Source: Paramagnetospirillum kuznetsovii (lineage in GTDB: Bacteria > Pseudomonadota > Alphaproteobacteria > Rhodospirillales > Magnetospirillaceae). From it: a stretch of DNA of 64,000 nucleotides. The notes under the pieces are model-generated. The model was not told where the DNA came from. It worked only from the letters and a program-made list of their open reading frames with translations, and searched no databases. The position numbers and the translations under genes were made by a program. The stretch is from assembly GCF_003284725.1 (NCBI RefSeq), contig NZ_PGTO01000001.1, forward strand, positions 62,001-126,000. Reading direction: 5' to 3'. Every line of letters starts with the position of its first letter. Within the stretch, counting starts at the first letter, position 1. Of this stretch, positions 1 to 64,000 are shown one piece after another.

Positions 1-858
1 GACGACGTTTCCGGCGAATTCGGCTGGCTGGTTCGTCGGGCGGCAGCCCGCGAGAACGGCGGCGGCGGTCCCGCCATGAATAGCTGGCAGATGCATTGCC
101 AACGCCGCTTCCTGGCCGAAGCCAAGCCGGTCGCGGTGTGCTGGCCATGGGAGAATCATGCCTGGGAGCGCGATTTCTGCCGCGCCGCGCATGCGTCCCA
201 AACCCGTAGCCTGGGCTATCAGCACACGGTGATCGGCCCGCACCAGATCAATTATTCGCCGCGCGCCAACGTAGATGGCCTGGAGAGCCTGCCCGACCTG
301 ATCATCGCCGACGGTCCCGCCTATCGCGACGAACTGATCGCCTGGGACGTACCACCGGAACGCCTGATCGTCGGCGGGGCTTGGCGGCTGCCGCCAGTGG
401 CGGGAGGGCACTTCGATCCCTCCGCGCCGGTCTTCGTGCCGCTGTCGGCCATCCCGGCCATCGCCCGTCTGCAGGTGGAGGCGGGACGGAGGCTGGCGCG
501 GTCCGGCCGCCGCACCTTGATCAAGCAGCACCCCATGTATCCGCTAGCCTTCACGCCGGAAGCCAATCTGGAACCCACCGACATCGGCATCACCGGCCAT
601 GCCCGGCTATCGGCCGTGGTCTCGGCCACCGGTACCTCGAGCCTGGAGGGTTTGCTTCTGGGAGTGCCCACCGTCCGGCTGCTGCCGGACGACCGGCTGG
701 CGGTGGACATCTTGCCGACGGGGATCAAGGCCATGGCGGTCACGCCGGATGAGCTTTCAGATGCCCTGGCGTCGGCCGTCCAGTCTCCACCCGTCCGCTA
801 CGAAGATGTTCTGAGTCCGCCCGACTTGGCGGTATGGCGGAGCCTGCTAGGCGATTAG
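1..858 (+). CDS. Surface carbohydrate biosynthesis protein, GT-B-like (5' end outside window)
   Basis: The reading frame is open from base 1, so the gene very probably starts upstream; the first ATG inside the window is at 76. The visible 285 residues look like the C-terminal part of a GT-B-fold transferase of the capsule/teichoic-acid type. Near the end there is a Ser-Ala-Thr-Gly-Thr-Ser-Ser-Leu-Glu-Gly stretch followed by Gly-Val-Pro-Thr, which is the usual nucleotide-binding region of such enzymes, and Lys-Gln-His-Pro occurs mid-protein as in CDP-glycerol transferase-like families. Early in the fragment a Trp-x-x-Glu-Asn-x-x-Trp-Glu-Arg motif recalls a family of surface carbohydrate proteins of unknown exact reaction. 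It converges with the FdtA-like gene, the two coding regions overlapping by 12 bp. The sugar transferred cannot be read from the sequence. Confidence 0.7.
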   Translation, partial: DDVSGEFGWLVRRAAARENGGGGPAMNSWQMHCQRRFLAEAKPVAVCWPWENHAWERDFCRAAHASQTRSLGYQHTVIGPHQINYSPRANVDGLESLPDLIIADGPAYRDELIAWDVPPERLIVGGAWRLPPVAGGHFDPSAPVFVPLSAIPAIARLQVEAGRRLARSGRRTLIKQHPMYPLAFTPEANLEPTDIGITGHARLSAVVSATGTSSLEGLLLGVPTVRLLPDDRLAVDILPTGIKAMAVTPDELSDALASAVQSPPVRYEDVLSPPDLAVWRSLLGD

Positions 859-1245
859 AGCGTCGAACTCGCCGCGATCATTGACGTAATCCGCCGGGTC
901 GTATGCATGCGACGCCAGGACCAGGCAAACCGAGTCCGGCCGGCGCACCGTGATATCCACCCAGGACAGGGGGGGCAGGTGCAGCGCCAGGCGGGGACTG
1001 TCCAGGGTGAAACTCGCCCGCCCCCAGGGCGAGATCACCGACAGATCAAGGCTGCCGTGCAAACACAAGATACCCTGATGGCAGGTCCGGTGGGCATGGC
1101 CGCCGCGATGGCCGCCCTCGGGCAGTTCGTACATGAAGAAGACGCGGCGGACCTCGAAGGGGAAGTGGCCCGGCGTTTCGGCGAAGGCCAGCGCGCCGCG
1201 CTCGTCGCGAAATTCCGGCAGGGTGATCAGGGCGGGGCCGCTCAC
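847..1245 (-). CDS. FdtA/QdtA-like dTDP-4-oxo-6-deoxyglucose 3,4-ketoisomerase (WxcM-like cupin)
   Basis: This 132-residue single-domain cupin matches the WxcM-like/FdtA family, which moves the keto group of dTDP-4-keto-6-deoxyglucose from C4 to C3. The hallmark Arg-Gly-Gly-His-Ala-His motif with a following Gln is present around residue 46-56, and the length equals that of stand-alone FdtA or QdtA enzymes. It starts with GTG, overlapping the stop of the upstream glycosyltransferase by 4 bp (GTGA), so it is the last gene of a long minus-strand operon. The expected partner genes (rmlB, rmlA, a 3-aminotransferase and an acetyltransferase) are present but about 25 kb away on the plus strand. Whether the product is the galacto (Fuc3NAc) or gluco (Qui3NAc) series cannot be decided here. 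Confidence 0.82.
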   Translation of the reverse strand: MSGPALITLPEFRDERGALAFAETPGHFPFEVRRVFFMYELPEGGHRGGHAHRTCHQGILCLHGSLDLSVISPWGRASFTLDSPRLALHLPPLSWVDITVRRPDSVCLVLASHAYDPADYVNDRGEFDALIA

Positions 1246-2168
1246 TCGTGCACCTCACCGATCACCGCTTCCGGCTTGCGGTTGACCGCGTCGAAGATAC
1301 GCCACAGATATTCGCCGATTAGCCCCAGCATCACCATGATCAGGCCGGAAAACAGGCTGACCAGCGCCGCCAGGGTGGGGAACCCGGCCGCCGGGCTGCC
1401 GTTGATCAGGGCGAAGCCGACCACGTAGAGGCCGTAGAGAAAACCGAGGACGGCGGCGCCGACGCCCAGCATGGTCATGAAGCGGATCGGCCGCACCGAG
1501 AAGCCGGTGAAGGTGTCGACGAACAGGTTGAGCTTCTTGGTGAAGGTCCAGCGCGACTTGCCGTGTCGGCGCGCCACCCGGTCGTAGGTGATGATGGACG
1601 GCGCGAAACCCAGCCAGTAGGCGTAAAGGTTGATGTTGACGCATTTGGGGCCGTTGACGATATGGCCCACCATGGCGCGATCCACCAGCATGAAGTCGAA
1701 GCCGCCGGTGGGATAGTCGGCGATCACCAGCCATTTCAGCAGGCGGTAATACATCATGGAAAACAGCTTGGAATCGGCGGGATCATCGCGGGTGGCGCGC
1801 ACGGCGATCATGAACTTCTCGCCGTCCAGCCAGCGTTTGACCATGTCCAGCAGCAATTCGGGGGGATCCTGCAGATCGGCCGACAGGGTGGCGACGCAAT
1901 CGCCGGTGGCCAGACCGATGCCGCTTTTCATGGCGGGGAAGGATCCGAAATTGCGGGTATGGCGGGCGACCTTCACCCGCTTATCCTTGGCGTGAAGATC
2001 CAGCAGCACCTCGGCCGAGCGGTCACCGGAGCCGTCGTCGACGAAGATCATTTCAAGATCGACACCCAGCGTCGCCAACTGCGCGCCGACGCCGTCCAGA
2101 CGTTCGTGCAGCAGGACAAGGCTGCCTTCGTTGAAATAGACCGGAACGACGACGCTGAGCTTCTTCAT
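1242..2168 (-). CDS. GtrB/DPM1-like family 2 glycosyltransferase with C-terminal membrane segments
   Basis: The 308-residue protein has a cytoplasmic GT2 domain (residues about 1-225) and two hydrophobic segments near 235-260 and 270-295, the layout of GtrB/ArnC enzymes that load a sugar onto undecaprenyl phosphate. An early Val-Asp-Asp-Gly-Ser motif and a Ser-Ala-Asp-Leu-Gln-Asp-Pro-Pro motif supply the nucleotide-sugar and metal site. It starts with ATG, 13 bp after the 2-hydroxyacid dehydrogenase gene, and couples to the downstream fdtA-like gene by a 4-bp overlap. A second enzyme of the same type lies at 11747-12703. The donor sugar is unknown. A lipid-linked sugar made here could feed one of the large membrane proteins at 12717 or 29367, which is inference. 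Confidence 0.87.
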   Translation of the reverse strand: MKKLSVVVPVYFNEGSLVLLHERLDGVGAQLATLGVDLEMIFVDDGSGDRSAEVLLDLHAKDKRVKVARHTRNFGSFPAMKSGIGLATGDCVATLSADLQDPPELLLDMVKRWLDGEKFMIAVRATRDDPADSKLFSMMYYRLLKWLVIADYPTGGFDFMLVDRAMVGHIVNGPKCVNINLYAYWLGFAPSIITYDRVARRHGKSRWTFTKKLNLFVDTFTGFSVRPIRFMTMLGVGAAVLGFLYGLYVVGFALINGSPAAGFPTLAALVSLFSGLIMVMLGLIGEYLWRIFDAVNRKPEAVIGEVHE

Positions 2169-2181
2169 GACGGCATCTTTA

Positions 2182-3141
2182 TCATGGGAGACCGGCGGCC
2201 CGCCAGACCTCGGAACCGGGGGCGGGAACCGCGTTTTCCGTCAACCCGTCGATGGCGGCGCGCCCCATGGCCAGCACCGCTTCCTCGGCGCTGCCACCGA
2301 TATGGGGGGTGGCCAGCAGGTTGGGCAGACGCAGGAATTCCAAGTCGGTGGGGGGCTCGTCGGCGAAAACGTCGAGACCGGCGCCCGCCAGTCTGCCATC
2401 CAGCAGCATGGATTTCAGCGCCGCCTCGTCCAGCAGACCGCCGCGGGCGCAGTTGATCAGCACGGCGTCGGGCCGCATCAGCGCCATGCGCTCGGCGGAG
2501 ATGATGTTGCGGGTCGAACCGTCCAGCGGCAGGTGCAAGGTCACCACGTCGGAGCGCCGCAGCAGATCCTCCAGCCCGACCCTCTCCACCCCATGGGCGG
2601 CGTAGAAATCGGGGAAGTCGCGGATATCATGGGCCAGCACGGCGCAGCCGAAGGCTTTGAGCAGCGGCGCCAGATCCTGGCCGATATGGCCGCAACCGAC
2701 GATGCCGACGGTGCGGTCGGACAGGTGGCGGCCCTGAAGCTGACGCCAGCCGCCCGCCCGCACTTCCAGATTGCCCTTGGGGACAAAGCGCAGCAGGGCG
2801 ATGGCCATGCTGATCACCAGTTCGGACACCGAGCGCCGGTTGACGCCGCCGGTCCAGCCCAGACGGATGCCGCGCCGGGCCATGGCGTCCAGGTCCAGCA
2901 TGTCGAGGCCGACGCCGTATTTGCCGATGACCCTGAGGCCGGGCAGCCGGGCCAGCAGCGCGTCGTCGATGCGCTCCAAGGCGGTGACGGCGGCGTCATG
3001 GCCCTTCAGGAAGGCGACCAGCGCGTCGCCCGCCAGACTGACTCCCGCGTCGTTGAAACTGGCGTCGGGGAACCGTTCCAGAAGTTCGGCCCGCAGCACC
3101 GGATGCTTGGAGAACGAGCGCGAGGCGATTGCGACCTTCAT
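2182..3141 (-). CDS. D-isomer-specific 2-hydroxyacid dehydrogenase
   Basis: This 319-residue protein has the normal length of the family. The NAD-binding Gly-x-Gly-x-x-Gly motif lies near residue 145-155 (Gly-Cys-Gly-His-Ile-Gly). The catalytic triad is visible as Arg in Asn-Cys-Ala-Arg-Gly-Gly, Glu in Phe-Ala-Asp-Glu-Pro-Pro and His in Thr-Pro-His-Ile-Gly-Gly. It should interconvert a 2-keto acid and a D-2-hydroxy acid with NAD(H). The start ATG overlaps the stop of the HAD phosphatase gene by 4 bp. Its position beside a KdsB-like cytidylyltransferase and a phosphatase suggests a role in making an acidic building block rather than serine synthesis, but the substrate is not evident. Confidence 0.88.
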   Translation of the reverse strand: MKVAIASRSFSKHPVLRAELLERFPDASFNDAGVSLAGDALVAFLKGHDAAVTALERIDDALLARLPGLRVIGKYGVGLDMLDLDAMARRGIRLGWTGGVNRRSVSELVISMAIALLRFVPKGNLEVRAGGWRQLQGRHLSDRTVGIVGCGHIGQDLAPLLKAFGCAVLAHDIRDFPDFYAAHGVERVGLEDLLRRSDVVTLHLPLDGSTRNIISAERMALMRPDAVLINCARGGLLDEAALKSMLLDGRLAGAGLDVFADEPPTDLEFLRLPNLLATPHIGGSAEEAVLAMGRAAIDGLTENAVPAPGSEVWRAAGLP

Positions 3142-3800
3142 GGCGACACCTTGTCCATGGCGGCCCCCAGATCGCCGAACCGCTCGATCAGGATATCGGC
3201 GCCCAGTTGCTCCACCGGCATGCGGGCATAGCCGTAGGTGACCGCGACGACCGGCAGACCGGCATCCTTGGCCGCCAGCACATCGGTGCGCGAATCGCCC
3301 ACATAGATCGCCTGCATGCCCTCGGCGCCCATCTGGCGCAGGGTTTCGCGCACATGCTCGCCGTCGGGCTTGCGCCGGACATAGTCGCCGCCCACCACCG
3401 CGGCGAACAAGGGCGCCAGACCCAGGGTTTCCAGCACCAGATTGGTCATGCCGTCGGGCTTGTTGGTGCAGATGCCGAGGCGATGACCGGCCGCCGCCAG
3501 CCGGGCCAGCTCGTCCCGCACCCCGTCATAGACATGGGTGTGATCGGCCGGGCAGGCGCGGTAGAAGGCGAGATAGCGCTCCACCAACGGCCTGACGGCG
3601 TCGGTCGCGGCCGAGGCTCCGGTGGCGGTCCAGGCGCGTTCGATCAGGGCGCTTGCCCCTTCGCCCACCAATTGCTGAACCTCGGGCAGCGACAGGGTGG
3701 GCCGCCCCTCCTCGGCCAACAGGCGGTTGAGCGCGTTGGCAACGTCGGGGGCGCTGTCGATCAGGGTTCCGTCCAGGTCGAACACGATGGCGCGGCTCAC
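3138..3800 (-). CDS. HAD-family phosphatase, phosphoglycolate phosphatase-like
   Basis: The 220-residue protein begins with the HAD motif I Asp-Leu-Asp-Gly-Thr (residues 8-12), followed by a helical cap, a Cys-Thr-Asn-Lys-Pro motif and the acidic motif Val-Gly-Asp-Ser-x-x-Asp. This is the Gph/PGP subfamily arrangement and length. It uses a GTG start whose bases overlap the stop of the upstream SGNH gene (GTGA), and it couples to the next gene by ATGA. In this operon it may dephosphorylate a sugar-phosphate intermediate for the nearby CMP-sugar synthetase-like enzyme. Plain phosphoglycolate salvage is the alternative. The sequence does not decide between them. Confidence 0.85.
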   Translation of the reverse strand: MSRAIVFDLDGTLIDSAPDVANALNRLLAEEGRPTLSLPEVQQLVGEGASALIERAWTATGASAATDAVRPLVERYLAFYRACPADHTHVYDGVRDELARLAAAGHRLGICTNKPDGMTNLVLETLGLAPLFAAVVGGDYVRRKPDGEHVRETLRQMGAEGMQAIYVGDSRTDVLAAKDAGLPVVAVTYGYARMPVEQLGADILIERFGDLGAAMDKVSP

Positions 3801-5188
3801 GGGCGCTTCTCCAGGTCTTCCAGCACCGCCTCGGCCACCAGGGCATGGCCGGTCTCGCTGTAGTGATTGGGACGGCGCCGGGCGAACAGCGCCGTCTTGT
3901 CGGCATGGGCGGCGAAGCGGGGGGTAAGGTCGATCATGGGAATGCCCAGGCGCTGAACCGTCGCGGCGACGCCGTCATGGATGGCCCGCTGCTCGGCCAG
4001 TTGCGCTCCCGCGCCCATGGCGGTGGTCCAGCCGGGAAGATAGACCAGGGTCAGTCGGCCGCCCCAGCCGGTGGTGCGTTCGTGGGCGATGCTCATGATG
4101 CGCTCGAACAGCGGCCAGTCGGGCTTGTCCGAGGCGGTGGGCAGGCGCAGGGCGATACGCAGGTGCGACAGGGTGAAAATGCCGATCACAGTCTGCATCG
4201 GTCCGGCATCCACCGAGGCTTCCCCCTTGGCCAGCATTCGTTCGAGATAGGCCCGCACCGAGGTGTCCAGCTCGGGATAAATGGCGTCCAGCCCCTGGCT
4301 GCCGCCGTCAAGGGCGCGCAGCAGAACCTCGGCGCGGCGCTCCACCGCCAGATTTTCAGGGATGTCGTTGCCCTCGCAGAAGAACCACAGCACCTCCCTG
4401 GGCTTGCGCTCGGGCAGGTATTCCACCAGTGCCGCCAGTTCGATCAGGGGGCCGTTGCCCGACATGGCCAGATTGAGGGTGGCGGGGTAGCGGGCGCGCA
4501 GGCGTCCGGCGAAGCTCTGGTCGGGCTCGACGCAATAGCCCTGGGCGAAGGAATCGCCCATCAGCGCCAGATCGAGACCGGGCTGCGACCATGTCCCCTT
4601 GGGATTGGCGAAGCCGCGCTCGTCGGCGGTATAGACCAGCCAATTGCCGTTCTCGTTGCACACCACCGTTTCCACATTGGCGGCGCCGCCCAGTGGCAGG
4701 ATCGGCTTGCCATCGACGACGATGGGGCTGGCCAGCGAGCCATCGGCGTTCGGGCGCAGGATATAGGCGGGGAACAGGGCGGGATAGGCGTCGCGGCCCT
4801 GGGCGCGCAGGGCAGTGATCACCTGCAGCTTGGTGCGGGAATCGCCCACGACATCGCTGATGGCGCGGCCGTCGTTTTGCACGGTGCCGGACTTCCAGGC
4901 CAGGAAACCCTCGGCCCCCCACAATCCCGCCGCCATCGCCACCAGGATGATTGCCAGTTGCAGCCGCGCGCCACGGGGCAAGGCCAGCGACAGGGTCAGG
5001 AACCCCGCCACCGCCAGCGGCATGGTGCGGATGACAAGGCCGAGGGTGCCGTCGGGCAGGTGATCCCGGGCGCGCAGCACCAGGGCGAATCCCAGCAAGG
5101 CGGCAATGGCGCCTGTCGCCAGCGTGATCCGCGCCAACCGGCTGGGCCAGTCGGGTCCGTGGCGGCGGCGGATCAGTATGTCCCCCAC
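3797..5188 (-). CDS. Membrane-anchored SGNH/GDSL hydrolase-like protein
   Basis: The 463-residue protein has three hydrophobic segments in the first 125 residues and then a soluble, probably periplasmic domain. The SGNH serine block appears as Met-Gly-Asp-Ser-Phe-Ala-Gln-Gly near residue 212. The Gly and Asn blocks appear as Ser-Gly-Asn-Gly-Pro-Leu and Cys-Glu-Gly-Asn-Asp, and a C-terminal His occurs in Asn-His-Tyr-Ser-Glu-Thr-Gly-His. Such proteins add or remove O-acyl groups on polysaccharides, often with an MBOAT partner, and an MBOAT gene lies about 0.8 kb upstream. The GTG start overlaps the KdsB-like gene by 16 bp, indicating coupled translation. A second SGNH protein is encoded at 7487-8518. 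Confidence 0.75.
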   Translation of the reverse strand: MGDILIRRRHGPDWPSRLARITLATGAIAALLGFALVLRARDHLPDGTLGLVIRTMPLAVAGFLTLSLALPRGARLQLAIILVAMAAGLWGAEGFLAWKSGTVQNDGRAISDVVGDSRTKLQVITALRAQGRDAYPALFPAYILRPNADGSLASPIVVDGKPILPLGGAANVETVVCNENGNWLVYTADERGFANPKGTWSQPGLDLALMGDSFAQGYCVEPDQSFAGRLRARYPATLNLAMSGNGPLIELAALVEYLPERKPREVLWFFCEGNDIPENLAVERRAEVLLRALDGGSQGLDAIYPELDTSVRAYLERMLAKGEASVDAGPMQTVIGIFTLSHLRIALRLPTASDKPDWPLFERIMSIAHERTTGWGGRLTLVYLPGWTTAMGAGAQLAEQRAIHDGVAATVQRLGIPMIDLTPRFAAHADKTALFARRRPNHYSETGHALVAEAVLEDLEKRP

Positions 5189-5940
5189 AGGGGATCGGCC
5201 TTGATGGCCGCTTCCACCAGATCGGCGTCCGAGGGGCTGTCCACCGAGAAATAGGTCACGGCGGGAAACGGCGCCAGGCGCTGGAACCAGCCATTGTCGG
5301 GGATACGGTTGGAATCACAGGATTCCTTCTTTTCCAGCGGTGATTCCGGCGTCTCGGTGAACCAGCGCAGCGCTTTCCAGCGGAAGGCGAAGATGCCGCC
5401 GACCCGGCGCGCGCCCAGCTCCGGCGAGAACTGCTTGGCATAGGGAACCGGCGCCCGCGAGGTGTAGAGCACGTTGCCCGCGAGATCATGGATGATCTTG
5501 ACGATATCGGGATTGCGCCACAGCGCCTCGTCGGTGATGTGGACGCCCAGCATGGTGCCCTTCACGGCCGGGTCGTCGTCGAACGGCTTGACCACCGCCT
5601 CGATCATCTCGGGCCGCAGCATGGGCTCGTCGCCTTGGACGCAGACCACGATATCATCGTCGGCGAGATCGACGCCGCACTTGCCCGCCGCCTCGGCGAC
5701 GCGGTCCAGGGCGCGGGTATGGCTGTCCTTGGTCCAGATCACCGGAAAGCCCTTGGACGCGCTGAAATCGCGGATCTCGGCGTCGCAGGTGCATACCGCC
5801 AGGGCATCCCAGCGGCCGAATTTGGCGGCGCGCAGGAAGCAGTGCTCCAGCATGGGACGGCCGCTCAATTTGAACAGCGGCTTGCCGGGGAAACGGCTGG
5901 CCGCCATGCGGGCGGGGACAAGGCCGACGATTTTGGTCAT
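5173..5940 (-). CDS. KdsB-like CMP-sugar synthetase (second copy)
   Basis: This 255-residue cytidylyltransferase-family protein starts with the nucleotide-binding Pro-Ala-Arg-x-x-x-x-Arg-x-Pro-Gly-Lys-Pro signature and has Gln-Gly-Asp-Glu-Pro in the middle. It therefore resembles 3-deoxy-D-manno-octulosonate cytidylyltransferase. It differs from the ordinary kdsB at 59372-60115: the Gly-Ser-Asp-Arg loop expected after the substrate His is replaced by Thr-Arg-Ala-Leu-Asp-Arg, and there is a Lys-Lys-Glu-Ser-Cys-Asp insertion near the C-terminus. With a complete kdsB elsewhere in the window, this copy probably activates another ulosonic acid or related acid. It heads a run of overlapping genes encoding an SGNH protein, a HAD phosphatase and a 2-hydroxyacid dehydrogenase. 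Confidence 0.78.
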   Translation of the reverse strand: MTKIVGLVPARMAASRFPGKPLFKLSGRPMLEHCFLRAAKFGRWDALAVCTCDAEIRDFSASKGFPVIWTKDSHTRALDRVAEAAGKCGVDLADDDIVVCVQGDEPMLRPEMIEAVVKPFDDDPAVKGTMLGVHITDEALWRNPDIVKIIHDLAGNVLYTSRAPVPYAKQFSPELGARRVGGIFAFRWKALRWFTETPESPLEKKESCDSNRIPDNGWFQRLAPFPAVTYFSVDSPSDADLVEAAIKADPLWGTY

Positions 5941-5982
5941 GTGGCGGGGCCTTTCGGGACGGTATGGCCGCTGATGTCTTGA

Positions 5983-5999
5983 AGCGGCCTTGGGCCGCT
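5983..5999. other. Perfect 7-bp hairpin between the MBOAT and KdsB-like genes
   Basis: AGCGGCC and GGCCGCT are separated by a TTG loop, giving a strong hairpin in the 71-bp gap that divides the MBOAT gene from the KdsB-like gene. No T-run follows on either strand, so it is not a classical intrinsic terminator. It may lower read-through or stabilise an mRNA end. Confidence 0.4.
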
Positions 6000-6011
6000 G
6001 TCAACACTCAT

Positions 6012-7490
6012 TCAGAAGATCATGTAGATGAAGGGCTGATTCCGGCCGCTGGTGGCCAGCAGAACCACCACCACGATCCCCAGGGCCGAGGCAAGCAGCG
6101 GCGGAGCGATCCAGCCGCGCCAGCGCCACAGCGGCTTGCCCCAGCCGGTGGGCGTCAGCGGCGGATGGGCGGGCTCGCTGGACAGGGGGCGGCGGAAGGT
6201 CAGCCATTCCTGGGTATTGGGCAACAGCCAGACGACGCCCAGCAGGACCGCCTCCCAGACATAGGCGGTGGAATCCAGCAAGGCGACATCGGCCTGCGGT
6301 GCCCATCCGTTGGCTCCGGCCATGCCGCCCAGAATCTCCCAGGCGCGGCCGAAACTGTCGGCACGGAAGAACACCCAGGCGACCACCACCGCCGCCAGGG
6401 TAAGAACCCGTCCGGCCCAGCGGCCGATCACGCCCGGTCGGCGTTCGCCGCGAAGGCCGCGCCACAGGTGGTTGACGACGAGATAGCCGCCGTGCAGTCC
6501 GCCCCAAGCCACGAAGGTCCAACCGGCGCCGTGCCACAATCCGCCCAGCAGCATGGTGACCATCAGGCTGACATGGCGGCGCAAGACCCCGTGGCGGTTG
6601 CCGCCCAGGGGGATGTACAGGCAATCGCGCAGGAAATGGGACAAGGTGATGTGCCAGCGTCGCCAGAAATCGATGATGCTGGTGGCCTTGTAGGGCGAGT
6701 TGAAATTGACCGGCAGCCGCAGGCCGAACATCAACCCCAGCCCCAGCGCCATGTCGGTATAGCCGGAAAAATCGAAATAGATCTGGAAGGCATAGGCCAG
6801 CGCCCCGCCCCAGGCGTCCACCAGGGTGGGCGCGGCCGAGGCGTTGAACACCGCGTCGGCGAAGGTGGCCATGCCGTCGGCCAGCATCACTTTCTTGTAC
6901 AGCCCCATGCTGAACATGGCGGCGCCCCTGCTGAGTCCGTCGCGGGTCAGATGGCCGAAACGACCGCTGCGCAATTGGGGCACGATCTCGCGGTGATGGA
7001 CGATGGGTCCGGCGATCAGCTGGGGGAAGAAGCTGGCGAAGAACAGATAGCTCAGCAACGAGCGGTCCGAGGTGCGGCGGTGAAACACGTCGATCAGATA
7101 GGCGATCTTCTGGAAGGTGATGAAGGATATGGCCAGGGGCAGGGCCAGCTTGTCGGAGCCGTAATGGGTGCCCAGCACGGCATTGACGGTTTCGGCCAGG
7201 AACCCGGCATATTTGAAATAGCCCAGCAGGATCAGGTTGAAAGCGATGCCCAGGACCAGCAGCGGCCGCGCGGCGCGGCGGTAGAGCACCTGGCCGATGC
7301 CGAAATTGACCGCCACCGAGGCGCCCAGAACCAGGAGGTCGGGCAGGTGCCAGCGGCCGTAAAAGCCGATGGAGGCCGCCACCAGCCACACCAGCAGCGC
7401 CTTTTGGCCGCCGACCCGGATGGCCAGCCACGACACCGCCAGGGTCAGGGGCAGGAAGCCGAACAGGAATTCCAGGCTGGAAAAGATCAT
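6012..7490 (-). CDS. MBOAT-family membrane O-acyltransferase (AlgI-like)
   Basis: The 492-residue multi-spanning protein matches the MBOAT family typified by AlgI and DltB. The region Leu-Phe-Phe-Ala-Ser-Phe-Phe-Pro-Gln-Leu-Ile-Ala-Gly-Pro-Ile and the later segment Trp-Arg-Arg-Trp-His-Ile-Thr-Leu-Ser are the conserved family motifs. The active-site His is in Leu-Trp-His-Gly-Ala-Gly-Trp. The ATG at 7490 is preferred because it overlaps the stop of the upstream SGNH gene (ATGA) and begins directly with a hydrophobic segment; an in-frame start at 7556 would add 22 residues lying inside that gene. It probably passes acetyl groups across the membrane to an SGNH partner that acetylates surface polysaccharide. 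Confidence 0.92.
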   Translation of the reverse strand: MIFSSLEFLFGFLPLTLAVSWLAIRVGGQKALLVWLVAASIGFYGRWHLPDLLVLGASVAVNFGIGQVLYRRAARPLLVLGIAFNLILLGYFKYAGFLAETVNAVLGTHYGSDKLALPLAISFITFQKIAYLIDVFHRRTSDRSLLSYLFFASFFPQLIAGPIVHHREIVPQLRSGRFGHLTRDGLSRGAAMFSMGLYKKVMLADGMATFADAVFNASAAPTLVDAWGGALAYAFQIYFDFSGYTDMALGLGLMFGLRLPVNFNSPYKATSIIDFWRRWHITLSHFLRDCLYIPLGGNRHGVLRRHVSLMVTMLLGGLWHGAGWTFVAWGGLHGGYLVVNHLWRGLRGERRPGVIGRWAGRVLTLAAVVVAWVFFRADSFGRAWEILGGMAGANGWAPQADVALLDSTAYVWEAVLLGVVWLLPNTQEWLTFRRPLSSEPAHPPLTPTGWGKPLWRWRGWIAPPLLASALGIVVVVLLATSGRNQPFIYMIF

Positions 7491-8518
7491 GGCGGGCAGC
7501 TCCGGATGCTGCAGGCCAGACGCTCGGCGGCCAAGGCGTGGCCACGCGGATTCCAATGGCCGTCATGGGCGAAATGAAAGGACAGCGGCGCGCCGCCCGC
7601 TTCGAAGTCGGGCCGCATGTCGATCACCCGCACGCCATGAGCCGCCAGGGCGGCGACGAAGGCGCGATGGACCCGGTCGGCGGTGGCGCGGTCCTCCGCC
7701 GATCCCGCCCACAGGGCGCGCGACGGTATGATCACCGCCCGCGACTGGGGGTAATCGCGCAGCACTTCGGCCAGCCTGTTCGCCGAACGCAAGGGCACCT
7801 CGGCATTCTCCTCGGCCTTGTGAACCCCGTCCAGATTGGCGCGCACCATGCCAGCCCGCACCGCCAGGTCGCGCAGCGCCTCGGTGTGATGCACCATGCT
7901 GGTGGCGAGGTAATAAAGTTCGGAATGGGCCATCAGCCAGTTCTTGAACAGCAGGAAATTCCAGTCGGATTCGGAAGAGGCCGCCTGTTGCCCCGGCGCC
8001 GCCGGGCCATAGAGCCCCAGATCGTTTTCCATGGTCACCATGACCGCCACATTGCGGACCGTGGCGCCCAGGCGGGCGGCGTGGCGCAGCAACTGGCCGT
8101 AATCGTCGAAATTTCCGGTCATGGCGATGTTGAAGACGCGGGGACCGCCCAGGCGCTTTTCCAACTGCTCGCTGGTGCGGTCGCGCGCCTCGACTCCCCA
8201 GCCGAAGGCGTAGGAATCCCCCACCACGATCCAGTCGTCGCCGGTCGCCTCGGCGATGTCGCGGCCATCGCGGAATCCGTGGCGGTTGATGCGGACCACC
8301 ACATTGTAGTCGCCGGTATTCTTGGCCTGACGGTGCAGGCCGGGCGCGGCGAGAATCGGGGTGTCGCCGACCTTGTCGGTGTAGTGCACCTGCCGCGATG
8401 GGTCGAATTCGGGAACCGCGAGCCGCACCACCAGCTCTTGCGCCGCGATGCCGAGCCCGAGGGCCAGGGCGGCGGCGCCGTACCCCAGGACGCGTCGGCG
8501 CCGCACCCGCTCAGACAC
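7487..8518 (-). CDS. SGNH/GDSL hydrolase-like protein, probable acetylation partner of the MBOAT protein
   Basis: The 343-residue protein has an N-terminal hydrophobic segment (residues about 9-27) compatible with a signal anchor. SGNH blocks follow: Val-Val-Gly-Asp-Ser-Tyr-Ala-Phe-Gly near residue 97, Met-Thr-Gly-Asn-Phe, Met-Glu-Asn-Asp, and a C-terminal Asp-Gly-His-Trp-Asn with the Asp-x-His pair. This is like the AlgX/AlgJ type, which transfers acetyl groups in the periplasm. The GTG start overlaps the preceding oxidoreductase gene by 8 bp and the stop overlaps the MBOAT start, so the two acyltransferase genes are translationally coupled. The polysaccharide it acts on is unknown. Confidence 0.82.
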   Translation of the reverse strand: MSERVRRRRVLGYGAAALALGLGIAAQELVVRLAVPEFDPSRQVHYTDKVGDTPILAAPGLHRQAKNTGDYNVVVRINRHGFRDGRDIAEATGDDWIVVGDSYAFGWGVEARDRTSEQLEKRLGGPRVFNIAMTGNFDDYGQLLRHAARLGATVRNVAVMVTMENDLGLYGPAAPGQQAASSESDWNFLLFKNWLMAHSELYYLATSMVHHTEALRDLAVRAGMVRANLDGVHKAEENAEVPLRSANRLAEVLRDYPQSRAVIIPSRALWAGSAEDRATADRVHRAFVAALAAHGVRVIDMRPDFEAGGAPLSFHFAHDGHWNPRGHALAAERLACSIRSCPP

Positions 8519-9560
8519 CGGGCCGGGCCGGGATCTGGTCGGTCAGGCCCCAGCGCGCCTTCCAGGCGGGATCGGCGCAATAGATGCGGTAGACCAGTTG
8601 CATGGTCTTCAGCGCCTCATCCGATGACCCGTTGACGATGGGCTGGTCGCGCAGCACCGAATCGGCGAATTCCGCCACTTCCTCGGACCAGCTGGGATCC
8701 TGGTTATAGCGGGTGGTCTGTTCCTTGGGATCGCCCGCGTCGTCGGGCGCCGCCCAGGACACCGTCAGGGTCTCGGCGCCATAGGATTTGGAGCCCGACA
8801 GGATGCCCGACAGGATGAGGGTGCCCTTGGTCAGGGTGATTTCCAGGTTGAAGCGGTGCCGCCACTGGGTCGCCGAGGAATGCAGCATGGCCACCACCCC
8901 GTCCTTGGACCGCATCAGGGCATAGGCGTTGTCCTCGACATCGTGGCCCCAGACATCGTTGGTGATGATGGCGTGGATATCCTCGAACTCGCCGCCGAAC
9001 AGCCGGATCAGGTCCACCATGTGGATGCCCTGGTCCAGCAGGATGCCGCCGCCCGCGATGGCCCGCTTGGTGCGCCAGTGATCGGGCGAGCGGAAATCGA
9101 TGATGGTGGACTTGCCGTAAACGCCGCGCATGTTGAGCACCCGGCCGAACTCGCCCGACTTCACCAGCGCCAGCGCCTCCTTGACCGAGTCGTGGTAGCG
9201 GTGGTTGAAGCCGTATTTCAGCTTCAGGCCGGGATGGCGCTTCTCGACTTCGATGACCCTGGCGATATCGGCCACGTCGCGTCCCGGCGGCTTCTCGCAG
9301 AAGACATGCAGGCCATGCTCGAGCCCCGCCATGGTGACCTCGGCGGCGATGTCGTTGGTCAGGCAGACGAACAGCACGTCCAGCGCCTCGCCCAGCAAGG
9401 CCTTGTAGTGGGTGAAGTGCCTGACCCCATCCACCACCGCCCCGTCCTGGGGTAGCCGCTGGTCGCACACGGCGACCACCGTCATATCGGCGCGGGCGTC
9501 GATCACCTGATGGCGGCGGCGGCCCACCACCCCGTAACCGGCGATGCCGACCCTAAGCAT
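8511..9560 (-). CDS. Gfo/Idh/MocA-family sugar oxidoreductase
   Basis: This 349-residue protein has the N-terminal Rossmann motif Gly-Ile-Ala-Gly-Tyr-Gly-Val-Val-Gly and the family motif Cys-Glu-Lys-Pro-Pro at about residue 91. It lies in a run of sugar genes and probably oxidises or reduces a nucleotide-linked sugar with NAD(P). The ATG at 9560 is chosen because the Rossmann strand starts right there and because it overlaps the end of the upstream paralogue by 8 bp. The same frame stays open further upstream, but that extension lies inside the upstream gene. The following SGNH gene overlaps its end by 8 bp. Confidence 0.86.
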   Translation of the reverse strand: MLRVGIAGYGVVGRRRHQVIDARADMTVVAVCDQRLPQDGAVVDGVRHFTHYKALLGEALDVLFVCLTNDIAAEVTMAGLEHGLHVFCEKPPGRDVADIARVIEVEKRHPGLKLKYGFNHRYHDSVKEALALVKSGEFGRVLNMRGVYGKSTIIDFRSPDHWRTKRAIAGGGILLDQGIHMVDLIRLFGGEFEDIHAIITNDVWGHDVEDNAYALMRSKDGVVAMLHSSATQWRHRFNLEITLTKGTLILSGILSGSKSYGAETLTVSWAAPDDAGDPKEQTTRYNQDPSWSEEVAEFADSVLRDQPIVNGSSDEALKTMQLVYRIYCADPAWKARWGLTDQIPARPGV

Positions 9561-10668
9561 GCTCGGGCGTCCGGTAGCGATCGGAAATGGCCTCGTTGGG
9601 CCGTCCCAGCCGCGCCGACTGCTCGGGCGAATCGACACTGACCCAGCCGCCCGACGCCTCGTCGGAGCGGTAGAAGGCGTGCAGCAGCCGGATGGTCGCC
9701 ATGCAGTCCTCCCGGTCCACCGGATAAGGCTTGGACTGGTGGAAGGCGGCCGCGATGTCGCGATACATCTGGGCATGGCCGAAGCCGTAGACGGCGCCGT
9801 GACCCTCGATGCCCTTGAAATCCTCGGAATGGGCGGCGCAGGCGGCGGGCTCGGGGGTGAAGACCTGCAACTCGTTGACGGCGATGCCGCCGATCTGAGC
9901 CAGACCCTTTTCGCCGACGATGGAGATGGAGGCCTCGAAATCATCGGGCCGCGCCGCCGTGGTCACTTCCAGAACGCCAACCGCCTTGGTGGCGTAGGAC
10001 AGGGTCGCGACCACGGTGTCCTCCACCTCGATCGCGGCCCCCAGGGTGCGCATGGTGGCGGACACCTTGTCCACCTCGCCGCCCAGATGGCGCAGCAGGT
10101 CCACATGGTGGATGCCCTGATTGGTCAGCGCGCCGCCGTCATGGCTGAAGGTGCCGCGCCAGGGCGCCAGATCGTAATAGCGCTGCGGCCGACACCAGCG
10201 CACGCGCACGCTCATGATGCGGATCTCGCCCAGCTCGCCGGTCTCCAGGGCCTGCTTGACGCGGCGCACCGCCTTGTTGTGACGGTTCTGGAACACCGGG
10301 AAGATGGAAAGATTCAGTCGGTCGGCGGTGGCCCAGGCCTTGGTCAGCTGCTCGGGGCGCATCATGGTGGGCTTTTCCAGGATGATGTGCTTGCCCCAGC
10401 GCTCCATCATCTCCATGCCGTGCTCGAAATGCATGCCCGACGGCGTGATCACCGCGACCACCGCCACATCGGGATGATCACTCAGCATCTTGCGGTAATC
10501 CGTATAGAAGGGGACGGCGAATTCGTCGCCATAAGCCTTGGCCTTGTCCTGGGCAAGATCGCAGACCGCCGCCAGTTCGACGCCGTCGGTGGCGACAATG
10601 GAGCGCGCATGGTGCCCGGCGATGCGGCCGCAGCCCACCAGGGCGACTTTGACGGTGTTGCTGGTCAA
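9553..10668 (-). CDS. Gfo/Idh/MocA-family sugar oxidoreductase (first gene of operon)
   Basis: The 371-residue protein has Gly-Cys-Gly-Arg-Ile-Ala-Gly-His near the N-terminus and Leu-Glu-Lys-Pro-Thr at about residue 99, the dinucleotide-binding and catalytic-lysine motifs of the family. It starts with TTG, supported by an AAGGGG Shine-Dalgarno-like element about eight bases upstream and by the lack of a usable ATG. The next gene is a distant paralogue, so the pair may act successively on one sugar or form a mixed enzyme. It is the first gene of the minus-strand run and shares a 143-bp divergent promoter region with the epimerase at 10812. Confidence 0.86.
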   Translation of the reverse strand: MTSNTVKVALVGCGRIAGHHARSIVATDGVELAAVCDLAQDKAKAYGDEFAVPFYTDYRKMLSDHPDVAVVAVITPSGMHFEHGMEMMERWGKHIILEKPTMMRPEQLTKAWATADRLNLSIFPVFQNRHNKAVRRVKQALETGELGEIRIMSVRVRWCRPQRYYDLAPWRGTFSHDGGALTNQGIHHVDLLRHLGGEVDKVSATMRTLGAAIEVEDTVVATLSYATKAVGVLEVTTAARPDDFEASISIVGEKGLAQIGGIAVNELQVFTPEPAACAAHSEDFKGIEGHGAVYGFGHAQMYRDIAAAFHQSKPYPVDREDCMATIRLLHAFYRSDEASGGWVSVDSPEQSARLGRPNEAISDRYRTPEHA

Positions 10669-10754
10669 GACCGGTCCCCTTACGAAAGGAATGGAGCGGG
10701 AATATCATCAAACCGCTTGGATTTCCAGGGTTCCATGGGCGTCGAAGATTGCCG

Positions 10755-10783
10755 TTGAACTCGCCCCCCCGCGACGCTATCGT
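10755..10783 (+). promoter_or_regulatory. Candidate sigma70 promoter for the 10812 epimerase operon
   Basis: TTGAAC (10755-10760) and TATCGT (10778-10783) are separated by exactly 17 bp. Transcription would start near 10790, leaving a leader of about 22 bases before the ATG at 10812. This argues against the in-frame ATG at 10749, which lies upstream of the -35 element. Confidence 0.5.
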
Positions 10784-10811
10784 CCGATCCTTCTTAAAGT
10801 TGTCGGACGAC

Positions 10812-11738
10812 ATGCGGATTTTCCTGACCGGTGCCGCCGGTTTCATTGGCTCGCATCTACTGCGCGATCTTCTCGCTCGTGGCCACCAAGTGGCCACGCT
10901 GCTGCGCAGCCCCGACGGCAGTGCCTCCATTTCCGATCTGCTGCCCGCGACCACGGTCATTCACGGCGCGCTGGGCGATTGGGATGCGATCTCCCCGCCG
11001 GTTCACGCCTTTCGTCCCGACACCGTGATCCATTGCGCCTGGGACGGGGTGGCTGGCGCCGCCCGCAACGATCCCCGCCAATTGCTGAATTTCGATCAGG
11101 CCACCGGCCTGGTGGCGCTGGCCGCCGCCGCCGGTGCCGGTGCCTGGATCGGCCTGGGATCGCAAGCGGAGTACGGCCCCGACCACACGGCCAGACCCAA
11201 GGAAGACGGCCCGGCCCAACCGGCGACGCTTTATGGCGCCATCAAGCTGTCGGTGTGTCATTCCACCAGCATCCTGGCCCGCCAGGCCGGGATGCGGTTT
11301 GCTTGGCTGAGGGTATTTTCCACCTATGGCGGCGGCGATTCGCCCCATTGGATGATACCTTCGCTGATTCTTGGATTGCTGCGCGGTGAAAAACCCGCCT
11401 TGACGCCCGGCGAGCAGTTGTGGGACTACCTCCATGTCTCCGACGCCGCCGCCGCCATCCGGCACGTGGCCGAAACCCCGGAATGCGGCGGGCTATACAA
11501 CCTGGGCTCGGGACGGGCGGTCACGCTGCGGCAAGCGGTCGAGGCCGTTCGCGATCAGATTTCACCATCGCTGCCGCTGGGCTTCGGCGAGGTTCCCTAC
11601 CGACCGGATCAGGTCATGCATCTCGAAGCCGACATCTCCCGGCTTGAAGCCGCGGGCTGGCACCCCACGGTGGATTTCCAGGCCGGAGTGGCCGAAACCG
11701 TCGCGTGGTACCGTCATCGCCGCCACCTTTTCACCTGA
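10812..11738 (+). CDS. NAD-dependent epimerase/dehydratase (extended SDR)
   Basis: This 308-residue protein starts directly with the Rossmann motif Gly-Ala-Ala-Gly-Phe-Ile-Gly-Ser and has a Tyr-Gly-Ala-Ile-Lys catalytic pair near residue 145 (Tyr-x-x-x-Lys), as in extended SDR sugar epimerases, dehydratases and 4-ketoreductases. It should act on a nucleotide sugar; the exact reaction is not readable. The ATG at 10812 is preferred over an in-frame ATG at 10749 because of the promoter placed between them and because the Rossmann fold begins immediately. It is followed 8 bp later by a GtrB-like transferase gene and then a large membrane protein gene, all on the plus strand. Confidence 0.86.
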   Translation: MRIFLTGAAGFIGSHLLRDLLARGHQVATLLRSPDGSASISDLLPATTVIHGALGDWDAISPPVHAFRPDTVIHCAWDGVAGAARNDPRQLLNFDQATGLVALAAAAGAGAWIGLGSQAEYGPDHTARPKEDGPAQPATLYGAIKLSVCHSTSILARQAGMRFAWLRVFSTYGGGDSPHWMIPSLILGLLRGEKPALTPGEQLWDYLHVSDAAAAIRHVAETPECGGLYNLGSGRAVTLRQAVEAVRDQISPSLPLGFGEVPYRPDQVMHLEADISRLEAAGWHPTVDFQAGVAETVAWYRHRRHLFT

Positions 11739-11746
11739 AGGCTGTC

Positions 11747-12703
11747 ATGAAGACCATCACCATCTTTACACCGGCCTACAACGAAGAGCTCAACATCAGC
11801 CATTGCGTCCAGGCGATACGCGACCTGTTCGCCGGTCCGCTGGCCGGCTATGACTACGAACACATCTTCGCCGACAACAATTCCAGCGACCGGACGGTGG
11901 AGATCCTGGCCCAGGTCGCCCATGACGACAAGCGGATCAAGGTGATCCTGAACGCCAGGAACTACGGCACCTTCCGGTCATGTTTCAATGCGCTGAAAAG
12001 CGCCAAGGGCGACGCGGTGGTGGTGCTTTTTCCCGCCGATCTGCAAGACCCGCCGGAAGTCATCGTCACGTTCGTCCGCAAGTGGGAAGAGGGTTTCGAC
12101 GTGGTCTACGGCGTTCGCCAGCAGCGCGAGGAAAACGCCGTCATGGCCTGGGTACGGCGCATGTACTACCGGGTGGTATCGCTGCTGTCCCATATCGACA
12201 TTCCGCAGAACGTGGGCGAATTCCAGCTGATCGACCGCAAGGTTCTGGAATATCTGAAGCAGTTTAACGACTACTATCCCTATATCCGCGGCATGATCGC
12301 GTCCTGCGGCTTCAAGTCGGCGGCGGTCCCCTACAACTGGGTGGCAAGGAAGCGCGGCGTCACCAAGAACAGCCTGATCCGCTTGGTGGACCAGGGCCTG
12401 AACGGCATGATCTCGTTTTCCACCGCGCCGGTGCGGCTGTGCATGCTGGTGGGCCTGCTGCTGTCCTTCGCCAGCATGGGCTATGCGCTCATCAGCCTGA
12501 TCATCAGCCTGGTCCATTTCCGCGAGGAAGCGGCGCCGGGAATCCAGACCCTGATCGTCGGCATGTTCTTCTTCGCTGGCGTGCAGCTGTTTTTTCTGGG
12601 GGTCATCGGCGAGTATGTGGGCGCCATCCATTCCCAGGTCCGGCAACGGCCGCTGGTGACCGAGCGCGGGCGCATCAACTTCGAGCCGCCCGAGGCCTCG
12701 TAG
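11747..12703 (+). CDS. GtrB-like undecaprenyl-phosphate glycosyltransferase
   Basis: The 318-residue protein carries a GT2 domain (Pro-Ala-Tyr-Asn-Glu-Glu near the start, Phe-Pro-Ala-Asp-Leu-Gln-Asp-Pro-Pro near residue 97) followed by two strong hydrophobic segments at about 230-255 and 270-295. This is the architecture of GtrB/ArnC enzymes that make polyprenyl-phosphate sugars. The ATG at 11747 has a GAAGG element upstream; an earlier in-frame ATG at 11705 would lie inside the epimerase gene. The large membrane protein gene starts 14 bp downstream. This pairing resembles O-antigen modification sets in which GtrB supplies the lipid-linked sugar and a membrane transferase uses it. No GtrA-like flippase is nearby. 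Confidence 0.87.
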   Translation: MKTITIFTPAYNEELNISHCVQAIRDLFAGPLAGYDYEHIFADNNSSDRTVEILAQVAHDDKRIKVILNARNYGTFRSCFNALKSAKGDAVVVLFPADLQDPPEVIVTFVRKWEEGFDVVYGVRQQREENAVMAWVRRMYYRVVSLLSHIDIPQNVGEFQLIDRKVLEYLKQFNDYYPYIRGMIASCGFKSAAVPYNWVARKRGVTKNSLIRLVDQGLNGMISFSTAPVRLCMLVGLLLSFASMGYALISLIISLVHFREEAAPGIQTLIVGMFFFAGVQLFFLGVIGEYVGAIHSQVRQRPLVTERGRINFEPPEAS

Positions 12704-12716
12704 GGTTCTGTCCGCC

Positions 12717-14822
12717 ATGTTCGAGCAGCTGCTGACCGCAATCTACTGGGTCGGGTTCGTCGCCTTCCTGGCGATCCGGTGGCGGCGCGGGCTTCACATG
12801 GAGATGAGCCGCCGCGACGTCGTCATCCTTGGTCTCGTCTGCGTCATATTCGGCAATTTCGAGCTATGGATCGCCGGTCGGGACTCGTTCCTGCTCAAGG
12901 AAGCCGAGCTGGATTTCTCGTTCCCGCTCTACGAGGCCTTCGTCCGCAATCCGGCCGGTGCCTCCTTCATCCATGGATTCGGCGGCGGTATCGACATGGA
13001 TGCCGCCACCATCATGACCGGTCGGCTGGTTTCCCTGGAAGCCTGGCTGCGGACCACCTTCCCGGTGGGCGGGGCGCAGTTCATCTATATCAATTCCCAT
13101 CTGGCGCTGAGCTTCATCGGCATCTATCGCCTGTGCCGGGGCTTTCCCCGGCTGGATCGCTCCACCGCGGCGGCGGCGGCGGCCTATTTCGCCTTGTCCA
13201 TGGAGCCTGCACCGTGGAGCCTTGGGCTTGGGCTGGGCATGGCGCCGTTGGTCTGCCACCTGGTGGTGGGACGACTGGGACGATCCCACTACTGGCCGGG
13301 CGTCCTGGCCATGGCGGCGTTCCACGCCATCAGCTCGACGCCCAGCCACAGCGTTCTCGGCCTTGTCCCGGCGCTGTTCCTGGTGGCCATGCTGCGGAGT
13401 TGGCGGTCGCTGCTCCAGGCCCTTCCCGGTATCATGGTGGTGGTGGCCTTCGTCGTCGCCAATAGCCACGAGGGAATATTCGCCAAGATCGCCATGGGCC
13501 CCTATTCCGCCCGCGGCAATGAATTGTCGGCGATCACCCGGCCACAGCTGGCGGGCACGCGACTCTGGATGGCGGCGGCGGCCTGCGCCCTGGCGTTGTG
13601 GGGACAACGGGCTCTGGGATTGCGCGTGCTCATCATGCTGGCCACCGCCTTATCGGGCCCCAGCCTGTTGCTCTATCTCGCCTACAGCATTCCCGGACTG
13701 GCGGCCCTGAAGGTCATCAGCGCGTCGGGAATGCTGTCGCGGCTGGAAGTTCCGCTGCTGCTGGCGTTGGGCATGGGCGCCAGCGCTGCCCAGACGCGGG
13801 CGGCAGGCGACGGACGCCTGCTCCGCCACGCGGTTCCGGTGGTGGCGGCCACGCTGGCGGCCATGGCGGCCGGCTGGTTCCTCCACAACCGGGCCTTCAA
13901 TGCCGTCGTCTGGCTGAACCAAGGCGGTCTCGGCATCTACCATGCCGCCCTGACCCAACTGACCGATCCGCCCTGGCTGCCGAAACAGCCCGTCCGCACG
14001 GTGTCGACCTCTTACCGCCTGTCGCCCAATATCGCGGCCGCCGCCGGCCTCGACACCTTTGACGCCGTGGTCAATCTCAGCCCCCGCGCCCATCACGAAT
14101 ACTGGCGGCACGTGGCGGCCCCGGCGCATGTCTACACATCCCATCCCAGCCTGTTCTTCGTCGATGTGGACTTCCGCTGCTGCGCGTCCTACGACTTTCC
14201 CGGCTTCGCCGACACCACGCTGCTGCGCATCGCCAATGTGGGTTATGTCCTGAGCGTCGTTCCCCTGGAAGGGGCGAACATCGTCCAGGTGGCGGGGCCG
14301 GTTGGCCCGCCCGATGATCTGCCCCGCTCCACCCAGGGCATCGCCCAGCGGATCGGGCGACTGCTGCGGCTGTTCGTCCACCCCGCCGTCATCAGGGTCT
14401 ATTCCATTGGCGACCCGCTTCCCCGCGTCTATGCCGCCAAGGGTTTGATCCGTGCCCCTGTCGGCACCGACGAGACTGAATTTTACAGCCTGATCCGCCG
14501 TCACGGTCTTGACCGCACGCCGGTCGTATTGGCCCAGGACGTGCCCGTCGGCACCATTCCCGCCGGAATACCCCAACTGGGCGAGTGGCGGTTGCAAGCC
14601 GACATGGTCGCGGTGGAGGTCGCCTCGGGCGGCGGCCTCGTGGTCTTCAACTCCAGTTGGCTGCCGTTCTGGCATGCCTATGCCGACGGCAGTCCGACCG
14701 ACCTCTTCGCGGTCAATGGAGCGCAGATGGCGGCAGTGGTTCCGCCTGGGACCAAGCGCCTGGAATTCCGCTATGAGCGTCCGAGATTGCGGACGGTGCT
14801 GGCCGCCAGGCTGGGCTTTTAG
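12717..14822 (+). CDS. Large polytopic membrane protein with YfhO-like C-terminal domain (GT-C-like candidate)
   Basis: The 701-residue protein has roughly ten hydrophobic segments in its first 400 residues and a soluble C-terminal half. The last 60 residues contain a Val-Val-Phe-Asn-Ser-Ser-Trp-Leu-Pro-Phe-Trp block, a Gly-Ser-Pro loop, an Asn-Gly-Ala turn and Pro-Pro-Gly-Thr before a final beta strand. That is the pattern at the end of YfhO-type membrane proteins, which are linked to glycosylation by lipid-carried sugars. No catalytic residues can be assigned with certainty. It follows a GtrB-like gene, which supports a role as a membrane glycosyltransferase. A clear relative of similar size is encoded at 29367-31523. 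A repeat begins at its stop codon. Confidence 0.7.
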   Translation: MFEQLLTAIYWVGFVAFLAIRWRRGLHMEMSRRDVVILGLVCVIFGNFELWIAGRDSFLLKEAELDFSFPLYEAFVRNPAGASFIHGFGGGIDMDAATIMTGRLVSLEAWLRTTFPVGGAQFIYINSHLALSFIGIYRLCRGFPRLDRSTAAAAAAYFALSMEPAPWSLGLGLGMAPLVCHLVVGRLGRSHYWPGVLAMAAFHAISSTPSHSVLGLVPALFLVAMLRSWRSLLQALPGIMVVVAFVVANSHEGIFAKIAMGPYSARGNELSAITRPQLAGTRLWMAAAACALALWGQRALGLRVLIMLATALSGPSLLLYLAYSIPGLAALKVISASGMLSRLEVPLLLALGMGASAAQTRAAGDGRLLRHAVPVVAATLAAMAAGWFLHNRAFNAVVWLNQGGLGIYHAALTQLTDPPWLPKQPVRTVSTSYRLSPNIAAAAGLDTFDAVVNLSPRAHHEYWRHVAAPAHVYTSHPSLFFVDVDFRCCASYDFPGFADTTLLRIANVGYVLSVVPLEGANIVQVAGPVGPPDDLPRSTQGIAQRIGRLLRLFVHPAVIRVYSIGDPLPRVYAAKGLIRAPVGTDETEFYSLIRRHGLDRTPVVLAQDVPVGTIPAGIPQLGEWRLQADMVAVEVASGGGLVVFNSSWLPFWHAYADGSPTDLFAVNGAQMAAVVPPGTKRLEFRYERPRLRTVLAARLGF

Positions 14823-14843
14823 AGCTTTTCGATTTTGCGATTC
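14821..14843. repeat. Short interspersed repeat, copy A
   Basis: This 23-base segment matches 31640-31662 at 20 of 23 positions. Both copies lie just beyond the stop codon of a minus-strand gene and downstream of a YfhO-like plus-strand gene. The copy begins within the stop codon of the membrane protein gene. Weaker similarity continues about 20 bases on the right side. Confidence 0.5.
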
Positions 14844-14862
14844 GCCCTCAATCCGGAAAACC

Positions 14863-16092
14863 TTACAGTATATCCAGCATCGAGGTAAGCCGCCCGCCCT
14901 TGGCTGTGAACGCCTCCAGATCGGCGCGGATCTCGTCCATATAGCCGAACGAGAACACCAGGATCTCGTCCACCGGATCGGCGAAAACATGCTCGGGCGG
15001 CACCACCGGCACCTTGGCCCCGGGGGTGAACCAGCCATGGAACGCGGTGTTGCGGTCGCAGACATAGGCGAAATCGCCCGGCTTGGCGAAGGCGGCCAGG
15101 GTCATGACGCCGCGCCCGCCGGCACCGTATCCCGCCAGCCGCTTGCCCGCCTTGCGCCGCTCGGCGGTCCATTGGCCGAGTCGCCGGATGCTGTCTTCCA
15201 CCGAGCGGCCGAAGGCGAGGCAGGATTCCTCGTCCGAGCACGGTCCCGGCGGCAGCGGCGCCAGCGCCCGAGGGGCGAAGCGCGACGTCTTCGGCGTGGC
15301 GACCACCAGCAGCGAATTGCCGCGCCGCCGCTCTTCCGGCAGCACCCCGATCTCCACCACCAGCAGGCCGCAATCGGCCAGGATGCGCTGAAGGGTGGCG
15401 GCGGTGGGATAGATGGTGTGCTCGTGCTCGAACAGGCAGAATTCCCGCCGGGCGAAGATCTTTTCCAGGTCGTGCACTTCCAGGATCAGCAGCCCGCAAT
15501 CGGGGTCCAGTGCCGGGGCAACCGATTGGGCGAACAGCCTTGGCTCGGGCAGATGGTCGAAGGTGTAGGTCAGCAGGGCCGCCTTGACCGGACGCATCGG
15601 TGCCGGGATCAGGGCCTCGGACCCCGCCTGATACAGCCCCGTCACCACCGGCACGCCGATGCGGCGGCTGGTGGCGCACAGCGCCTCGGACGGCTCGAAG
15701 CCCAGCACCGTCGCCCCCAGGTCGCGGAAACAGGCGAGTTGGGCGCCGTCGCCCGAGCCGATCTCAATGATGGAATCGCCTGCCTTCAAGTCGTAGCGCC
15801 GCCAGACGGTCTCGGCCAAATCCGCCATGAAGCGGCTGGCGAATCCCGACGAGGCGGCGGAGTAATTATAATCGCTGTAGTACTCCGCCACCTGCACCTC
15901 GTGGCGAATCTGCGACAGGCCGCAGCCGCGGCACAGATGGACCGCGATGGGGTGGCTGAACAGGTCCGGCTGGTCGGCGGATTTCAGGAACCCGTCGGTC
16001 ATGGGCAGCGACGGCAGGGTCAGATAGGGGATCAGGTCGGTGCCGCCGCAATGGCGGCAGGTGGTCCGCCATGTCACGCCGAAACCGCTCAT
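14863..16092 (-). CDS. Sugar C-methyltransferase-like SAM enzyme with N-terminal zinc-finger domain
   Basis: The 409-residue protein has four Cys at 12, 15, 54 and 57 (two Cys-x-x-Cys pairs), then a SAM-binding motif Ile-Glu-Ile-Gly-Ser-Gly-Asp-Gly near residue 107, and a C-terminal domain with a second Rossmann-like region (Gly-Tyr-Gly-Ala-Gly-Gly-Arg-Gly). This three-part layout is that of the TylC3/NovU family, which methylates carbon atoms of nucleotide-bound 4-keto sugars. It is the last gene of the rfbF-rfbG-transketolase operon, joined by an ATGA overlap. It may methylate the sugar made there. The methylated position is unknown, and other small-molecule methylations remain possible. 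Confidence 0.8.
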   Translation of the reverse strand: MSGFGVTWRTTCRHCGGTDLIPYLTLPSLPMTDGFLKSADQPDLFSHPIAVHLCRGCGLSQIRHEVQVAEYYSDYNYSAASSGFASRFMADLAETVWRRYDLKAGDSIIEIGSGDGAQLACFRDLGATVLGFEPSEALCATSRRIGVPVVTGLYQAGSEALIPAPMRPVKAALLTYTFDHLPEPRLFAQSVAPALDPDCGLLILEVHDLEKIFARREFCLFEHEHTIYPTAATLQRILADCGLLVVEIGVLPEERRRGNSLLVVATPKTSRFAPRALAPLPPGPCSDEESCLAFGRSVEDSIRRLGQWTAERRKAGKRLAGYGAGGRGVMTLAAFAKPGDFAYVCDRNTAFHGWFTPGAKVPVVPPEHVFADPVDEILVFSFGYMDEIRADLEAFTAKGGRLTSMLDIL

Positions 16093-17003
16093 CGCCCCGC
16101 CTCCACGAAGGACCGCACCATGGCGGGAAGATCACCGATCAGGCCGCGCAGATAGGCCTGCGAGCCCACCACCCCGTGCAGCTCGGCGCCGATGCCGTAT
16201 TTCTTTAGGCGGGCCGGAACTCCGGCCTCCAGCAGGGCGTCGGCCACCATGGTGCCCAGGCCACCTGCCAGGACATGTTCCTCGACGGTAACCAGATTGC
16301 CGGTTCGCCGGGCCACTTCGATGATCGCGCCGACGTCCAGCGGACGCACGGTGTGCATGGACAGCAGTCCGGCGGAAATTCCCTGGGCGGCCAGCGCGGC
16401 AACGGCGTCGAGGGCGGGCTTCAGCATGGCGCCGGTACTGATCAGGGTGACGTCGGTTCCAATCTTCAGCACGGCGGCCTTGCCCAGCACGATCTCGGCG
16501 TCGGGGGCGTGGACCACGGGTTCGCCGCCGCGTCCCAGCCGCAGATAGCACGGACCGTCCAGGGCGGCGATCTGCGGCACCAGGGCCCGCACCTCGTGGG
16601 GGTCGCCCGGCGCGATCACCGTCATATGAGGCAGCACCGCCATCACCGCCAGATCCTCGATGCCGTGATGGGTATAGCCCTGGGCGCCATAGGCCAATCC
16701 GCCGCCCACGGCGACGATCTTCACCGGGACATTGTGATAGCAGATGTCGTTGCGGATCTGCTCGAGGCACCGCATGGTCGGAAAATTGGCGATGGAATAG
16801 GTGAAGACGACGCGTCCGCTCATGGCCATACCGGCGGACATGCCGGCCATCAATTGCTCGGCGACGCCGCAATTGATGAAGCGGGTGGGGAAGGACTCGG
16901 CGAATCCTTCCACCACGGAATAGCCCAGATCGGCGGTTACCAACTGAATGCGGCTGTCTGCGGCGGCGACGTCCATCAAGGCTTGGATGAAGGCGGTTCT
17001 CAT
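16089..17003 (-). CDS. Transketolase-like C-terminal half (pyrimidine-binding subunit)
   Basis: The 304-residue protein corresponds to the Pyr and C-terminal domains of transketolase or DXS. The Glu that activates thiamine diphosphate is visible in Gly-Val-Ala-Glu-Gln (Glu49). A transketolase-type His-rich segment (Tyr-Thr-His-His-Gly-Ile-Glu-Asp) lies near residue 115. The N-terminal PP domain is encoded by the gene immediately upstream (ATGA overlap), so the two chains should assemble into one two-carbon-transferring enzyme. Housekeeping transketolase and DXS are normally single chains of over 600 residues. The location directly behind CDP-glucose genes suggests a nucleotide-sugar substrate, which is inference. 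Confidence 0.88.
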   Translation of the reverse strand: MRTAFIQALMDVAAADSRIQLVTADLGYSVVEGFAESFPTRFINCGVAEQLMAGMSAGMAMSGRVVFTYSIANFPTMRCLEQIRNDICYHNVPVKIVAVGGGLAYGAQGYTHHGIEDLAVMAVLPHMTVIAPGDPHEVRALVPQIAALDGPCYLRLGRGGEPVVHAPDAEIVLGKAAVLKIGTDVTLISTGAMLKPALDAVAALAAQGISAGLLSMHTVRPLDVGAIIEVARRTGNLVTVEEHVLAGGLGTMVADALLEAGVPARLKKYGIGAELHGVVGSQAYLRGLIGDLPAMVRSFVEAGR

Positions 17004-17824
17004 GCCGACAGCTCCGCCACCGCCTTGGCCAACTGATCGGCATCGGGCGATCGGTAGTGCCAGGCCACCGTATCTTCCATGAAACTGACGCCCTTGCCTT
17101 TGACCGTATGGGCAATAATCACGCTGGGGCGACCCTGACGTGCCGGAGGACTGGTCAAAGCCTGGGTGAGCGCATCGTGATCATGGCCGTCGACCTCCAC
17201 CACCGACCACCGAAACGCTCGCCACTTGTCGGCGAAGGGCTCCAGTTCCGAAACATTGGCCACGCGGTCCAGGCTTTGGATCTTGTTGTAATCGACCACC
17301 ACCACCAGGTTATCAAGCCCGGCCTGGGCGGCGAACAGGATCGCCTCCCACACCGAGCCCTCGTCGCATTCGCCGTCCGACATCTGGACATAGACCTTCC
17401 AGTCCGCCCCATCCTGCTTTGCCGCCAAGGCCATGCCCACGGCGATGGGCAGAGCGTGGCCCAGCGAGCCGGTGGAGACTTCGACGCCGGGGACGCCCAC
17501 ATGGCTGATATGGCCGGGCAAGGGGCCGTCGTCCTGGCAGTATTGTTCCAGCCATTCGCTGGGGAAGAACCCCCGCTCGGCCAAGGCGGAGTAGACAATG
17601 GCGGCGGCATGACCCTTGGACAGCAGATAGCGGTCGCGATCGGGCCAATGGGGCCGCTGGGGATCGATTCTCAGCACGCGGCCGTACAAGACCGCCAGGA
17701 TGTCGGCCATGGAAAGGCAGGCACCGATATGGGAGGCGGCGGCCTTGTGGACCATATGAAGGGCCTGGACCCGTAGCTTGCGGGCGAAGTCGACGGTGGA
17801 ATTGACGGGCGGTATACCGGTCAC
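17000..17824 (-). CDS. Transketolase-like N-terminal half (ThDP pyrophosphate-binding subunit)
   Basis: The 274-residue chain holds the thiamine-diphosphate motif, running from Ser-Asp-Gly-Glu (Asp150) to Asp-Tyr-Asn (Asn180), which binds magnesium and the pyrophosphate. A Ser-Lys-Gly-His block near residue 69-72 is typical of transketolase. The GTG at 17824 is chosen because it overlaps the stop of rfbG as GTGA; reading upstream to 17866 would only extend into that gene. Together with the next gene it makes a complete split transketolase. Its fixed position between rfbG and a C-methyltransferase suggests it transfers a two-carbon unit onto a CDP-4-keto sugar, as ThDP enzymes do in other branched-sugar pathways. 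Confidence 0.88.
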   Translation of the reverse strand: MTGIPPVNSTVDFARKLRVQALHMVHKAAASHIGACLSMADILAVLYGRVLRIDPQRPHWPDRDRYLLSKGHAAAIVYSALAERGFFPSEWLEQYCQDDGPLPGHISHVGVPGVEVSTGSLGHALPIAVGMALAAKQDGADWKVYVQMSDGECDEGSVWEAILFAAQAGLDNLVVVVDYNKIQSLDRVANVSELEPFADKWRAFRWSVVEVDGHDHDALTQALTSPPARQGRPSVIIAHTVKGKGVSFMEDTVAWHYRSPDADQLAKAVAELSA

Positions 17825-18873
17825 GGCGCCGCCACCTTGTCGAATGCATCCATGTCGGCGAAACACAAGGACCGGGCGTCGGCGCCGACGCCGAACGCCT
17901 TGTACCAGCCGACCGCATGGGCAAGGGCATCAGCAATGTGCCAACGGCCGCTCCAGCCCAGCTCGGCGCGGGCCTTGGAGCAATCCAGCTTGAGCAGATG
18001 CGCCTCGTGCGGGGCCTGCCCCGCCTGCTGGAGAGTCCAGTTGGCGCCATCACCCCATTCGCGGCAGACGGTGTCGGCGATCCAGGCCACCGGCTTGGCG
18101 TCGTCATCCAGGGGGCCGAAATTCCAGCCGTCGGAAAAAGCCGCCGGTTCGTCCCACAGTCTTTGGCACAGGGTCATGTATCCCGCCAGCGGATCCAGCA
18201 CGTGCTGCCAGGGCCGAGTGGCGCGGGGATTGCGGATGATCGGGCTCTCGCCCCTGACGAGGGCACGGGCCAGATCGGGAACCAGCCGATCGGCGGCCCA
18301 GTCGCCGCCGCCGATGACATTGCCCGCCCGTGCCGAAGCGACGGCCCGGTCGCCCAGGAAGGACCGTCGCCAAGCCGCGGTGACCAGTTCGGCGCAGCCC
18401 TTGCTGCTGGAATAGGGGTCGAAGCCGCCCATGGCGTCGGTCTCGCGATAGCCATAGACCCATTCGCGGTTTTCGTAACACTTGTCCGAGGTGATCATCA
18501 GGCCGACGCGCAGCGAAGGAACCCGGCGCATGGCGTCCAACACATGGGCGGTGCCCATCACATTGGTGGCAAAGGTTCCCAGCGGATCCTCATAGGAGGG
18601 GCGCACCAGGGATTGCGCCGCCATATGGATCAGAATTTCGGGCTTGGCGGCGATCATGGCGGCGGCCAAGCCTTCGGCGTCGCGGATGTCGCCGTCCTTG
18701 TGGTCGATCAGTTCACCCACCCGCGCCGCCTCGAACAGGCTGGGGCGGGTCGGCGGCGGCAGGGCATAGCCGCTCACCCTGGCACCAAGACGGGTCAGCC
18801 AAATGGCCAGCCAACTGCCCTTGAAGCCGGTGTCGCCGGTCAGGAAGACTCGCTTGTCAGTCCAAAACGACAT
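17821..18873 (-). CDS. rfbG: CDP-glucose 4,6-dehydratase
   Basis: The 350-residue extended SDR begins with the Rossmann motif Thr-Gly-Asp-Thr-Gly-Phe-Lys-Gly-Ser-Trp, which is characteristic of RfbG. It also has Ser-Asp-Lys-Cys-Tyr-Glu-Asn and the catalytic Tyr-Ser-Ser-Ser-Lys near residue 160. It converts CDP-D-glucose to CDP-4-keto-6-deoxy-D-glucose, the entry to CDP-3,6-dideoxyhexoses and branched CDP sugars. The ATG at 18873 overlaps the rfbF stop by one base (TAATG); an in-frame extension to 19026 lies within rfbF. No gene for the 3-dehydratase RfbH/DdhC is in the window, so the usual tyvelose or abequose route is not evident here. Confidence 0.93.
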   Translation of the reverse strand: MSFWTDKRVFLTGDTGFKGSWLAIWLTRLGARVSGYALPPPTRPSLFEAARVGELIDHKDGDIRDAEGLAAAMIAAKPEILIHMAAQSLVRPSYEDPLGTFATNVMGTAHVLDAMRRVPSLRVGLMITSDKCYENREWVYGYRETDAMGGFDPYSSSKGCAELVTAAWRRSFLGDRAVASARAGNVIGGGDWAADRLVPDLARALVRGESPIIRNPRATRPWQHVLDPLAGYMTLCQRLWDEPAAFSDGWNFGPLDDDAKPVAWIADTVCREWGDGANWTLQQAGQAPHEAHLLKLDCSKARAELGWSGRWHIADALAHAVGWYKAFGVGADARSLCFADMDAFDKVAAP

Positions 18874-19649
18874 TACCAGACCTTCCACGGCGCCTTGCCG
18901 CTCACCCACAAGTCTTCCAGGTGGGCACGGTCGCGCACCGTGTCCATGGCGTGCCAGAACCCGTCGTGATAGTGCACCCGCAGGCCCTTTTGCGCCGACA
19001 ACTGCCGCAATGGAGCTTGCTCCCACACCGTGTCGTCGCCGTCGATCAGATCGATCACCTTCGGCGACAGAATGAAGAAACCACCATTGATCCAGCCGCC
19101 GTCGCCCTTGGGCTTCTCCTCGAAGGATACGACTTCGTCGCCGACAATCTGCAGCGCGCCGAACCGCCCCGGCGGCCGCACCGCCGTCACCGTGGCTGGC
19201 TGCCCGTGGCTCTTGTGGAAAGCAACCAGCGCCGCGAGATCCACATTGGCGACCCCGTCGCCATAGGTGAAGGCGAAGTCCTGATCCCCAAGGTAATCGC
19301 GGACCCGCTTCAAGCGGCCGCCGGTCATGGTCCCTTCACCGGTATCGACCAGTGTCACCCGCCAGGGCTCCGCGAGATTTTGGTGGACTTCCATGCTGTT
19401 GGTCGCCATATCGAAGGTCACGTCGGCCATGTGCAGGAAGTAATTGGCGAAGTACTCCTTGATCATATAGCTCTTATAACCGAGACAAATCACAAAATCG
19501 TTGATGCCCGCTGCCGAGTATATCTTCATGATATGCCAAAGCATCGGCTTGCCGCCGATTTCCACCATGGGCTTGGGCCGGGCCACGGTTTCCTCGCTGA
19601 TGCGAGTGCCATAGCCCCCGGCGAGGATGACGGCTTTCATCCCGTGCAT
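18873..19649 (-). CDS. rfbF: Glucose-1-phosphate cytidylyltransferase
   Basis: The 258-residue enzyme has the nucleotidyltransferase signature Leu-Ala-Gly-Gly-Tyr-Gly-Thr-Arg and the substrate motif Arg-Pro-Lys-Pro-Met-Val-Glu-Ile-Gly, as in RfbF/DdhA. It makes CDP-glucose from CTP and glucose-1-phosphate. The ATG at 19649 is chosen because a GAGAAGG element lies 8 bases upstream; the ATG three codons later (19640) and the more distant one at 19709 are less well placed. It is the first gene of the operon that continues with rfbG, the split transketolase and a methyltransferase. The 148 bp upstream, unusually AT-rich for this window, should hold the operon promoter. Confidence 0.93.
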
Positions 19650-19797
19650 ATCAAGCGCCTTCTCATGTTCCACCCATATCACCAAGTTACACGAATAAAC
19701 GTTCTTCAAGCCGACGAAAAGGCCCGTTTTCCGCCCTTACCCTGGATTTCGGGCAATGCCACGAAAAACCCCGGCATCGCACCATGAATCCGCCGCC

Positions 19798-21057
19798 TTA
19801 CGACGATTGCCGGGTGGCCTCGGTCGGCACCCGAAAGGCGGCGATTCCAATCGCCGCCGTGAACCAGATCGAGGCGAGCCACCATGCCTGCCAAATGCCA
19901 TAGGCCGTCGACGCCACGACCAAGACGGCGGTCATGGTCGCCAAAAACGGCGCGGTGGCCCATTTCTCTATCCTGGTCGCGGCGGCCATCACCGCCAGAA
20001 GCATGGCGGCGAACAAAGCCGCTCCCACGGCGCCCAGTTCCAGCCATACCTGAAGGGCGAAGTTGTGGGGATGCAGCGGCAGATTTTGCTGCGCCAACAC
20101 GCAAGTGGTCTTGGCCAGGCAGTTGTTGTCAGGATTGAAGGGCTCCCCGCCGTAGTGAAGCGTCACCAATGAGTTGTCCTCGCCGCCGGGCACCGAACGC
20201 GCCCCATCCATTCCCCAGCCGAGTATGGAGTGTTCGTCGATGCGCTGGCCGGTGAAATGCCAAATGGCCAGACGATGGAGCCCGGAGTGCGGAAGCCATG
20301 GAAATCGCATGGCGATATCCATGGTGTCGGGAAGGGACGATGCGAACGGAGCGGCCGCGAAAGTAGCGATGATCGCCGCCGCCATCAACGTCCTGCCAAG
20401 CCACGCCGATATCGCTCCAACAACGAACATGCCCAGGCCGGCCGCCAGGGCCAACAGGCCGGTATTACTGGAAACCGACCAGACCAGAATCGCCGCCGCC
20501 ACCACCGGAACGGCCGCCCTGCCACGCCATCCCCACGACCAGCAAATGGCGGCGCAGATGACGCCCCAGATGGCGCACAATGTGGCCGCCGCCTTGGGCA
20601 GGGCATATGACCGGTCGGCCGCCAGCGGTTCTCTCCCCAAATCGTGGACGAAGCGAAACACCTTGGCGCCGGTTCGGCCGTCGATTCCCGCCACCACGGC
20701 CGTCGCCGCCAGCCCGATCAAGAGCGCGACAACGATGCGGCGGGCCATGACCGGGTCCATGGAGCGGAAATAGTTCAGCACGATGCCCCCGGCCAGAACC
20801 AAGGGAACCAGAGACGCCGTCTTGGGCAAGGCGAGCCCCGCAGCCTGGGCCCACAAGGCCGACAGACCGGCCCAGGCCAACAGCATCGCGAGCAGGACCA
20901 GCCACAATCTCAGGGGAGGCAAAGCGAGGCACCGTCCCCGCTCGGACCAGAGCCCCACCAGGGCCAGGGCGAGCAGTAGAACGACGGTGCCGCGAAAGGC
21001 GAAAAAGCTGACAACCGGCGCCAGACCGACAAGCAGGACTGTCAGAGTCTTCGCCAT
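19798..21057 (-). CDS. O-antigen ligase/polymerase (Wzy/WaaL-like) membrane protein
   Basis: The 419-residue protein has about eleven hydrophobic segments with one long hydrophilic loop in its second half. The loop ends in Leu-His-Pro-His-Asn-Phe followed by Glu-Leu-Gly-Ala-Val-Gly, the signature of the O-antigen ligase/polymerase superfamily, where the His is functionally important. It may polymerise O-units or ligate the chain to lipid A-core; sequence alone does not separate these roles. The ATG at 21057 is preferred because AAAGAGG lies five bases upstream. It follows the Gfo/Idh gene by 40 bp on the same strand and is the last gene of that run. Confidence 0.85.
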   Translation of the reverse strand: MAKTLTVLLVGLAPVVSFFAFRGTVVLLLALALVGLWSERGRCLALPPLRLWLVLLAMLLAWAGLSALWAQAAGLALPKTASLVPLVLAGGIVLNYFRSMDPVMARRIVVALLIGLAATAVVAGIDGRTGAKVFRFVHDLGREPLAADRSYALPKAAATLCAIWGVICAAICWSWGWRGRAAVPVVAAAILVWSVSSNTGLLALAAGLGMFVVGAISAWLGRTLMAAAIIATFAAAPFASSLPDTMDIAMRFPWLPHSGLHRLAIWHFTGQRIDEHSILGWGMDGARSVPGGEDNSLVTLHYGGEPFNPDNNCLAKTTCVLAQQNLPLHPHNFALQVWLELGAVGAALFAAMLLAVMAAATRIEKWATAPFLATMTAVLVVASTAYGIWQAWWLASIWFTAAIGIAAFRVPTEATRQSS

Positions 21058-21097
21058 CAATGCCTCTTTCATCTGTGCTTGGAAGGCCGGTACGCTA

Positions 21098-22045
21098 TCA
21101 TAGGCCCTCCGCCGCAACCAGGGACGATTGGCAGCGGCCGAGGACCTCCACCACCGCAATTCCAAGATCCAGACCGGAAATGTCGCGGGATCCGGCACCG
21201 ATAGCGGCGGCGAATTCGCGCAGTTGAATGCCCAGCGGCGGATCGGCGGCGACGCCCATCTCAATGCCGTCCAGGGTCAGCTTGGCGGCGGAGAGATCGT
21301 CATAGACCAGGGTACCGCCGTGGCAAACCACCTCGAATCGGCGGGTCTTGTCCATGTCGGTGCCCAGGATGATGTCGGCCGCCACGACGCCGAATCCCAG
21401 GTCCAGCCGCAAGCGCTCGGCCATGCCCGAAGTGACGTCGGCCGCCACGTTCCGCCGCGCCAACAATCGCGCCTCGACCCGATCGGGTGGCTGTCCCAGC
21501 AGATCCAGGCAGAGCGCGATGTCGTGCGGCCCCCAATCCCACAAGACGGTGGCGTCGCTGCGATAGGGGCCGTGATTCCCTGCCACGGCATGGATTTCCC
21601 GTACCGGGCCGATCTCGCCGACCAGGGCCTTGAGCCGCCGCCACGCCGGAGCGGCGAGATGGACATGGCCCACCTGGACAAGGGCTCCGTGACGGATGGC
21701 CGTGTCGCGCAAGGCGAGCGCTTCGCCCAGGTCCAGCGTCAGCGGCTTTTCGATCAGCACCGCCAGCCCGTGACTCATGACCGCCTCGGCGATCTCGGCA
21801 TGACTGGCGGGCGGGGTGGCGATGACGACGCCGTCGAAACCGCCCGCCGCCAGCATGTCGCGCCAATGGGCGAAGACCGGGCAGCCGACCGGAACCAGTC
21901 CGGCGGTTTCGGGACTGCCGCTGGCCACGGCGGCCAGGACGGCTCCTTGCATTCCGGCCAAATTGCGCAGAATGACGCGTCCCCAGCGGCCAGCCCCGAC
22001 CAGGGCGAGGCGCACCGGTCTATTGGGCGCCTGTATAGACGCCAT
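21098..22045 (-). CDS. Gfo/Idh/MocA-family sugar oxidoreductase
   Basis: The 315-residue protein shows Gly-Ala-Gly-Arg-Trp-Gly near residue 16 and Ile-Glu-Lys-Pro-Leu near residue 90, the NAD(P)-binding and catalytic motifs of the family. The ATG at 22045 overlaps the end of the upstream epimerase gene by 26 bp. A GTG just past that stop (codon Val at 22015) is a possible shorter start, because the Rossmann strand begins there. With a TylC3-like C-methyltransferase upstream it is a good candidate for the final ketoreduction of a branched or deoxy sugar. The actual substrate is unknown. Confidence 0.84.
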   Translation of the reverse strand: MASIQAPNRPVRLALVGAGRWGRVILRNLAGMQGAVLAAVASGSPETAGLVPVGCPVFAHWRDMLAAGGFDGVVIATPPASHAEIAEAVMSHGLAVLIEKPLTLDLGEALALRDTAIRHGALVQVGHVHLAAPAWRRLKALVGEIGPVREIHAVAGNHGPYRSDATVLWDWGPHDIALCLDLLGQPPDRVEARLLARRNVAADVTSGMAERLRLDLGFGVVAADIILGTDMDKTRRFEVVCHGGTLVYDDLSAAKLTLDGIEMGVAADPPLGIQLREFAAAIGAGSRDISGLDLGIAVVEVLGRCQSSLVAAEGL

Positions 22046-23081
22046 CGGCCCAGTCGAGGAAGCGCTTGAGGCCCTCGTCCAAATCCACATTAGGATCGAA
22101 TTTCAACTGCAGCCGTGCCTTCTTGATGTCGGGACAGCGGCGGTTGGGCTCGTCGGCGGGATAGGAATCCGGGTATTCGATGATGTTGTAGGTGACCGGC
22201 TTGCCCGACACTTTCTGGATGCGCTGGACCAGGTCGACCATGGAGATTTCCGGCTTGGGATTGCCGACATTATAGGCCTCGCCCGGCACGCCGCGCAGGA
22301 TCACCAGCAGGAAGCCCACCATGGCATCGGTGATGTAGCAGAAGGTCCGGGTCTGGTTGCCCGAGCCGTAGACGTTGAGCGGCAGCCCCGCCTTGATGCG
22401 GTTGGCGAAATTGGGCAGCACCCGGTAGTCGGTCTCCTGCATGCCGGGACCGAACACGTTGAACGGGCGGATGGTGTTGGTCGCGGTGCCGTGCTCGCCG
22501 TGGAAGATGTAGCACAGCGTCTCGCCCACCCTTTTCGACTCGTCGTAGCAGGCGCGCGGTCCCTGGCACGACACATGGCCGCGATAGCTTTCCGGGGTGG
22601 GCACATGCTTGGGGTCGGGATCGCCGTAGATTTCCGAGGACGAGAAGAAGGTGAAGCGCGCCTTATGGTCATTGGCCAATTCCAGCATGCGGCGCGTGCC
22701 GGTGATGGCCACTTCCAGGGTCGCCAGCGGATGGGCGCGATAGTAGAACGGGCTGGCGATGCCGGCGGCATGGATGACGTAATCCAGCTTGCCCTTCCAC
22801 TTCATGGGCTGGATCACGTCGTGCTGGATGAAGGTGGTATGGGGATAATCCGCCACCACCGAGCCTTCCTTGCCCGCCGTGATCAGATTGTCGGCGGCCA
22901 CCAGGGTCACCGGTTTCTTCAGCACATGGGTGTTGAGATAGGCGAAGATCTCCATGAAATAGCGACCGAGAAAGCCGCGACCGCCGGTCAGCAGAACGGT
23001 CTTGCCCGCGAAATCATGGGCGGTCTCGCCCAGGCGCTCGCAGATCTCCGCGATATCGGATTGCAGCAGAAACTCGGCCAT
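22020..23081 (-). CDS. NAD-dependent nucleotide-sugar epimerase/decarboxylase (extended SDR)
   Basis: The 353-residue protein has Leu-Thr-Gly-Gly-Arg-Gly-Phe-Leu-Gly-Arg-Tyr near residue 30, Ser-Ser-Glu-Ile-Tyr-Gly-Asp-Pro for the catalytic Ser region, and Tyr-Asp-Glu-Ser-Lys as the Tyr-x-x-x-Lys pair. The Tyr-Asp-Glu-Ser-Lys-Arg stretch followed by Glu-Thr-Leu is typical of UDP-glucuronate decarboxylase-like SDRs. About 28 residues precede the Rossmann strand, which is longer than usual. It starts with an ATG overlapping the methyltransferase stop (TGATG). The substrate is uncertain: a UDP-uronic acid is suggested by the motif, a dTDP- or CDP-keto sugar by the neighbours. Confidence 0.84.
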   Translation of the reverse strand: MAEFLLQSDIAEICERLGETAHDFAGKTVLLTGGRGFLGRYFMEIFAYLNTHVLKKPVTLVAADNLITAGKEGSVVADYPHTTFIQHDVIQPMKWKGKLDYVIHAAGIASPFYYRAHPLATLEVAITGTRRMLELANDHKARFTFFSSSEIYGDPDPKHVPTPESYRGHVSCQGPRACYDESKRVGETLCYIFHGEHGTATNTIRPFNVFGPGMQETDYRVLPNFANRIKAGLPLNVYGSGNQTRTFCYITDAMVGFLLVILRGVPGEAYNVGNPKPEISMVDLVQRIQKVSGKPVTYNIIEYPDSYPADEPNRRCPDIKKARLQLKFDPNVDLDEGLKRFLDWADGVYTGAQ

Positions 23082-24328
23082 CAGACGACCTCGACCTTGG
23101 GAATGGGAATGATGAATTTGCCGCCGGATTCGCGGAAGGCGGCGTTCTTGGCGATGATGGCGGCGGCGAAGTTCCAGGCCAGGATCACCAGATAATCGGG
23201 CTTTTGCTCGGCGATGGCGGACGACGACAGCACCGGCACATGCATGCCCGGCGTGAACAGGCCCTGCTTCAGGGGGCTGTCGTCGATGATGAAGTCCACC
23301 AGATCCGGGCCGATGCCGAAATGATACATCAGGGTGGTGGCCTTGGCCGGAGCGCCGAATCCGGCGATACGCTTGCCCTGGCCCTTCAGATCGCGCAGCA
23401 GACCGCCAAGCTCGGCACCCAGGGCGTCGATATCGCGGGAAAAGGCGCGGAGCGTCTCGGCCTTGTCCAGGCCCAGGCGTTCCTCCTCGGCTACCGCCGC
23501 CGCGACGGAGGCTCCCACCGCATGGGGGCCGCCCTTCAGCTGGGCGATGCCGCGCAAGCTGCCGCCGTGCGAGCCGACCCGGATGGCCTCGACCAGTTGC
23601 ATGCCCTTGGCGGCGAAGAAGCGGACCAGCGGACCCACCGAGTGATAGTCCAGGTGCTCGTGATAGATGGTGTCGAACAGGGTGTCGCGGACCACGTCCA
23701 CCAGATAGGACACCTCGAACACGAAGACGCCCGCTGGCGCCAGCAGGGCGCGCACCCCGTCCACCACGCCCGCCAAGTTGTCGATATGAGCAAAGACGTT
23801 GTTGGCGGTGATGACCTGGGCCTTACCCCGATTGGCGGCAATTTCGGCGCCCATGTCGGCCCCGAAGAAGCCGCAGAGGGTCTCGATGCCCCGGGCGCAA
23901 GCGGCGGCCGCGATCTCCTGGGCGGGATCGACCCCCAACACCGTCATGCCCGCCTTTTGGAAAAAGGACAGCAAGGTGCCGTCATTGGAGCCGATATCGA
24001 GCACCAGCCCGCCGGACACCGGCTTGAACCGCTCCATGACGAAACCGGCGTAATCCTCGAAATGCTTCACGAAAACCGGCGAGGTGCCCGAGACATAGAC
24101 ATAGTGCTCGAACAGCACGCGGGGATCGACCACGTCCAGCAATTGCACATGGGCGCAGTCGTCGCAGAAGAACACGTCGAGCGGAAACCGCTCCTGCTCC
24201 CGCGCCCGTTCGGCGGCGGGAACGAAGGCATTGGCGGGCGGCGTCGGCGCCAGCTTGACCACCAGGGACAGATGCTTGCCGCCGCACAGACGGCAGGTGT
24301 CGCGGCGATGGTGATTGGCGCCGTTCAT
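23081..24328 (-). CDS. TylC3-like nucleotide-sugar C-methyltransferase
   Basis: The 415-residue protein follows the sugar C-methyltransferase pattern closely. Four zinc-ligand Cys lie at 12, 15, 55 and 58. They are followed by Leu-Phe-Glu-His-Tyr-Val-Tyr-Val-Ser-Gly-Thr-Ser and the SAM motif Leu-Asp-Ile-Gly-Ser-Asn-Asp-Gly near residue 108. The C-terminal domain contains Gly-Phe-Gly-Ala-Pro-Ala-Lys, seen in this family. These enzymes methylate carbon 3 of dTDP-4-keto sugars in, for example, mycarose synthesis. It lies between a cupin gene (TGATG overlap) and the SDR gene (TGATG overlap). A second member of the family is at 14863-16092. Confidence 0.87.
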   Translation of the reverse strand: MNGANHHRRDTCRLCGGKHLSLVVKLAPTPPANAFVPAAERAREQERFPLDVFFCDDCAHVQLLDVVDPRVLFEHYVYVSGTSPVFVKHFEDYAGFVMERFKPVSGGLVLDIGSNDGTLLSFFQKAGMTVLGVDPAQEIAAAACARGIETLCGFFGADMGAEIAANRGKAQVITANNVFAHIDNLAGVVDGVRALLAPAGVFVFEVSYLVDVVRDTLFDTIYHEHLDYHSVGPLVRFFAAKGMQLVEAIRVGSHGGSLRGIAQLKGGPHAVGASVAAAVAEEERLGLDKAETLRAFSRDIDALGAELGGLLRDLKGQGKRIAGFGAPAKATTLMYHFGIGPDLVDFIIDDSPLKQGLFTPGMHVPVLSSSAIAEQKPDYLVILAWNFAAAIIAKNAAFRESGGKFIIPIPKVEVV

Positions 24329-24786
24329 CAGGGATTGATGGCCGGAATGCGGACTACATCGGCCTCGTAGACGTCCTGGGATCGGGAATTGCGGCCCCAG
24401 GTCAGGAAGGTGGACTCCATGGGAAACACCATGGCGTGGTCCACCATGGGGCCGGTGAAGAACAGCTCACCCTTCTTGATGACGTATTTCTTGGGCTCTT
24501 CGGCGCTGCCGTGGGGGCGCTCGTAATACTCGATCTCGCCGTCGACCACATAGCAGAAATGCCAGTCGCTGCGATGGTAATGGTTGGCCCGCACCGCGCC
24601 CTTCTTGGACGTGATCATCACGCAGCTTTCCATGGGCATGTCCACCAGCGGCTGGATCACGCCCCGCTCGTCCACATGGGGCTTCTCAAGCGGCACCACC
24701 ACCGTCTTCGGCCAAGTGCCGCGCTCCGATTCGGTCAGCGGCCGGATCTTGGGGTGAAGATGATGATGGTCGTGATCGGAACACAT
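24328..24786 (-). CDS. RmlC/WxcM-like cupin, probable sugar epimerase or isomerase
   Basis: The 152-residue single-domain cupin has a His-rich N-terminus and the cupin motif Ala-Asn-His-Tyr-His-Arg-Ser-Asp-Trp-His near residue 68-77, with later Gly and His positions of the second motif. It is likely to bind a nucleotide sugar and to epimerise or isomerise it ahead of the C-methyltransferase encoded next, as dTDP-sugar 3,5- or 5-epimerases do in other pathways. The start ATG is supported by AAGGGGG six bases upstream. It is the first gene of a five-gene minus-strand operon. Its exact reaction is not determined, and a WxcM-like ketoisomerase role is the alternative. Confidence 0.75.
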   Translation of the reverse strand: MCSDHDHHHLHPKIRPLTESERGTWPKTVVVPLEKPHVDERGVIQPLVDMPMESCVMITSKKGAVRANHYHRSDWHFCYVVDGEIEYYERPHGSAEEPKKYVIKKGELFFTGPMVDHAMVFPMESTFLTWGRNSRSQDVYEADVVRIPAINP

Positions 24787-24964
24787 GGGACGCCCCCTTG
24801 GACACGGCGGATCAGGCCCGCCCGGCGAGGTTTCTTTTAGCCCGAGGGTCGCCGGGGTGACAAGGTATTCATTGCCGCGACGCGGGTCGGTCCGACTTCC
24901 TTGACAGGGGCGGCGGAACTGGGGGACAAACCGCCTTGTCCCAGGTCAAGGTCTTTGATGCCCT
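24787..24964. other. Divergent intergenic region, 178 bp
   Basis: This region separates the cupin operon (minus) from the methyltransferase gene (plus) and must hold both promoters. A perfect TTGACA occurs on the plus strand at 24901-24906, but no good -10 hexamer lies 16-18 bases downstream, so the promoter is not assigned. No small gene or strong hairpin was seen. Confidence 0.4.
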
Positions 24965-25726
24965 ATGCTTGAACACGTCTATGAAAGCCATGCCGAAATC
25001 GAGGACCGCCACTGGTGGTTCAAGGCGCGGCGGCGGATCGTCTACGGCCTGGTGGAAGACATCATGGACGGCGCCCAGCGCCGCCTGATCGTCGATGTGG
25101 GCTGCGGCACCGGCGGCAATATCGGGCCTTTGGCCCATGTCCACGACTGCCTGGGGGTCGACACCTCCGACATGGCCGTTTCCATCGCCCGGACCAAATA
25201 TCCGCACTGTTCCTTTCGCCTGGGAATGGCGCCCGAATCCATCGTCGACGTTCTGGACCGCACGGGGCTGGTGCTGATGATGGATGTGCTGGAGCATATC
25301 CCCGACGATCGCGCCGCCCTGGCGAGCCTGGTCGAGGCACTGCGTCCGGGCACCACCTTGCTGATTACCGTTCCCGCCGATATGCGGCTGTGGAGCGTCC
25401 ATGACGAGGCGGCGCTGCACCAGCGGCGTTACGACATGGAAAGCTTGCGCCGCTGTTGGCAAGGCCTGCCGGTCAAGGAGCACATGCTATCGCCCTATAA
25501 CAGCCTGCTCTATTTCCCGATTCGGCTGGCACGCTGGCTGCTGCGCCGCCTGAAGTTGAAGAGCCAGTCCCATTCGGATTTCCAATTACCGCTGGGACCG
25601 ATTGAAGCCGTGCTGGCCTTTTTGTTCGGAGCCGAACGGCATCGCCTGCTTGACCTGCTGCGGGGCAGGACCAAACGCGGCTTTCGCCGCGGTGTCAGCC
25701 TGATCGCCGTGCTGGAACGGGTGTAA
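24965..25726 (+). CDS. Class I SAM-dependent methyltransferase
   Basis: The 253-residue protein has the SAM motif Val-Asp-Val-Gly-Cys-Gly-Thr-Gly-Gly-Asn near residue 40. The later Leu-Met-Met-Asp-Val-Leu-Glu-His-Ile-Pro-Asp-Asp motif is common in UbiG/bioC-like enzymes of polysaccharide clusters. Tryptophan-rich residues Asp-Arg-His-Trp-Trp-Phe-Lys near the start are also typical of this subgroup. The substrate is unknown; an O-methylated sugar or a lipid carrier intermediate is possible. It is the first gene of a plus-strand run and is separated from rmlB by 96 bp. Confidence 0.83.
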   Translation: MLEHVYESHAEIEDRHWWFKARRRIVYGLVEDIMDGAQRRLIVDVGCGTGGNIGPLAHVHDCLGVDTSDMAVSIARTKYPHCSFRLGMAPESIVDVLDRTGLVLMMDVLEHIPDDRAALASLVEALRPGTTLLITVPADMRLWSVHDEAALHQRRYDMESLRRCWQGLPVKEHMLSPYNSLLYFPIRLARWLLRRLKLKSQSHSDFQLPLGPIEAVLAFLFGAERHRLLDLLRGRTKRGFRRGVSLIAVLERV

Positions 25727-25822
25727 ACCCCTTGATATTGCGGACTATCATAAATCCGGTCTAAACTCCGCCCCGCCGGACCCGTCGTCCATGGCGTCAA
25801 ACCAAGGCATCCGACCCGGTCG

Positions 25823-26890
25823 ATGGATCAGAACACCTCAACCATTCTCGTGACCGGCGGTTCCGGTTTCATAGGCTCTTGCGTCGTCCGCACCTTGCTG
25901 AGCCGGACCGGGCTGCGCGTGGTCAACGTCGACAAGCTGACCTATGCCGCCAGCCCGGAAGCCTTGGCGGTGGCGGCGGGCAATCCCCGCTACGTCTTCG
26001 AGAAGATCGATGTCTGCGACGGCCCGGCCCTGGCCGCGGCTTTCGCCCGCCACCGGCCGGACGCCGTCATGCATCTGGCCGCCGAAAGCCATGTGGACCG
26101 TTCCATCGACGCGCCGTCGGATTTCATCCAGACCAATATCGTCGGCACCTTTACCCTGCTGGAAGTGGCCGCCCAATATTGGCGCGGGCTTACCTCCGAG
26201 GTGCAGGCGAAATTCCGCTTCCACCATGTTTCCACCGACGAGGTATTCGGCAGCTTGGGGGCCGACGGCCGTTTCAGCGAGACCACCCCTTACGCCCCCA
26301 CCTCGCCCTATTCGGCCAGCAAGGCCGCCGCCGACCATCTGGCGCGGGCATGGCGCCACACCTTCGGCCTGCCGGTTGTCTTAAGCAATTGCTCCAACAA
26401 TTACGGCCCCTTCCAGTTCCCCGAGAAGCTGATCCCGCTGATCATCATCCGGGCGTTGGAAGGAAAGCCGCTTCCCGTTTACGGCGACGGCATGCAGATA
26501 CGCGACTGGCTGCATGTGGAAGATCATGTGGACGGATTGCTGGCGGTTCTACTGCGTGGGCAGTTGGGCGAATCCTACAATATCGGCGGCTATGGCGAGC
26601 GGCCCAATATCGAGGTTGTTCGCACGCTGTGCACCATCCTCGACGATCTGGTCCCATCCCCGGACGGCCCGCGCCAGCGCCTGATCACCCATGTGGCCGA
26701 CCGGCCCGGCCATGACGTCCGCTACGCCATCGATCCGGCCAAGATCACCGGTGAGTTGGGCTGGAAACCGGCGCACGGCTTCGAGACCGGATTGAAGGAC
26801 ACGGTGCGCTGGTATCTGGACAACGAGCCGTGGTGGCGCGCCATCCTGGAACAGCGCTATGACGGCGGCCGCTTGGGAGCGAAGGCATGA
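25823..26890 (+). CDS. rmlB: dTDP-glucose 4,6-dehydratase
   Basis: The 355-residue extended SDR contains Thr-Gly-Gly-Ser-Gly-Phe-Ile-Gly-Ser near residue 12, the catalytic Ser-Thr-Asp-Glu-Val-Phe-Gly block near residue 138 and Tyr-Ser-Ala-Ser-Lys near residue 164. Ala-Ala-Glu-Ser-His-Val-Asp-Arg-Ser is also present, all characteristic of RmlB. It forms dTDP-4-keto-6-deoxyglucose. The stop overlaps the start of rmlA by 4 bp. No rmlC or rmlD of the rhamnose type follows; instead an aminotransferase and an acetyltransferase do, so the intermediate is more likely used for a 3-amino-3,6-dideoxyhexose. Rhamnose genes could lie elsewhere. Confidence 0.95.
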
Positions 26891-27759
26891 AGGGCATCAT
26901 CCTGGCGGGCGGCACCGGCTCGCGGCTTTACCCGCTGACGGCGGCCACCAACAAGCAACTGATCTCGGTCTACGACAAGCCCCTGATCTATTACCCGCTG
27001 GCGACCCTGATGCTGGCCGGTATCCGCGAGGTGCTGATCATCACCCGGCCCGAGGATTCCGAGATCTTCGCCAAGGTGATCGGCGACGGCGCCCGGCTGG
27101 GCATGGATATTCAATACGCCACCCAGCCCAGCCCCGACGGCATCCCCCAGGCCTTCATCATCGGCCGCGATTTCATCAAGGGCGAGCCCTGCGCCCTGGT
27201 GCTGGGCGACAACGTGTTTTTCGGCCATGGCTTGCGTTCCATCCTCCGTGACGCCGCCGCCCATCCGTCGGGCGCCACTATTTTCGGCTATTGGGTCTCG
27301 GACCCGGAACGCTTCGGCGTCGTAACTTTCGACAAGGACTTCAACGCCGTCGATCTGGCGGAAAAGCCCAAGAACCCGAAGTCCAACTATGCCGTCACCG
27401 GCCTGTATTTCTACGATGGCAAGGTCTGTGATCTGGCCGCTTCGCTGAAGCCGTCGCCGCGTGGCGAGACCGAGATCACCGATCTCAACCGCCTCTATCT
27501 GGACGCGGGCGAATTGCATGTGCGCCGACTGGAACGCGGCTTCGCCTGGCTGGACACCGGGACGCCCGACGCCCTGCTGGACGCCGCCAACTACATCGCC
27601 ACCATTGAGCGCCGCCAGGGACTCAAGATCGCCTGCATCGAGGAGATCGCGTGGCGGCAGGGCTGGATCGACGACGAGCGGCTGCAGGCCATCATCGCCA
27701 CCATGAAGGACTGCGCCTACGGACAGTATCTGAAACTAACCCTGGAGCGCGGCCGGTGA
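26887..27759 (+). CDS. rmlA: Glucose-1-phosphate thymidylyltransferase
   Basis: The 290-residue enzyme begins with [13 protein letters not shown] and has Tyr-Asp-Lys-Pro-Leu-Ile-Tyr-Tyr-Pro, the standard RmlA signatures, and the usual length. It makes dTDP-glucose from dTTP and glucose-1-phosphate, the substrate of the RmlB encoded just upstream (ATGA overlap). The stop overlaps the GTG start of the aminotransferase gene. The four-gene set rmlB-rmlA-aminotransferase-acetyltransferase is clearly one operon. Confidence 0.96.
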
Positions 27760-28829
27760 GCCCGATTCCGCTCAATGACCTCAAACGCCACAACGCACCG
27801 CTGGCCACCGCGCTAAAGCAGGCGAGCGAGCGCGTCATCGACAGCGGTTGGTATATCCTGGGCGGCGAGGTGACGGCGTTCGAACGGGACTTCGCCGCCT
27901 ATTGCGGAACCGCGTCCTGCATTGGGGTGGGCAACGGCACCGATGCCCTGGAACTGGCCCTCCGCGCGCTGGGCATCGGTCCCGGCGATAGGGTCGCCAC
28001 CGTCGCCAATGCCGGAATGTACGCGTCCTCGGCCATCTGCGCGGTTGGGGCTCGACCGGTTTTCGTGGATATCGATCCGCTGCGACTGACCATAGACCCG
28101 GCCTCGCTGGCGGCCAAGATCACCGGACGGGTCAAGGCCGTCATCGTCACCCATCTCTACGGAAGGCTGGCCGATCTGGCCGGTGTCCGCGCCGTCTGCG
28201 GCGATCTGCCCATCATCGAGGATTGCGCCCAGGCCCATGGCGCCGAGCGCGACGGCGTTCGGGCGGGAGCCTTCGGGGCACTGGGCTGTTTCAGCTTCTT
28301 TCCCACCAAGAATCTCGGCGCATTGGGCGACGGCGGCGCGGTGGTGACCTCCGATCCCGCTTTGGCCGAGGCGTTGGTCAGCCTGCGCCAATACGGCTGG
28401 GCCACCAAATATCAGGCATCCCGCCCCGGCGGCCGCAATTCGCGCCTGGACGAGATGCAGGCGGCCATCCTGCGGGTCAAGTTGCCGCTGCTGGACGGCT
28501 GGAACGCCCGCAGACGGGCCATCTGCGCCCGTTATCGCGACGCCTTGCCGGACGGCGCCATGCCGGAAACCGGCATGGACGATGTGGCCCATCTGGCGGT
28601 GGCGCGGATGAAAGACAGGGACGCCGTCCAGGCACGACTGGCCGGGGCCGGCATTCAAACCGCCATTCATTACCCCATCGCCGATTACGACCAGCCGGCG
28701 TTGCGTCATCTCGGCTTGCTGCAGTCCCTGCCGGAGACCGCGCGGGCCTTGGCCGAGATCGTGACCCTGCCCTGCTTCCCCGAACTGACCGATGCCGAGG
28801 TGGAGCGGGTGGTGGAGGCCTTGGCATGA
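27756..28829 (+). CDS. DegT/DnrJ/EryC1 aminotransferase, FdtB/QdtB-like
   Basis: The 357-residue PLP enzyme has the internal-aldimine lysine Lys185 in Phe-Phe-Pro-Thr-Lys-Asn-Leu-Gly and an Asp-Cys-Ala-Gln-Ala-His-Gly block around residue 156, as in sugar aminotransferases. The N-terminus Ile-Pro-Leu-Asn-Asp-Leu resembles FdtB/QdtB, which aminate a 3-keto-6-deoxy sugar. The GTG at 27756 is chosen because it overlaps the rmlA stop (GTGA); the in-frame ATG at 27651 lies inside rmlA. Together with the FdtA-like ketoisomerase at 847-1245 it would give dTDP-3-amino-3,6-dideoxyhexose. The final stereochemistry cannot be told. Confidence 0.88.
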   Translation: MSPIPLNDLKRHNAPLATALKQASERVIDSGWYILGGEVTAFERDFAAYCGTASCIGVGNGTDALELALRALGIGPGDRVATVANAGMYASSAICAVGARPVFVDIDPLRLTIDPASLAAKITGRVKAVIVTHLYGRLADLAGVRAVCGDLPIIEDCAQAHGAERDGVRAGAFGALGCFSFFPTKNLGALGDGGAVVTSDPALAEALVSLRQYGWATKYQASRPGGRNSRLDEMQAAILRVKLPLLDGWNARRRAICARYRDALPDGAMPETGMDDVAHLAVARMKDRDAVQARLAGAGIQTAIHYPIADYDQPALRHLGLLQSLPETARALAEIVTLPCFPELTDAEVERVVEALA

Positions 28830-29317
28830 TTCACGAAGACGCCCGCGTCGCCACTCCCCATGTGGGCGAGGGCACCCGCATCTGGCAGTTCACCGTGGTG
28901 CTGGCCAAGGCGCGCATCGGCCGCGACTGCAACATCAACGCGCAGGTCTTCATCGAGAACGACGTGGTGATCGGCGACCGGGTGACGGTGAAATCCGGGG
29001 TTCAACTGTGGGATGGGGTGCGGGTGGAAGACGACGTCTTCATCGGTCCCAACGCCACCTTCACCAATGATTTCCTGCCGCGCTCGCGGCGGCGGCCCGA
29101 AAAGTTCCTCCCCACGGTGCTGAAACGCGGCTGCTCCGTCGGTGCCAATGTCACCATCGTCGCCGGGGTAACCATCGGCGAATGCGCGATGATCGGGGCC
29201 GGCAGCGTGGTCACGCGCGACGTTCCCCCTTTCGAATTGTGGTACGGCAATCCGGCGCGCCGACGCGGGAGCGTCGGCGAAGACGGCAAAATCGTCGAAG
29301 CGACGCCGTCACCCTAA
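28826..29317 (+). CDS. Hexapeptide (LbH) N-acetyltransferase, FdtC/QdtC/WlbB-like
   Basis: The 163-residue protein consists of left-handed beta-helix hexapeptide repeats (for example Ile-Gly-Arg-Asp-Cys-Asn, Val-Ile-Gly-Asp-Arg-Val, Val-Thr-Ile-Gly-Glu-Cys) and ends with Gly-Asn-Pro-Ala-Arg, as in sugar N-acetyltransferases. The loop Phe-Thr-Asn-Asp-Phe-Leu-Pro-Arg-Ser, with its Asn-Asp pair, is typical of the 3-amino sugar acetyltransferases. The ATG overlaps the aminotransferase stop by 4 bp. It probably acetylates the 3-amino group made by the preceding enzyme. A longer in-frame reading upstream runs antisense-free inside the aminotransferase gene and is not real. Confidence 0.88.
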   Translation: MIHEDARVATPHVGEGTRIWQFTVVLAKARIGRDCNINAQVFIENDVVIGDRVTVKSGVQLWDGVRVEDDVFIGPNATFTNDFLPRSRRRPEKFLPTVLKRGCSVGANVTIVAGVTIGECAMIGAGSVVTRDVPPFELWYGNPARRRGSVGEDGKIVEATPSP

Positions 29318-29366
29318 GGCCCCGTCCCTGCGGACAGCCCAACCTTCGCCGATTTCGAGAGACCGC

Positions 29367-31523
29367 ATGAACTACACCTGGGACCAGATTCTCACCAACC
29401 GCATCCTGCTGCTGATGGCGATCATGTCCATGGCGATGTGGCCGCTGTTCATCTGGGCTGGATCGCGGTGGCGCGTCGGCGACTGGCGGATCGGCCAAGT
29501 CCGACTGTTTTACTGGGTATGGCTGGCGGGATTTACCGCTGAATTCTGGATCATGGGGCCATATTCGTTCATCGCCTGGGACGGCGAGGGCAATCTGGCC
29601 GTCGCCATGAACAACTATATCGCCCATTTTCATCCCGGTGGCTGGTTCAGTCATGCCTTGGCGGGTGGCATCGATCTGGCGCTGTTCTTTCCCGGCTATC
29701 AATATCTCCAGCCGGAAGTGGTGTTCGCCCGCCTGTTCCCCGCCTGGGTCGCCGTCGCCCTGCATAAGCTCATGGTCGGATCCCTGGGGTTCTGGGGGGC
29801 TTGGCTGCTGGCGCGCCAGCGGCTGCCCGAACGGCCGGGCACAGCCATGGCGATCGCCTTGCTGTTCCCTGTCTCCCAGGATTACCTGCTCAACTACTCC
29901 ACCGAGTTCGGAACCGGCTTCGCCATGATACCGCTGGCCTTGTGGGTGCCGCTGGCGGCACCGCGCGATCACCTGTTCTGGCCGCGCGCCCTGGCCGTCG
30001 CGGTGTTGGTGGCTTTCGCCCAGCCCATGAAAGTGTTCCCCCCGCTGGCCATCGCCCTGGTGGGCGCCATGATCCTGATGGGATGCAGGGATTTCCGGCG
30101 AATCGTTCCAGTCTTCGGTCTCTACGTGCTGGCCAGCCTGGCCAATTGGCACGAGGTCCTGTTCGGGCTTTTCCAGGGAGCCAATTTCACCACCCGCATT
30201 GAAATGCTGGAAAAACACAATGCGCTGGCCAGTTTGCGCATCGCCTTGGCCATGGTGTACCAGCACGAATGGGTGCCGGGCTGGCAGCTGCTGGGGGCGC
30301 TGGGCTGCCTTGCCGTCCTCGACCGGCGGTCGGCCGTCCGCGTGGCCTTGGCGCTGGCATGGTTCGTGGGCAGCTTCGCCGTGCTTGAAGCCACGCCTTG
30401 GGAAGCCTTCGGCCTCGATATCGTCAATACCCTATCCCATTCCTATAACAGACTGGCCTTGCCGTCCCTGGCGGCGCTGGCCGTGTCCATGACACTGGCC
30501 GCGCTGGAGCGGCAAGGCTACGCCGTCGCCGGTCGGCGGCTGACGGCTGGGCTGTTCGCCGCCGGAGTGGCGGTGACGGTCTGGATCAAGCTGACCAATG
30601 TGGGGCAGTGGGTCTGGTTCGGCGGACAGGCCGCCTATACGACCCACGACAATCTGATCAATCCGCCGTGGAAACCGTCGGAAGACTTCCGGGTGGTGAC
30701 CTTATTGGACTATCCCCACCCCAATGTGGTCGCCGGATTCTACGGCTATGACTGCTTCGATGCGGGTTCCAATCTCGACCCCAAGGCCTATGGCGAGTTC
30801 TGGCACAAGGTCATGCGGGACCGGCCCGACTATTTCCGAACCACCCGGACCCGGCTGGACTGGGCCTTCTGGGACGGCAAGCTCTACCATGTGGGAGAGT
30901 TCCTGCGGCTCGACCTGTTGCGCCTGGCCAATGTCCGATTTCTGTTCAGCGGATTGCCGCTCACCGCCGAGGGACTGCGGCTGGTGCAAGCTCCTAGAAG
31001 CGGCGACGAATACACGCGGGTCCGTCCGGATTTCTTCACGTCAACCGGCGATTTTCTCCGCAATCGCCTGTCGCGTCTGACCAATGCCGGCCAGCTCTGG
31101 GTCTATGAGGTGGAAAATGCCGTCCCCCGCATTTTCGCCGCCCAATCCGTCGCCGTGGCCGAGGGCGATCAATTCTCCGCCATGGTCGAGCAGGCGGCGA
31201 GTCGATCGGCCGAGCGCGTTGCCGTGGTGAGCGCCGCCGCCGCCCGGCGGCTTGGACCGGCGCGCCCTTTCAAGGTCGTGGGCTGGCGTAAATTGCCGGA
31301 CGGCTATGACGTGGACGTGGAGGCCCCCGATGGCGGCGTCCTGGTGATCAACAACGCTTCTTTCAAATTCTGGACGGCCGAGGCCAACGGTGTCCGCATG
31401 CCGCTGGAACAGGCCAACGGTGCCCATATGGCCGTCAGCCTTCCGCCCGGCGCGCAGTTGGTGAAGATCCGCTACGATCGCCCTACGGTGCGGGGGATTT
31501 TGCGGAAGCTCGCCATCGGCTGA
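29367..31523 (+). CDS. Large polytopic membrane protein with YfhO-like C-terminal domain (second paralogue)
   Basis: The 718-residue protein resembles the one at 12717-14822 along its length. Both have an early Gly-Gly-Ile-Asp in a loop after the first membrane segments, a mid-protein pattern of Asn-x-x-Ala-x-x-x-Gly followed by Phe-Asp-Ala and an Asn-Leu, then Glu-[Phe/Tyr]-Trp, and a C-terminal block ending with Pro-Pro-Gly before the last strands. About ten hydrophobic segments precede the soluble half. The last 60 residues read like the YfhO C-terminus. It is the final gene of the rmlBA operon strand-run, 49 bp after the acetyltransferase gene, with GAGAG upstream of the ATG. A membrane glycosyltransferase role is likely but unproven. 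Confidence 0.7.
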   Translation: MNYTWDQILTNRILLLMAIMSMAMWPLFIWAGSRWRVGDWRIGQVRLFYWVWLAGFTAEFWIMGPYSFIAWDGEGNLAVAMNNYIAHFHPGGWFSHALAGGIDLALFFPGYQYLQPEVVFARLFPAWVAVALHKLMVGSLGFWGAWLLARQRLPERPGTAMAIALLFPVSQDYLLNYSTEFGTGFAMIPLALWVPLAAPRDHLFWPRALAVAVLVAFAQPMKVFPPLAIALVGAMILMGCRDFRRIVPVFGLYVLASLANWHEVLFGLFQGANFTTRIEMLEKHNALASLRIALAMVYQHEWVPGWQLLGALGCLAVLDRRSAVRVALALAWFVGSFAVLEATPWEAFGLDIVNTLSHSYNRLALPSLAALAVSMTLAALERQGYAVAGRRLTAGLFAAGVAVTVWIKLTNVGQWVWFGGQAAYTTHDNLINPPWKPSEDFRVVTLLDYPHPNVVAGFYGYDCFDAGSNLDPKAYGEFWHKVMRDRPDYFRTTRTRLDWAFWDGKLYHVGEFLRLDLLRLANVRFLFSGLPLTAEGLRLVQAPRSGDEYTRVRPDFFTSTGDFLRNRLSRLTNAGQLWVYEVENAVPRIFAAQSVAVAEGDQFSAMVEQAASRSAERVAVVSAAAARRLGPARPFKVVGWRKLPDGYDVDVEAPDGGVLVINNASFKFWTAEANGVRMPLEQANGAHMAVSLPPGAQLVKIRYDRPTVRGILRKLAIG

Positions 31524-31524
31524 A

Positions 31525-31637
31525 GGCGTCCTTCAGCCGATGTTCCGGCACCGTCGCCGAAGATGGTCTTGAGCGTGCGGATGATGCGGCGCGGATTCAT
31601 CACATAGCCGACAGCCTTGACCAGCGCCGCTCGGGTT
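31525..31637 (-). pseudogene. Possible C-terminal remnant of an unidentified gene
   Basis: Read on the minus strand, this stretch gives a coding-like segment with mostly G or C in third positions: Ala-Ala-Leu-Val-Lys-Ala-Val-Gly-Tyr-Val-Met-Asn-Pro-Arg-Arg followed by Ile-Ile-Arg-Thr-Leu-Lys-Thr-Ile-Phe-Gly-Asp. It has no upstream start and runs out into the antisense of the membrane protein gene. The left side is cut by the repeat at 31640. This looks like the end of a lost gene. The family is not recognised with confidence. Confidence 0.3.
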
Positions 31638-31639
31638 TG

Positions 31640-31662
31640 AGAGTTTTTCGACTTTCCGATTC
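31640..31662. repeat. Short interspersed repeat, copy B
   Basis: This copy matches 14821-14843 at 20 of 23 positions, in the same orientation. It lies between the gene remnant and the stop codon of the FemAB-like gene, so both copies are just past the end of a minus-strand gene and downstream of a YfhO-like gene. Confidence 0.5.
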
Positions 31663-31680
31663 AGCTTAAGTGCGAATACC

Positions 31681-32604
31681 CTAAAGCCCCATGAACTCCC
31701 CGGCGAGTCGGTACTCCTCGCCGTTCATGCCGCGCTTGAAGGCGGCGATGCCGGGCGTCAGCTTGTCGTCGATGCCGCCGAGATCGAGCCAGCGCACGCC
31801 GCGCCTGGGCAATTCCACCACGGCTTCCCACAGCAGGCGGTTGTTGGCCTTGAGCTTGCGCCCGGCATCGCCGTTCCAGCCGATCAGATAGGTGGCGGCG
31901 TTGCCATGCCGGGCCAGCAGGATGCCCGCCACCGGATCGTGGCCGCTGGATGCCTTGAGCACCAGCATGTCGTCGGGACGATGGGCATGGGCGGCCAGGG
32001 CCTCGATCAAAGCGGGCGGGGTGGCGCCAAAGCCCTTGTCTTCCAGCAGTTCGCAATAGCGGGCCAGCATCCAGGGCCGATAGTCGGGCGAGGCCTCCAC
32101 CAGCAGCGAGGACTTTTCCGCCGCGTTCAGCATGTTGCGCCACTTGCCGTCAAGCCGCTTGCGCAAGGCCTCCGGCCCCTGGGACAGGTCGATCCAGGCG
32201 GAGCACCAGGGGTCGCCGCCCCGGCGGCGAAAGCCCGGCACCAGTGTGCCCTCGGGCAGTTCGGGGGCCAGCGACAATGCCCCCAGATTGAACCAGCGCC
32301 AGCGTTTGCGCAGTGCGTCGATCACCACCAATTTGTCGGCCACCGACATCTCGCGCAGCCAGACGGGGCCGCGATTGAGACGGCCCACCCGCACGAGGCC
32401 TCCCATTCGTTTCTCCAGCACCTGGGCCAAGGCCACCGGCTGACCGGCCCAGCTCACCACGGCGCGGCGCGGCCGCCAGCCTTCCACCGCCCGCTTGGCC
32501 TCGCCATAGGCCCAGCTTTGCACCAGGGTCGACCAGCCCGCCTGGGCGAACAGATCCTCCCATTCGGCGCGGTCGGTGACGTCCCAGGCGACCAGCAGAC
32601 TCAT
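31681..32604 (-). CDS. FemAB-like/GNAT acyltransferase
   Basis: The 307-residue protein resembles the FemAB family and the related GNAT-fold proteins found in exopolysaccharide loci. The segment Leu-Arg-Lys-Arg-Leu-Asp-Gly-Lys-Trp-Arg-Asn-Met-Leu-Asn-Ala-Ala-Glu-Lys is the family hallmark. Gly-Ile-Leu-Leu-Ala-Arg-His-Gly and Trp-Leu-Asp-Leu-Gly-Gly-Ile lie in the C-terminal half. Members add amino acids or acyl groups to cell-wall or surface components. It starts with an ATG overlapping the stop of the aminotransferase gene. The acceptor is not predictable. It is the last gene of the run from 40273 downward. Confidence 0.78.
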   Translation of the reverse strand: MSLLVAWDVTDRAEWEDLFAQAGWSTLVQSWAYGEAKRAVEGWRPRRAVVSWAGQPVALAQVLEKRMGGLVRVGRLNRGPVWLREMSVADKLVVIDALRKRWRWFNLGALSLAPELPEGTLVPGFRRRGGDPWCSAWIDLSQGPEALRKRLDGKWRNMLNAAEKSSLLVEASPDYRPWMLARYCELLEDKGFGATPPALIEALAAHAHRPDDMLVLKASSGHDPVAGILLARHGNAATYLIGWNGDAGRKLKANNRLLWEAVVELPRRGVRWLDLGGIDDKLTPGIAAFKRGMNGEEYRLAGEFMGL

Positions 32605-33707
32605 TTCAGCACCTTGGCATAGGCCGCCGCCAGCCGGTCGGGGTCCAGCGCCCCGTGCACCGGCAGCAGCAGCACCGAGCGGCGCAGCGCCACGGCACCT
32701 TCGGCATGGCGGGGATCGGCGGCGACCTCGGGCGGCAGGTCGGGCCAGGTCTCCACCGGCAAATGGGCGGCGCGCAAGGCGTCGTAGAGCTTGGCCGCCG
32801 CCTGGGGCGAGGTGGCGCGCATCGCCAGCCGATAGGGAATGGCCTCGTCGGCGTGATAAAGCGGACGCAGATCGGGCGTCTTCCGGATCACCTCGCGCAG
32901 GGCGGCCTCGTTGACGCGGCGGCGGGCCGCCTCATGGTCCAGCGAATGGGTGGCCAGCAGGCGGCGCGAAATCTCCGACGGGGATACGGGCGGCGCCATG
33001 GGTTGGGTCGGTGGATCGGAGAGGAAATCCTCCTGGCCGCCCTGGGGCATGAACGGACGCAGGCGGTCGGGAATCATGCCCTGGACCATGCGCTTTGCCA
33101 ACCACTTCCAGTCGTTGGCCGCGTCGGCGGCGCGGCCGAGCGCGGCGCCGATCTCGTCACTCAATCCCTCGGCGCGGGGACGCACCACCACGATGCCGCC
33201 TTCCGGAGCGGGCAGCAGCTTGTGCGGCGAATACAGCACCACGTCACCGACATCATGGGCGCCGGCAATGGGCATCAGCAGATGGGCGGCGTCCTCGACC
33301 AGCAGGGCGTTACGGCTGTTGGCGAAATCGCGGGCGGCCTTCATCGGGACGGGAGAGCCGAAGGTATGGACCACCACCACGATGTCCAGGGTGCCGAGCG
33401 ATTCGGCGGCGCGCCAATCCATGCTGCCATCGGCCAGCACCGGCAGGAAGACCGGTTCCGCCCCGGTCTGGCGCAGCGGCCACAGGGACTGATTGCAGAT
33501 CCAGCCGGGCAACAGCACGCGGGCGGGCAGGCCGTGGCGCCTGGCGACTGCCTCGGCCAAGGCCGCCAGCGACCAGCTGGACCGCGGCGACAGAAAGCCG
33601 CTGTCCCACGGCTTCAGCCAGGGCGAGATGATGACCGGATCGGCGGCGACGGCGCGGGTAGCGCGAAACAGATCGCCCCAGCTGGGCAGCGGCGCGGTGG
33701 TGATCAT
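32601..33707 (-). CDS. DegT/DnrJ/EryC1-like PLP-dependent aminotransferase
   Basis: The 368-residue protein is of PLP fold type I. The cofactor Lys is in Tyr-Ser-Pro-His-Lys-Leu-Leu-Pro-Ala-Pro, and the preceding Val-Glu-Asp-Ala-Ala-His motif supplies the ring-contact Asp. It is more divergent than the FdtB-like enzyme at 27756. The ATG at 33707 is selected because it sits at the start of the conserved region; an in-frame extension to 33815 would run through the palindromic repeat. It couples to the FemAB-like gene by a 4-bp overlap. The two together might aminate a sugar and then acylate the amino group, which is inference. Confidence 0.82.
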   Translation of the reverse strand: MITTAPLPSWGDLFRATRAVAADPVIISPWLKPWDSGFLSPRSSWSLAALAEAVARRHGLPARVLLPGWICNQSLWPLRQTGAEPVFLPVLADGSMDWRAAESLGTLDIVVVVHTFGSPVPMKAARDFANSRNALLVEDAAHLLMPIAGAHDVGDVVLYSPHKLLPAPEGGIVVVRPRAEGLSDEIGAALGRAADAANDWKWLAKRMVQGMIPDRLRPFMPQGGQEDFLSDPPTQPMAPPVSPSEISRRLLATHSLDHEAARRRVNEAALREVIRKTPDLRPLYHADEAIPYRLAMRATSPQAAAKLYDALRAAHLPVETWPDLPPEVAADPRHAEGAVALRRSVLLLPVHGALDPDRLAAAYAKVLK

Positions 33708-33773
33708 GGGACGAACGCCCCATTGAATGGCAGGCGAGGGCCATGGCGGTCCAAGAGCTTCAGCCACGGATGA

Positions 33774-33840
33774 CCACAGATGGACACAGATGACGTCATC
33801 ATCTGTGTCCCGCATCGCGGGTATCTGTGTTCATCTGTGG
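33774..33840. repeat. Palindromic intergenic repeat
   Basis: An 18-base arm at 33774-33791 (CCACAGATGGACACAGAT) is repeated inverted at 33823-33840 with one mismatch. Inside, a 12-bp perfect stem (GGACACAGATGA with TCATCTGTGTCC, 33782-33810) closes on a 5-base loop. It fills half of the 139-bp gap between an asnB-like gene and the aminotransferase gene. Repeats of this CCACAGATGAACACAGAT type are common in intergenic DNA of diverse bacteria. Confidence 0.75.
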
Positions 33841-33846
33841 CCATAG

Positions 33847-35727
33847 TCATGCTGTTTTCATCTGGGAGGTTGCCTCGTTTTCCACATTGGCCTGCCAGCG
33901 TTCCAGCACCAGCAAAGCCCAGACCGGTAGCGACACGTCGCGCCGTCCGGCCCGGTGCTCGGCCAGCAGGCGCTCCACCGCGCTCCAGTCCAGGCCGAGG
34001 GCGGTCATGCGGTCGGGCACCAATCGTTCGGCCACCATGCCCGCCAGTTCGTTCCGCAGCCACAGTCCCATGGGCGGATTGAAGCCCAGTTTGGGACGGT
34101 CGACGATGGCGGTGGGCAGCAGGCGGCGCGCCGCCGCCTTCAGCAGGGTCTTCTTGCCGGCGGCGAAGCGGGTGGCGGCCGACAGGCGCTGGACCAGCTC
34201 GATCAGGCGATGGTCCAGCAGCGGCAGGCGCAGTTCCAGGGCATGCATCATGCTCATGGCGTCACCATAGGCCATCAGATTGCCGGGCAGGAAGGCGAGA
34301 AGGTCGGTTTCCTGCATGGCGTCCAGGGCATTGCCCCGCCCGGTGGCGCGGTAGATATCAGCGATGGGCCGCGACACCGGACCGCCGCCCAGCAGGGCGC
34401 GGCGCTCGGCGGGGCTGAAATACTCCACCCAGGAGGCATACATCTCGGCATCGGGCAGACCGGCTCCGGCGATGAATTCGCGGATGCGCCGCAGGGTGTG
34501 GTTGCCGGAATTGCTTTCCGGCAGCAGCCGCGCCGCCGGTTCGATCAGCCCCTTGCGCAAGATCGCCGGAATGCGCCGCCACTGGGCCGCCAGCAGGCCG
34601 CCGTGATAGCGGGGATAACCGGCGAACACCTCGTCGCCGCCATCGCCCACCAGGGCGACGGTGACATGGCGCCGGGCGCTGGCCGACAGATCGCCGATCA
34701 GGAGCGCGGTGGGATTGCCGAACGGCTCGCCGAACGCCGCGATCATGCGGTCCAGCCCGCCAACCAGATCGGCCGAGGCGGGCAGCTCGGTGTGACGGGT
34801 GCCCACATGCTCCGACACCGCCTTGGCGGCGTCGCGCTCGTCATAGGCGGCCTGATCGAAGGTCATGGTGAAGCTGGACACCGCGTCCCGGCCGCGCTCC
34901 TTCGCCATCAAAGCGGCGATGACCGAGGAATCGACGCCGCCCGACAGGAAACAGCCCACCGGCACGTCGGCCACCATGCAGGACCGCACCGCCTGGGTCA
35001 GCACCGGCATCAGTTCCTCAACCGCCTGATCGGTGGTGAGATCGCGCTCGCCGGTGAAGGCGGGCCGCCACCATGGACGGATCTCCACCGGCTTTCCCGG
35101 GGTGAAGCGCAGCCAATGGCCGGGGGCAAGCTTCTTGATTCCGGCATGCAGGGTGCGGGGCGCCGGGACATAGAGGCAGGCGAGGAAGTCCGACAGCGCC
35201 TGTCGGTCCATGGTCAAATCCACACCGGGAACCAGACTTAGGCTGCGGATTTCCGAGGCGAAGGCCAGACCGCCGCCGGGAAGCTCCGCCCAGACCAGCG
35301 GCTTGATCCCCACCCGGTCGCGGGCCAGCAGCACCGATCCGTTGGCGCGGTCCAGCAGGGCGAAGGCGAACATGCCCACCAGCCGGTCCAGCGCCGCTTC
35401 GCCCTTTTCCGCCAGCAGGGTCAGCAGCACCTCGGTATCGCTGTGACTGCGAAACGAATGCCCGCGCCCTTCCAACTCGGCGCGCAGTTCGGCGTGGTTG
35501 TAGATCTCGCCGTTGAAGGCGATGACCCAGCGGCCGCAATCCGACGCCATGGGCTGGCGGCCGCCCTCGGACAGGTCGATCACCGCGAGGCGGCCATGGG
35601 CGAGGCCGAAGCCGGTCCGCTCGCAAACAAAGCTCCCCTGGCCGTCGGGGCCGCGATGGGCGAGGCGCTCCAGCATGCCGCTCAGCAGTTGGGGCGAAGC
35701 ATTGGAGGCTCCGGCTATGCCGCACAT
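33847..35727 (-). CDS. AsnB-like glutamine-dependent amidotransferase (copy 1)
   Basis: The 626-residue protein starts Met-Cys-Gly-Ile, so the class II amidotransferase Cys is exposed after Met removal. An Arg-Gly-Pro-Asp-Gly motif, the ATP-pyrophosphatase motif Ser-Gly-Gly-Val-Asp-Ser-Ser near residue 260, and the downstream synthetase domain follow. The ATG at 35727 is fixed by this start; the frame upstream belongs to the glycosyltransferase gene, which it overlaps by 13 bp. It could make asparagine, but three such genes in one polysaccharide cluster suggest amidation of carboxylated sugars, as WbpS does in Pseudomonas O-antigen. Confidence 0.9.
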   Translation of the reverse strand: MCGIAGASNASPQLLSGMLERLAHRGPDGQGSFVCERTGFGLAHGRLAVIDLSEGGRQPMASDCGRWVIAFNGEIYNHAELRAELEGRGHSFRSHSDTEVLLTLLAEKGEAALDRLVGMFAFALLDRANGSVLLARDRVGIKPLVWAELPGGGLAFASEIRSLSLVPGVDLTMDRQALSDFLACLYVPAPRTLHAGIKKLAPGHWLRFTPGKPVEIRPWWRPAFTGERDLTTDQAVEELMPVLTQAVRSCMVADVPVGCFLSGGVDSSVIAALMAKERGRDAVSSFTMTFDQAAYDERDAAKAVSEHVGTRHTELPASADLVGGLDRMIAAFGEPFGNPTALLIGDLSASARRHVTVALVGDGGDEVFAGYPRYHGGLLAAQWRRIPAILRKGLIEPAARLLPESNSGNHTLRRIREFIAGAGLPDAEMYASWVEYFSPAERRALLGGGPVSRPIADIYRATGRGNALDAMQETDLLAFLPGNLMAYGDAMSMMHALELRLPLLDHRLIELVQRLSAATRFAAGKKTLLKAAARRLLPTAIVDRPKLGFNPPMGLWLRNELAGMVAERLVPDRMTALGLDWSAVERLLAEHRAGRRDVSLPVWALLVLERWQANVENEATSQMKTA

Positions 35728-36668
35728 AACGGCACCTCCTGGGCGGGACCGAGCCGGGCGAGAAAGTCGGGCCGCTCGCCGGTGGCGAAGGGCAGGCGCG
35801 CCAGCAATTCCACTGTGCGAAACGGCAAAAGGACAAGCTGCAGCAGGGCGGCGCCCCATTCGCCCCGCGCCCGATAGCCTTGGACCGCCTCGTAATGGAT
35901 GATCAGACTGCGCAGCAGCAGCGGTGCCACCACGGGGCCGGGCAGACGCTTCAGCACCCCCATGTGACGACGCAGGATGGCCAGCGAGCAGGCCACCTTG
36001 CGGTCGATGCGGCTGGTGATGCCTTCCGGCGCCAGGGTGTAACGCAGCAGCGGGTCGGCGAAGGTCTCGAAGCGGTTCCCCGCCGTCGCCAGCACCGCCA
36101 GCCACAGCTCGTAATCCTGGGCCGAGCGCAGGGTGGCGTCGAAACCGCCCACCGCCACCACCGCGTCGCGGCGCACCAGCACGGTGGACGACGAGATGAA
36201 GCCGCGCAGGAACAGGGTGCGGTAGGGATCATCGGGGTCGCGCAGCCAGCGCGCCCGGCTGTCGTTCAGGGTCTCGGTGCCGTCGGGGCCGATATTGAAC
36301 AGATTGTGCGACGACATGATCAGGCCGCCGCCCTCGCTGACCTCCAGGCTGCGGCGCAGCTTGGCGGGCAGCCATTCGTCGTCGGAATCCAAGAAGGCCA
36401 GCCATGTGCCGGTGGCCGCCGCGATGGCCCGGTTGCGCGCCGCCCCCGCCCCCTGGTTGGCCTGGGTGAAGGCGCGCAAATGGATGCCATTCATGCGACC
36501 CGCCATGCTCTTGATGCGTTCGATTGTGTCGTCGGTGGAGCCGTCGTCCACCACGATGACCTCTTTCGGCCTGACCTCCTGGGCGGCGATGGAGGCCAGG
36601 GCGCGGGTGATGGTCGCGGCCGAATTATAGGCGGGCATGATGACGGAGACGTCGGCGAGATCAGCCAT
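35715..36668 (-). CDS. Family 2 glycosyltransferase
   Basis: The 317-residue protein has an N-terminal GT2 domain with Met-Pro-Ala-Tyr-Asn-Ser near residue 12, Val-Asp-Asp-Gly-Ser-Thr-Asp-Asp near residue 41, and Phe-Leu-Asp-Ser-Asp-Asp-Glu-Trp as the metal-binding DxD-type motif. There are no strong membrane segments, so it should act at the inner face of the membrane. The ATG at 36668 overlaps the end of the asnB-like gene upstream by 8 bp; an in-frame ATG at 36707 lies within that gene. It sits between two asnB-like genes. The sugar transferred is not known. Confidence 0.88.
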   Translation of the reverse strand: MADLADVSVIMPAYNSAATITRALASIAAQEVRPKEVIVVDDGSTDDTIERIKSMAGRMNGIHLRAFTQANQGAGAARNRAIAAATGTWLAFLDSDDEWLPAKLRRSLEVSEGGGLIMSSHNLFNIGPDGTETLNDSRARWLRDPDDPYRTLFLRGFISSSTVLVRRDAVVAVGGFDATLRSAQDYELWLAVLATAGNRFETFADPLLRYTLAPEGITSRIDRKVACSLAILRRHMGVLKRLPGPVVAPLLLRSLIIHYEAVQGYRARGEWGAALLQLVLLPFRTVELLARLPFATGERPDFLARLGPAQEVPLCAA

Positions 36669-38553
36669 CGGCCATCTCCGCCAGACTGGCGGTGGGGGCC
36701 TCGCCATAAGAACCCTCGCCGTGAAGCCGCACCGTCAGCTCCAGCGCCAGCAGGGCGTAAAGCCGGAAGGCGTGGCGGCCGGGTTGGGCCAACAGGCGCT
36801 CGATTCCGTCCTTGCTCCACCAACCCCGGTCCAGGCTTTGCTTGCGTGTCAGCAGGCGCCGCGCCAGGGGGGCGAGGCCGCCGGTCTCGAACCAGGCGGG
36901 GACCGGCGAGGCGAAGCCCTGCTTGGGCGCGCTCAGCAGGGAGTCCGGCAGGTAATCGGCGGCGATGGCGCGCTCCAGCGCCTTCTGCCGCCCGCCCGGA
37001 TTGCGGATTTCGGGCGGAACCGCCAGGGCGGCCTCCACCAGCCGGTGATCCAGCAGCGGCACCCGGCCCTCGACGCTATGCGCCATGGTGGTGCGGTCCA
37101 GCAGGCACAGCAGGTCTTCCGGCAGATAGGTGTTGAGCTCGGCATAAAGGGCGGCGCTGTCGGCCGGTCCGGCGTATTGGGCGAAGAACCCGGCCTGGGC
37201 GGGATGGGGCAAAGCCAGCTTGCCGCCCAGCAGCGCCATGACCGGCGGCGGGAACAAGGTGCAATGGTCGAACAGATAGGCGCCGCGATTGCCGTCGAAC
37301 TTCTCGGCGCGGGCCAGTTGCCACGCCAGGAAGGGATTGGCGGTGCCCACCACGGCTTCCGCCAGCTTGCGCAGCGTCCGGGGCAGCGTGAGGTAACGCG
37401 CCTCCACCGGAAGGCGGAAATAGCGGCCATAGCCGCCGAACAGCTCGTCGCCGCCGGTGCCGTTCAGCACCACGCGGGTCTCGCGGCCGATCACTTCGTT
37501 GATCAGATGATTGGGCAGCAGGCTGGCATCGGCCAGCGGTTCGTCGGCGTGCCAGCACAACCGCGGCAGCAGTTGAGCGGCGGAATCGGTGGACAGTTCG
37601 AACACCGTATGGTCGGTGCCGTAGCGCGCCGCCACCTGGGCGGCCAGAGGCGTCTCGTCCACCCTGGCACCCGAAAAGCGCACCGTATAGGTCTTCAGGG
37701 GCCGGTCCAGCCGACGCGCCGCCAGCGCTACCAGCAGGCCGGAATCGATGCCGCCCGACAGCATGGCGCCCACCGGCACGTCGGAGCGCAGTTGCAGCCC
37801 CACCGCGTCGTCGAGAATCTCCACCAGCCGCGCCTTGATCCCGGCTTCGTCCTGGGGCAGATCGGCGGCGGGAGAGGCGCGCCAATAGCGCTCGATTCTG
37901 ATCTCGCCGTTGGCCTCCACCGTCATCAGCGAGGCGGGCGGCAGCTTGAATACGCCCTTGTACAAGGTGGCGGGGGCGGGCACGTAGCCGTGGCCCAGAT
38001 AGGCGGCGACACTGGTCTCGTCGATCTCGGGCGCGGCACGGCCCGAGGCGAACAGCGCCTTGATCTCGGAGGCGAACAGAACCCCGCCGCCCCGGACCCG
38101 CGTCCAGTACAGCGGCTTGATGCCGAGCCGGTCGCGCAGCAAAAGCAGCCGGTGGGCGTCGCGCTCATACAGCGCCATGGCGTACATGCCGTTGAGGCCG
38201 TGGACGAAATCGCCGCCCTTGGCGTGGAACAGCTCCAGCGCCGCTTCCATGTCGCCCTGCGTCTTGAAGGCATGGCCCCGCGCGCTCAACTCCGAACGCA
38301 GTTCACGGTAGTTGTAGACCTCGCCATTGCCCAGCAGCACCAATTCGCCGCCGCCCCGCACCAGCGGCTGATCGCCGGTGGCCAGATCGATGATGGCCAG
38401 CCGGGTGAAGCCCGCCTGGAAGCGGTGATCGTGGGAGACATGAATGCCGGTGCCGTCGGGACCGCGATGGCGCATGACGCGCAGCATGGCGGCGATGTCG
38501 GCCTCGGCCACGGGGGCGGATGCGGGCAGGAACAGTCCGGCGAGGCCGCACAT
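36661..38553 (-). CDS. AsnB-like glutamine-dependent amidotransferase (copy 2)
   Basis: The 630-residue protein starts Met-Cys-Gly-Leu-Ala-Gly and has Arg-His-Arg-Gly-Pro-Asp-Gly, the glutaminase Asn-Gly-Glu-Val-Tyr-Asn block and Ser-Gly-Gly-Ile-Asp-Ser-Gly-Leu in the ATP-pyrophosphatase domain. The amidotransferase Cys and the synthetase loop are both intact. The ATG at 38553 lies one base beyond the heparinase-like stop; an in-frame start at 38694 would lie inside that gene. It is clearly diverged from the neighbouring copies, so it is not a recent duplicate. A sugar-amidation role is inferred from context, as for copy 1. Confidence 0.9.
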   Translation of the reverse strand: MCGLAGLFLPASAPVAEADIAAMLRVMRHRGPDGTGIHVSHDHRFQAGFTRLAIIDLATGDQPLVRGGGELVLLGNGEVYNYRELRSELSARGHAFKTQGDMEAALELFHAKGGDFVHGLNGMYAMALYERDAHRLLLLRDRLGIKPLYWTRVRGGGVLFASEIKALFASGRAAPEIDETSVAAYLGHGYVPAPATLYKGVFKLPPASLMTVEANGEIRIERYWRASPAADLPQDEAGIKARLVEILDDAVGLQLRSDVPVGAMLSGGIDSGLLVALAARRLDRPLKTYTVRFSGARVDETPLAAQVAARYGTDHTVFELSTDSAAQLLPRLCWHADEPLADASLLPNHLINEVIGRETRVVLNGTGGDELFGGYGRYFRLPVEARYLTLPRTLRKLAEAVVGTANPFLAWQLARAEKFDGNRGAYLFDHCTLFPPPVMALLGGKLALPHPAQAGFFAQYAGPADSAALYAELNTYLPEDLLCLLDRTTMAHSVEGRVPLLDHRLVEAALAVPPEIRNPGGRQKALERAIAADYLPDSLLSAPKQGFASPVPAWFETGGLAPLARRLLTRKQSLDRGWWSKDGIERLLAQPGRHAFRLYALLALELTVRLHGEGSYGEAPTASLAEMADG

Positions 38554-38554
38554 G

Positions 38555-40273
38555 TCAATCGGCCTCCACGGTAATGGTGCCGGTCCAGGGCAGCGGCGCG
38601 GTGGCGGTGAATTCCAATCGGGTCGCCGGGCGTCCCACCCCATAGGCGCTCCATACGATGGTGTCGGAAACCGCGATCTCGGCCCCCGGCGCATGGATGG
38701 TGAAGCGCCGCCCGCCCGGTGCGCCGAGCCGAACCCCTCCGTCCAGCCGCTCCACCGTGCAAGTGGTGTGCAGGCGGCGGATCAGGACATGGACGCCCTT
38801 GCCCGCCACGCTATCGGCGATTTCCAGATTTCGCCCTGCGAAACGCCAAATCCGCGTCACCGCCCCAACGCCGCTTAGGCGGCGAAAGCCCTCGAAGCTC
38901 AGCGCGACGCCGTCATCCCGCTTTTCCAGCCGGGGCGGCTCGCCCGCCACCTTGCGGCGGAAGGCCGGTGCGTAATAGGGCTTGTTGGCGGGATAGGGAT
39001 CAAGCCCGTCCACCGACAGGCCGTTATGGGCGCGGGCCGAAACCATCTCGTCGGCCTCGCCCGCCACCGCATAGCTGCCGCGTCCCAGATCGACGAAGAC
39101 CGGCTCGCGCTCGAAATGCAGCTCGAAGCCGCCGCAATCCTGGTGGCCATGGCCGGGCATCTGGCTCCAGCCGTCGGGATCGGCATGCCACAATCCGGTC
39201 CAGTCGCCGAACCCGGCTTTCAGCCAGCCGTCGTCCGCCAGGGAGTCCGAGGGCGCGACGCTGTCCAGCACGGTGGCCAGCCGCACCCGGTCGTCGGGGG
39301 TCAGCAGTTCCATCCAGCCGGACCGGCGGTCGCCGCCCGGCATCAGGCAGAACAGGTGATCGGGCGGGCAATCGGGCGAGATGTCGCCCACCAGGGGAAA
39401 GCGCCCCGGCAGATCGAAATGGGGCAGGGCGGCGACCGCCCGGCGCAAGGATTTCTCGAAGGCTTCCGCCTCGGGGCGGCCATGGGCGCGGGCCCCCAGC
39501 CAGACGCTGGCCAGGGATCGGGTCAGCAGCAGATGGTAATGGGTCGATCCTTCCCGCAGCACGCCGGACAGGCGGAAGATACGGACCAGCTCGCCCAGCA
39601 GGACGCGGGCGCCGGTCTCGACGGTCCGGGGCAGGCCGAGGGCGAGGCCCAGCAGATAGAGGCCGCGGCCATTGTTGAACAGGTGGTTCGAGGTATGGTG
39701 CTCGCCGAAATATTCCAGCCGCGCCGCCATGGCCGGGGCATGGGCGGCCAGCACCGCCAGGGTGTCCTCGGCCGGGCCGGGCAGGCCGTGACGGTTGACG
39801 AAGGCCAGCAGGTTGATGGCCCGCTCGGCCGCCGTATAGGGATGCCAGGCCCAAGACGAATCGGGCGTGCCGAATCGGGCGCGCCACGCCGCCCACATGG
39901 ACCCCACCCAGCGGGCGTCGTCCGAGGATTTCATCAGCGGCACCCAGGCGAAGCGGTGCAGCCCCAACTGGGTCTCGGGATCGTCATAGGCCCGCGCCAC
40001 CGCCGCCGCCTCGCCCCCCGGCTCGATCTCGACATTCTGGCCGGGCAGCCGCAGGGTCAGGCGGCCCTTGGGCGCGCCCTGGGGCAGGGCCGAGAACACC
40101 ACCGGCGGGATTTCCGCGTCCAGCCCGTTCCAATCCGGCCCCAGGCTGGGCGGCAGATGGGGGGTGAAGCGGGGCTCGCCCGGCGTCAGACGCAACAGGC
40201 GCAGCGCCAGCCAGCGGCGCAGCACCGGGTCGTCGGACAGTTGACGCAGCTTGCGGGTGATCGCATTGGACAT
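38555..40273 (-). CDS. Heparinase II/III-family protein (polysaccharide lyase-like)
   Basis: The 572-residue protein has an N-terminal alpha-helical toroid part and a C-terminal beta-rich part. The block Gly-His-Gly-His-Gln-Asp-Cys-Gly-Gly-Phe-Glu-Leu near residue 370 is the conserved His-x-His-x-Asp region of the heparinase II/III family. Members cleave uronic-acid-containing polysaccharide by beta-elimination, and cytoplasmic relatives without signal peptides occur in exopolysaccharide operons. No signal peptide is visible here. It is the first gene of the minus-strand run ending at 31681 and is 50 bp from a divergent methyltransferase gene. No clear Shine-Dalgarno element precedes its ATG. 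Confidence 0.85.
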   Translation of the reverse strand: MSNAITRKLRQLSDDPVLRRWLALRLLRLTPGEPRFTPHLPPSLGPDWNGLDAEIPPVVFSALPQGAPKGRLTLRLPGQNVEIEPGGEAAAVARAYDDPETQLGLHRFAWVPLMKSSDDARWVGSMWAAWRARFGTPDSSWAWHPYTAAERAINLLAFVNRHGLPGPAEDTLAVLAAHAPAMAARLEYFGEHHTSNHLFNNGRGLYLLGLALGLPRTVETGARVLLGELVRIFRLSGVLREGSTHYHLLLTRSLASVWLGARAHGRPEAEAFEKSLRRAVAALPHFDLPGRFPLVGDISPDCPPDHLFCLMPGGDRRSGWMELLTPDDRVRLATVLDSVAPSDSLADDGWLKAGFGDWTGLWHADPDGWSQMPGHGHQDCGGFELHFEREPVFVDLGRGSYAVAGEADEMVSARAHNGLSVDGLDPYPANKPYYAPAFRRKVAGEPPRLEKRDDGVALSFEGFRRLSGVGAVTRIWRFAGRNLEIADSVAGKGVHVLIRRLHTTCTVERLDGGVRLGAPGGRRFTIHAPGAEIAVSDTIVWSAYGVGRPATRLEFTATAPLPWTGTITVEAD

Positions 40274-40323
40274 GAAAAAGCTTGTAGCGGAGAGAAGGGC
40301 CGGACGCTATAGAGGAACGCACC

Positions 40324-41223
40324 ATGCCCGCTCCCGCCAAGTCCGACATTCAGGCCTTCTGGAAGTCCCTGTACGACTCGCTCTACGAGGATGTGGACGC
40401 CGGGCTGACGCGGGCCGACCTTATGGCGGCGCTGGACGATCTGGAAGACATGTTCCGCTACCGCGAGCATCTGGCGGTGGTCGAGATGCCGCTGGCCGAG
40501 CTGGCGGGCAAGAAAGTCCTGGAAATCGGCCCCGGCGCCGGCGGCCATTCCGCCCTGTTCGCCAAGCATGGCGCGCGGATGACCTCGGTGGATCTCACCA
40601 ATGCCCGGGCCAGGGCCACCGAGGCCAAGTTCCGCCTGATGGGGGCCGAAGGCTGCCATGCACTGCAAGGCGACGCCGAGAACCTGCCCTTCGCCGATGA
40701 CAGTTTCGACATCGTCTATTCCAACGGAGTGCTGCACCACACCGCCGATACGGAAAAGGCCTTCGCCGAGGTTTACCGCGTGCTCAAGCCCGGCGGCAAG
40801 GCGGTGATCCTGCTGTACTGCAAAAGCTCGTGGCATTACTGGATCAACATGGTGCTGCCGGTGGGCATCCTTCAGGGCAAGCTGTTCAAGGACCGCAACT
40901 GGCTGGGCAAGGCCACCGAATGGGGCGGCAAGAACCGCCAGACCGTGGCCAATCCCTTCACCCGTTGCTACACCGCCGACGGCATCCGCCGCCTGTTCCA
41001 GGGCTTCGAGTCGCTGACCATGCGCAAGGGCGAGTTCTACTGGTATCTGGTGCCCAAGCTGGGCCGCCTTTATCGCAAATACCAGATCAAGCGCTACGGC
41101 ACCCATCCCGGTGGCGTGCTGGTCTATGGCGAGCCCTGGCCCATCCAGTCGCCGCTGGAGCTTGCCTTGGGCAAGATCATGGGCTTCGCCTGGCATATCT
41201 CGGCCCGCAAGCCGACCCGTTAG
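40324..41223 (+). CDS. Class I SAM-dependent methyltransferase
   Basis: The 299-residue protein has the SAM motif Val-Leu-Glu-Ile-Gly-Pro-Gly-Ala-Gly-Gly near residue 64, Asp-Ile-Val-Tyr-Ser-Asn-Gly-Val-Leu-His-His-Thr near residue 133 and Leu-Lys-Pro-Gly-Gly-Lys, as in UbiE-like methyltransferases. The C-terminal 100 residues are basic and may bind a membrane or a substrate. The ATG has AGAGGA six bases upstream. A TATAGA hexamer at 40308-40313 is the only promoter-like element, which would give an unusually short leader. It is followed 70 bp later by an asnB-like gene on the same strand. The substrate is unknown. Confidence 0.82.
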   Translation: MPAPAKSDIQAFWKSLYDSLYEDVDAGLTRADLMAALDDLEDMFRYREHLAVVEMPLAELAGKKVLEIGPGAGGHSALFAKHGARMTSVDLTNARARATEAKFRLMGAEGCHALQGDAENLPFADDSFDIVYSNGVLHHTADTEKAFAEVYRVLKPGGKAVILLYCKSSWHYWINMVLPVGILQGKLFKDRNWLGKATEWGGKNRQTVANPFTRCYTADGIRRLFQGFESLTMRKGEFYWYLVPKLGRLYRKYQIKRYGTHPGGVLVYGEPWPIQSPLELALGKIMGFAWHISARKPTR

Positions 41224-41293
41224 ACTGGAACCCGCTGGGGAAATGGGGTAAGGCTGGCGGACGCCCGCCCGCCACCGGAGAGTCATCCCCCGC

Positions 41294-43051
41294 ATGTGTG
41301 GTATCGCCGCCATCTTCGCCCATGGACCCGACGCGCACTTGGTCGATCCCATGGAGATGCTCCGCATCCGCGACGCCATGACCAAGCGGGGGCCGGACGG
41401 CAGCGGCGCCTGGATGGGCGATTACGGCCGCGTCGTGCTGGGGCATCGGCGCCTGTCCATCATCGACCTGACCGATCTGGGCACCCAGCCCATGGCCAGC
41501 GCCGAGGGCGATGCCGTCATCGTCTTCAACGGCGAGATCTATAATTACCGGTTCTTGAAGAAGCGTCTGGAAGCCCAGGGCGTCAAGTTCCGCTCCGGCT
41601 CGGACACCGAGGTGATCCTGGAGATGTATCGCCGCGAGGGCGCCGCCATGCTGGGCAGCTTGCGCGGCATGTTCTCGCTGGTGATCTGGGACGAGCGGCG
41701 CAAGGGCATCCTGGCGGCGCGCGACGGGCTGGGCATCAAGCCGCTTTACGTCGCCGACGACGGCAAGACGGTGCGGCTGGCCTCCCAGGTCAAGGCGCTG
41801 CTGGCGGGCGGCAAGGTGGACACGAGGCCCGATCCCGCCGGTCATGCCGGGTTCTTCCTGTGGGGCCATGTGCCCGAGCCCCATACCCTGTACAAAGCCA
41901 TCCGCGCCGTGAAGCCCGGCACCTGGGAATGGTGGGACAAGCAAGGCGGCCGCGAGACCGGCGTGTTCTTCGATCTGGGGGCCGAGCTGCGGCGGCCCCA
42001 GCCGGTGGCGGGCGTCGATCTCAAGGCGGCGCTGGAAGATTCCGTCGCCCATCACCTGATCGCCGACGTGCCGGTGGGCGTCTTCCTGTCGGCCGGACTG
42101 GACTCGACCACGCTCGCGGCCATGGCGGCCCGCCAGGCGCCGGGCCAGCTGCTGTCGGTCACCCTGGGCTTTTCCGAGTTCCAGGGCGACGAGCGCGATG
42201 AAGTGCCGCTGGCCGAACTGGCGGCCCATCACTTCGGCACCGACCACACCACCGTGCGCATTCCCGGCTCGGACTTCGCGGCCCAGCGCGACCGGATCCT
42301 GGCCGACATGGACCAGCCCTCCATCGACGGCGTCAATGTGTGGTTCGTGGCGCGCGCCGCCGCCGCCTGCGGCCTCAAGGTGGCGCTGTCGGGATTGGGC
42401 GGCGACGAGCTGTTCGCCGGTTACGACAATTTCCGCGCCATCCCCAAGATGGTGTCCATGTTGAGCCCCTTCGGCGCCGTGCCGTCGCTGGGGCGCGGCC
42501 TGCGCAGGGTCGCCTCCAATTTCGAGCGCCTGCTGGGCAAGCCCAAATTGGCAGGCGTGCTGGAATACGGAACCTCGCTGTCCGACGCCTATCTGCTGCG
42601 GCGCGGATTGTTCATGCCGTGGGAGCTGGATCAGGTGATGGATGCCCAGATGGCCCGCGCCGGTCTGGAAACCCTGGCGCCTCGTCTGCGGCTGGCCGAG
42701 GCGGCCGAGGGCATGGCCGACGACCATTTGGCCATCTCGGCGCTGGAAATGCAGTTCTACATGCGCAATCAGCTGCTGCGCGACGCCGATTGGGCGGGCA
42801 TGGCCCATTCCCTGGAAATCCGGGTGCCGCTGGTCGATACCGCCCTGCTGCGCGGGGTCATGGCGCTGCACGCCGCCGACAAGGCGCCCACCAAGCGCGA
42901 CATGGCCTTGTGCGCCAGTCCTTCCCTGCCCGAATCCATTCTCAACCGGCCCAAGACCGGCTTTTCCGTGCCGGTGGCGCAATGGTTGGGCGAGACCTCG
43001 CTGCGCGGCTGGGCCAAGCGGGTGCACGCGGCTCAGATGGGGTCGTCATGA
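41294..43051 (+). CDS. AsnB-like glutamine-dependent amidotransferase (copy 3)
   Basis: The 585-residue protein starts Met-Cys-Gly-Ile-Ala-Ala and contains Arg-Gly-Pro-Asp-Gly, Phe-Asn-Gly-Glu-Ile-Tyr-Asn and Ser-Ala-Gly-Leu-Asp-Ser. The last has Ala in place of the usual second Gly of the PP-loop. It is on the plus strand, opposite to copies 1 and 2. The stop overlaps the start of the polysaccharide deacetylase gene (ATGA), so these two are coupled. Amidation of a uronic acid residue of the repeating unit is a reasonable guess. Asparagine synthesis cannot be excluded for one of the three copies. Confidence 0.9.
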   Translation: MCGIAAIFAHGPDAHLVDPMEMLRIRDAMTKRGPDGSGAWMGDYGRVVLGHRRLSIIDLTDLGTQPMASAEGDAVIVFNGEIYNYRFLKKRLEAQGVKFRSGSDTEVILEMYRREGAAMLGSLRGMFSLVIWDERRKGILAARDGLGIKPLYVADDGKTVRLASQVKALLAGGKVDTRPDPAGHAGFFLWGHVPEPHTLYKAIRAVKPGTWEWWDKQGGRETGVFFDLGAELRRPQPVAGVDLKAALEDSVAHHLIADVPVGVFLSAGLDSTTLAAMAARQAPGQLLSVTLGFSEFQGDERDEVPLAELAAHHFGTDHTTVRIPGSDFAAQRDRILADMDQPSIDGVNVWFVARAAAACGLKVALSGLGGDELFAGYDNFRAIPKMVSMLSPFGAVPSLGRGLRRVASNFERLLGKPKLAGVLEYGTSLSDAYLLRRGLFMPWELDQVMDAQMARAGLETLAPRLRLAEAAEGMADDHLAISALEMQFYMRNQLLRDADWAGMAHSLEIRVPLVDTALLRGVMALHAADKAPTKRDMALCASPSLPESILNRPKTGFSVPVAQWLGETSLRGWAKRVHAAQMGSS

Positions 43052-43884
43052 GCCTGCGCGAGACCCTGGCGGGACCGGCGGGAGCGGCATGGCGGCTGGT
43101 GGGACCGCTGTTGCCCCGGCCGCCGGGGGCGTTTCGCATCCTGATGTTCCACGACGTGCCGGATTCCCAGCGCGCGGCGCTGCGGCGGCTGGTGGAACGG
43201 CTGGTCGCCGAGAACCGCCTGATCGGCCCGGCGGAAGCGGCCAGCCGGTTGCGCCACGGCGGCGCAAGCCCCGGTTTGCCGCCGGTACTGCTGAGCTTCG
43301 ACGACGGTTTCGCCTCCAATCTGGAGGTGGCCGAGACCATCCTGGCGCCGCTGGGGGCGCATGCCCTGTTCTTCGTCTGCCCCGGCCTGATGGACCTATC
43401 GAAGGACGAGCAGGCGGCGGCGGTGTCGGCCAATGTGCTGCGCGGCCTCAAACCCGCCCCCGAGCCGCTGATGGATTGGACGGCGGTGGAGCGGCTGGTG
43501 ACTCTGGGCCACACCATCGGCAACCATACCAGCGACCATCTCCGGCTGACCGAACTGAGCGCCGACGCCAAGGCCGAGCAGATCGAGAAAGCCGCCGAGG
43601 CGCTTCGTTCGCGGCTGGGTGAAACGCCGGACTGGTTCGCCTACACCTTCGGCGATGTGGACAGCATCGACGCCGAGTCCCTGCATCTGATCGGCCGCCA
43701 TCACCGCTATTGCCGCTCCGGGGTGCGGGGCGTCAACGGCAAGGGCACCGCCCCCCTGGCCTTGCGCGGCGATCATGTGGATCTGGCGGCCACTCCGACG
43801 TGGCGGATGCTGGCGGTGGACGGCGCCCTGGCCCTGGCCTATGGCGAGCAGCGTCAGCACCTGGATCGGATGGTTCAGGCGTAA
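43048..43884 (+). CDS. Polysaccharide deacetylase (NodB-homology, CE4)
   Basis: The 278-residue protein has the CE4 metal-site motifs: Ser-Phe-Asp-Asp-Gly near residue 90, His-Thr-Ile-Gly-Asn-His near residue 155, and a C-terminal aromatic-Thr-Phe-Gly segment. The N-terminal Met-Phe-His-Asp-Val motif is the usual first beta strand. No signal peptide is evident, suggesting a cytoplasmic-face or lipid-linked substrate. It overlaps the asnB-like gene at its start. Its 3' end overlaps the convergent yggS gene by 10 bp. It could remove an N-acetyl group so that another acyl group or charge can be placed. Confidence 0.88.
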   Translation: MSLRETLAGPAGAAWRLVGPLLPRPPGAFRILMFHDVPDSQRAALRRLVERLVAENRLIGPAEAASRLRHGGASPGLPPVLLSFDDGFASNLEVAETILAPLGAHALFFVCPGLMDLSKDEQAAAVSANVLRGLKPAPEPLMDWTAVERLVTLGHTIGNHTSDHLRLTELSADAKAEQIEKAAEALRSRLGETPDWFAYTFGDVDSIDAESLHLIGRHHRYCRSGVRGVNGKGTAPLALRGDHVDLAATPTWRMLAVDGALALAYGEQRQHLDRMVQA

Positions 43885-44540
43885 TCGCGATGGCCGAAAA
43901 TGGCCGAGCCCACCCGCACATGGGTGGCGCCCGCCCGGATGGCGGCGGGATAGTCGCCGCTCATGCCCATGCTGAGAACCGACAGCCCGTTGCGCGCCGC
44001 CATCTCGGCCAGCAGGCGGAAATGCGGGGCCGGGTCGGCTTCGGCGGGCGGGATGCACATCAGTCCCTCGATCTCCAGATGGTACTGGTCGCGGCAGACG
44101 GTGATCAGGGAATCCACATGGTCGGGATCGCAACCGGCCTTCTGGTCCTCGCGGCCGGTATTGACCTGGATCAGCAGGCGCGGCTTGCGGCCGATTCGGG
44201 CCATCTCGTCGGCCACGGCGCGGGCCAGCTTGGGGCGGTCGATGCTCTCGATGACGTCGAACAGCGCCACCGCTTCGCGCACCTTATTGGTCTGCAGCGG
44301 CCCGATCAGGTGCAGCTCCAGTTGGGGGAAGCGCGCTTTCAGGTCGGGGAACTTGGCCTTGGCCTCCTGGACCCGGTTCTCGCCGAACACAAGCTGACCG
44401 GCCAAGACCGCCTCTTCCACCGCCTCGGCGGGATGGGTCTTGCTGACGGCGACCAAGGCGACCGAATCGGGATCGCGCCCGGCGGCGCGGGCGGCCTCAT
44501 TGATGCGGTCTTGCACGGCGGCAAGGGCGGCGGCGATCAT
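43875..44540 (-). CDS. YggS-family PLP homeostasis protein
   Basis: The 221-residue protein has the PLP lysine in Ala-Val-Ser-Lys-Thr-His-Pro (Lys at about residue 34) and Phe-Gly-Glu-Asn-Arg-Val-Gln-Glu just after, then Ser-Met-Gly-Met-Ser-Gly-Asp near the C-terminus. These are the fingerprints of the YggS/PLPBP family, which buffers pyridoxal phosphate. It overlaps the start of the capD-like gene by 4 bp and so is translated after it. The deacetylase gene converges with a 10-bp overlap. Its presence beside sugar aminotransferases may reflect chance, since the family is housekeeping. Confidence 0.92.
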   Translation of the reverse strand: MIAAALAAVQDRINEAARAAGRDPDSVALVAVSKTHPAEAVEEAVLAGQLVFGENRVQEAKAKFPDLKARFPQLELHLIGPLQTNKVREAVALFDVIESIDRPKLARAVADEMARIGRKPRLLIQVNTGREDQKAGCDPDHVDSLITVCRDQYHLEIEGLMCIPPAEADPAPHFRLLAEMAARNGLSVLSMGMSGDYPAAIRAGATHVRVGSAIFGHRDYA

Positions 44541-46423
44541 GTGGGCTGGTATTCCGGCACCAGGCGCCGGAGGATGGCCACGGCGGGCTCGATCCGATGG
44601 GCGCGGCAGGCCTGCGACAGATCATCGAGCGCCAGGCCCAGCTCCTCGGCATCGACGGCACGCGGCGTCGCCACCAGGATGCCGGGTTGGCTGGTGGGAA
44701 CCGGCGGCTCGGCGCCGTGGAAGATTTCCTCGAACAGCTTCTCGCCGGGGCGCAGGCCGGTATAGGTGATCTGGATGTCCTTGTCGGGGCGCAGACCGGC
44801 GAGGCGGATCATCTGACGCGCCAGATGGACGATGCGCACCGGCTCGCCCATGTCGAGCACGAAGATCTTGCCGCGATAATCAGGGTGACCGGCGCCGAAG
44901 GCGGAGGCCTGCAGCACCAGTTCCACCGCTTCCCTGACCGTCATGAAATAGCGGGTCATGTCGGGATGGGTCACGGTGATGGGGCCACCGGCCTCCAACT
45001 GCTTCTGGAACAGCGGCACCACCGAGCCGGTGGAGCCCAGCACGTTGCCGAAGCGCACGGTGACGAAGCGGGTGCCATCGGGCTGGGCCAGATCCAGCGC
45101 CTGGGCGTACATTTCCGCCACCCGCTTGGACGCCCCCATCACATTGGTGGGGTTGACCGCCTTGTCGGTGGAAATCTGCACCATCAGCCCGACCTTGGCC
45201 TGGATGCAGGCATCCACCACGATCCGCGTGCCCACCGCATTGGTCAGCAGCCCCTCGTCGGGATTGTATTCCACCATGGGAACATGTTTCAGGGCGGCGG
45301 CGTGGAACACGAGGTCCGGCCGGTGCTCGGCCATGACCTGGCCCACCCGTTCGGCGTCGCGCACATCGCCCAGGACCGGTACATGCTCCACCGGCACATG
45401 CTCGATCTGGGCACCGCCTTGCGACAGTTCCTGGTCGATGGCGTAGAGATTGAACTCGCAGGCCTCGAACAGGACCAGGCGCGACGGCCCGAAATCCCTG
45501 ATCTGGCGCACCAGTTCGGAACCGATGCTGCCGCCCGCCCCGGTGACCATGACGCGGCGGCCCCGGATCAGGCGTTCCATGCCGCCGCGATCCAGCGCCA
45601 ACTGCGGACGACCCAGCAGGTCTTCCACCGCGATGGAGCGCAGCGAGAGGCGTTCCTCCACCCCGTCCTTGAGATCGGTCAGGCGGGGAATGCGGGCCAA
45701 GCCCAGACCCAGCCGGTCGGCGGCGTCCAACAGTTCGCGCACCACCGCGCCGTCGAGGCGGTGGTCGGTGATGATCAGCCGTTGCGGCGCCTGGCCGCGC
45801 CGGGTCAGCGCGGCGATGACCTCGTCCAACTGATCGATACCGCCCAGCACGTCGACGCCATGGATATTGCGCCCCACCCGGCCGCCGCGCTCGCTGACCA
45901 GCCCGACGGCGCGGTATTCCGCCTGATCGGAGCGGGTGGCGCGGATGAACAGTTCCGCTTCGTCGCCGGCGCCCACCAACAGCACCGGGATCGCGCCGCC
46001 GCGCGCGGCCCGCACCGATTGGACCTTGTCCTTGAAGGTGCGGTAGAGAAAACGCGGCCCGCCCAGCAGGGTCAGCAGCACGAACCAATTGATGATCAGG
46101 ACCGAGCGCGGCAGGCTTTGCAGCCGCGTCATCAGGAACAGCACCGCCATGAAGATCAGCACCGTCAGGGTGGCGGCGCGCACCAAGGCCGTCATGTCGC
46201 TGACCGAGGCATAGCGCCAGACGCCGCGATACAGGCGCTGGGACAGGAAGACCGGCACGGCGACGGCGGTGAACAGCCCGGCGCCCAACAACAGGTCGCC
46301 ATTGCCCCAATAGCGGCCCATCTCGTCGCCCAGGCGCAGATACAGCGCCAGCACGAACGACAGCGCCGCCATCACCACGTCATGGCCGAACGCGATATGA
46401 GCCCGCGAGAACCCGTCCTTCAT
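44537..46423 (-). CDS. UDP-sugar 4,6-dehydratase of the WbpM/CapD/PglF type
   Basis: The 628-residue protein has four membrane segments in its first 140 residues, a middle domain and a C-terminal SDR domain with Val-Thr-Gly-Ala-Gly-Gly-Ser-Ile-Gly-Ser near residue 292. The catalytic region Ser-Thr-Asp-Lys-Ala-Val-Asn-Pro-Thr-Asn-Val-Met-Gly-Ala-Ser-Lys has the Met in place of Tyr that is typical of the long WbpM-like subfamily. It makes UDP-4-keto-6-deoxy-GlcNAc for QuiNAc/FucNAc-type sugars. The ATG at 46423 is preferred to the TTG one codon upstream. A GGTGA element lies just upstream. Confidence 0.93.
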   Translation of the reverse strand: MKDGFSRAHIAFGHDVVMAALSFVLALYLRLGDEMGRYWGNGDLLLGAGLFTAVAVPVFLSQRLYRGVWRYASVSDMTALVRAATLTVLIFMAVLFLMTRLQSLPRSVLIINWFVLLTLLGGPRFLYRTFKDKVQSVRAARGGAIPVLLVGAGDEAELFIRATRSDQAEYRAVGLVSERGGRVGRNIHGVDVLGGIDQLDEVIAALTRRGQAPQRLIITDHRLDGAVVRELLDAADRLGLGLARIPRLTDLKDGVEERLSLRSIAVEDLLGRPQLALDRGGMERLIRGRRVMVTGAGGSIGSELVRQIRDFGPSRLVLFEACEFNLYAIDQELSQGGAQIEHVPVEHVPVLGDVRDAERVGQVMAEHRPDLVFHAAALKHVPMVEYNPDEGLLTNAVGTRIVVDACIQAKVGLMVQISTDKAVNPTNVMGASKRVAEMYAQALDLAQPDGTRFVTVRFGNVLGSTGSVVPLFQKQLEAGGPITVTHPDMTRYFMTVREAVELVLQASAFGAGHPDYRGKIFVLDMGEPVRIVHLARQMIRLAGLRPDKDIQITYTGLRPGEKLFEEIFHGAEPPVPTSQPGILVATPRAVDAEELGLALDDLSQACRAHRIEPAVAILRRLVPEYQPT

Positions 46424-46457
46424 CAAATCACCAAGCTACTGAACCCCAGGTCCGAAC

Positions 46458-46619
46458 TTACCCCGTTCCCCGACCGGGGCAAATGCCATTTCGGTCGCCG
46501 CCACGCCCACCCCGGCACTGGGGCAGGCTGATCCCCTGTTCCAGCAGCCGGGCCCAGGACGGCATCACCAAGGCCTCCAAAGCCGGGAGAAGACGATCGG
46601 CTGCGGACAAGCGGTGCAT
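46458..46619 (-). CDS. Possible small gene or remnant, unknown
   Basis: An ATG at 46619 opens 53 codons with many hydrophobic residues (starting Met-His-Arg-Leu-Ser-Ala-Ala-Asp-Arg-Leu-Leu) and codon use biased to G or C at third positions. Reading can be extended upstream in frame without a start, giving Phe-Gly-Pro-Arg-Arg-Leu-Phe-Thr-Glu-Ile-Pro-Pro-Phe. This could be a remnant of a larger gene or a chance reading in GC-rich DNA. No Shine-Dalgarno element is well placed. No family is recognised. Confidence 0.2.
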   Translation of the reverse strand: MHRLSAADRLLPALEALVMPSWARLLEQGISLPQCRGGRGGDRNGICPGRGTG

Positions 46620-46769
46620 GAACGGCGGAATCTCCGTGAAAAGGCGCCTTGGCCCAAAAAGCGCCGGGACGCTACCACAGGCCCTGGCGACGGGCCAGAA
46701 TCAAACACCCGGCGGGCGGTTTCCGCCTTGCCCCGACACCCGCAGGTCCGGATAATGAAAGGTCCAGCC

Positions 46770-46799
46770 TTGAAGTATCGCCCGGACCGACTTTATATT
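46770..46799 (+). promoter_or_regulatory. Candidate sigma70 promoter of the radical SAM gene
   Basis: TTGAAG (46770-46775) and TATATT (46794-46799) are separated by 18 bp, giving a likely start near 46806 and a leader of about 35 bases to the ATG at 46841. A further TATGAT lies at 46803-46808. Confidence 0.5.
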
Positions 46800-46840
46800 G
46801 GCTATGATTCGCAACAAGTCCCTGCCGGATTGCCCTCTTG

Positions 46841-48499
46841 ATGAATGAAAATCCCATGACATCCGCCGCAGCCGCCCCCCGGTCGTGCAAGATGACCTTC
46901 GTGTCCGTGGAATCGGGCATCACCGCCCTGGGGTTTCGTCGCGTGGCGGCGGTGGCGCGCGGCCTGGACGCCGCCACCGACATCCTGTTCATCGCCACCG
47001 ACAATCTTTATTCGCTGGTCAGCCATATCTTTCCGTCCAAGCGGATCAGCTTCGGCGATCTGGATGCCGAGGTGGTGGGCAAGCGTCTCGCCCGATCGGA
47101 CCTGATCTGCTTTTCCTCCATGACGGCGTCGTCGAAGCAAGTGGAAGCCATCATCGCCAGCATCCGCCGCCACAATCCCAAGGCCTTCGTGCTATTCGGC
47201 GGCGTGCATCCCATCATCTATCCCGAAGAGGCCATGGCGGTGGCCGACGCCATCTGCGTCGCCGAGGGCGAAAAGCCGTTCGAGATGTTTTATCGCGCCT
47301 TCACGGCGGGCGAGGATTACACTGCGGTGCCCGGCATGTGGTTCAAGACGGCCGACGGCATCCGCAAGACTCCGGCGCTTCCGCTCAACAGCCAGGCCGA
47401 TCTGAATTCGTTTCCCCATATCTTCTACGGGCTGGATTGCGAAATCTACGACCTGAAGGAGCACGATTTTCGGCCGTTCGACAAATTCGACTATACCCAG
47501 TTCATGGGACTGACCTATCGCACGGTGTGGTCCATCGGCTGTCCGTTCTCGTGCACCTTCTGCGCCAACGACGCCTTCATCGCCCTGGACAAGAAATACA
47601 CCAAGCTGCGGTTCCCCTCGGTCGATTACCTGCTCGACGAGATCGAGGAGGGCATCGCGGCGCATCCCTATATTTCCACCGTCGCCTTCTACGACGACAA
47701 CCTCATCGCCCTGCCGGTGGACGTGATCCGCGAATTCGCCCAGAAGTACAAGCAGCGCATTGGCCTGCCCTTCGTGGTGTTCGGAGTCCATCCCAACATC
47801 ATCACCCACGAGAAGTTCGAGATGCTGGCCGAGGCGGGCATGAACCGCGCCCGCATGGGCATGCAGAGCGGCAACGAGAAGATGCTGACCTTCTATCAGC
47901 GCAACACCAAGGTGGAGCGCATCCGCTCCTCGGTGTCCATTCTCGCCGCCGCCGCCCGCAAATACGACATGATCCCGCCCGCCTACGACATCATCGCCGA
48001 CAATCCTCTGGAAACCCGCAGCGACATCGTCGAGACCCTGCGCTTCCTCTACGAGCTGGACCGGCCCTTCACCCTGACCATCTTCTCGCTTCGGGTCTTC
48101 CCCAAGACCAAGCTGTGGGAATATTTCGCCGTCCATCCGGAAATGGGCGACCCGCGCAAGATCAACTCGTCCTATCTGGACACCCGCAAGACCATGGGCA
48201 ACGTCCTGCATTACGTGCTGGGCACGGTCAAGCCGCCCAAATGGATCTTCGACCGGCTACTGGGCTTCGTGCGCGGCTATGACGAGGAGCAGCCGGATTA
48301 CCCGGTGCTGCATTTCCTGGCCAAGAACATCTATCTGACCAAGCGCGCCATCGACCACCTGACCCGGCTGGACTTCACCGTCATCGTCGGCGGCTGGACC
48401 TATTACATGTGGAAGCTCGGACTGGTGAGCGGCCCCAAGCGGGGCACCATTCCGCCAACCCCGCCCGCTCCGACTCCCCTGGCTCAGCCGGGGGAATAG
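46841..48499 (+). CDS. B12-binding-domain radical SAM protein
   Basis: The 552-residue protein has an N-terminal cobalamin-binding-like domain (residues about 15-150, without an obvious Asp-x-His-x-x-Gly) and a radical SAM domain. The cluster cysteines are Cys234, Cys238 and Cys241 (Cys-x3-Cys-x2-Cys). Downstream, Met-Gly-Met-Gln-Ser-Gly-Asn-Glu matches the SAM-contact region of the family. Members methylate unactivated carbons or do other radical chemistry on lipids, sugars or phosphonates. The ATG at 46841 is chosen over the TTG codon before it; a later ATG (46856) is also possible. Its 3' end overlaps the convergent fcl gene by 16 bp. The substrate is unknown. Confidence 0.85.
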   Translation: MNENPMTSAAAAPRSCKMTFVSVESGITALGFRRVAAVARGLDAATDILFIATDNLYSLVSHIFPSKRISFGDLDAEVVGKRLARSDLICFSSMTASSKQVEAIIASIRRHNPKAFVLFGGVHPIIYPEEAMAVADAICVAEGEKPFEMFYRAFTAGEDYTAVPGMWFKTADGIRKTPALPLNSQADLNSFPHIFYGLDCEIYDLKEHDFRPFDKFDYTQFMGLTYRTVWSIGCPFSCTFCANDAFIALDKKYTKLRFPSVDYLLDEIEEGIAAHPYISTVAFYDDNLIALPVDVIREFAQKYKQRIGLPFVVFGVHPNIITHEKFEMLAEAGMNRARMGMQSGNEKMLTFYQRNTKVERIRSSVSILAAAARKYDMIPPAYDIIADNPLETRSDIVETLRFLYELDRPFTLTIFSLRVFPKTKLWEYFAVHPEMGDPRKINSSYLDTRKTMGNVLHYVLGTVKPPKWIFDRLLGFVRGYDEEQPDYPVLHFLAKNIYLTKRAIDHLTRLDFTVIVGGWTYYMWKLGLVSGPKRGTIPPTPPAPTPLAQPGE

Positions 48500-49425
48500 C
48501 GCGCCAGATAGTCGGAATAGGCGGCCGCCAATCCATCCGCCAAGCTGGTCGATGCCCGCCAGCCGAGCGCGTGGACCTTGGCGGAATCCAGGAATTTGCG
48601 CGGCATGCCGTCGGGCTTGGTGGTGTCGAACGCGAAATTGCCGGTCCAGCCCACTGCCTTGGCGATGGCTTCGGCCAATTGGCGGATGGAGTATTCCAGC
48701 CCGCTGCCCAGGTTGAGCATCTCCTCGCCGGAATAGCTCTTCATCAGGAACACCACCCCGTCGGCCATGTCCTCGGTATAGAGGAATTCACGAAGCGGCG
48801 TGCCGGTGCCCCACAGGGTGACCGCCTCCAGCCCCTGGCGCTTGGCGTCGTGGATGCGCATGGTCAGCGCGGCGGCCACATGGCTTTGGGTCGGGTCGTA
48901 ATGGTCGCCCAGGCCGAACAGGCTGGCGGGCAGCACCGAGATGAAGTCGCAGCCGTATTGGCGGCGATAGGCCTGGCACATCTTGACGCCTGCGATCTTG
49001 GCGACGGCGTACCACTCGTTGGTGGGCTCCAGGGGCCCGGTCAGCAGCAGCTCCTCGCCCAGCGGCTGGGCGGCCGCGCGCGGATAGATGCAGTTGGAGC
49101 CCAGGAACAGCAGCTTGGCGACGCCCGCCTTCCAGGCGCCATGGATGACATTGGCCTCGATGACCATGTTGTCGTAGAGGAACTCGGCCGGGCGGGTGCT
49201 GTTGGCGATGATGCCGCCCACCGTGGCGGCGCACAGGAACACCGCGTCGGGCCTGTTGGCGGCCAGCCAATCCTCGACCTCGGACTGGCGGCGCAGGTCC
49301 AAGTCCTCGCGCCCCACGGTCAGGACCGCGCAGCCTTCTTGTTCTAGGCGACGGATAATGGCCGAGCCCGCCATGCCGCGATGGCCCGCCACCCAGACCC
49401 GCTTGCCCCTAAGGTCGAATGTCAT
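48484..49425 (-). CDS. fcl: GDP-L-fucose synthase (GDP-4-keto-6-deoxymannose epimerase/reductase)
   Basis: The 313-residue SDR has Val-Ala-Gly-His-Arg-Gly-Met-Ala-Gly-Ser near the start, Gly-Ser-Asn-Cys-Ile-Tyr-Pro near residue 107 and the catalytic pair in Trp-Tyr-Ala-Val-Ala-Lys near residue 137-141. It converts GDP-4-keto-6-deoxy-D-mannose to GDP-L-fucose. The ATG at 49425 has GAGGAGA six bases upstream, whereas an in-frame start at 49440 has none. No gmd gene is in the window, so its substrate must come from elsewhere. It converges with the radical SAM gene with a 16-bp overlap and is divergent from vapBC. Confidence 0.92.
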   Translation of the reverse strand: MTFDLRGKRVWVAGHRGMAGSAIIRRLEQEGCAVLTVGREDLDLRRQSEVEDWLAANRPDAVFLCAATVGGIIANSTRPAEFLYDNMVIEANVIHGAWKAGVAKLLFLGSNCIYPRAAAQPLGEELLLTGPLEPTNEWYAVAKIAGVKMCQAYRRQYGCDFISVLPASLFGLGDHYDPTQSHVAAALTMRIHDAKRQGLEAVTLWGTGTPLREFLYTEDMADGVVFLMKSYSGEEMLNLGSGLEYSIRQLAEAIAKAVGWTGNFAFDTTKPDGMPRKFLDSAKVHALGWRASTSLADGLAAAYSDYLARYSPG

Positions 49426-49509
49426 GACTGATCTCCTCACCGGGCGTGATCGTGGGCCGGACCGTCCGCAAGCTCAAGACCAAAGCTGGCGATTGCGGCA
49501 TGGATTATG

Positions 49510-49524
49510 TATAGTGACACTGTA
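49510..49524. promoter_or_regulatory. AT-rich imperfect dyad, candidate VapB operator
   Basis: TATAGTGACACTGTA is an imperfect inverted repeat centred on base 49517 and lies in a locally AT-rich stretch immediately upstream of the vapB start. Such dyads usually bind the antitoxin or the complex for autoregulation. Assignment is by position only. Confidence 0.4.
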
Positions 49525-49544
49525 TATATGTATATGAGGCGAAG

Positions 49545-49790
49545 ATGTCCATCCAGATCGCCAACCCCCAGGTCGTCGCTAAGATCAATCGCCTTGCCCG
49601 CGCAACCAGCCTAGGCAAGACCGCCGTGGTGGAAGCGGCGGTGGACCGCATGCTGGCGGAGCTGGCGGATAGGGCAGAGCCTGCGCCATGGGGCGGGATC
49701 GAGGCGATCGTCGCCCAGATGCATCAGCTCGCGCCACGTCACGACGCGTTCGACGCGGTTGAATACGACCATATGGGATTGCCGAAGTGA
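49545..49790 (+). CDS. vapB: VapB-type antitoxin
   Basis: The 81-residue protein has the hydrophobic-helical N-terminus of the VapB (Rv0623-like) family, with Ala-Arg-Ala-Thr-Ser-Leu-Gly-Lys-Thr-Ala-Val-Val-Glu-Ala-Ala-Val as the DNA-binding ribbon-helix-helix region, and a variable C-terminus that should wrap around the toxin. GAGG lies five bases before the ATG. The stop overlaps the GTG start of vapC. It neutralises the toxin and probably represses its own operon through the AT-rich dyad upstream. It is embedded between fcl and gmhB and is not obviously part of sugar synthesis. Confidence 0.9.
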   Translation: MSIQIANPQVVAKINRLARATSLGKTAVVEAAVDRMLAELADRAEPAPWGGIEAIVAQMHQLAPRHDAFDAVEYDHMGLPK

Positions 49791-50182
49791 TTGCCGTCGA
49801 TACCTCGGCCCTGATCGCCATCCTGCTCAACGAGCCGGACTGCCGCCGCTATCTGGACCGTCTGCAGCGGGCGGAACGGGCGTTGATCAGCACCGTATCG
49901 GCGGTGGAGGCGCGTATGGTCGGATTTGGCCGTTTCGGTCCCCGCGCCGTGGTCCTCCTGGACGATCTCATGCGCATGCCGGGCTTCGAGGTGGTTGCCC
50001 CCGGCCCGGCGGAGATGGACGCCGCCTTCAACGCCTTCGTTCTCTACGGAAAGGGAAGCGGCCATCCGGCCGGGCTCAACTTCGGCGATGTCTTCGCTTA
50101 TGCCCTGGCCAAGACCAGGAATCTTCCGCTGTTGTTCAAGGGTGACGACTTTTCAAGAACGGATCTCACCGCGGCTCTTTAA
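49787..50182 (+). CDS. vapC: VapC PIN-domain toxin ribonuclease
   Basis: The 131-residue PIN protein has the acidic residues Asp5, Glu41, Asp101 and probably Asp120 or Asp121 that bind the metal and cut RNA. The N-terminal Val-Asp-Thr-Ser-Ala motif is the usual family start. It uses a GTG start overlapping the vapB stop (GTGA), which couples translation so that antitoxin is made first. The length is normal and all acidic positions are present, so the toxin is likely active. Its end overlaps the convergent gmhB gene by 17 bp. Confidence 0.93.
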   Translation: MIAVDTSALIAILLNEPDCRRYLDRLQRAERALISTVSAVEARMVGFGRFGPRAVVLLDDLMRMPGFEVVAPGPAEMDAAFNAFVLYGKGSGHPAGLNFGDVFAYALAKTRNLPLLFKGDDFSRTDLTAAL

Positions 50183-50735
50183 GTGCCGCCCCTTCCGCCA
50201 CCAGCAGCTTTTCGATGATGCGCACCGCCGCGGGCAGGTCGTCCACCACATAGTCGGCGGTGCTGCCCTCCACATGCTTGGGGCCATGGCCGGTGCGCAC
50301 CAGGAAGGTGGTGGCGCCGACGCTCCGGCCCAGTTCCACGTCCACCGTCTTGTCGCCGATCATGAAGGAGCGGGCGGGGTCGAAGCGATGTTCCGCCACC
50401 GCCTGCATCACCATACCGGGCAGCGGCTTACGGCAGTCGCAGTCGTCTTCCGGCGCATGAGGGCAGATATAGATGCCGTCGATGGCGGCGCCCTCGGCTT
50501 CCAGGATGGCGTAGAGGCGGGTGTGGATCTCCTCGAGCCGGGCCATGTCGAAATAGCCGCGCGCCACGCCGGACTGATTGGTCACCACCGCCACGCCGAG
50601 GCCCAGGCGGTTCAGCCGCCGGATGGCCGCCCCGACGCCGGGATACAGTTCCAGCTGGTCGGGGTCGGACAGGTAGTTCACTTCCACATTGATGGTGCCG
50701 TCGCGGTCGATCAGCACGAAACGCCGTTCCGTCAT
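50166..50735 (-). CDS. gmhB: D-glycero-D-manno-heptose 1,7-bisphosphate 7-phosphatase
   Basis: The 189-residue HAD phosphatase has Leu-Ile-Asp-Arg-Asp-Gly-Thr at its start, Val-Thr-Asn-Gln-Ser-Gly-Val-Ala-Arg-Gly in the middle, a Cys-Pro-His-x5-Cys-x-Cys zinc loop and Ile-Gly-Asp-Lys. These are the GmhB signatures. It removes the 7-phosphate in ADP- or GDP-heptose synthesis. The ATG at 50735 has AAAGGA six bases upstream. It begins one base after the rsmB stop. Its gmhA-like partner is encoded at 57742-58362; the kinase/nucleotidyltransferase hldE is not in the window. Confidence 0.92.
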   Translation of the reverse strand: MTERRFVLIDRDGTINVEVNYLSDPDQLELYPGVGAAIRRLNRLGLGVAVVTNQSGVARGYFDMARLEEIHTRLYAILEAEGAAIDGIYICPHAPEDDCDCRKPLPGMVMQAVAEHRFDPARSFMIGDKTVDVELGRSVGATTFLVRTGHGPKHVEGSTADYVVDDLPAAVRIIEKLLVAEGAALKEPR

Positions 50736-50736
50736 G

Positions 50737-52026
50737 TCAGATCCTTTGCAGTCGCGCCGCGAAGAATGCATCCATGCCGCCCTTGTCCGCAAGGTGGCAG
50801 GGCAAGGTGCGCAAATCGCCGAGGGGCGTTATGAGCTCGCCCAGACCGCCCAGCTCCCCGGCCGCGATGGGAATGCGGATCAGGGGCGCGCCCGAGGCCA
50901 GCAGGCGCTCCACCTGTTCGACGCCCTCTTCCGGTTCCAGCGAACAGACGCAATAGACCAGCAGCCCGCCCGGCTTCAACATGGCCACCGCCGCCTTCAG
51001 CAGCCGCTCCTGCACCATGGCCAGCTTGGTGACCTCGGCGGGGTTCTTGTGCAGGGCGACGTCGGGGTGGCGGCGCAAGGTGCCGGTGGCCGAGCACGGC
51101 GCGTCCAGCAGGATGGCGTCGAACGGTTCCGGCGGCGTCCACGCCCCGGCATCCGCCTCGACGACCGTCGCGGCAAGGCCCAGCCGCTTCAAATTGGCGG
51201 TGAAACGCACCAGCCGCTTAGCCGAGCGGTCCACCGCCGTCACCCTGGCCCCCGCCGTCACCAGTTGCAGCGCCTTGCCGCCGGGGGCGGCGCACAGATC
51301 GGCGACCGACTTGCCCGCCACGTCGCCCAGCAATCGGGCGGGCAGGGCGGCGGCGGCGTCCTGGACCCACCAGCCGCCGTCGTCGAAGCCCGACATGCCC
51401 GCCACCGCGCCGCCACCGGCGCGGCGCAGGCTGCCGGTGGACAGCAACTCCGCCTCCAGCCGCCCGGCCCAGCCAGCCGGATCATGGGCGACGGTGATGT
51501 CCATGGGCGCTTCCACCAGATGGGCGGCGGCCATGGCCCGCGTCGTCTCCTCGCCATAGGTCCGCGTCCACGACCGCCACAGCCAGTCGGGCGTGTTGAG
51601 CAGGGCGGCGTCCTGGGACGCCACCATGGCTTTGCCGTCGCGGTCCAGGCGGCGCAGCACCGCGTTGACCAGCTTGGCGAATCCGGCCAGTTGGGTGTTC
51701 TTGACCAGATCGACACTGGTGGAGATGGCGGCGTGCGGCGCCACGTCGAGAAACAGCAACTGGGCAATGCCGAGCCGGAGCGCGTGCTGAACCGGGGCCG
51801 ACTTGGCAGCCAGCGGCTTTTCCACGCAAGCGGCGATCAGGGCGTCGATCTGGCCCAGCCTGCGCAAGGTGGTGGCCAGCAGCAGGCGGACGAAGCCGCG
51901 ATCGCGCTCGTCCAGCTTGCCCAGCCGGGAATCCTCCAGCACCTCGTCCAGCAGGCGGTCCTGGTCCAGCACGGCCGACAGCAGGTCGAGGGCCAAGGCA
52001 CGCGGAGAGCTATGGGCTTTTTTCAA
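50737..52026 (-). CDS. rsmB: 16S rRNA m5C967 methyltransferase RsmB
   Basis: The 429-residue protein has an N-terminal NusB-like domain (residues about 1-140) and a class I methyltransferase domain. The SAM motif Cys-Ala-Ala-Pro-Gly-Gly-Lys is near residue 245, and the two catalytic cysteines are in Asp-Ala-Pro-Cys-Ser-Ala-Thr-Gly and Val-Cys-Ser-Leu-Glu-Pro-Glu-Glu. It makes 5-methylcytosine at 16S position 967. The TTG at 52026 is supported by AAGGA eight bases upstream and no usable ATG nearby; it begins one base after the stop of the membrane glycosyltransferase gene. The gene is housekeeping and marks the right edge of the sugar island. Confidence 0.93.
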   Translation of the reverse strand: MKKAHSSPRALALDLLSAVLDQDRLLDEVLEDSRLGKLDERDRGFVRLLLATTLRRLGQIDALIAACVEKPLAAKSAPVQHALRLGIAQLLFLDVAPHAAISTSVDLVKNTQLAGFAKLVNAVLRRLDRDGKAMVASQDAALLNTPDWLWRSWTRTYGEETTRAMAAAHLVEAPMDITVAHDPAGWAGRLEAELLSTGSLRRAGGGAVAGMSGFDDGGWWVQDAAAALPARLLGDVAGKSVADLCAAPGGKALQLVTAGARVTAVDRSAKRLVRFTANLKRLGLAATVVEADAGAWTPPEPFDAILLDAPCSATGTLRRHPDVALHKNPAEVTKLAMVQERLLKAAVAMLKPGGLLVYCVCSLEPEEGVEQVERLLASGAPLIRIPIAAGELGGLGELITPLGDLRTLPCHLADKGGMDAFFAARLQRI

Positions 52027-52027
52027 G

Positions 52028-53926
52028 TCATTTTCCTTCGTCCAGGGGACAGCCCCGGGTCTTGAGAGCCAGGACGACGACGCTCGACCTTCCCGTCCCG
52101 GTGGACAGGGTGCGCGATGCGGGCGGCGCCGGACCCTGCAATTCCTCCACCACCCCGGCGCAGCCCAGGGCCAGCAGGCGGCCCATCATGGGTGGCAGGC
52201 CGTCGCCACCCGCCTGGGTGGCCAGGGCGGCGAGACTATCGGGCAGCATGGCGTGGCTGATGCCGTTGCGGCGAAGCTGCCGCCAGAACGGCGCCGGTTC
52301 GGTGTTGTCCTCGCGGACTTCCACCTCCGCCTGCTGATTGGGGGTGACGAACAGGGCGGGGGGATCGAGCAGATACAGCCATTGGCGCTGATTGGTGATG
52401 ATCTTGTCCGACGGCCCCAGATGGGCGTTGGCCCAGGTGACCCCATAGGCCCAGCCCACATTGCGCTCGACGAAGGCGGTGCGGCTTTCATGGGCGGTCA
52501 GGCGATGGACGAAATTCCTGGCGAAGACCGCTTGGCCCCCCACCTGGATCAGGATCACCGCCGCCAGCCCCGCCGCCAGCGGCAGCCTCGGCGTGCCGCG
52601 CAACGATGCCGCCAGCAGACCGATGACGACCATGGGCATGAAGGGCAGGTAGTGGCGCACCCGCTGCGACGCCCCGAACACCGACCACAGGGCATAGAAT
52701 CCCAGGCCGATCAGGGCCGCCACCAGCCATGACCGCACCACCGGATGGGTCCGATGCCGCCAGGCGCCCAAGACGGCGAACGGCGCCAGCAGCATGGCCA
52801 GCGGCCCCAACCCGGTCCGCCCGGCATCGAGGGAATCCGGCGGCGCGAAGGTCACCCGCCAGGGATAGCTCAGAATATCGGCCAAACCGCGCGGCAAGGG
52901 GGATTCCATATGGGCGCCCCAGACCTTGAACAAAGCGTGCTGGGCGGCGTTCCATGGGGTCGCCGGGTGATAAGGGACCAGCCCGAACAGCATGGGAAAC
53001 ACCGGATCGCCGGTATTGGCCCAGTTCCAGCCATACCATTGCAAACCCGCCACCAGCGCCGCCGCCGAGAACGCCGCCGCCTTGGCCAGTCCACCCCGCT
53101 GGGCCAGCACCGCCACCCCGCACAGCAGGGTGACCAGCAGGCCGGGATATTTCGACGCCATGCAGAATCCGGCGGCAAGTCCCGCCAACGCCGCCCAGGC
53201 CAAACCGGGCCGACGGCGCGATTCCATCACCGCCACCAAAGCCATGGTGGTGAAGGCGGCCATGCGGGTCTCCACCTGCCCGGAGCCGCCGCCATAGAGC
53301 ACGGCGGGCAGGCTGGCCACCGCCACGGCGGCGGCCAAGGCCCAGTCCCGCGACAGGTGGCGCCGCCCGACGGCATAGGTCAGGAAGACCGCCGCCCAGC
53401 CCGACAGCCCGGCCCACAGGGTCATGGCCTGCTCGCCGCCCAGGCCCAGCGCCAGCATATGACTCATCTGCTGCAACAGCGGAATCGCCCCATCGGCGGC
53501 GCGCGGCACGAAGATCAGATGACCCCGGCGCAGAATCTCGCGGGGGATGGCGAAATGATAGGCCAGGGAATCGGCGTCGGTGGGCGGTGCCAGACCTTCC
53601 GCCAGATCGCCCAGGGCGATGAAGGCCGCCGCAGCCAGCAACGCCCAGGTCCACGGCGTCAAGGGTTCATGATCGCGGCCGATGGGTCGCAGCAGCCACA
53701 GGCCGGGCAGACCGGCGACCAGGACCGCCGCGATGGCCATGGCATCCACCCGAGCGGCCAGGGCGAGGAAAAAGCCCAGCCAGCCGAGAATGCCCATACC
53801 GAGTCCGAACGACCATGCGGCGCGTTCGCGCCACGGCAGCTCGCCCGCCACGCCGCAGGCCCGCAGCGCCAGGGCGCCCCAGCCCAAAGCTGCAAGCGCC
53901 ATCAGCAGGGCGGTAAGCACGGTCAT
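52028..53926 (-). CDS. Membrane glycosyltransferase, GT39/ArnT-like (GT-C)
   Basis: The 632-residue protein has a dozen or so hydrophobic segments and a C-terminal soluble part. The first large loop carries Asp-Ala-Asp-Ser-Leu-Ala-Tyr-His, resembling the Asp-rich motif of PMT/ArnT enzymes, which use polyprenyl-phosphate sugars. The ATG at 53926 is preferred over the GTG at 53938 because GGGAGG lies just upstream. A DPM1-like GT2 and a 33-residue membrane ORF are encoded just before it and may deliver the lipid-linked sugar. A REP-like repeat lies in the 136-bp gap. It precedes rsmB by one base. The acceptor is unknown. Confidence 0.83.
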   Translation of the reverse strand: MTVLTALLMALAALGWGALALRACGVAGELPWRERAAWSFGLGMGILGWLGFFLALAARVDAMAIAAVLVAGLPGLWLLRPIGRDHEPLTPWTWALLAAAAFIALGDLAEGLAPPTDADSLAYHFAIPREILRRGHLIFVPRAADGAIPLLQQMSHMLALGLGGEQAMTLWAGLSGWAAVFLTYAVGRRHLSRDWALAAAVAVASLPAVLYGGGSGQVETRMAAFTTMALVAVMESRRRPGLAWAALAGLAAGFCMASKYPGLLVTLLCGVAVLAQRGGLAKAAAFSAAALVAGLQWYGWNWANTGDPVFPMLFGLVPYHPATPWNAAQHALFKVWGAHMESPLPRGLADILSYPWRVTFAPPDSLDAGRTGLGPLAMLLAPFAVLGAWRHRTHPVVRSWLVAALIGLGFYALWSVFGASQRVRHYLPFMPMVVIGLLAASLRGTPRLPLAAGLAAVILIQVGGQAVFARNFVHRLTAHESRTAFVERNVGWAYGVTWANAHLGPSDKIITNQRQWLYLLDPPALFVTPNQQAEVEVREDNTEPAPFWRQLRRNGISHAMLPDSLAALATQAGGDGLPPMMGRLLALGCAGVVEELQGPAPPASRTLSTGTGRSSVVVLALKTRGCPLDEGK

Positions 53927-53940
53927 CTCACCTCCCACCC

Positions 53941-54045
53941 GTCATTCCCGCGAAAGCGGGAATCCATGGATCGGCGGCGCATGCCCTGGCGCTTGGCGTT
54001 CTCGCTGACCGTGGCATGGACCCCCGCTTTCGCGGGGGTGACGGC
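53941..54045. repeat. Composite REP-like repeat: two inverted palindromic arms
   Basis: The left arm has an 8-bp stem (ATTCCCGC, GAAA loop, GCGGGAAT) at 53944-53963. The right arm has ACCCCCGC, TTTC loop, GCGGGGGT at 54020-54039. Read inverted, the arms are almost identical, and the differing bases (TT/AA against CC/GG) change on both sides of each stem. This keeps the pairing. The element lies between the 33-residue ORF and the membrane glycosyltransferase gene. Its motif resembles a REP-type repeat found in many proteobacteria. Confidence 0.75.
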
Positions 54046-54062
54046 AATGGAACGGAGTGCGC

Positions 54063-54164
54063 TCATTGGAACACGCCGCTCACGGTCGGCAGCAGACCGC
54101 GAAACTGGGCCAGATACAGCGCCAGAACCAGCACCACCCAGACCCAGGCCGCCATCAGCCGCAT
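54063..54164 (-). CDS. Possible small single-span membrane protein (33 residues)
   Basis: An ATG at 54164 lies one base beyond the stop of the GT2 gene, the same spacing as seen at rsmB/gmhB and the heparinase/asnB pair. It opens 33 codons: Met-Arg-Leu-Met, then a hydrophobic stretch of about 18 residues (Ala-Ala-Trp-Val-Trp-Val-Val-Leu-Val-Leu-Ala-Leu-Tyr-Leu-Ala-Gln), a positively charged Arg, and a short polar tail. The GT2 upstream is DPM1-like and lacks its own membrane segment. In eukaryotes a soluble DPM1 is anchored by a tiny membrane subunit. A similar role is a hypothesis only. Confidence 0.4.
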   Translation of the reverse strand: MRLMAAWVWVVLVLALYLAQFRGLLPTVSGVFQ

Positions 54165-54165
54165 G

Positions 54166-54879
54166 TCAATCCAGCAGGTTGTAGCGGATGATGCAGTAAA
54201 GAGCGCGCACGCCGTCGCGCCAGCCGATCTTCTTGCCTTCCTCGTAGGTCCGGCCGGAATAGCTGATTCCCACTTCATAGATGCGGGGACGCGGCCGCAT
54301 GCGGGCCACCTTGGCGGTGATCTCGGGCTCGAAACCGAAGCGGTTTTCGATGATGGTCACGCTCTGGATGATCTCACGCTTGAAGGCCTTGTAGCAGGTC
54401 TCCATGTCGGTGAGGTTCAGGTCGGTGAACATGTTGGAGGTCAGGGTCAGCACCCGGTTGCCGATGGAATGCCAGAAATACAGCACCCGGCTTTCGTCGC
54501 CGCCCTTGAAGCGCGAGCCGAACACCACATCGGCGCGGCCGTCCAGAAATGGCTTCAACAGCTTGGGATAATCGGACGGGCTGTATTCCAGGTCGGCATC
54601 CTGGACCAGCACGATATCGCCGGTGGCATGCTGGAAGCCGGTGCGTAGCGCGGCGCCCTTGCCCTGGTTGATGCCGTGTTCCACCGTCTTGATCTGGGGA
54701 TGCTTGGCGGCCAGCGCCTTCATCACCTCGACCGACTTGTCGCGCGAGCCGTCGTCGACGATGACCATTTCCAAATCGAGGCCGCAGCGGTCGGCGGCGA
54801 TCACCCGGTCGACGATGGCCTCCAGCGTCTTTTCCTCGTTGTAGCAGGGAATGACGATGGTCAGCTTGGTAAGGGACAT
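54166..54879 (-). CDS. DPM1-like family 2 glycosyltransferase, soluble type
   Basis: The 237-residue protein consists of a GT2 domain with Ile-Pro-Cys-Tyr-Asn-Glu-Glu near residue 10, Val-Asp-Asp-Gly-Ser near residue 42 and Val-Gln-Asp-Ala-Asp-Leu-Glu-Tyr near residue 94. This is the dolichyl-phosphate-mannose synthase pattern. Unlike the two GtrB-like proteins in this window it has no C-terminal membrane segments. It probably transfers a sugar to a polyprenyl phosphate at the cytoplasmic face. The purH gene ends 17 bp upstream. Downstream are the 33-residue ORF, a REP-like element and the ArnT-like membrane transferase, so it likely supplies that enzyme. Confidence 0.88.
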   Translation of the reverse strand: MSLTKLTIVIPCYNEEKTLEAIVDRVIAADRCGLDLEMVIVDDGSRDKSVEVMKALAAKHPQIKTVEHGINQGKGAALRTGFQHATGDIVLVQDADLEYSPSDYPKLLKPFLDGRADVVFGSRFKGGDESRVLYFWHSIGNRVLTLTSNMFTDLNLTDMETCYKAFKREIIQSVTIIENRFGFEPEITAKVARMRPRPRIYEVGISYSGRTYEEGKKIGWRDGVRALYCIIRYNLLD

Positions 54880-54896
54880 CGGCTCGCTCCTGGGGA

Positions 54897-56477
54897 TTAG
54901 TGCCGGAAGTGACGCATGCCGGTGAACACCATGGCAAGGCCCTTTTCATCCGCCGCCGCGATGACCTCGGCGTCGCGCATGGAGCCGCCCGGCTGGATCA
55001 CCGCCGTGGCGCCCGCCGCCGCCGCCGCCAGCAGACCATCGGCGAAGGGGAAGAAGGCGTCGGACGCCACCACCGAACCGATGGTCTCCGGCTGGGCCAG
55101 ACCGGCGGCCGTGGCCGCTTCCTGGGACTTCCAGGCGGCGATGCGCGATGAATCCACCCGGCTCATCTGACCGGCGCCGATGCCGACGGTGGTGCCGTTC
55201 TTCACATAGATGATGGCGTTGGACTTGACGTGCTTGCAGACGCGGAAGGCGAACAGCAGATCCTTCAGCTCCTGCTCCGACGGCGCCCGCTTGGTCACCA
55301 CCTTCAGCTCGGCCAAGCTGACCCGGCCGTTGTCCTTGGTCTGGAACAGATAGCCGCCCGCGACGGGGCGCAGCGTCATGCCCGCTTCATTGGGGTCCGG
55401 CATGCCGCCGGTCACCAGCAGGCGCAGATTCTTCTTGGCGGCGAAGGCGGCCACGGCGGCGTCATCGGCTTCCGGCGCGATCACCACTTCGGTGAACAGC
55501 TTGGCGATCTCTTCCGCCGTGGCGCCGTCCAGGCGGCGGTTGATGGCGACGATGCCGCCGAAGGCCGAGACCGGATCGGTGGCCAGCGCCGCCTTGTAGG
55601 CCGAGACGATGTCGGCGCCGGTGGCGACGCCGCAGGGATTGGCGTGCTTGATGATGGCGACGGCGGGCGCCTCGAACTCGGCCACCAGTTCATAGGCGGC
55701 GTCGGTGTCGTTGAGATTGTTGTAGGACAGTTCCTTGCCCTGGAGCTGCTTTGCCGTGGCGACGCCGGGGCGATGATGGCCGGTGACATAGAAGGCGGCG
55801 GCCTGATGGGGGTTCTCGCCGTAGCGGAGCGACTGCTTCAATTCGCCCGCCACCACCACGCGACGGGGGAAGGTGTCGCCCAATTCCTTGGCGAACCACT
55901 GGCTGATGGCGGCGTCATAGGCGCCGGTCCGGGCATAGGCGGTGGCCGCCAGCGTCTTGCGCAAGCCGAGGGTGGTCGAGCCTTTGTTCGCTTCCATCTC
56001 GGCCTTGACCACGGCGTAGTCCTCCACGTCCACCACCACGGTGACGGCGGCGTGGTTCTTGGAGGCGGCGCGGATCATGGCGGGGCCGCCGATATCGATG
56101 TTCTCGACGCATTCGTCATATTCGGCGCCCTTGGCCACCGTGGCCTCGAAGGGATAGAGGTTGACCACCAGCAGGTCGATGGGGGCGATGGCATGCGCCT
56201 TCATGGCCGCCTCGTGCTCGGCATTGCCGCGAATGCCCAGCAGGCCGCCATGCACCTTGGGGTGCAGGGTCTTGACGCGGCCGTCCAGCATCTCGGGGAA
56301 GCCGGTGTGATCGGCCACTTCCACCACCTTGATCCCGGCGTCGCGGATGGCCTTGGCCGAGCCGCCGGTGGACAGGATCTCGACGCCCTGGGCTTCCAGG
56401 AAGCGGGCGAAATCGATCAGGCCGGTCTTGTCGGAGACCGAGATCAGGGCGCGGCGGACGGGCATCAGGTCGGACAT
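54897..56477 (-). CDS. purH: Bifunctional AICAR formyltransferase/IMP cyclohydrolase
   Basis: The 526-residue enzyme has the usual PurH length. An N-terminal MGS-like IMP cyclohydrolase domain ([10 protein letters not shown] near residue 12) and a C-terminal AICAR transformylase domain (Lys-His-x-Asn-Pro-Cys-Gly near residue 270) are complete. It performs the last two steps of IMP synthesis. The ATG at 56477 is preferred because the conserved sequence begins a few residues on and GGAG lies about ten bases upstream; an in-frame start at 56525 adds unconserved residues. It is the first gene of a run reaching gmhB. It is divergent from wecB. Confidence 0.95.
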
Positions 56478-56617
56478 GGGCAAAAAGTCTCCGGCACGAA
56501 CGGGATTTGTGGGGGGATATAGCACAGGCCGCGCCCGAGGGCAGGCGGGAAATTTCGCTAGAGCTCATCGGCCGTGACGGCTATATACAACCCCTTGCTC
56601 CAACAGGTTTCCCGGTC

Positions 56618-57730
56618 ATGACGAAGCGGTCCAGAACGGTTGTCTGCGTGGTCGGCGCCCGACCCAATTACATGAAGGCGGCGCCCATCGTCGCCGCCTT
56701 GAGGGACTCTGCGGCCTTGACGCCCATGCTGGTCCATACCGGCCAGCACTACGACCCCGACATGAACGAGAAATTCTTCGCCGAGCTGGGCATGCCAGCG
56801 CCTCAATCCAATCTGGGAGTCGGATCGGGCAGCCACGCGGTGCAGACCGCCGAGGTGATGATCCGCTTCGAGCCGGTGCTCGATGCCGCCCAGGATCCCA
56901 TCCTCCTGGTGGTGGGCGACGTCAATTCCACCATCGCCTGCGCCCTGGTCGCCGCCAAGAAGGGCATTCCGGTGATCCATGTGGAAGCCGGTCTGCGCTC
57001 ACGCGATCGCGCCATGCCGGAAGAGATCAACCGGGTGCTGACCGACCAGATTTCCGACCTGCTGTTCACCACCGAACGTTCCGCCGCCGCCAATCTGACC
57101 GCCGAGGGCATCGACGCGGCGCGCATCCATTTCGTCGGCAATGTGATGATCGACACCCTTGTCGCCAACCTGCCCCGCGCCATCAGCCCCGCCGAAACCC
57201 TGGCCGCCGCCGGATTGCCGGTGGTGGATCGTTTCGCTGTCTCCACCTTGCACCGCCCCTCCAATGTGGACGATCCCTCGGTGCTGGGCTGCCTGCTGGA
57301 TTGCCTTTCGGAGATCGGCCGCGATCTGCCGGTGATTTTGCCGCTGCATCCGCGCACCCGGGCGCGCATCGAGTCCTGCGGATTGTCGGCCAAGCTGGAC
57401 GGCAAGACCATCCTGCCGCTGGGGCCGCAGGGGTATCTGGCCATGCTGGGGCTGATGAAGAATGCGACGCTGGTTCTGACCGATTCCGGCGGCATCCAGG
57501 AAGAGACCACGGCGCTGGGCATCCCCTGCCTGACGCTGCGCGACAACACCGAGCGCCCCGCCACGGTGGCATTCGGCACCAATACCCTGGTGGGCCGCGA
57601 TCCCGCCCGTATCCTGGCCTGCGCCCGCGAGGCCCTGGCCGGAGGCGGCAAGGCCGGACGCATCCCGGAATTCTGGGACGGCCATGCCGCCCGGCGCATC
57701 GTTTCGGTTCTGGAAACCGCTTTTACCTAA
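56618..57730 (+). CDS. wecB: UDP-N-acetylglucosamine 2-epimerase (non-hydrolysing)
   Basis: The 370-residue protein has Val-Val-Gly-Ala-Arg-Pro-Asn-Tyr-Met-Lys at its start (the Gly-x-Arg-Pro signature), His-Thr-Gly-Gln-His-Tyr, Val-Glu-Ala-Gly-Leu-Arg-Ser and Asp-Ser-Gly-Gly-Ile-Gln-Glu-Glu, all WecB hallmarks. It interconverts UDP-GlcNAc and UDP-ManNAc. The ATG at 56618 is preferred since the motifs follow directly; an in-frame ATG at 56507 lies in the divergent promoter region. It is followed 11 bp later by a gmhA-like gene. No ManNAc dehydrogenase (wecC) is in the window. Confidence 0.93.
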   Translation: MTKRSRTVVCVVGARPNYMKAAPIVAALRDSAALTPMLVHTGQHYDPDMNEKFFAELGMPAPQSNLGVGSGSHAVQTAEVMIRFEPVLDAAQDPILLVVGDVNSTIACALVAAKKGIPVIHVEAGLRSRDRAMPEEINRVLTDQISDLLFTTERSAAANLTAEGIDAARIHFVGNVMIDTLVANLPRAISPAETLAAAGLPVVDRFAVSTLHRPSNVDDPSVLGCLLDCLSEIGRDLPVILPLHPRTRARIESCGLSAKLDGKTILPLGPQGYLAMLGLMKNATLVLTDSGGIQEETTALGIPCLTLRDNTERPATVAFGTNTLVGRDPARILACAREALAGGGKAGRIPEFWDGHAARRIVSVLETAFT

Positions 57731-57741
57731 GGACCAGTCCA

Positions 57742-58362
57742 ATGTCGTTCCCGGAAAAGCCCCATTCCAGCATCGCCGCCTTCTACGAGGCCTATACCGG
57801 ACAGGTGACCCAGGCGCTGGCCTCGGTGCCGAAAAGCGCGTTGGCCGCCGCCGAGATCGTGCTGAGCCGCGCCCTGGAGGCCGACGCCCATGTCTATGCC
57901 TGCGGCAACGGCGGGTCGGCGGCCATTTCCAACCATCTGGTCTGCGACCACGCCAAGGGCATCCAGACCGACACCGCTTTGCGCCCCCGCGTCCACTCGC
58001 TGTCGTCGACCATGGAGATGCTGACCGCCATCGCCAACGACCTGGACTATGCCGAGGTCTTCGCCTACCAGCTGAAGACCTTCGGGCGCCCCGGCGACGT
58101 GCTGATCACCATCAGCTCGTCGGGCGATTCGGAAAACGTGGTGCGCGCCGTCCAATGGGCCAAGGACAACGGCATGGCCACCATCGCGCTGACCGGCTTT
58201 ACCGGCGGGCGCACCGCCAAGCTGGCCGACGTCAATCTGCATGTGAGCGCCGACAATTACGGCATCATCGAGGATGTCCACCAGTCGCTGATGCATGTCC
58301 TGGCCCAGTTCATCCGCATGAACCGCATGCCGCGCGATCTGGTGGGCGCCCGGAAGTTCTAG
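57742..58362 (+). CDS. SIS-domain phosphoheptose isomerase (GmhA-like)
   Basis: The 206-residue single-SIS-domain protein has Ala-Cys-Gly-Asn-Gly-Gly-Ser-Ala near residue 52 and Ile-Ser-Ser-Ser-Gly-Asp-Ser near residue 118, the phosphosugar-binding loops of GmhA. The catalytic segment that follows in typical GmhA (Phe-Ala-Glu-Glu-Leu) is here Leu-Val-Cys-Asp-His-Ala, so an Asp may replace the Glu. The His of Glu-Asp-Val-His-Gln-Ser near the C-terminus is kept. It likely makes heptose 7-phosphate from sedoheptulose 7-phosphate, feeding GmhB. AAGGA lies eight bases before the ATG. Confidence 0.82.
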   Translation: MSFPEKPHSSIAAFYEAYTGQVTQALASVPKSALAAAEIVLSRALEADAHVYACGNGGSAAISNHLVCDHAKGIQTDTALRPRVHSLSSTMEMLTAIANDLDYAEVFAYQLKTFGRPGDVLITISSSGDSENVVRAVQWAKDNGMATIALTGFTGGRTAKLADVNLHVSADNYGIIEDVHQSLMHVLAQFIRMNRMPRDLVGARKF

Positions 58363-58460
58363 AGCGGCGTGCGCCATATCTGGCGCACGGTGGTCCAGTC
58401 CAGCTTGCCGATGTCGTCCTCGACCTGCCGGGACAGCGAGTCCACCGCCGTGGACATCAT
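58359..58460 (-). CDS. Possible small gene, 33 residues, unknown
   Basis: Two adjacent ATGs at 58460 and 58457 open a frame that ends at the last bases of the gmhA-like gene on the other strand. The predicted peptide begins Met-Met-Ser-Thr-Ala-Val-Asp-Ser-Leu-Ser-Arg and is mixed polar with a few hydrophobic residues. A 20-base palindrome (GTGCGCCA, TATC, TGGCGCAC at 58369-58388) lies inside. It may be a remnant or a chance reading. Confidence 0.2.
   Translation of the reverse strand: MMSTAVDSLSRQVEDDIGKLDWTTVRQIWRTPL
58369..58388. terminator. Hairpin after the gmhA-like gene, possible bidirectional end
   Basis: GTGCGCCA and TGGCGCAC form a perfect 8-bp stem with a TATC loop 7 bases after the gmhA-like stop, between convergent genes. 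There is no T-run, so it is at best a weak or Rho-assisted terminator. Confidence 0.4.
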
Positions 58461-58491
58461 GATGCGGGCCTATGGGAAAACGCCCAGCCCC

Positions 58492-59361
58492 CTACTCCGC
58501 CGGAGGGCGCTGCTTCATGCGGAACGGGTGCAGCGGATAGACGCCGATGATGCGGACCTCGTGGCTGAAGAAGTCCAGCTCCTCCAGCGCCTGGCGCAGA
58601 TTGCGGTTGGCGGGATGGCCTTCCACGTCGGAATAGAACTGCGTCGCGGCGAACTCGCCGCCCACCATGTAGCTTTCCAGCCGGGTCATGTTGATGCCGT
58701 TGGTGGCGAAGCCGCCCAACGCCTTGTACAGCGCGGCCGACACGTTGCGCACCCGGAACACGAAGGTGGTGACGCAGGGCTGGTTGGGATTGGGCTCGAC
58801 GGCCTCGCGGGCCATGACCACGAAGCGGGTGGTGTTGTGGGCGGCGTCCTCGATATTGGCCTTCAGCGACACCAGCCCATAGGCCTCGGCCGCCAGTTCC
58901 GAGGCGATGGCGGCGACGGTGGGGTCTTTCTTCTCGGCGATTTCGGCGGCCGAACCGGCGGTATCGGCGCCGACGATCGCCTTCAGGCCCAGCTCGCGGA
59001 TCAGATTGCGGCACTGGCCCAGGGCGTGGACATGGCTCTTCACCGATTTGATGGTCGCAAGCGTGGCACCGGGCACCGCCAGCAGATGATGGCTGATGCG
59101 CTCGAAATGCTCGGCGATGATGTGCAGCCCGGCATAGGGCATCAGGTGATGGACGTCGGCGACGCGGCCCGCCACCGAATTGTCGATGGGAATCATGGCA
59201 TAGCGGGCGCGGCCCTCGCGCACGGCGGCGAAGGTGTCCTCGAAGGTGGCGCAGGGCAAAGGCTCCATGGCCGGATAAGCGTTGCGGCAGGCCAGATGGG
59301 AATAGGCGCCGGGCTCGCCCTGGAAGGCGATAGCGCGGCTGGGATCGGGCGTATCGGTCAT
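58492..59361 (-). CDS. pheA: Prephenate dehydratase
   Basis: The 289-residue protein has an N-terminal PDT domain and a C-terminal ACT domain (from about residue 195). Phe-Gln-Gly-Glu-Pro-Gly-Ala-Tyr-Ser-His is near the start, and Asn-Thr-Thr-Arg-Phe carries the catalytic Thr-Arg-Phe near residue 180. Glu-Ser-Tyr-Met in the ACT domain is the phenylalanine-sensing region. It makes phenylpyruvate from prephenate and is probably feedback inhibited by phenylalanine. There is an ATG at 59361 and a GTG two codons upstream at 59367; the ATG is preferred. The gene follows kdsB closely. Confidence 0.94.
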   Translation of the reverse strand: MTDTPDPSRAIAFQGEPGAYSHLACRNAYPAMEPLPCATFEDTFAAVREGRARYAMIPIDNSVAGRVADVHHLMPYAGLHIIAEHFERISHHLLAVPGATLATIKSVKSHVHALGQCRNLIRELGLKAIVGADTAGSAAEIAEKKDPTVAAIASELAAEAYGLVSLKANIEDAAHNTTRFVVMAREAVEPNPNQPCVTTFVFRVRNVSAALYKALGGFATNGINMTRLESYMVGGEFAATQFYSDVEGHPANRNLRQALEELDFFSHEVRIIGVYPLHPFRMKQRPPAE

Positions 59362-59371
59362 GGTCACCGTT

Positions 59372-60115
59372 TCAGCGGGGCGCGTTCAGCAGGGCGCGGG
59401 CCCTCTCGAGGTCGGCGGGAGTATCGACACCCAGCGGAACCGTGTCAACCAAAGCGCAATCGATGCGCATGCCGTTTTCCAGGGCGCGCAGCTGTTCCAG
59501 CTTTTCCCGCTGTTCCAAAACCCCTTGGGGCAGCGCCACGAACTTGGCCAGCGCCTTGCGGCGATAGGCATAAAGTCCGATGTGGTGGTAATGCGGCCCG
59601 GCATTGGCGGGCACGGTGGCGCGCGAGAAATACAGCGCCCGGCCGACCCGGGCGCCAGGGGCCACGGAGACCACCGCCTTGACCACGTTGGGATTGGTGC
59701 GTTCCTCGTCCAGGGTGATTTCGGTCACCAGGGTGGAGATATCGACCCCCTTGGCCTTCAGCGGCGCGAAGACGGCGCGGATCACCGCCGGATCGATGGT
59801 GGGCAGGTCGCCCTGGACATTGACGATGGCGTTGAAGCCCCTGTCGGGATCGATCTGTTCCAGCGCCTGCCATACCCGGTCCGAGCCGGTGGGCAGATCG
59901 GGATCGGTCATCACCGCGTTGCCGCCATGGGCGTGGACCGCGTCGAACACCGCGCGCTCGGCGCAGGCCACCACCACCGGCCCGATCCCGGCGGCGACGG
60001 CGCGCCGCCACACATGCACGATCATGGGTTCGCCATGAATATCGGCCAGCGGCTTGCCCGGCAGGCGGGTGGCGTGCATGCGGGCGGGAATGATGACGAC
60101 GGGATTGAGGGCCAT
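59372..60115 (-). CDS. kdsB: 3-deoxy-D-manno-octulosonate cytidylyltransferase
   Basis: The 247-residue enzyme has the standard Pro-Ala-Arg-x-x-x-x-Arg-Leu-Pro-Gly-Lys-Pro-Leu start, Gly-Ser-Asp-Arg-Val after the substrate-binding segment, and Asn-Val-Gln-Gly-Asp-Leu-Pro. It activates KDO as CMP-KDO for LPS core synthesis. Its normal motifs contrast with those of the KdsB-like protein at 5173-5940, so this one is the housekeeping copy. pheA follows after about 10 bp on the same strand. The 108 bp to the enoyl-CoA hydratase gene are a divergent promoter region. Confidence 0.94.
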   Translation of the reverse strand: MALNPVVIIPARMHATRLPGKPLADIHGEPMIVHVWRRAVAAGIGPVVVACAERAVFDAVHAHGGNAVMTDPDLPTGSDRVWQALEQIDPDRGFNAIVNVQGDLPTIDPAVIRAVFAPLKAKGVDISTLVTEITLDEERTNPNVVKAVVSVAPGARVGRALYFSRATVPANAGPHYHHIGLYAYRRKALAKFVALPQGVLEQREKLEQLRALENGMRIDCALVDTVPLGVDTPADLERARALLNAPR

Positions 60116-60223
60116 GGCTGCATCCGCTGATAAAGGGCGGGTTCAACCATATATGGGTCGCGAGCGACTTGCCAGCCGCCTGCGCTCGGCTAAACTCCCG
60201 TCAAAATGAACGAGGAGGCGACG

Positions 60224-60988
60224 ATGACGGACTTGGTCCTATCCCATTTGGACGACGGCGTGCAGGTGATCCGCATCAACCGGCCGGACAAGAAGAACGC
60301 CCTGATCGGCGCCATGTACGAAGCCCTGGCGGCCGCCTTTGCCAAGGGCGAGGCCGACGACGCGGTCGGAGTCTTCCTGCTGACCGGGGTCGGCGCCGAC
60401 TTTACCGCGGGCAACGACCTGCCCGATTTCCTGACCTGGGACAAGCTGTCCGGGTCGGTGGCCGACGGCTTCATCCGCGCGGTGGCCGGGGCAGGCAAGC
60501 CCGTGGTCGCGGCCGTGCGCGGCGCCGCCATGGGGATCGGCGCCACCATCCTTCCCCATTGCGATCTCGCCTATGCCTCGCCCACCGCAAAATTCCTGAC
60601 GCCCTTCATCAATCTGGGCATCGTGCCGGAAGCGGCGTCCAGCATGACTCTGCCAGCCCTCGCCGGTCACCGCAAGGCGGCGGAGATGCTGCTGTTGGGC
60701 GAGCCGTTCAATGCCGAGACCGCGCTGGCGGCGGGGCTGATCAACGCGGTGGTGCCCGATGCCGAACTGGACGCGGTGGCCATGACGGCGGCGCGCAAGC
60801 TCGCCGCCAAGCCGCGCGCCACCATGCGGATGGTCAAGGCGCTGATGAAGACGCCGCCCGAGCCGGTGATGGATCGCCTGACCCGCGAGGCCCTGGTGTT
60901 CGACCAATGCCTGACGCGACCCGAATTGAAGGAAGCAGTGGCCGCCTTTTCGGAAAAACGGCCCCCGGATTTCTCGAAGTGCCGCTAG
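60224..60988 (+). CDS. Enoyl-CoA hydratase/isomerase family protein
   Basis: The 254-residue crotonase-fold protein has Asp-Phe-Thr-Ala-Gly-Asn-Asp-Leu near residue 62 and Ala-Ala-Val-Arg-Gly-Ala-Ala-Met-Gly-Ile-Gly near residue 97, the oxyanion-hole region of the family. At the positions of the two catalytic Glu residues of classical hydratases the helix reads Ile-Val-Pro-Glu-Ala-Ala-Ser-Ser, so only one acidic residue is obvious, and an isomerase or hydrolase role is possible. The ATG at 60224 has GAGGAGG five bases upstream; an in-frame ATG at 60206 lacks one. Confidence 0.88.
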   Translation: MTDLVLSHLDDGVQVIRINRPDKKNALIGAMYEALAAAFAKGEADDAVGVFLLTGVGADFTAGNDLPDFLTWDKLSGSVADGFIRAVAGAGKPVVAAVRGAAMGIGATILPHCDLAYASPTAKFLTPFINLGIVPEAASSMTLPALAGHRKAAEMLLLGEPFNAETALAAGLINAVVPDAELDAVAMTAARKLAAKPRATMRMVKALMKTPPEPVMDRLTREALVFDQCLTRPELKEAVAAFSEKRPPDFSKCR

Positions 60989-61084
60989 CGAGAGGACGAT
61001 GTCGGCATACGGCCACCCTGATTCCATCCGTACAACCGTCCATCGGGCCTTCCAGGGAAGGCCGACAATCCCCCGGAAAATGAA

Positions 61085-61117
61085 AAACCCCGGCAAACCG
61101 TTGGTTCGCCAGGGCTT
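61085..61117 (-). terminator. Intrinsic terminator of tRNA-Pro
   Basis: On the minus strand AAGCCCTGGC pairs with GCCGGGGTTT (two G-T pairs) and a run of T follows, within 40 bases of the tRNA 3' end. It should end the tRNA transcript. Confidence 0.65.
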
Positions 61118-61121
61118 TCGC

Positions 61122-61198
61122 TGGTCGGAGTGAGAGGATTCGAACCTCCGGCCCCTGCCTCCCGAAGACAGTGCTCTACCAGGCTGAGCTACACTCCG
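61122..61198 (-). tRNA. tRNA-Pro(CGG)
   Basis: On the minus strand the sequence folds into a full cloverleaf: acceptor stem CGGAGTG with CACTCCG, D-arm GCTC/GAGC, anticodon stem CTGTC with GGCAG around a TTCGGGA loop, T-arm containing TTCGAAT, and an encoded 3' CCA. The anticodon is CGG, reading the proline codon CCG. Confidence 0.95.
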
Positions 61199-61297
61199 GT
61201 CGCCTGCGAGGCGCTTCTTATAGCGCCAACATCCTGGGTTCGCAAAGGGATTCTCGCGCGTTTGCGCCATCTGGGCGCCACCATTGTTCACCCAAGC

Positions 61298-61329
61298 AAA
61301 AACCCCCGCCGGTTTCCCGACGGGGGTTT
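61298..61329 (-). terminator. Intrinsic terminator of glnA
   Basis: AAACCCCCG and CGGGGGTTT form a 9-bp stem; on the minus strand it ends in a T-run. It lies 25 bases past the glnA stop and should end the glnB-glnA transcript. Confidence 0.75.
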
Positions 61330-61353
61330 CGCGGACGGAACCGATGACTCGGA

Positions 61354-62766
61354 TCAGACCGAATAGTACATCTGGAATTCGACCGGATGCGGGGTGTGCT
61401 CGAAGCGGTAGACTTCCTCGTATTTGAGCTCGATATAGCTCTCGATGAATTCCTTCGAGAACACGTCGCCCTTGCACAGGAAGTCGTGGCTGGCCCGCAG
61501 GGCCTCCAGGGCTTCGCGCAAGGAACCGCAGACGGTGGGAACCTGGGACAGCTCTTCCGGGGGAAGGTCGTACAGGTTCTTGTCCATGGGATCGCCGGGG
61601 TGGATCTTGTTGGCGATACCGTCCAGGCCGGCCATCAGCATGGCCGAGAAGGCCAGGTAGGGGTTCGCGCCCGGATCGGGGAAGCGGACCTCGACGCGCT
61701 TGCCCTTCGGCGAGGCCGAGTAGGGGATGCGGCAGGAGGCCGAGCGGTTGCGGGCCGAGTAGGCCAGCAGGACCGGGGCTTCGAAGCCGGGGATCAGGCG
61801 CTTGTAGCTGTTGGTCAGCGGGTTGGTGAAGGCGTTGATGGACTTGGCGTGCTTGATGATGCCGCCGATATAGTACAGCGCGGTCTCCGACAGGTCGGCA
61901 TAGCCGGACCCGGCGAACAGCGGCTTGCCCGCCTTCCAGATGGACTGGTGCACATGCATGCCCGAGCCGTTGTCGCCATAGATGGGCTTCGGCATGAAGG
62001 TGGCCGACTTGCCGTAGGAGGCGGCCACGTTGTGGACCACGTATTTGTAGATCTGGATCCAGTCGGCGGCCTGGACCAGGCTGCCGAACTTGATGCCCAG
62101 TTCGTGCTGCGACGAGGCCACTTCGTGGTGATGCTTCTCGATGGGCAGGCCCATCTCGCCCATGACGGTCAGCATCTCGGCGCGCATGTCGACGTGGCCG
62201 TCAACCGGCGGAACCGGGAAATAGCCGCCCTTGACGCCCGGACGGTGGCCCAGATTGCCCTCGGCGAAGTCGCGGCCCTGGGCCTCGACGCCGTCTTCCG
62301 AGCACAGCTCGTAATAGCCCTTGTTCATGCCGAGTTCGTACTTGACGTCGTCGAACACGAAGAATTCGGCCTCGGGGCCGAAATAGGTGGAATCGCCCAC
62401 GCCCGACGACTTCACGAAAGCCTCGGCGCGCTTGGCGATGGAACGGGGGTCGCGGTCATAGAGCTGGCCGGTGGCGGGCTCGACGATGTCGCAGTTGATG
62501 ATCAGCTGCGGCTGCGCGGCGAAGGGGTCCATGACGGCGGAAGCCGGGTCGGGCTTCAAGATCATGTCGGACTCGTTGATGCTCTTCCAGCCAGCGATGG
62601 ACGAGCCATCGAACATGATGCCTTCGTTCAGCATCTCGGCGTCGACGGTGGAGACGTGCTGGGCGGTGTGCTGCCACTTGCCGCGCGGATCGGTGAAACG
62701 GAAATCGACGTATTTCACGTCGTTTTCCTTGATCAGTTCGAGGACCTTCTTGACGTCGTCGGACAT
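61354..62766 (-). CDS. glnA: Glutamine synthetase type I
   Basis: The 470-residue enzyme is of GSI length. It has Met-Phe-Asp-Gly-Ser-Ser-Ile near residue 50, [11 protein letters not shown] near residue 218, and the adenylylation Tyr in Asn-Leu-Tyr-Asp-Leu-Pro-Pro-Glu-Glu near residue 396. It makes glutamine from glutamate, ammonia and ATP, and is regulated by reversible adenylylation. AGGA precedes the ATG by about eight bases. It follows glnB by 61 bp on the same strand, so both are probably transcribed from the sigma54-type promoter upstream of glnB. Confidence 0.96.
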
Positions 62767-62827
62767 GGTCAGATTCCTGATAGCTGAGAGTTGGTACGGA
62801 TAGAATTAAGGTGAGGTGGCGCGGAGC

Positions 62828-63237
<410 letters not shown>

Positions 63238-63457
63238 GTTCTACCACCGGGAAAAGTGGGCAATATCAGTCCGGTCGCCAGGATTTATGCCGTAAATTCG
63301 GGCAAACCAGCCTAAATCTTGGGCAGCCGACCTAAGAGCGGCGTGCTGGCATGCGCGAATTCGCTGTTGCCAGCGTGGGATTCACCTGGAACCATGGGAT
63401 CAGCGCGGCCAAGGGGAATATCGGCCGCGACCCATAAGATCGACGTCCGGAGGGTTC

Positions 63458-64000
63458 ATGACCGCCAAGTCTCCATCCCTGCCCCGCGCCTGTGCCCTGG
63501 TGGGCCCGTTCGCCAGCGGCAAGACCAGCCTGCTCGAAGCCCTCCTGCTGGCCTCGGGTTCCATCACGCGCCAGGGCCGCATCAAGGACGGCACCACCGT
63601 CGGCGATTCCAGCGCCGAGGCGCGCGCCCGCTTCATGAGCGTCGAGCCCAATATCGCCACCACCACCTATCTGGGCGAAAGCTGGAGCTTCATCGATTGT
63701 CCCGGCTCGGTGGAATTCCAGCAGGACGCCTATAACGCCCTGATGGCGGTGGACGCCGCCATCGTGGTGTGCGAGCCCGATCCCGCCCGCGCCGTCATGG
63801 TGGCGCCGGTGCTGAAATTCCTCGACGAGCGCAAGATCCCGCACATCTTGTTCGTCAACAAGATCGACGCCGCCGGCACAAGGCTGAAGGAGACCCTGGA
63901 CGCGCTGCAGGCGGTGTCCGACCGGCCGCTGATCATGCGCGAGATCCCCATCCGCGAGGGCGACGCGGTCACCGGCTATATCGATCTGGTGTCCGAGCGC
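63458..64000 (+). CDS. EF-G-like translation GTPase (3' end outside window)
   Basis: The frame runs from an ATG with GGAGGG upstream to the window edge without a stop; 181 codons are visible. The P-loop Gly-Pro-Phe-Ala-Ser-Gly-Lys-Thr (near residue 16), Asp-Cys-Pro-Gly (G3, near residue 80) and Asn-Lys-Ile-Asp (G4, near residue 134) are those of translational GTPases. The switch I region lacks the Arg-Gly-x-Thr motif of canonical EF-G, as in the FusA2-like group. The remaining C-terminal domains should lie beyond 64000. It is divergent from glnB. Confidence 0.85.
   Translation, partial: MTAKSPSLPRACALVGPFASGKTSLLEALLLASGSITRQGRIKDGTTVGDSSAEARARFMSVEPNIATTTYLGESWSFIDCPGSVEFQQDAYNALMAVDAAIVVCEPDPARAVMVAPVLKFLDERKIPHILFVNKIDAAGTRLKETLDALQAVSDRPLIMREIPIREGDAVTGYIDLVSER

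Follow-up and report, generated by a model that had tools for sequence, protein, structure and literature searches.

A KdsB-like cytidylyltransferase of Paramagnetospirillum kuznetsovii forms its own clade, has conserved partner genes and probably activates an acidic sugar other than Kdo

Why does a bacterium with a normal kdsB gene carry a second, divergent KdsB-like cytidylyltransferase, and which sugar would this enzyme activate? In the window analysed here, a stretch of 64,000 nucleotides from P. kuznetsovii contig NZ_PGTO01000001.1, the canonical gene (59372-60115, minus strand) lies about 53 kb from the divergent one, close to the 54 kb given in the original prediction. The latter, called KdsBl here, belongs to a ten-protein operon that runs on the minus strand from 10668 to 847, the gene calls of which were confirmed as real, with overlaps of 4-16 bases between neighbouring genes, except for a 71-base gap between the MBOAT and KdsBl genes. 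The operon starts with two Gfo/Idh/MocA dehydrogenases, GfoA (9553-10668), recognised by Pfam and NCBIfam profiles, and GfoB (8511-9560). The top structures for GfoA in a PDB search were 3q2i and 3q2k, which we take to be WlbA (206.7 and 200.9 bits, the next scoring 79). These genes are followed by the SGNH/AlgX-like SGNH1 (7487-8518; PF13472, 39.3 bits; PF16822, 33.7 bits), an MBOAT O-acyltransferase (6012-7490; PF03062, 108 bits), KdsBl itself (5173-5940), a second SGNH protein, SGNH2 (3797-5188; PF13472, 33.2 bits against a cut-off of 32.9), a HAD phosphatase of the phosphoglycolate-phosphatase family (3138-3800; TIGR01449, 205.8 bits against a cut-off of 180), a D-2-hydroxyacid dehydrogenase (2182-3141; PF02826, 186.7 bits) that is PGDH-like and stays below the TIGR01327 cut-off (211.4 against 454 bits), a GT2 glycosyltransferase of the PgfS/ArnC type, based on profile matches (1242-2168), and, as the last gene, an FdtA/WxcM-like protein (847-1245; PF05523, 123.7 bits). 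On the plus strand, positions 1-858 hold the 3' part of a gene whose GT-B fold product weakly resembles TIGR04326; its frame (G000:C11:61170-62858) is open past the window start. The fold of a TIGR04326-like relative scored best with UDP-GlcNAc 2-epimerase (Z 13.5), and reached Z 10.9 with the polysialyltransferase 5wcn. The MBOAT, the two SGNH, the KdsB-like, the HAD and the 2-hydroxyacid dehydrogenase genes that had been named before were all found on the minus strand, mostly overlapping, but the range given for them, 3138-10668, leaves the 2-hydroxyacid dehydrogenase just outside and encloses the two Gfo/Idh/MocA genes, which had gone unmentioned.

KdsBl has the CTP_transf_3 fold (PF02348, 119.9 bits against a cut-off of 22.6), but falls below the curated KdsB cut-offs (TIGR00466, 120.1 against 155.2; PRK05450.1-1, 129.1 against 281), and also below that of PRK13368. 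In the tree, the 81 KdsBl rows are monophyletic with a support of 100/100, and separate from the window's own kdsB and from E. coli KdsB, with long branches that leave the order of the outgroups unsure. The Mg-A aspartates D104 and D234 are kept in all 81 rows, as are the CTP residues R11, R16, K20 and R80. The sugar-binding domain, in contrast, has changed. Of the residues that we assume to contact Kdo (Y185, E210, Q211 and L212 in E. coli numbering), Y185 is replaced by F in 78 of the 81 rows (F or L overall), E210 by D and Q211 by S in 80 each, and L212 by N in all of them, and L209 is likewise C throughout, whereas canonical KdsB keeps Y, L, E, Q and L at these positions in 19/19 rows. Four of the 20 sequences fetched were left out of this canonical set, L166 and L183 for their long branches and L181 and L182 as members of another KdsB-like clade.

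The Gly-Ser-Asp-Arg loop of KdsB is indeed missing, as had been noted, and KdsBl has HTRALDR where the 19 canonical rows all read G[ST][DE]R. The proposal that this altered loop fits an altered substrate carries little weight, since the loop lies in the nucleotide-binding half of the enzyme and its arginine is kept in 81/81 rows. According to passages of a report on A. aeolicus KdsB (PMC3149649), residues L70, P71 and R76 of the loop stretch contact cytosine and ribose, and Kdo is held by the C-terminal domain (residues 100-210), so that the loop says little about a change of sugar, and we rejected it as the main argument. The changes in the C-terminal domain are the better evidence.

The gene company of KdsBl is beyond chance. 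When matches are counted only above set bit thresholds and within 10.5 kb of KdsBl, its commonest partners are GfoA (65/81 loci), GfoB (63/81) and the PGDH-like gene (56/81, with none seen in the remaining 25), while the GT-B protein is found near 29 and a GmhA-like isomerase in 22. A further position, the phosphate-releasing slot, is taken by a HAD phosphatase in 36 loci, by an AroB-like protein in 28 and by an inositol-phosphatase-like protein in 6. Because exactly one such enzyme is present in 70 of the 81 loci, and two together in none, this exclusive choice suggests a shared phosphorylated intermediate. All 11 loci that lack a slot enzyme have a flank of less than 4 kb next to KdsBl, in 10 cases the downstream one; in the slot-less L156, the 10.4 kb downstream contain no module. 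The slot enzyme switches six times on the tree, but only four independent tree pairs on starred branches test the swap (p = 0.125), which weakens the case. The core of the module is formed by two Gfo/Idh/MocA enzymes, a 2-hydroxyacid dehydrogenase and a phosphate-releasing enzyme.

The acyltransferase pair, originally placed at the centre, was rejected as core, since MBOAT is found near only 14 and SGNH1 near only 11 of the 81 KdsBl genes, and the pair changes seven times on the tree (70 rows counted). MBOAT and SGNH are an optional decoration, although O-acylation of the product by these predicted enzymes is plausible, and MBOAT also adjoins SGNH proteins in the O-acylation pairs of the AlgI/AlgX and DltB/DltD type. 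Unlike in those systems, the pair is accessory here, and relatives carry carbamoyltransferase (15/81 loci) and methyltransferase genes. The wider idea of a separate module for acidic-sugar activation stands on the clade, the conserved partners and the C-terminal changes, and no longer on the loop or the acyltransferases. Since KdsBl forms a family of its own with conserved partner genes of its own, it is predicted to activate an acidic sugar that is probably not Kdo.

How might this acid be made? The reading that we tentatively favour, while giving it somewhat less than an even chance, is that the operon produces a CMP-activated 2-keto sugar acid of the ulosonic type, different from Kdo, for a surface polysaccharide, and that the 2-keto acid arises by PGDH-like oxidation. 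In the scheme that we infer, individual reactions, order, sugar size and acylation target alike, a sugar phosphate would be oxidised by one or both Gfo/Idh/MocA enzymes, and the PGDH-like enzyme would convert the 2-hydroxy acid to a 2-keto acid, which would make a PEP-condensing synthase unnecessary. The HAD enzyme would then take off the phosphate, KdsBl would couple the C2 hydroxyl with CMP, the GT-B protein would carry out the transfer, and MBOAT/SGNH might acylate the product. The fact that the HAD protein passes the NCBI phosphoglycolate-phosphatase cut-off counts against its proposed role. A comparable set of enzymes is known from the NtdC/NtdA/NtdB kanosamine pathway, in which a Gfo/Idh/MocA dehydrogenase, an aminotransferase and a HAD phosphatase act on a sugar phosphate; however, that pathway lacks CMP activation and a 2-hydroxyacid dehydrogenase, and the window operon lacks an aminotransferase.

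Oxidation is not the only conceivable source of the acid. All characterised relatives of KdsB and NeuA that we know of use acids that originate from PEP or pyruvate condensation, and KdsBl might likewise receive a 3-deoxy-ulosonic acid from a NeuB-type or other synthase, encoded nearby or at a distance, with the PGDH-like and Gfo enzymes as tailoring enzymes. We have raised our estimate of this alternative, which we still judge unlikely, because a NeuB-family gene (PF03102) occurs in 10 of the 81 loci (8 of the 28 AroB-like, 1 of the 36 HAD and 1 slot-less), with a NeuA-like gene present in the stretch of only 2 of these, and because in L135 the NeuB match stops 38 bases ahead of KdsBl. In some genomes, therefore, a PEP synthase may feed KdsBl, though none is visible in the window, and the NeuB count has lowered our confidence in the oxidation route. 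On the other hand, 71 of the 81 stretches, many of them cut by contig ends, gave no NeuB match, including the first 22 kb of the window, and no other synthase family is prominent among the conserved gene clusters. For five CTP_transf_3 places, the genome itself contains a single KdsA, a single class II DAHP synthase and two NeuB places, and each of the latter has another CTP_transf_3 place on its contig, at a distance of 2-7 kb; in the searches made, the cytidylyltransferase place on C20 had no adjacent synthase either.

The supply could also come from an aldolase encoded elsewhere or from Kdo made by the single KdsA. Along the lines of the original prediction, Kdo could be modified, for instance to 8-amino-Kdo, then activated by KdsBl and acetylated by MBOAT/SGNH, both of which are in the window operon, and the oxidation of sugar hydroxyls is within the reach of Gfo/Idh/MocA enzymes. 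Aminotransferase genes do occur near 36 of the 81 loci, but in only 2 of the 36 loci with a HAD phosphatase, the type of the window, and we doubt this route. The known 8-amino-Kdo system consists of KdnA and KdnB, the latter an iron-dependent alcohol dehydrogenase, and neither an aminotransferase nor a KdnB-type gene was found among the ten operon proteins scanned, nor did Shewanella appear in the record titles of 80 related loci listed out of 91; 8-amino-Kdo was therefore not kept. Finally, KdsBl might simply be a second CMP-Kdo synthetase, like the capsule-specific KpsU, that supplies Kdo for a surface polymer while its neighbours make other sugars. The solved structure closest to the predicted KdsBl model is in fact KpsU with CMP-Kdo (1gqc; Z 30.8, 1.9 A over 242 residues, 32% identity), and KdsBl shares with KdsB and KpsU the fold, the CTP site, the Mg-A aspartates and the loop arginine, and keeps the catalytic residues. 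We nevertheless regard this as quite improbable, considering the separate clade, the scores below the curated cut-offs, the sugar-binding domain, in which no fewer than 80 of 81 rows depart from E210, Q211 and L212, and the conserved partners.

The AroB-like variant raises a more unusual option. In 28 of the 81 loci the slot holds a protein similar to TIGR04425, an NCBIfam hypothetical equivalog described as an AroB-related putative sugar phosphate phospholyase (cyclizing). These proteins never co-occur with slot phosphatases, and largely keep the catalytic residues of dehydroquinate synthase; the window operon, in contrast, has the HAD phosphatase. A Lys and an Arg aligned with what we take to be the carboxylate-binding pair of that enzyme are kept in 23/23 full-length proteins from the 28 loci, which fits a 2-keto-acid phosphate as putative substrate. 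In a PDB search, dehydroquinate synthase was the best match (143.5 bits), ahead of DOIS 2d2x (110.5) and cyclase 4p53 (107.9). It is conceivable, though quite doubtful, that in this variant a 2-keto-acid phosphate is closed to a carbocyclic quinate-like acid, in which one carbon would still bear both a hydroxyl and a carboxylate, and that KdsBl places CMP on the tertiary hydroxyl to give a CMP-carba-ulosonate, with an open or pyranose 2-keto acid in the phosphatase variant of the window. We know of no nucleotide-linked building block of such a kind. If the AroB-like enzyme truly closes a carbocycle, the product would lack an anomeric carbon, which would argue against the ulosonic-type reading. 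At position 181, KdsBl has Tyr in 28/28 AroB-like loci and Gly in 38/42 phosphatase loci, as if the pocket tracked two products; the phosphatase loci L099, L143 and L146, which have AroB-like near relatives, nevertheless have Tyr. The genome itself has one AroB-like place (232.9 bits against the TIGR04425 cut-off of 400), and 8 of 60 relatives pass this cut-off. Among 289 genomes drawn evenly from the class (E 1e-110) there was no match anywhere, controls included, so that this draw is uninformative for the family. A literature search found no paper carrying the family name, and KdsBl loci provide a biochemical context for TIGR04425.

The titles and abstract openings searched contained no description of this gene module. 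Genes of the KdsBl type risk being labelled as Kdo cytidylyltransferases, which would mask a separate sugar pathway common to magnetotactic bacteria, SAR11, SAR86 and Bacteroidota. If true, oxidation in place of PEP condensation would represent a new way to a CMP-sugar acid, and the fact that loci have either a phosphatase or a cyclising phospholyase, never both, offers a direct genetic handle on the intermediate. In the same draw of 289 genomes, KdsBl was found at E 1e-60 or better in its own genome only, so it appears patchy outside the order, while 24 of the 60 relatives, a set that overlaps in part with the named loci, have a copy with at least about 64% identity. A phage origin was not kept, as a viral scan gave 29 pattern matches, none of which is a relative, and PHROGs gave none for KdsBl; nor was a plasmid origin, as all 72 plasmid records were below 60% identity, the 15 listed being at about 32-35%. 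A Pedobacter member of the KdsBl clade passes PRK05450.1-5, and in 5 of the 7 loci of another KdsB-like clade a PGDH-like gene lies no further than about 1.2 kb away, in keeping with the oxidation route.

The KdsB-like cytidylyltransferase (KdsBl; 5173-5940, minus strand) lies in a minus-strand operon running from 10668 to 847 in the order GfoA, GfoB, SGNH1, MBOAT, KdsBl, SGNH2, HAD phosphatase, PGDH-like D-2-hydroxyacid dehydrogenase, GT2 and FdtA-like. Neighboring genes overlap by 4-16 bases, except for gaps of 71 bases between MBOAT and KdsBl and 13 bases between PGDH and GT2. The genes named in the original prediction were all found here, but the two Gfo/Idh/MocA dehydrogenase genes, GfoA and GfoB, were missing from it. 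The canonical kdsB is located at 59372-60115. Here a GT-B gene (1-858) is on the plus strand and converges with the end of the operon; in many relatives it stands ahead of GfoA.

Of the 60 related genomes, 24 have a KdsBl copy that is at least about 64% identical, and the canonical KdsB matches in these 60 genomes are ~35% identical to KdsBl. A scan of species genomes, in which 80 of 91 loci were kept, partly covers the same genomes as this separate search. By record title, the loci belong to Paramagnetospirillum, Magnetospirillum, other Rhodospirillales, Sulfuritalea, Rhodocyclaceae, SAR11, SAR86, SAR116, Nitrospinae, Pedobacter and others; many are metagenome bins, and isolated odd taxon labels are unreliable. 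As shown by the tree, the 81 KdsBl rows form one clade (support 100/100) apart from canonical KdsB, and the canonical enzymes of the window and of E. coli both fall outside it, with long branches and an unsure outgroup order. Judged by its sequences, KdsBl is a family of its own, and its membership in a conserved module separate from Kdo activation is better founded than the chemistry proposed below. KdsBl genes in bins titled Ilumatobacteraceae (L142) and Acidobacteria (L156) have no module genes in their stretches, and are either mis-binned contigs or orphan genes.

Profile searches on the 81 loci (the 80 kept and the window) detected GfoA in 65, GfoB in 63 and PGDH in 56, followed by a HisC-like aminotransferase (36), a TIGR04326-like GT-B protein (29), a GmhA-like SIS isomerase (22) and a carbamoyltransferase (15); methyltransferase genes were also among the partners. 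The acyltransferase pair, which the original prediction had made the heading feature, does not hold that position, as MBOAT was found in 14/81 and SGNH1 in 11/81 loci, and the pair requires 7 changes on a tree of 70 rows. Like the carbamoyltransferase and methyltransferase genes, it is a decoration of the module. A TIM-barrel isomerase/epimerase (IolO/psicose-epimerase-like, 43 bits, at L162 2778-3587) is found upstream of the GT-B gene in L162 and eight other loci.

The predicted KdsBl structure (pLDDT 89.8) closely resembles that of KpsU in complex with CMP-Kdo (1gqc; Foldseek TM 0.87/0.91; structural alignment Z 30.8, 1.9 Å over 242 residues). Catalytic and CTP residues are retained in 81/81 rows. 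At the positions of E. coli L209, E210, Q211 and L212, which we take to contact Kdo, at least 80 of the 81 KdsBl rows have C, D, S and N, versus L, E, Q and L in 19/19 canonical rows. The loop reads xRALDR in 78 rows and KRCLDR in 3, and this departure from Gly-Ser-Asp-Arg had been read as fitting an altered substrate. However, L70, P71 and R76 of this stretch contact cytosine and ribose in A. aeolicus KdsB, where Kdo binding falls to the C-terminal domain, residues 100-210 (PMC3149649), thus the loop is little informative on the sugar. The C-terminal domain is more telling.

Three enzymes alternate in the module. A HAD phosphatase was detected in 36 loci, an AroB relative resembling TIGR04425 in 28, and 6 loci have an inositol-phosphatase-like protein (PF00459); two of them at one locus were found in 0/81. 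In each of the 11 loci with none, the sequence on one side of KdsBl is shorter than 4 kb. By reading of gene order, an SDR gene is immediately ahead of the AroB-like gene in 26/28 loci. The aminotransferase accompanies 24/28 AroB-like, 5/6 inositol-phosphatase-like and 2/36 HAD loci. The tree needs 6 changes of enzyme, and two Sulfuritalea sisters differ (L137 AroB-like, L143 inositol-phosphatase-like). The statistics are limited, as the swap is tested by no more than 4 independent pairs on starred branches (p 0.125). Since all three families release phosphate, the simple reading is that they act on a shared phosphorylated intermediate. The Lys and Arg aligned with the carboxylate pair of dehydroquinate synthase, which presumably hold the carboxylate there, are kept in 23/23 full-length AroB-like proteins, which fits a 2-keto-acid phosphate; His replaces the Lys of the E. 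coli AroB GLAEVIK motif in 6 of the 23. KdsBl residue 181 is Tyr in 28/28 AroB-like loci, and Gly in 38, Tyr in 3 and His in 1 of the 42 phosphatase loci. It follows the enzyme change in L125 versus L114 and L132, and not in L137/L143, in L136/L146, or in L099 set against L097 or L120, a pattern that faintly suggests slightly different products.

The PGDH-like enzyme would convert a 2-hydroxy acid to a 2-keto acid, without a PEP-condensing synthase, and the GmhA-like isomerase hints at a seven-carbon sugar. The nearest solved structures to GfoA in a PDB search were 3q2i/3q2k (206.7 and 200.9 bits; next 79), which we take to be WlbA. WlbA oxidizes C3 of a UDP-uronic acid. The five CTP_transf_3 places of the own genome stand against a single KdsA, a single class II DAHP synthase and two NeuB; each NeuB is 2-7 kb from a place other than KdsBl, and in these searches a place on contig C20 was, like KdsBl, unpaired with a synthase. 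Against such an oxidation route count the NeuB-family genes (query assigned to PF03102, 306.9 bits) in 10/81 loci, namely 8/28 AroB-like, 1/36 HAD and one without any of the three enzymes. A NeuA-like gene is in the stretch in only 2 of these 10, and only in L135 (107-1938) are NeuB and KdsBl direct neighbors, the NeuB-family match ending 38 bases before KdsBl. NeuB is mostly at AroB-like loci and was absent from the first 22 kb of the window, which were searched alongside the other loci, so the case for oxidation is stronger in the HAD type, to which the window belongs, than across all members. Synthesis of a CMP-activated, non-Kdo acid of ulosonic type through oxidation is the most likely role of the operon, at slightly below an even chance after the NeuB count brought it down from an even one. 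Literature searches, covering titles and abstract openings, found no description of the module.

In a second KdsB-like clade (L060, L061, L064-L067, L069; about 40% identity), 5/7 loci carry a PGDH-like gene no more than about 1.2 kb away, and the clade probably serves another CMP-sugar acid. The two rows examined have HERASDR or HERAGDR as their loop, and a NeuB-cluster gene is in the stretch in 3/7 loci. A third clade (L070, L181, L182; support 100/100, about 30% identical), hosted by genomes of the same genus, has FDMCNDR in the two rows examined, L070 and L181. In L063 (9918-14488), a distant KdsB-like protein (36%) takes the place of KdsBl, with GfoB, SDR, AroB-like and PGDH genes retained.
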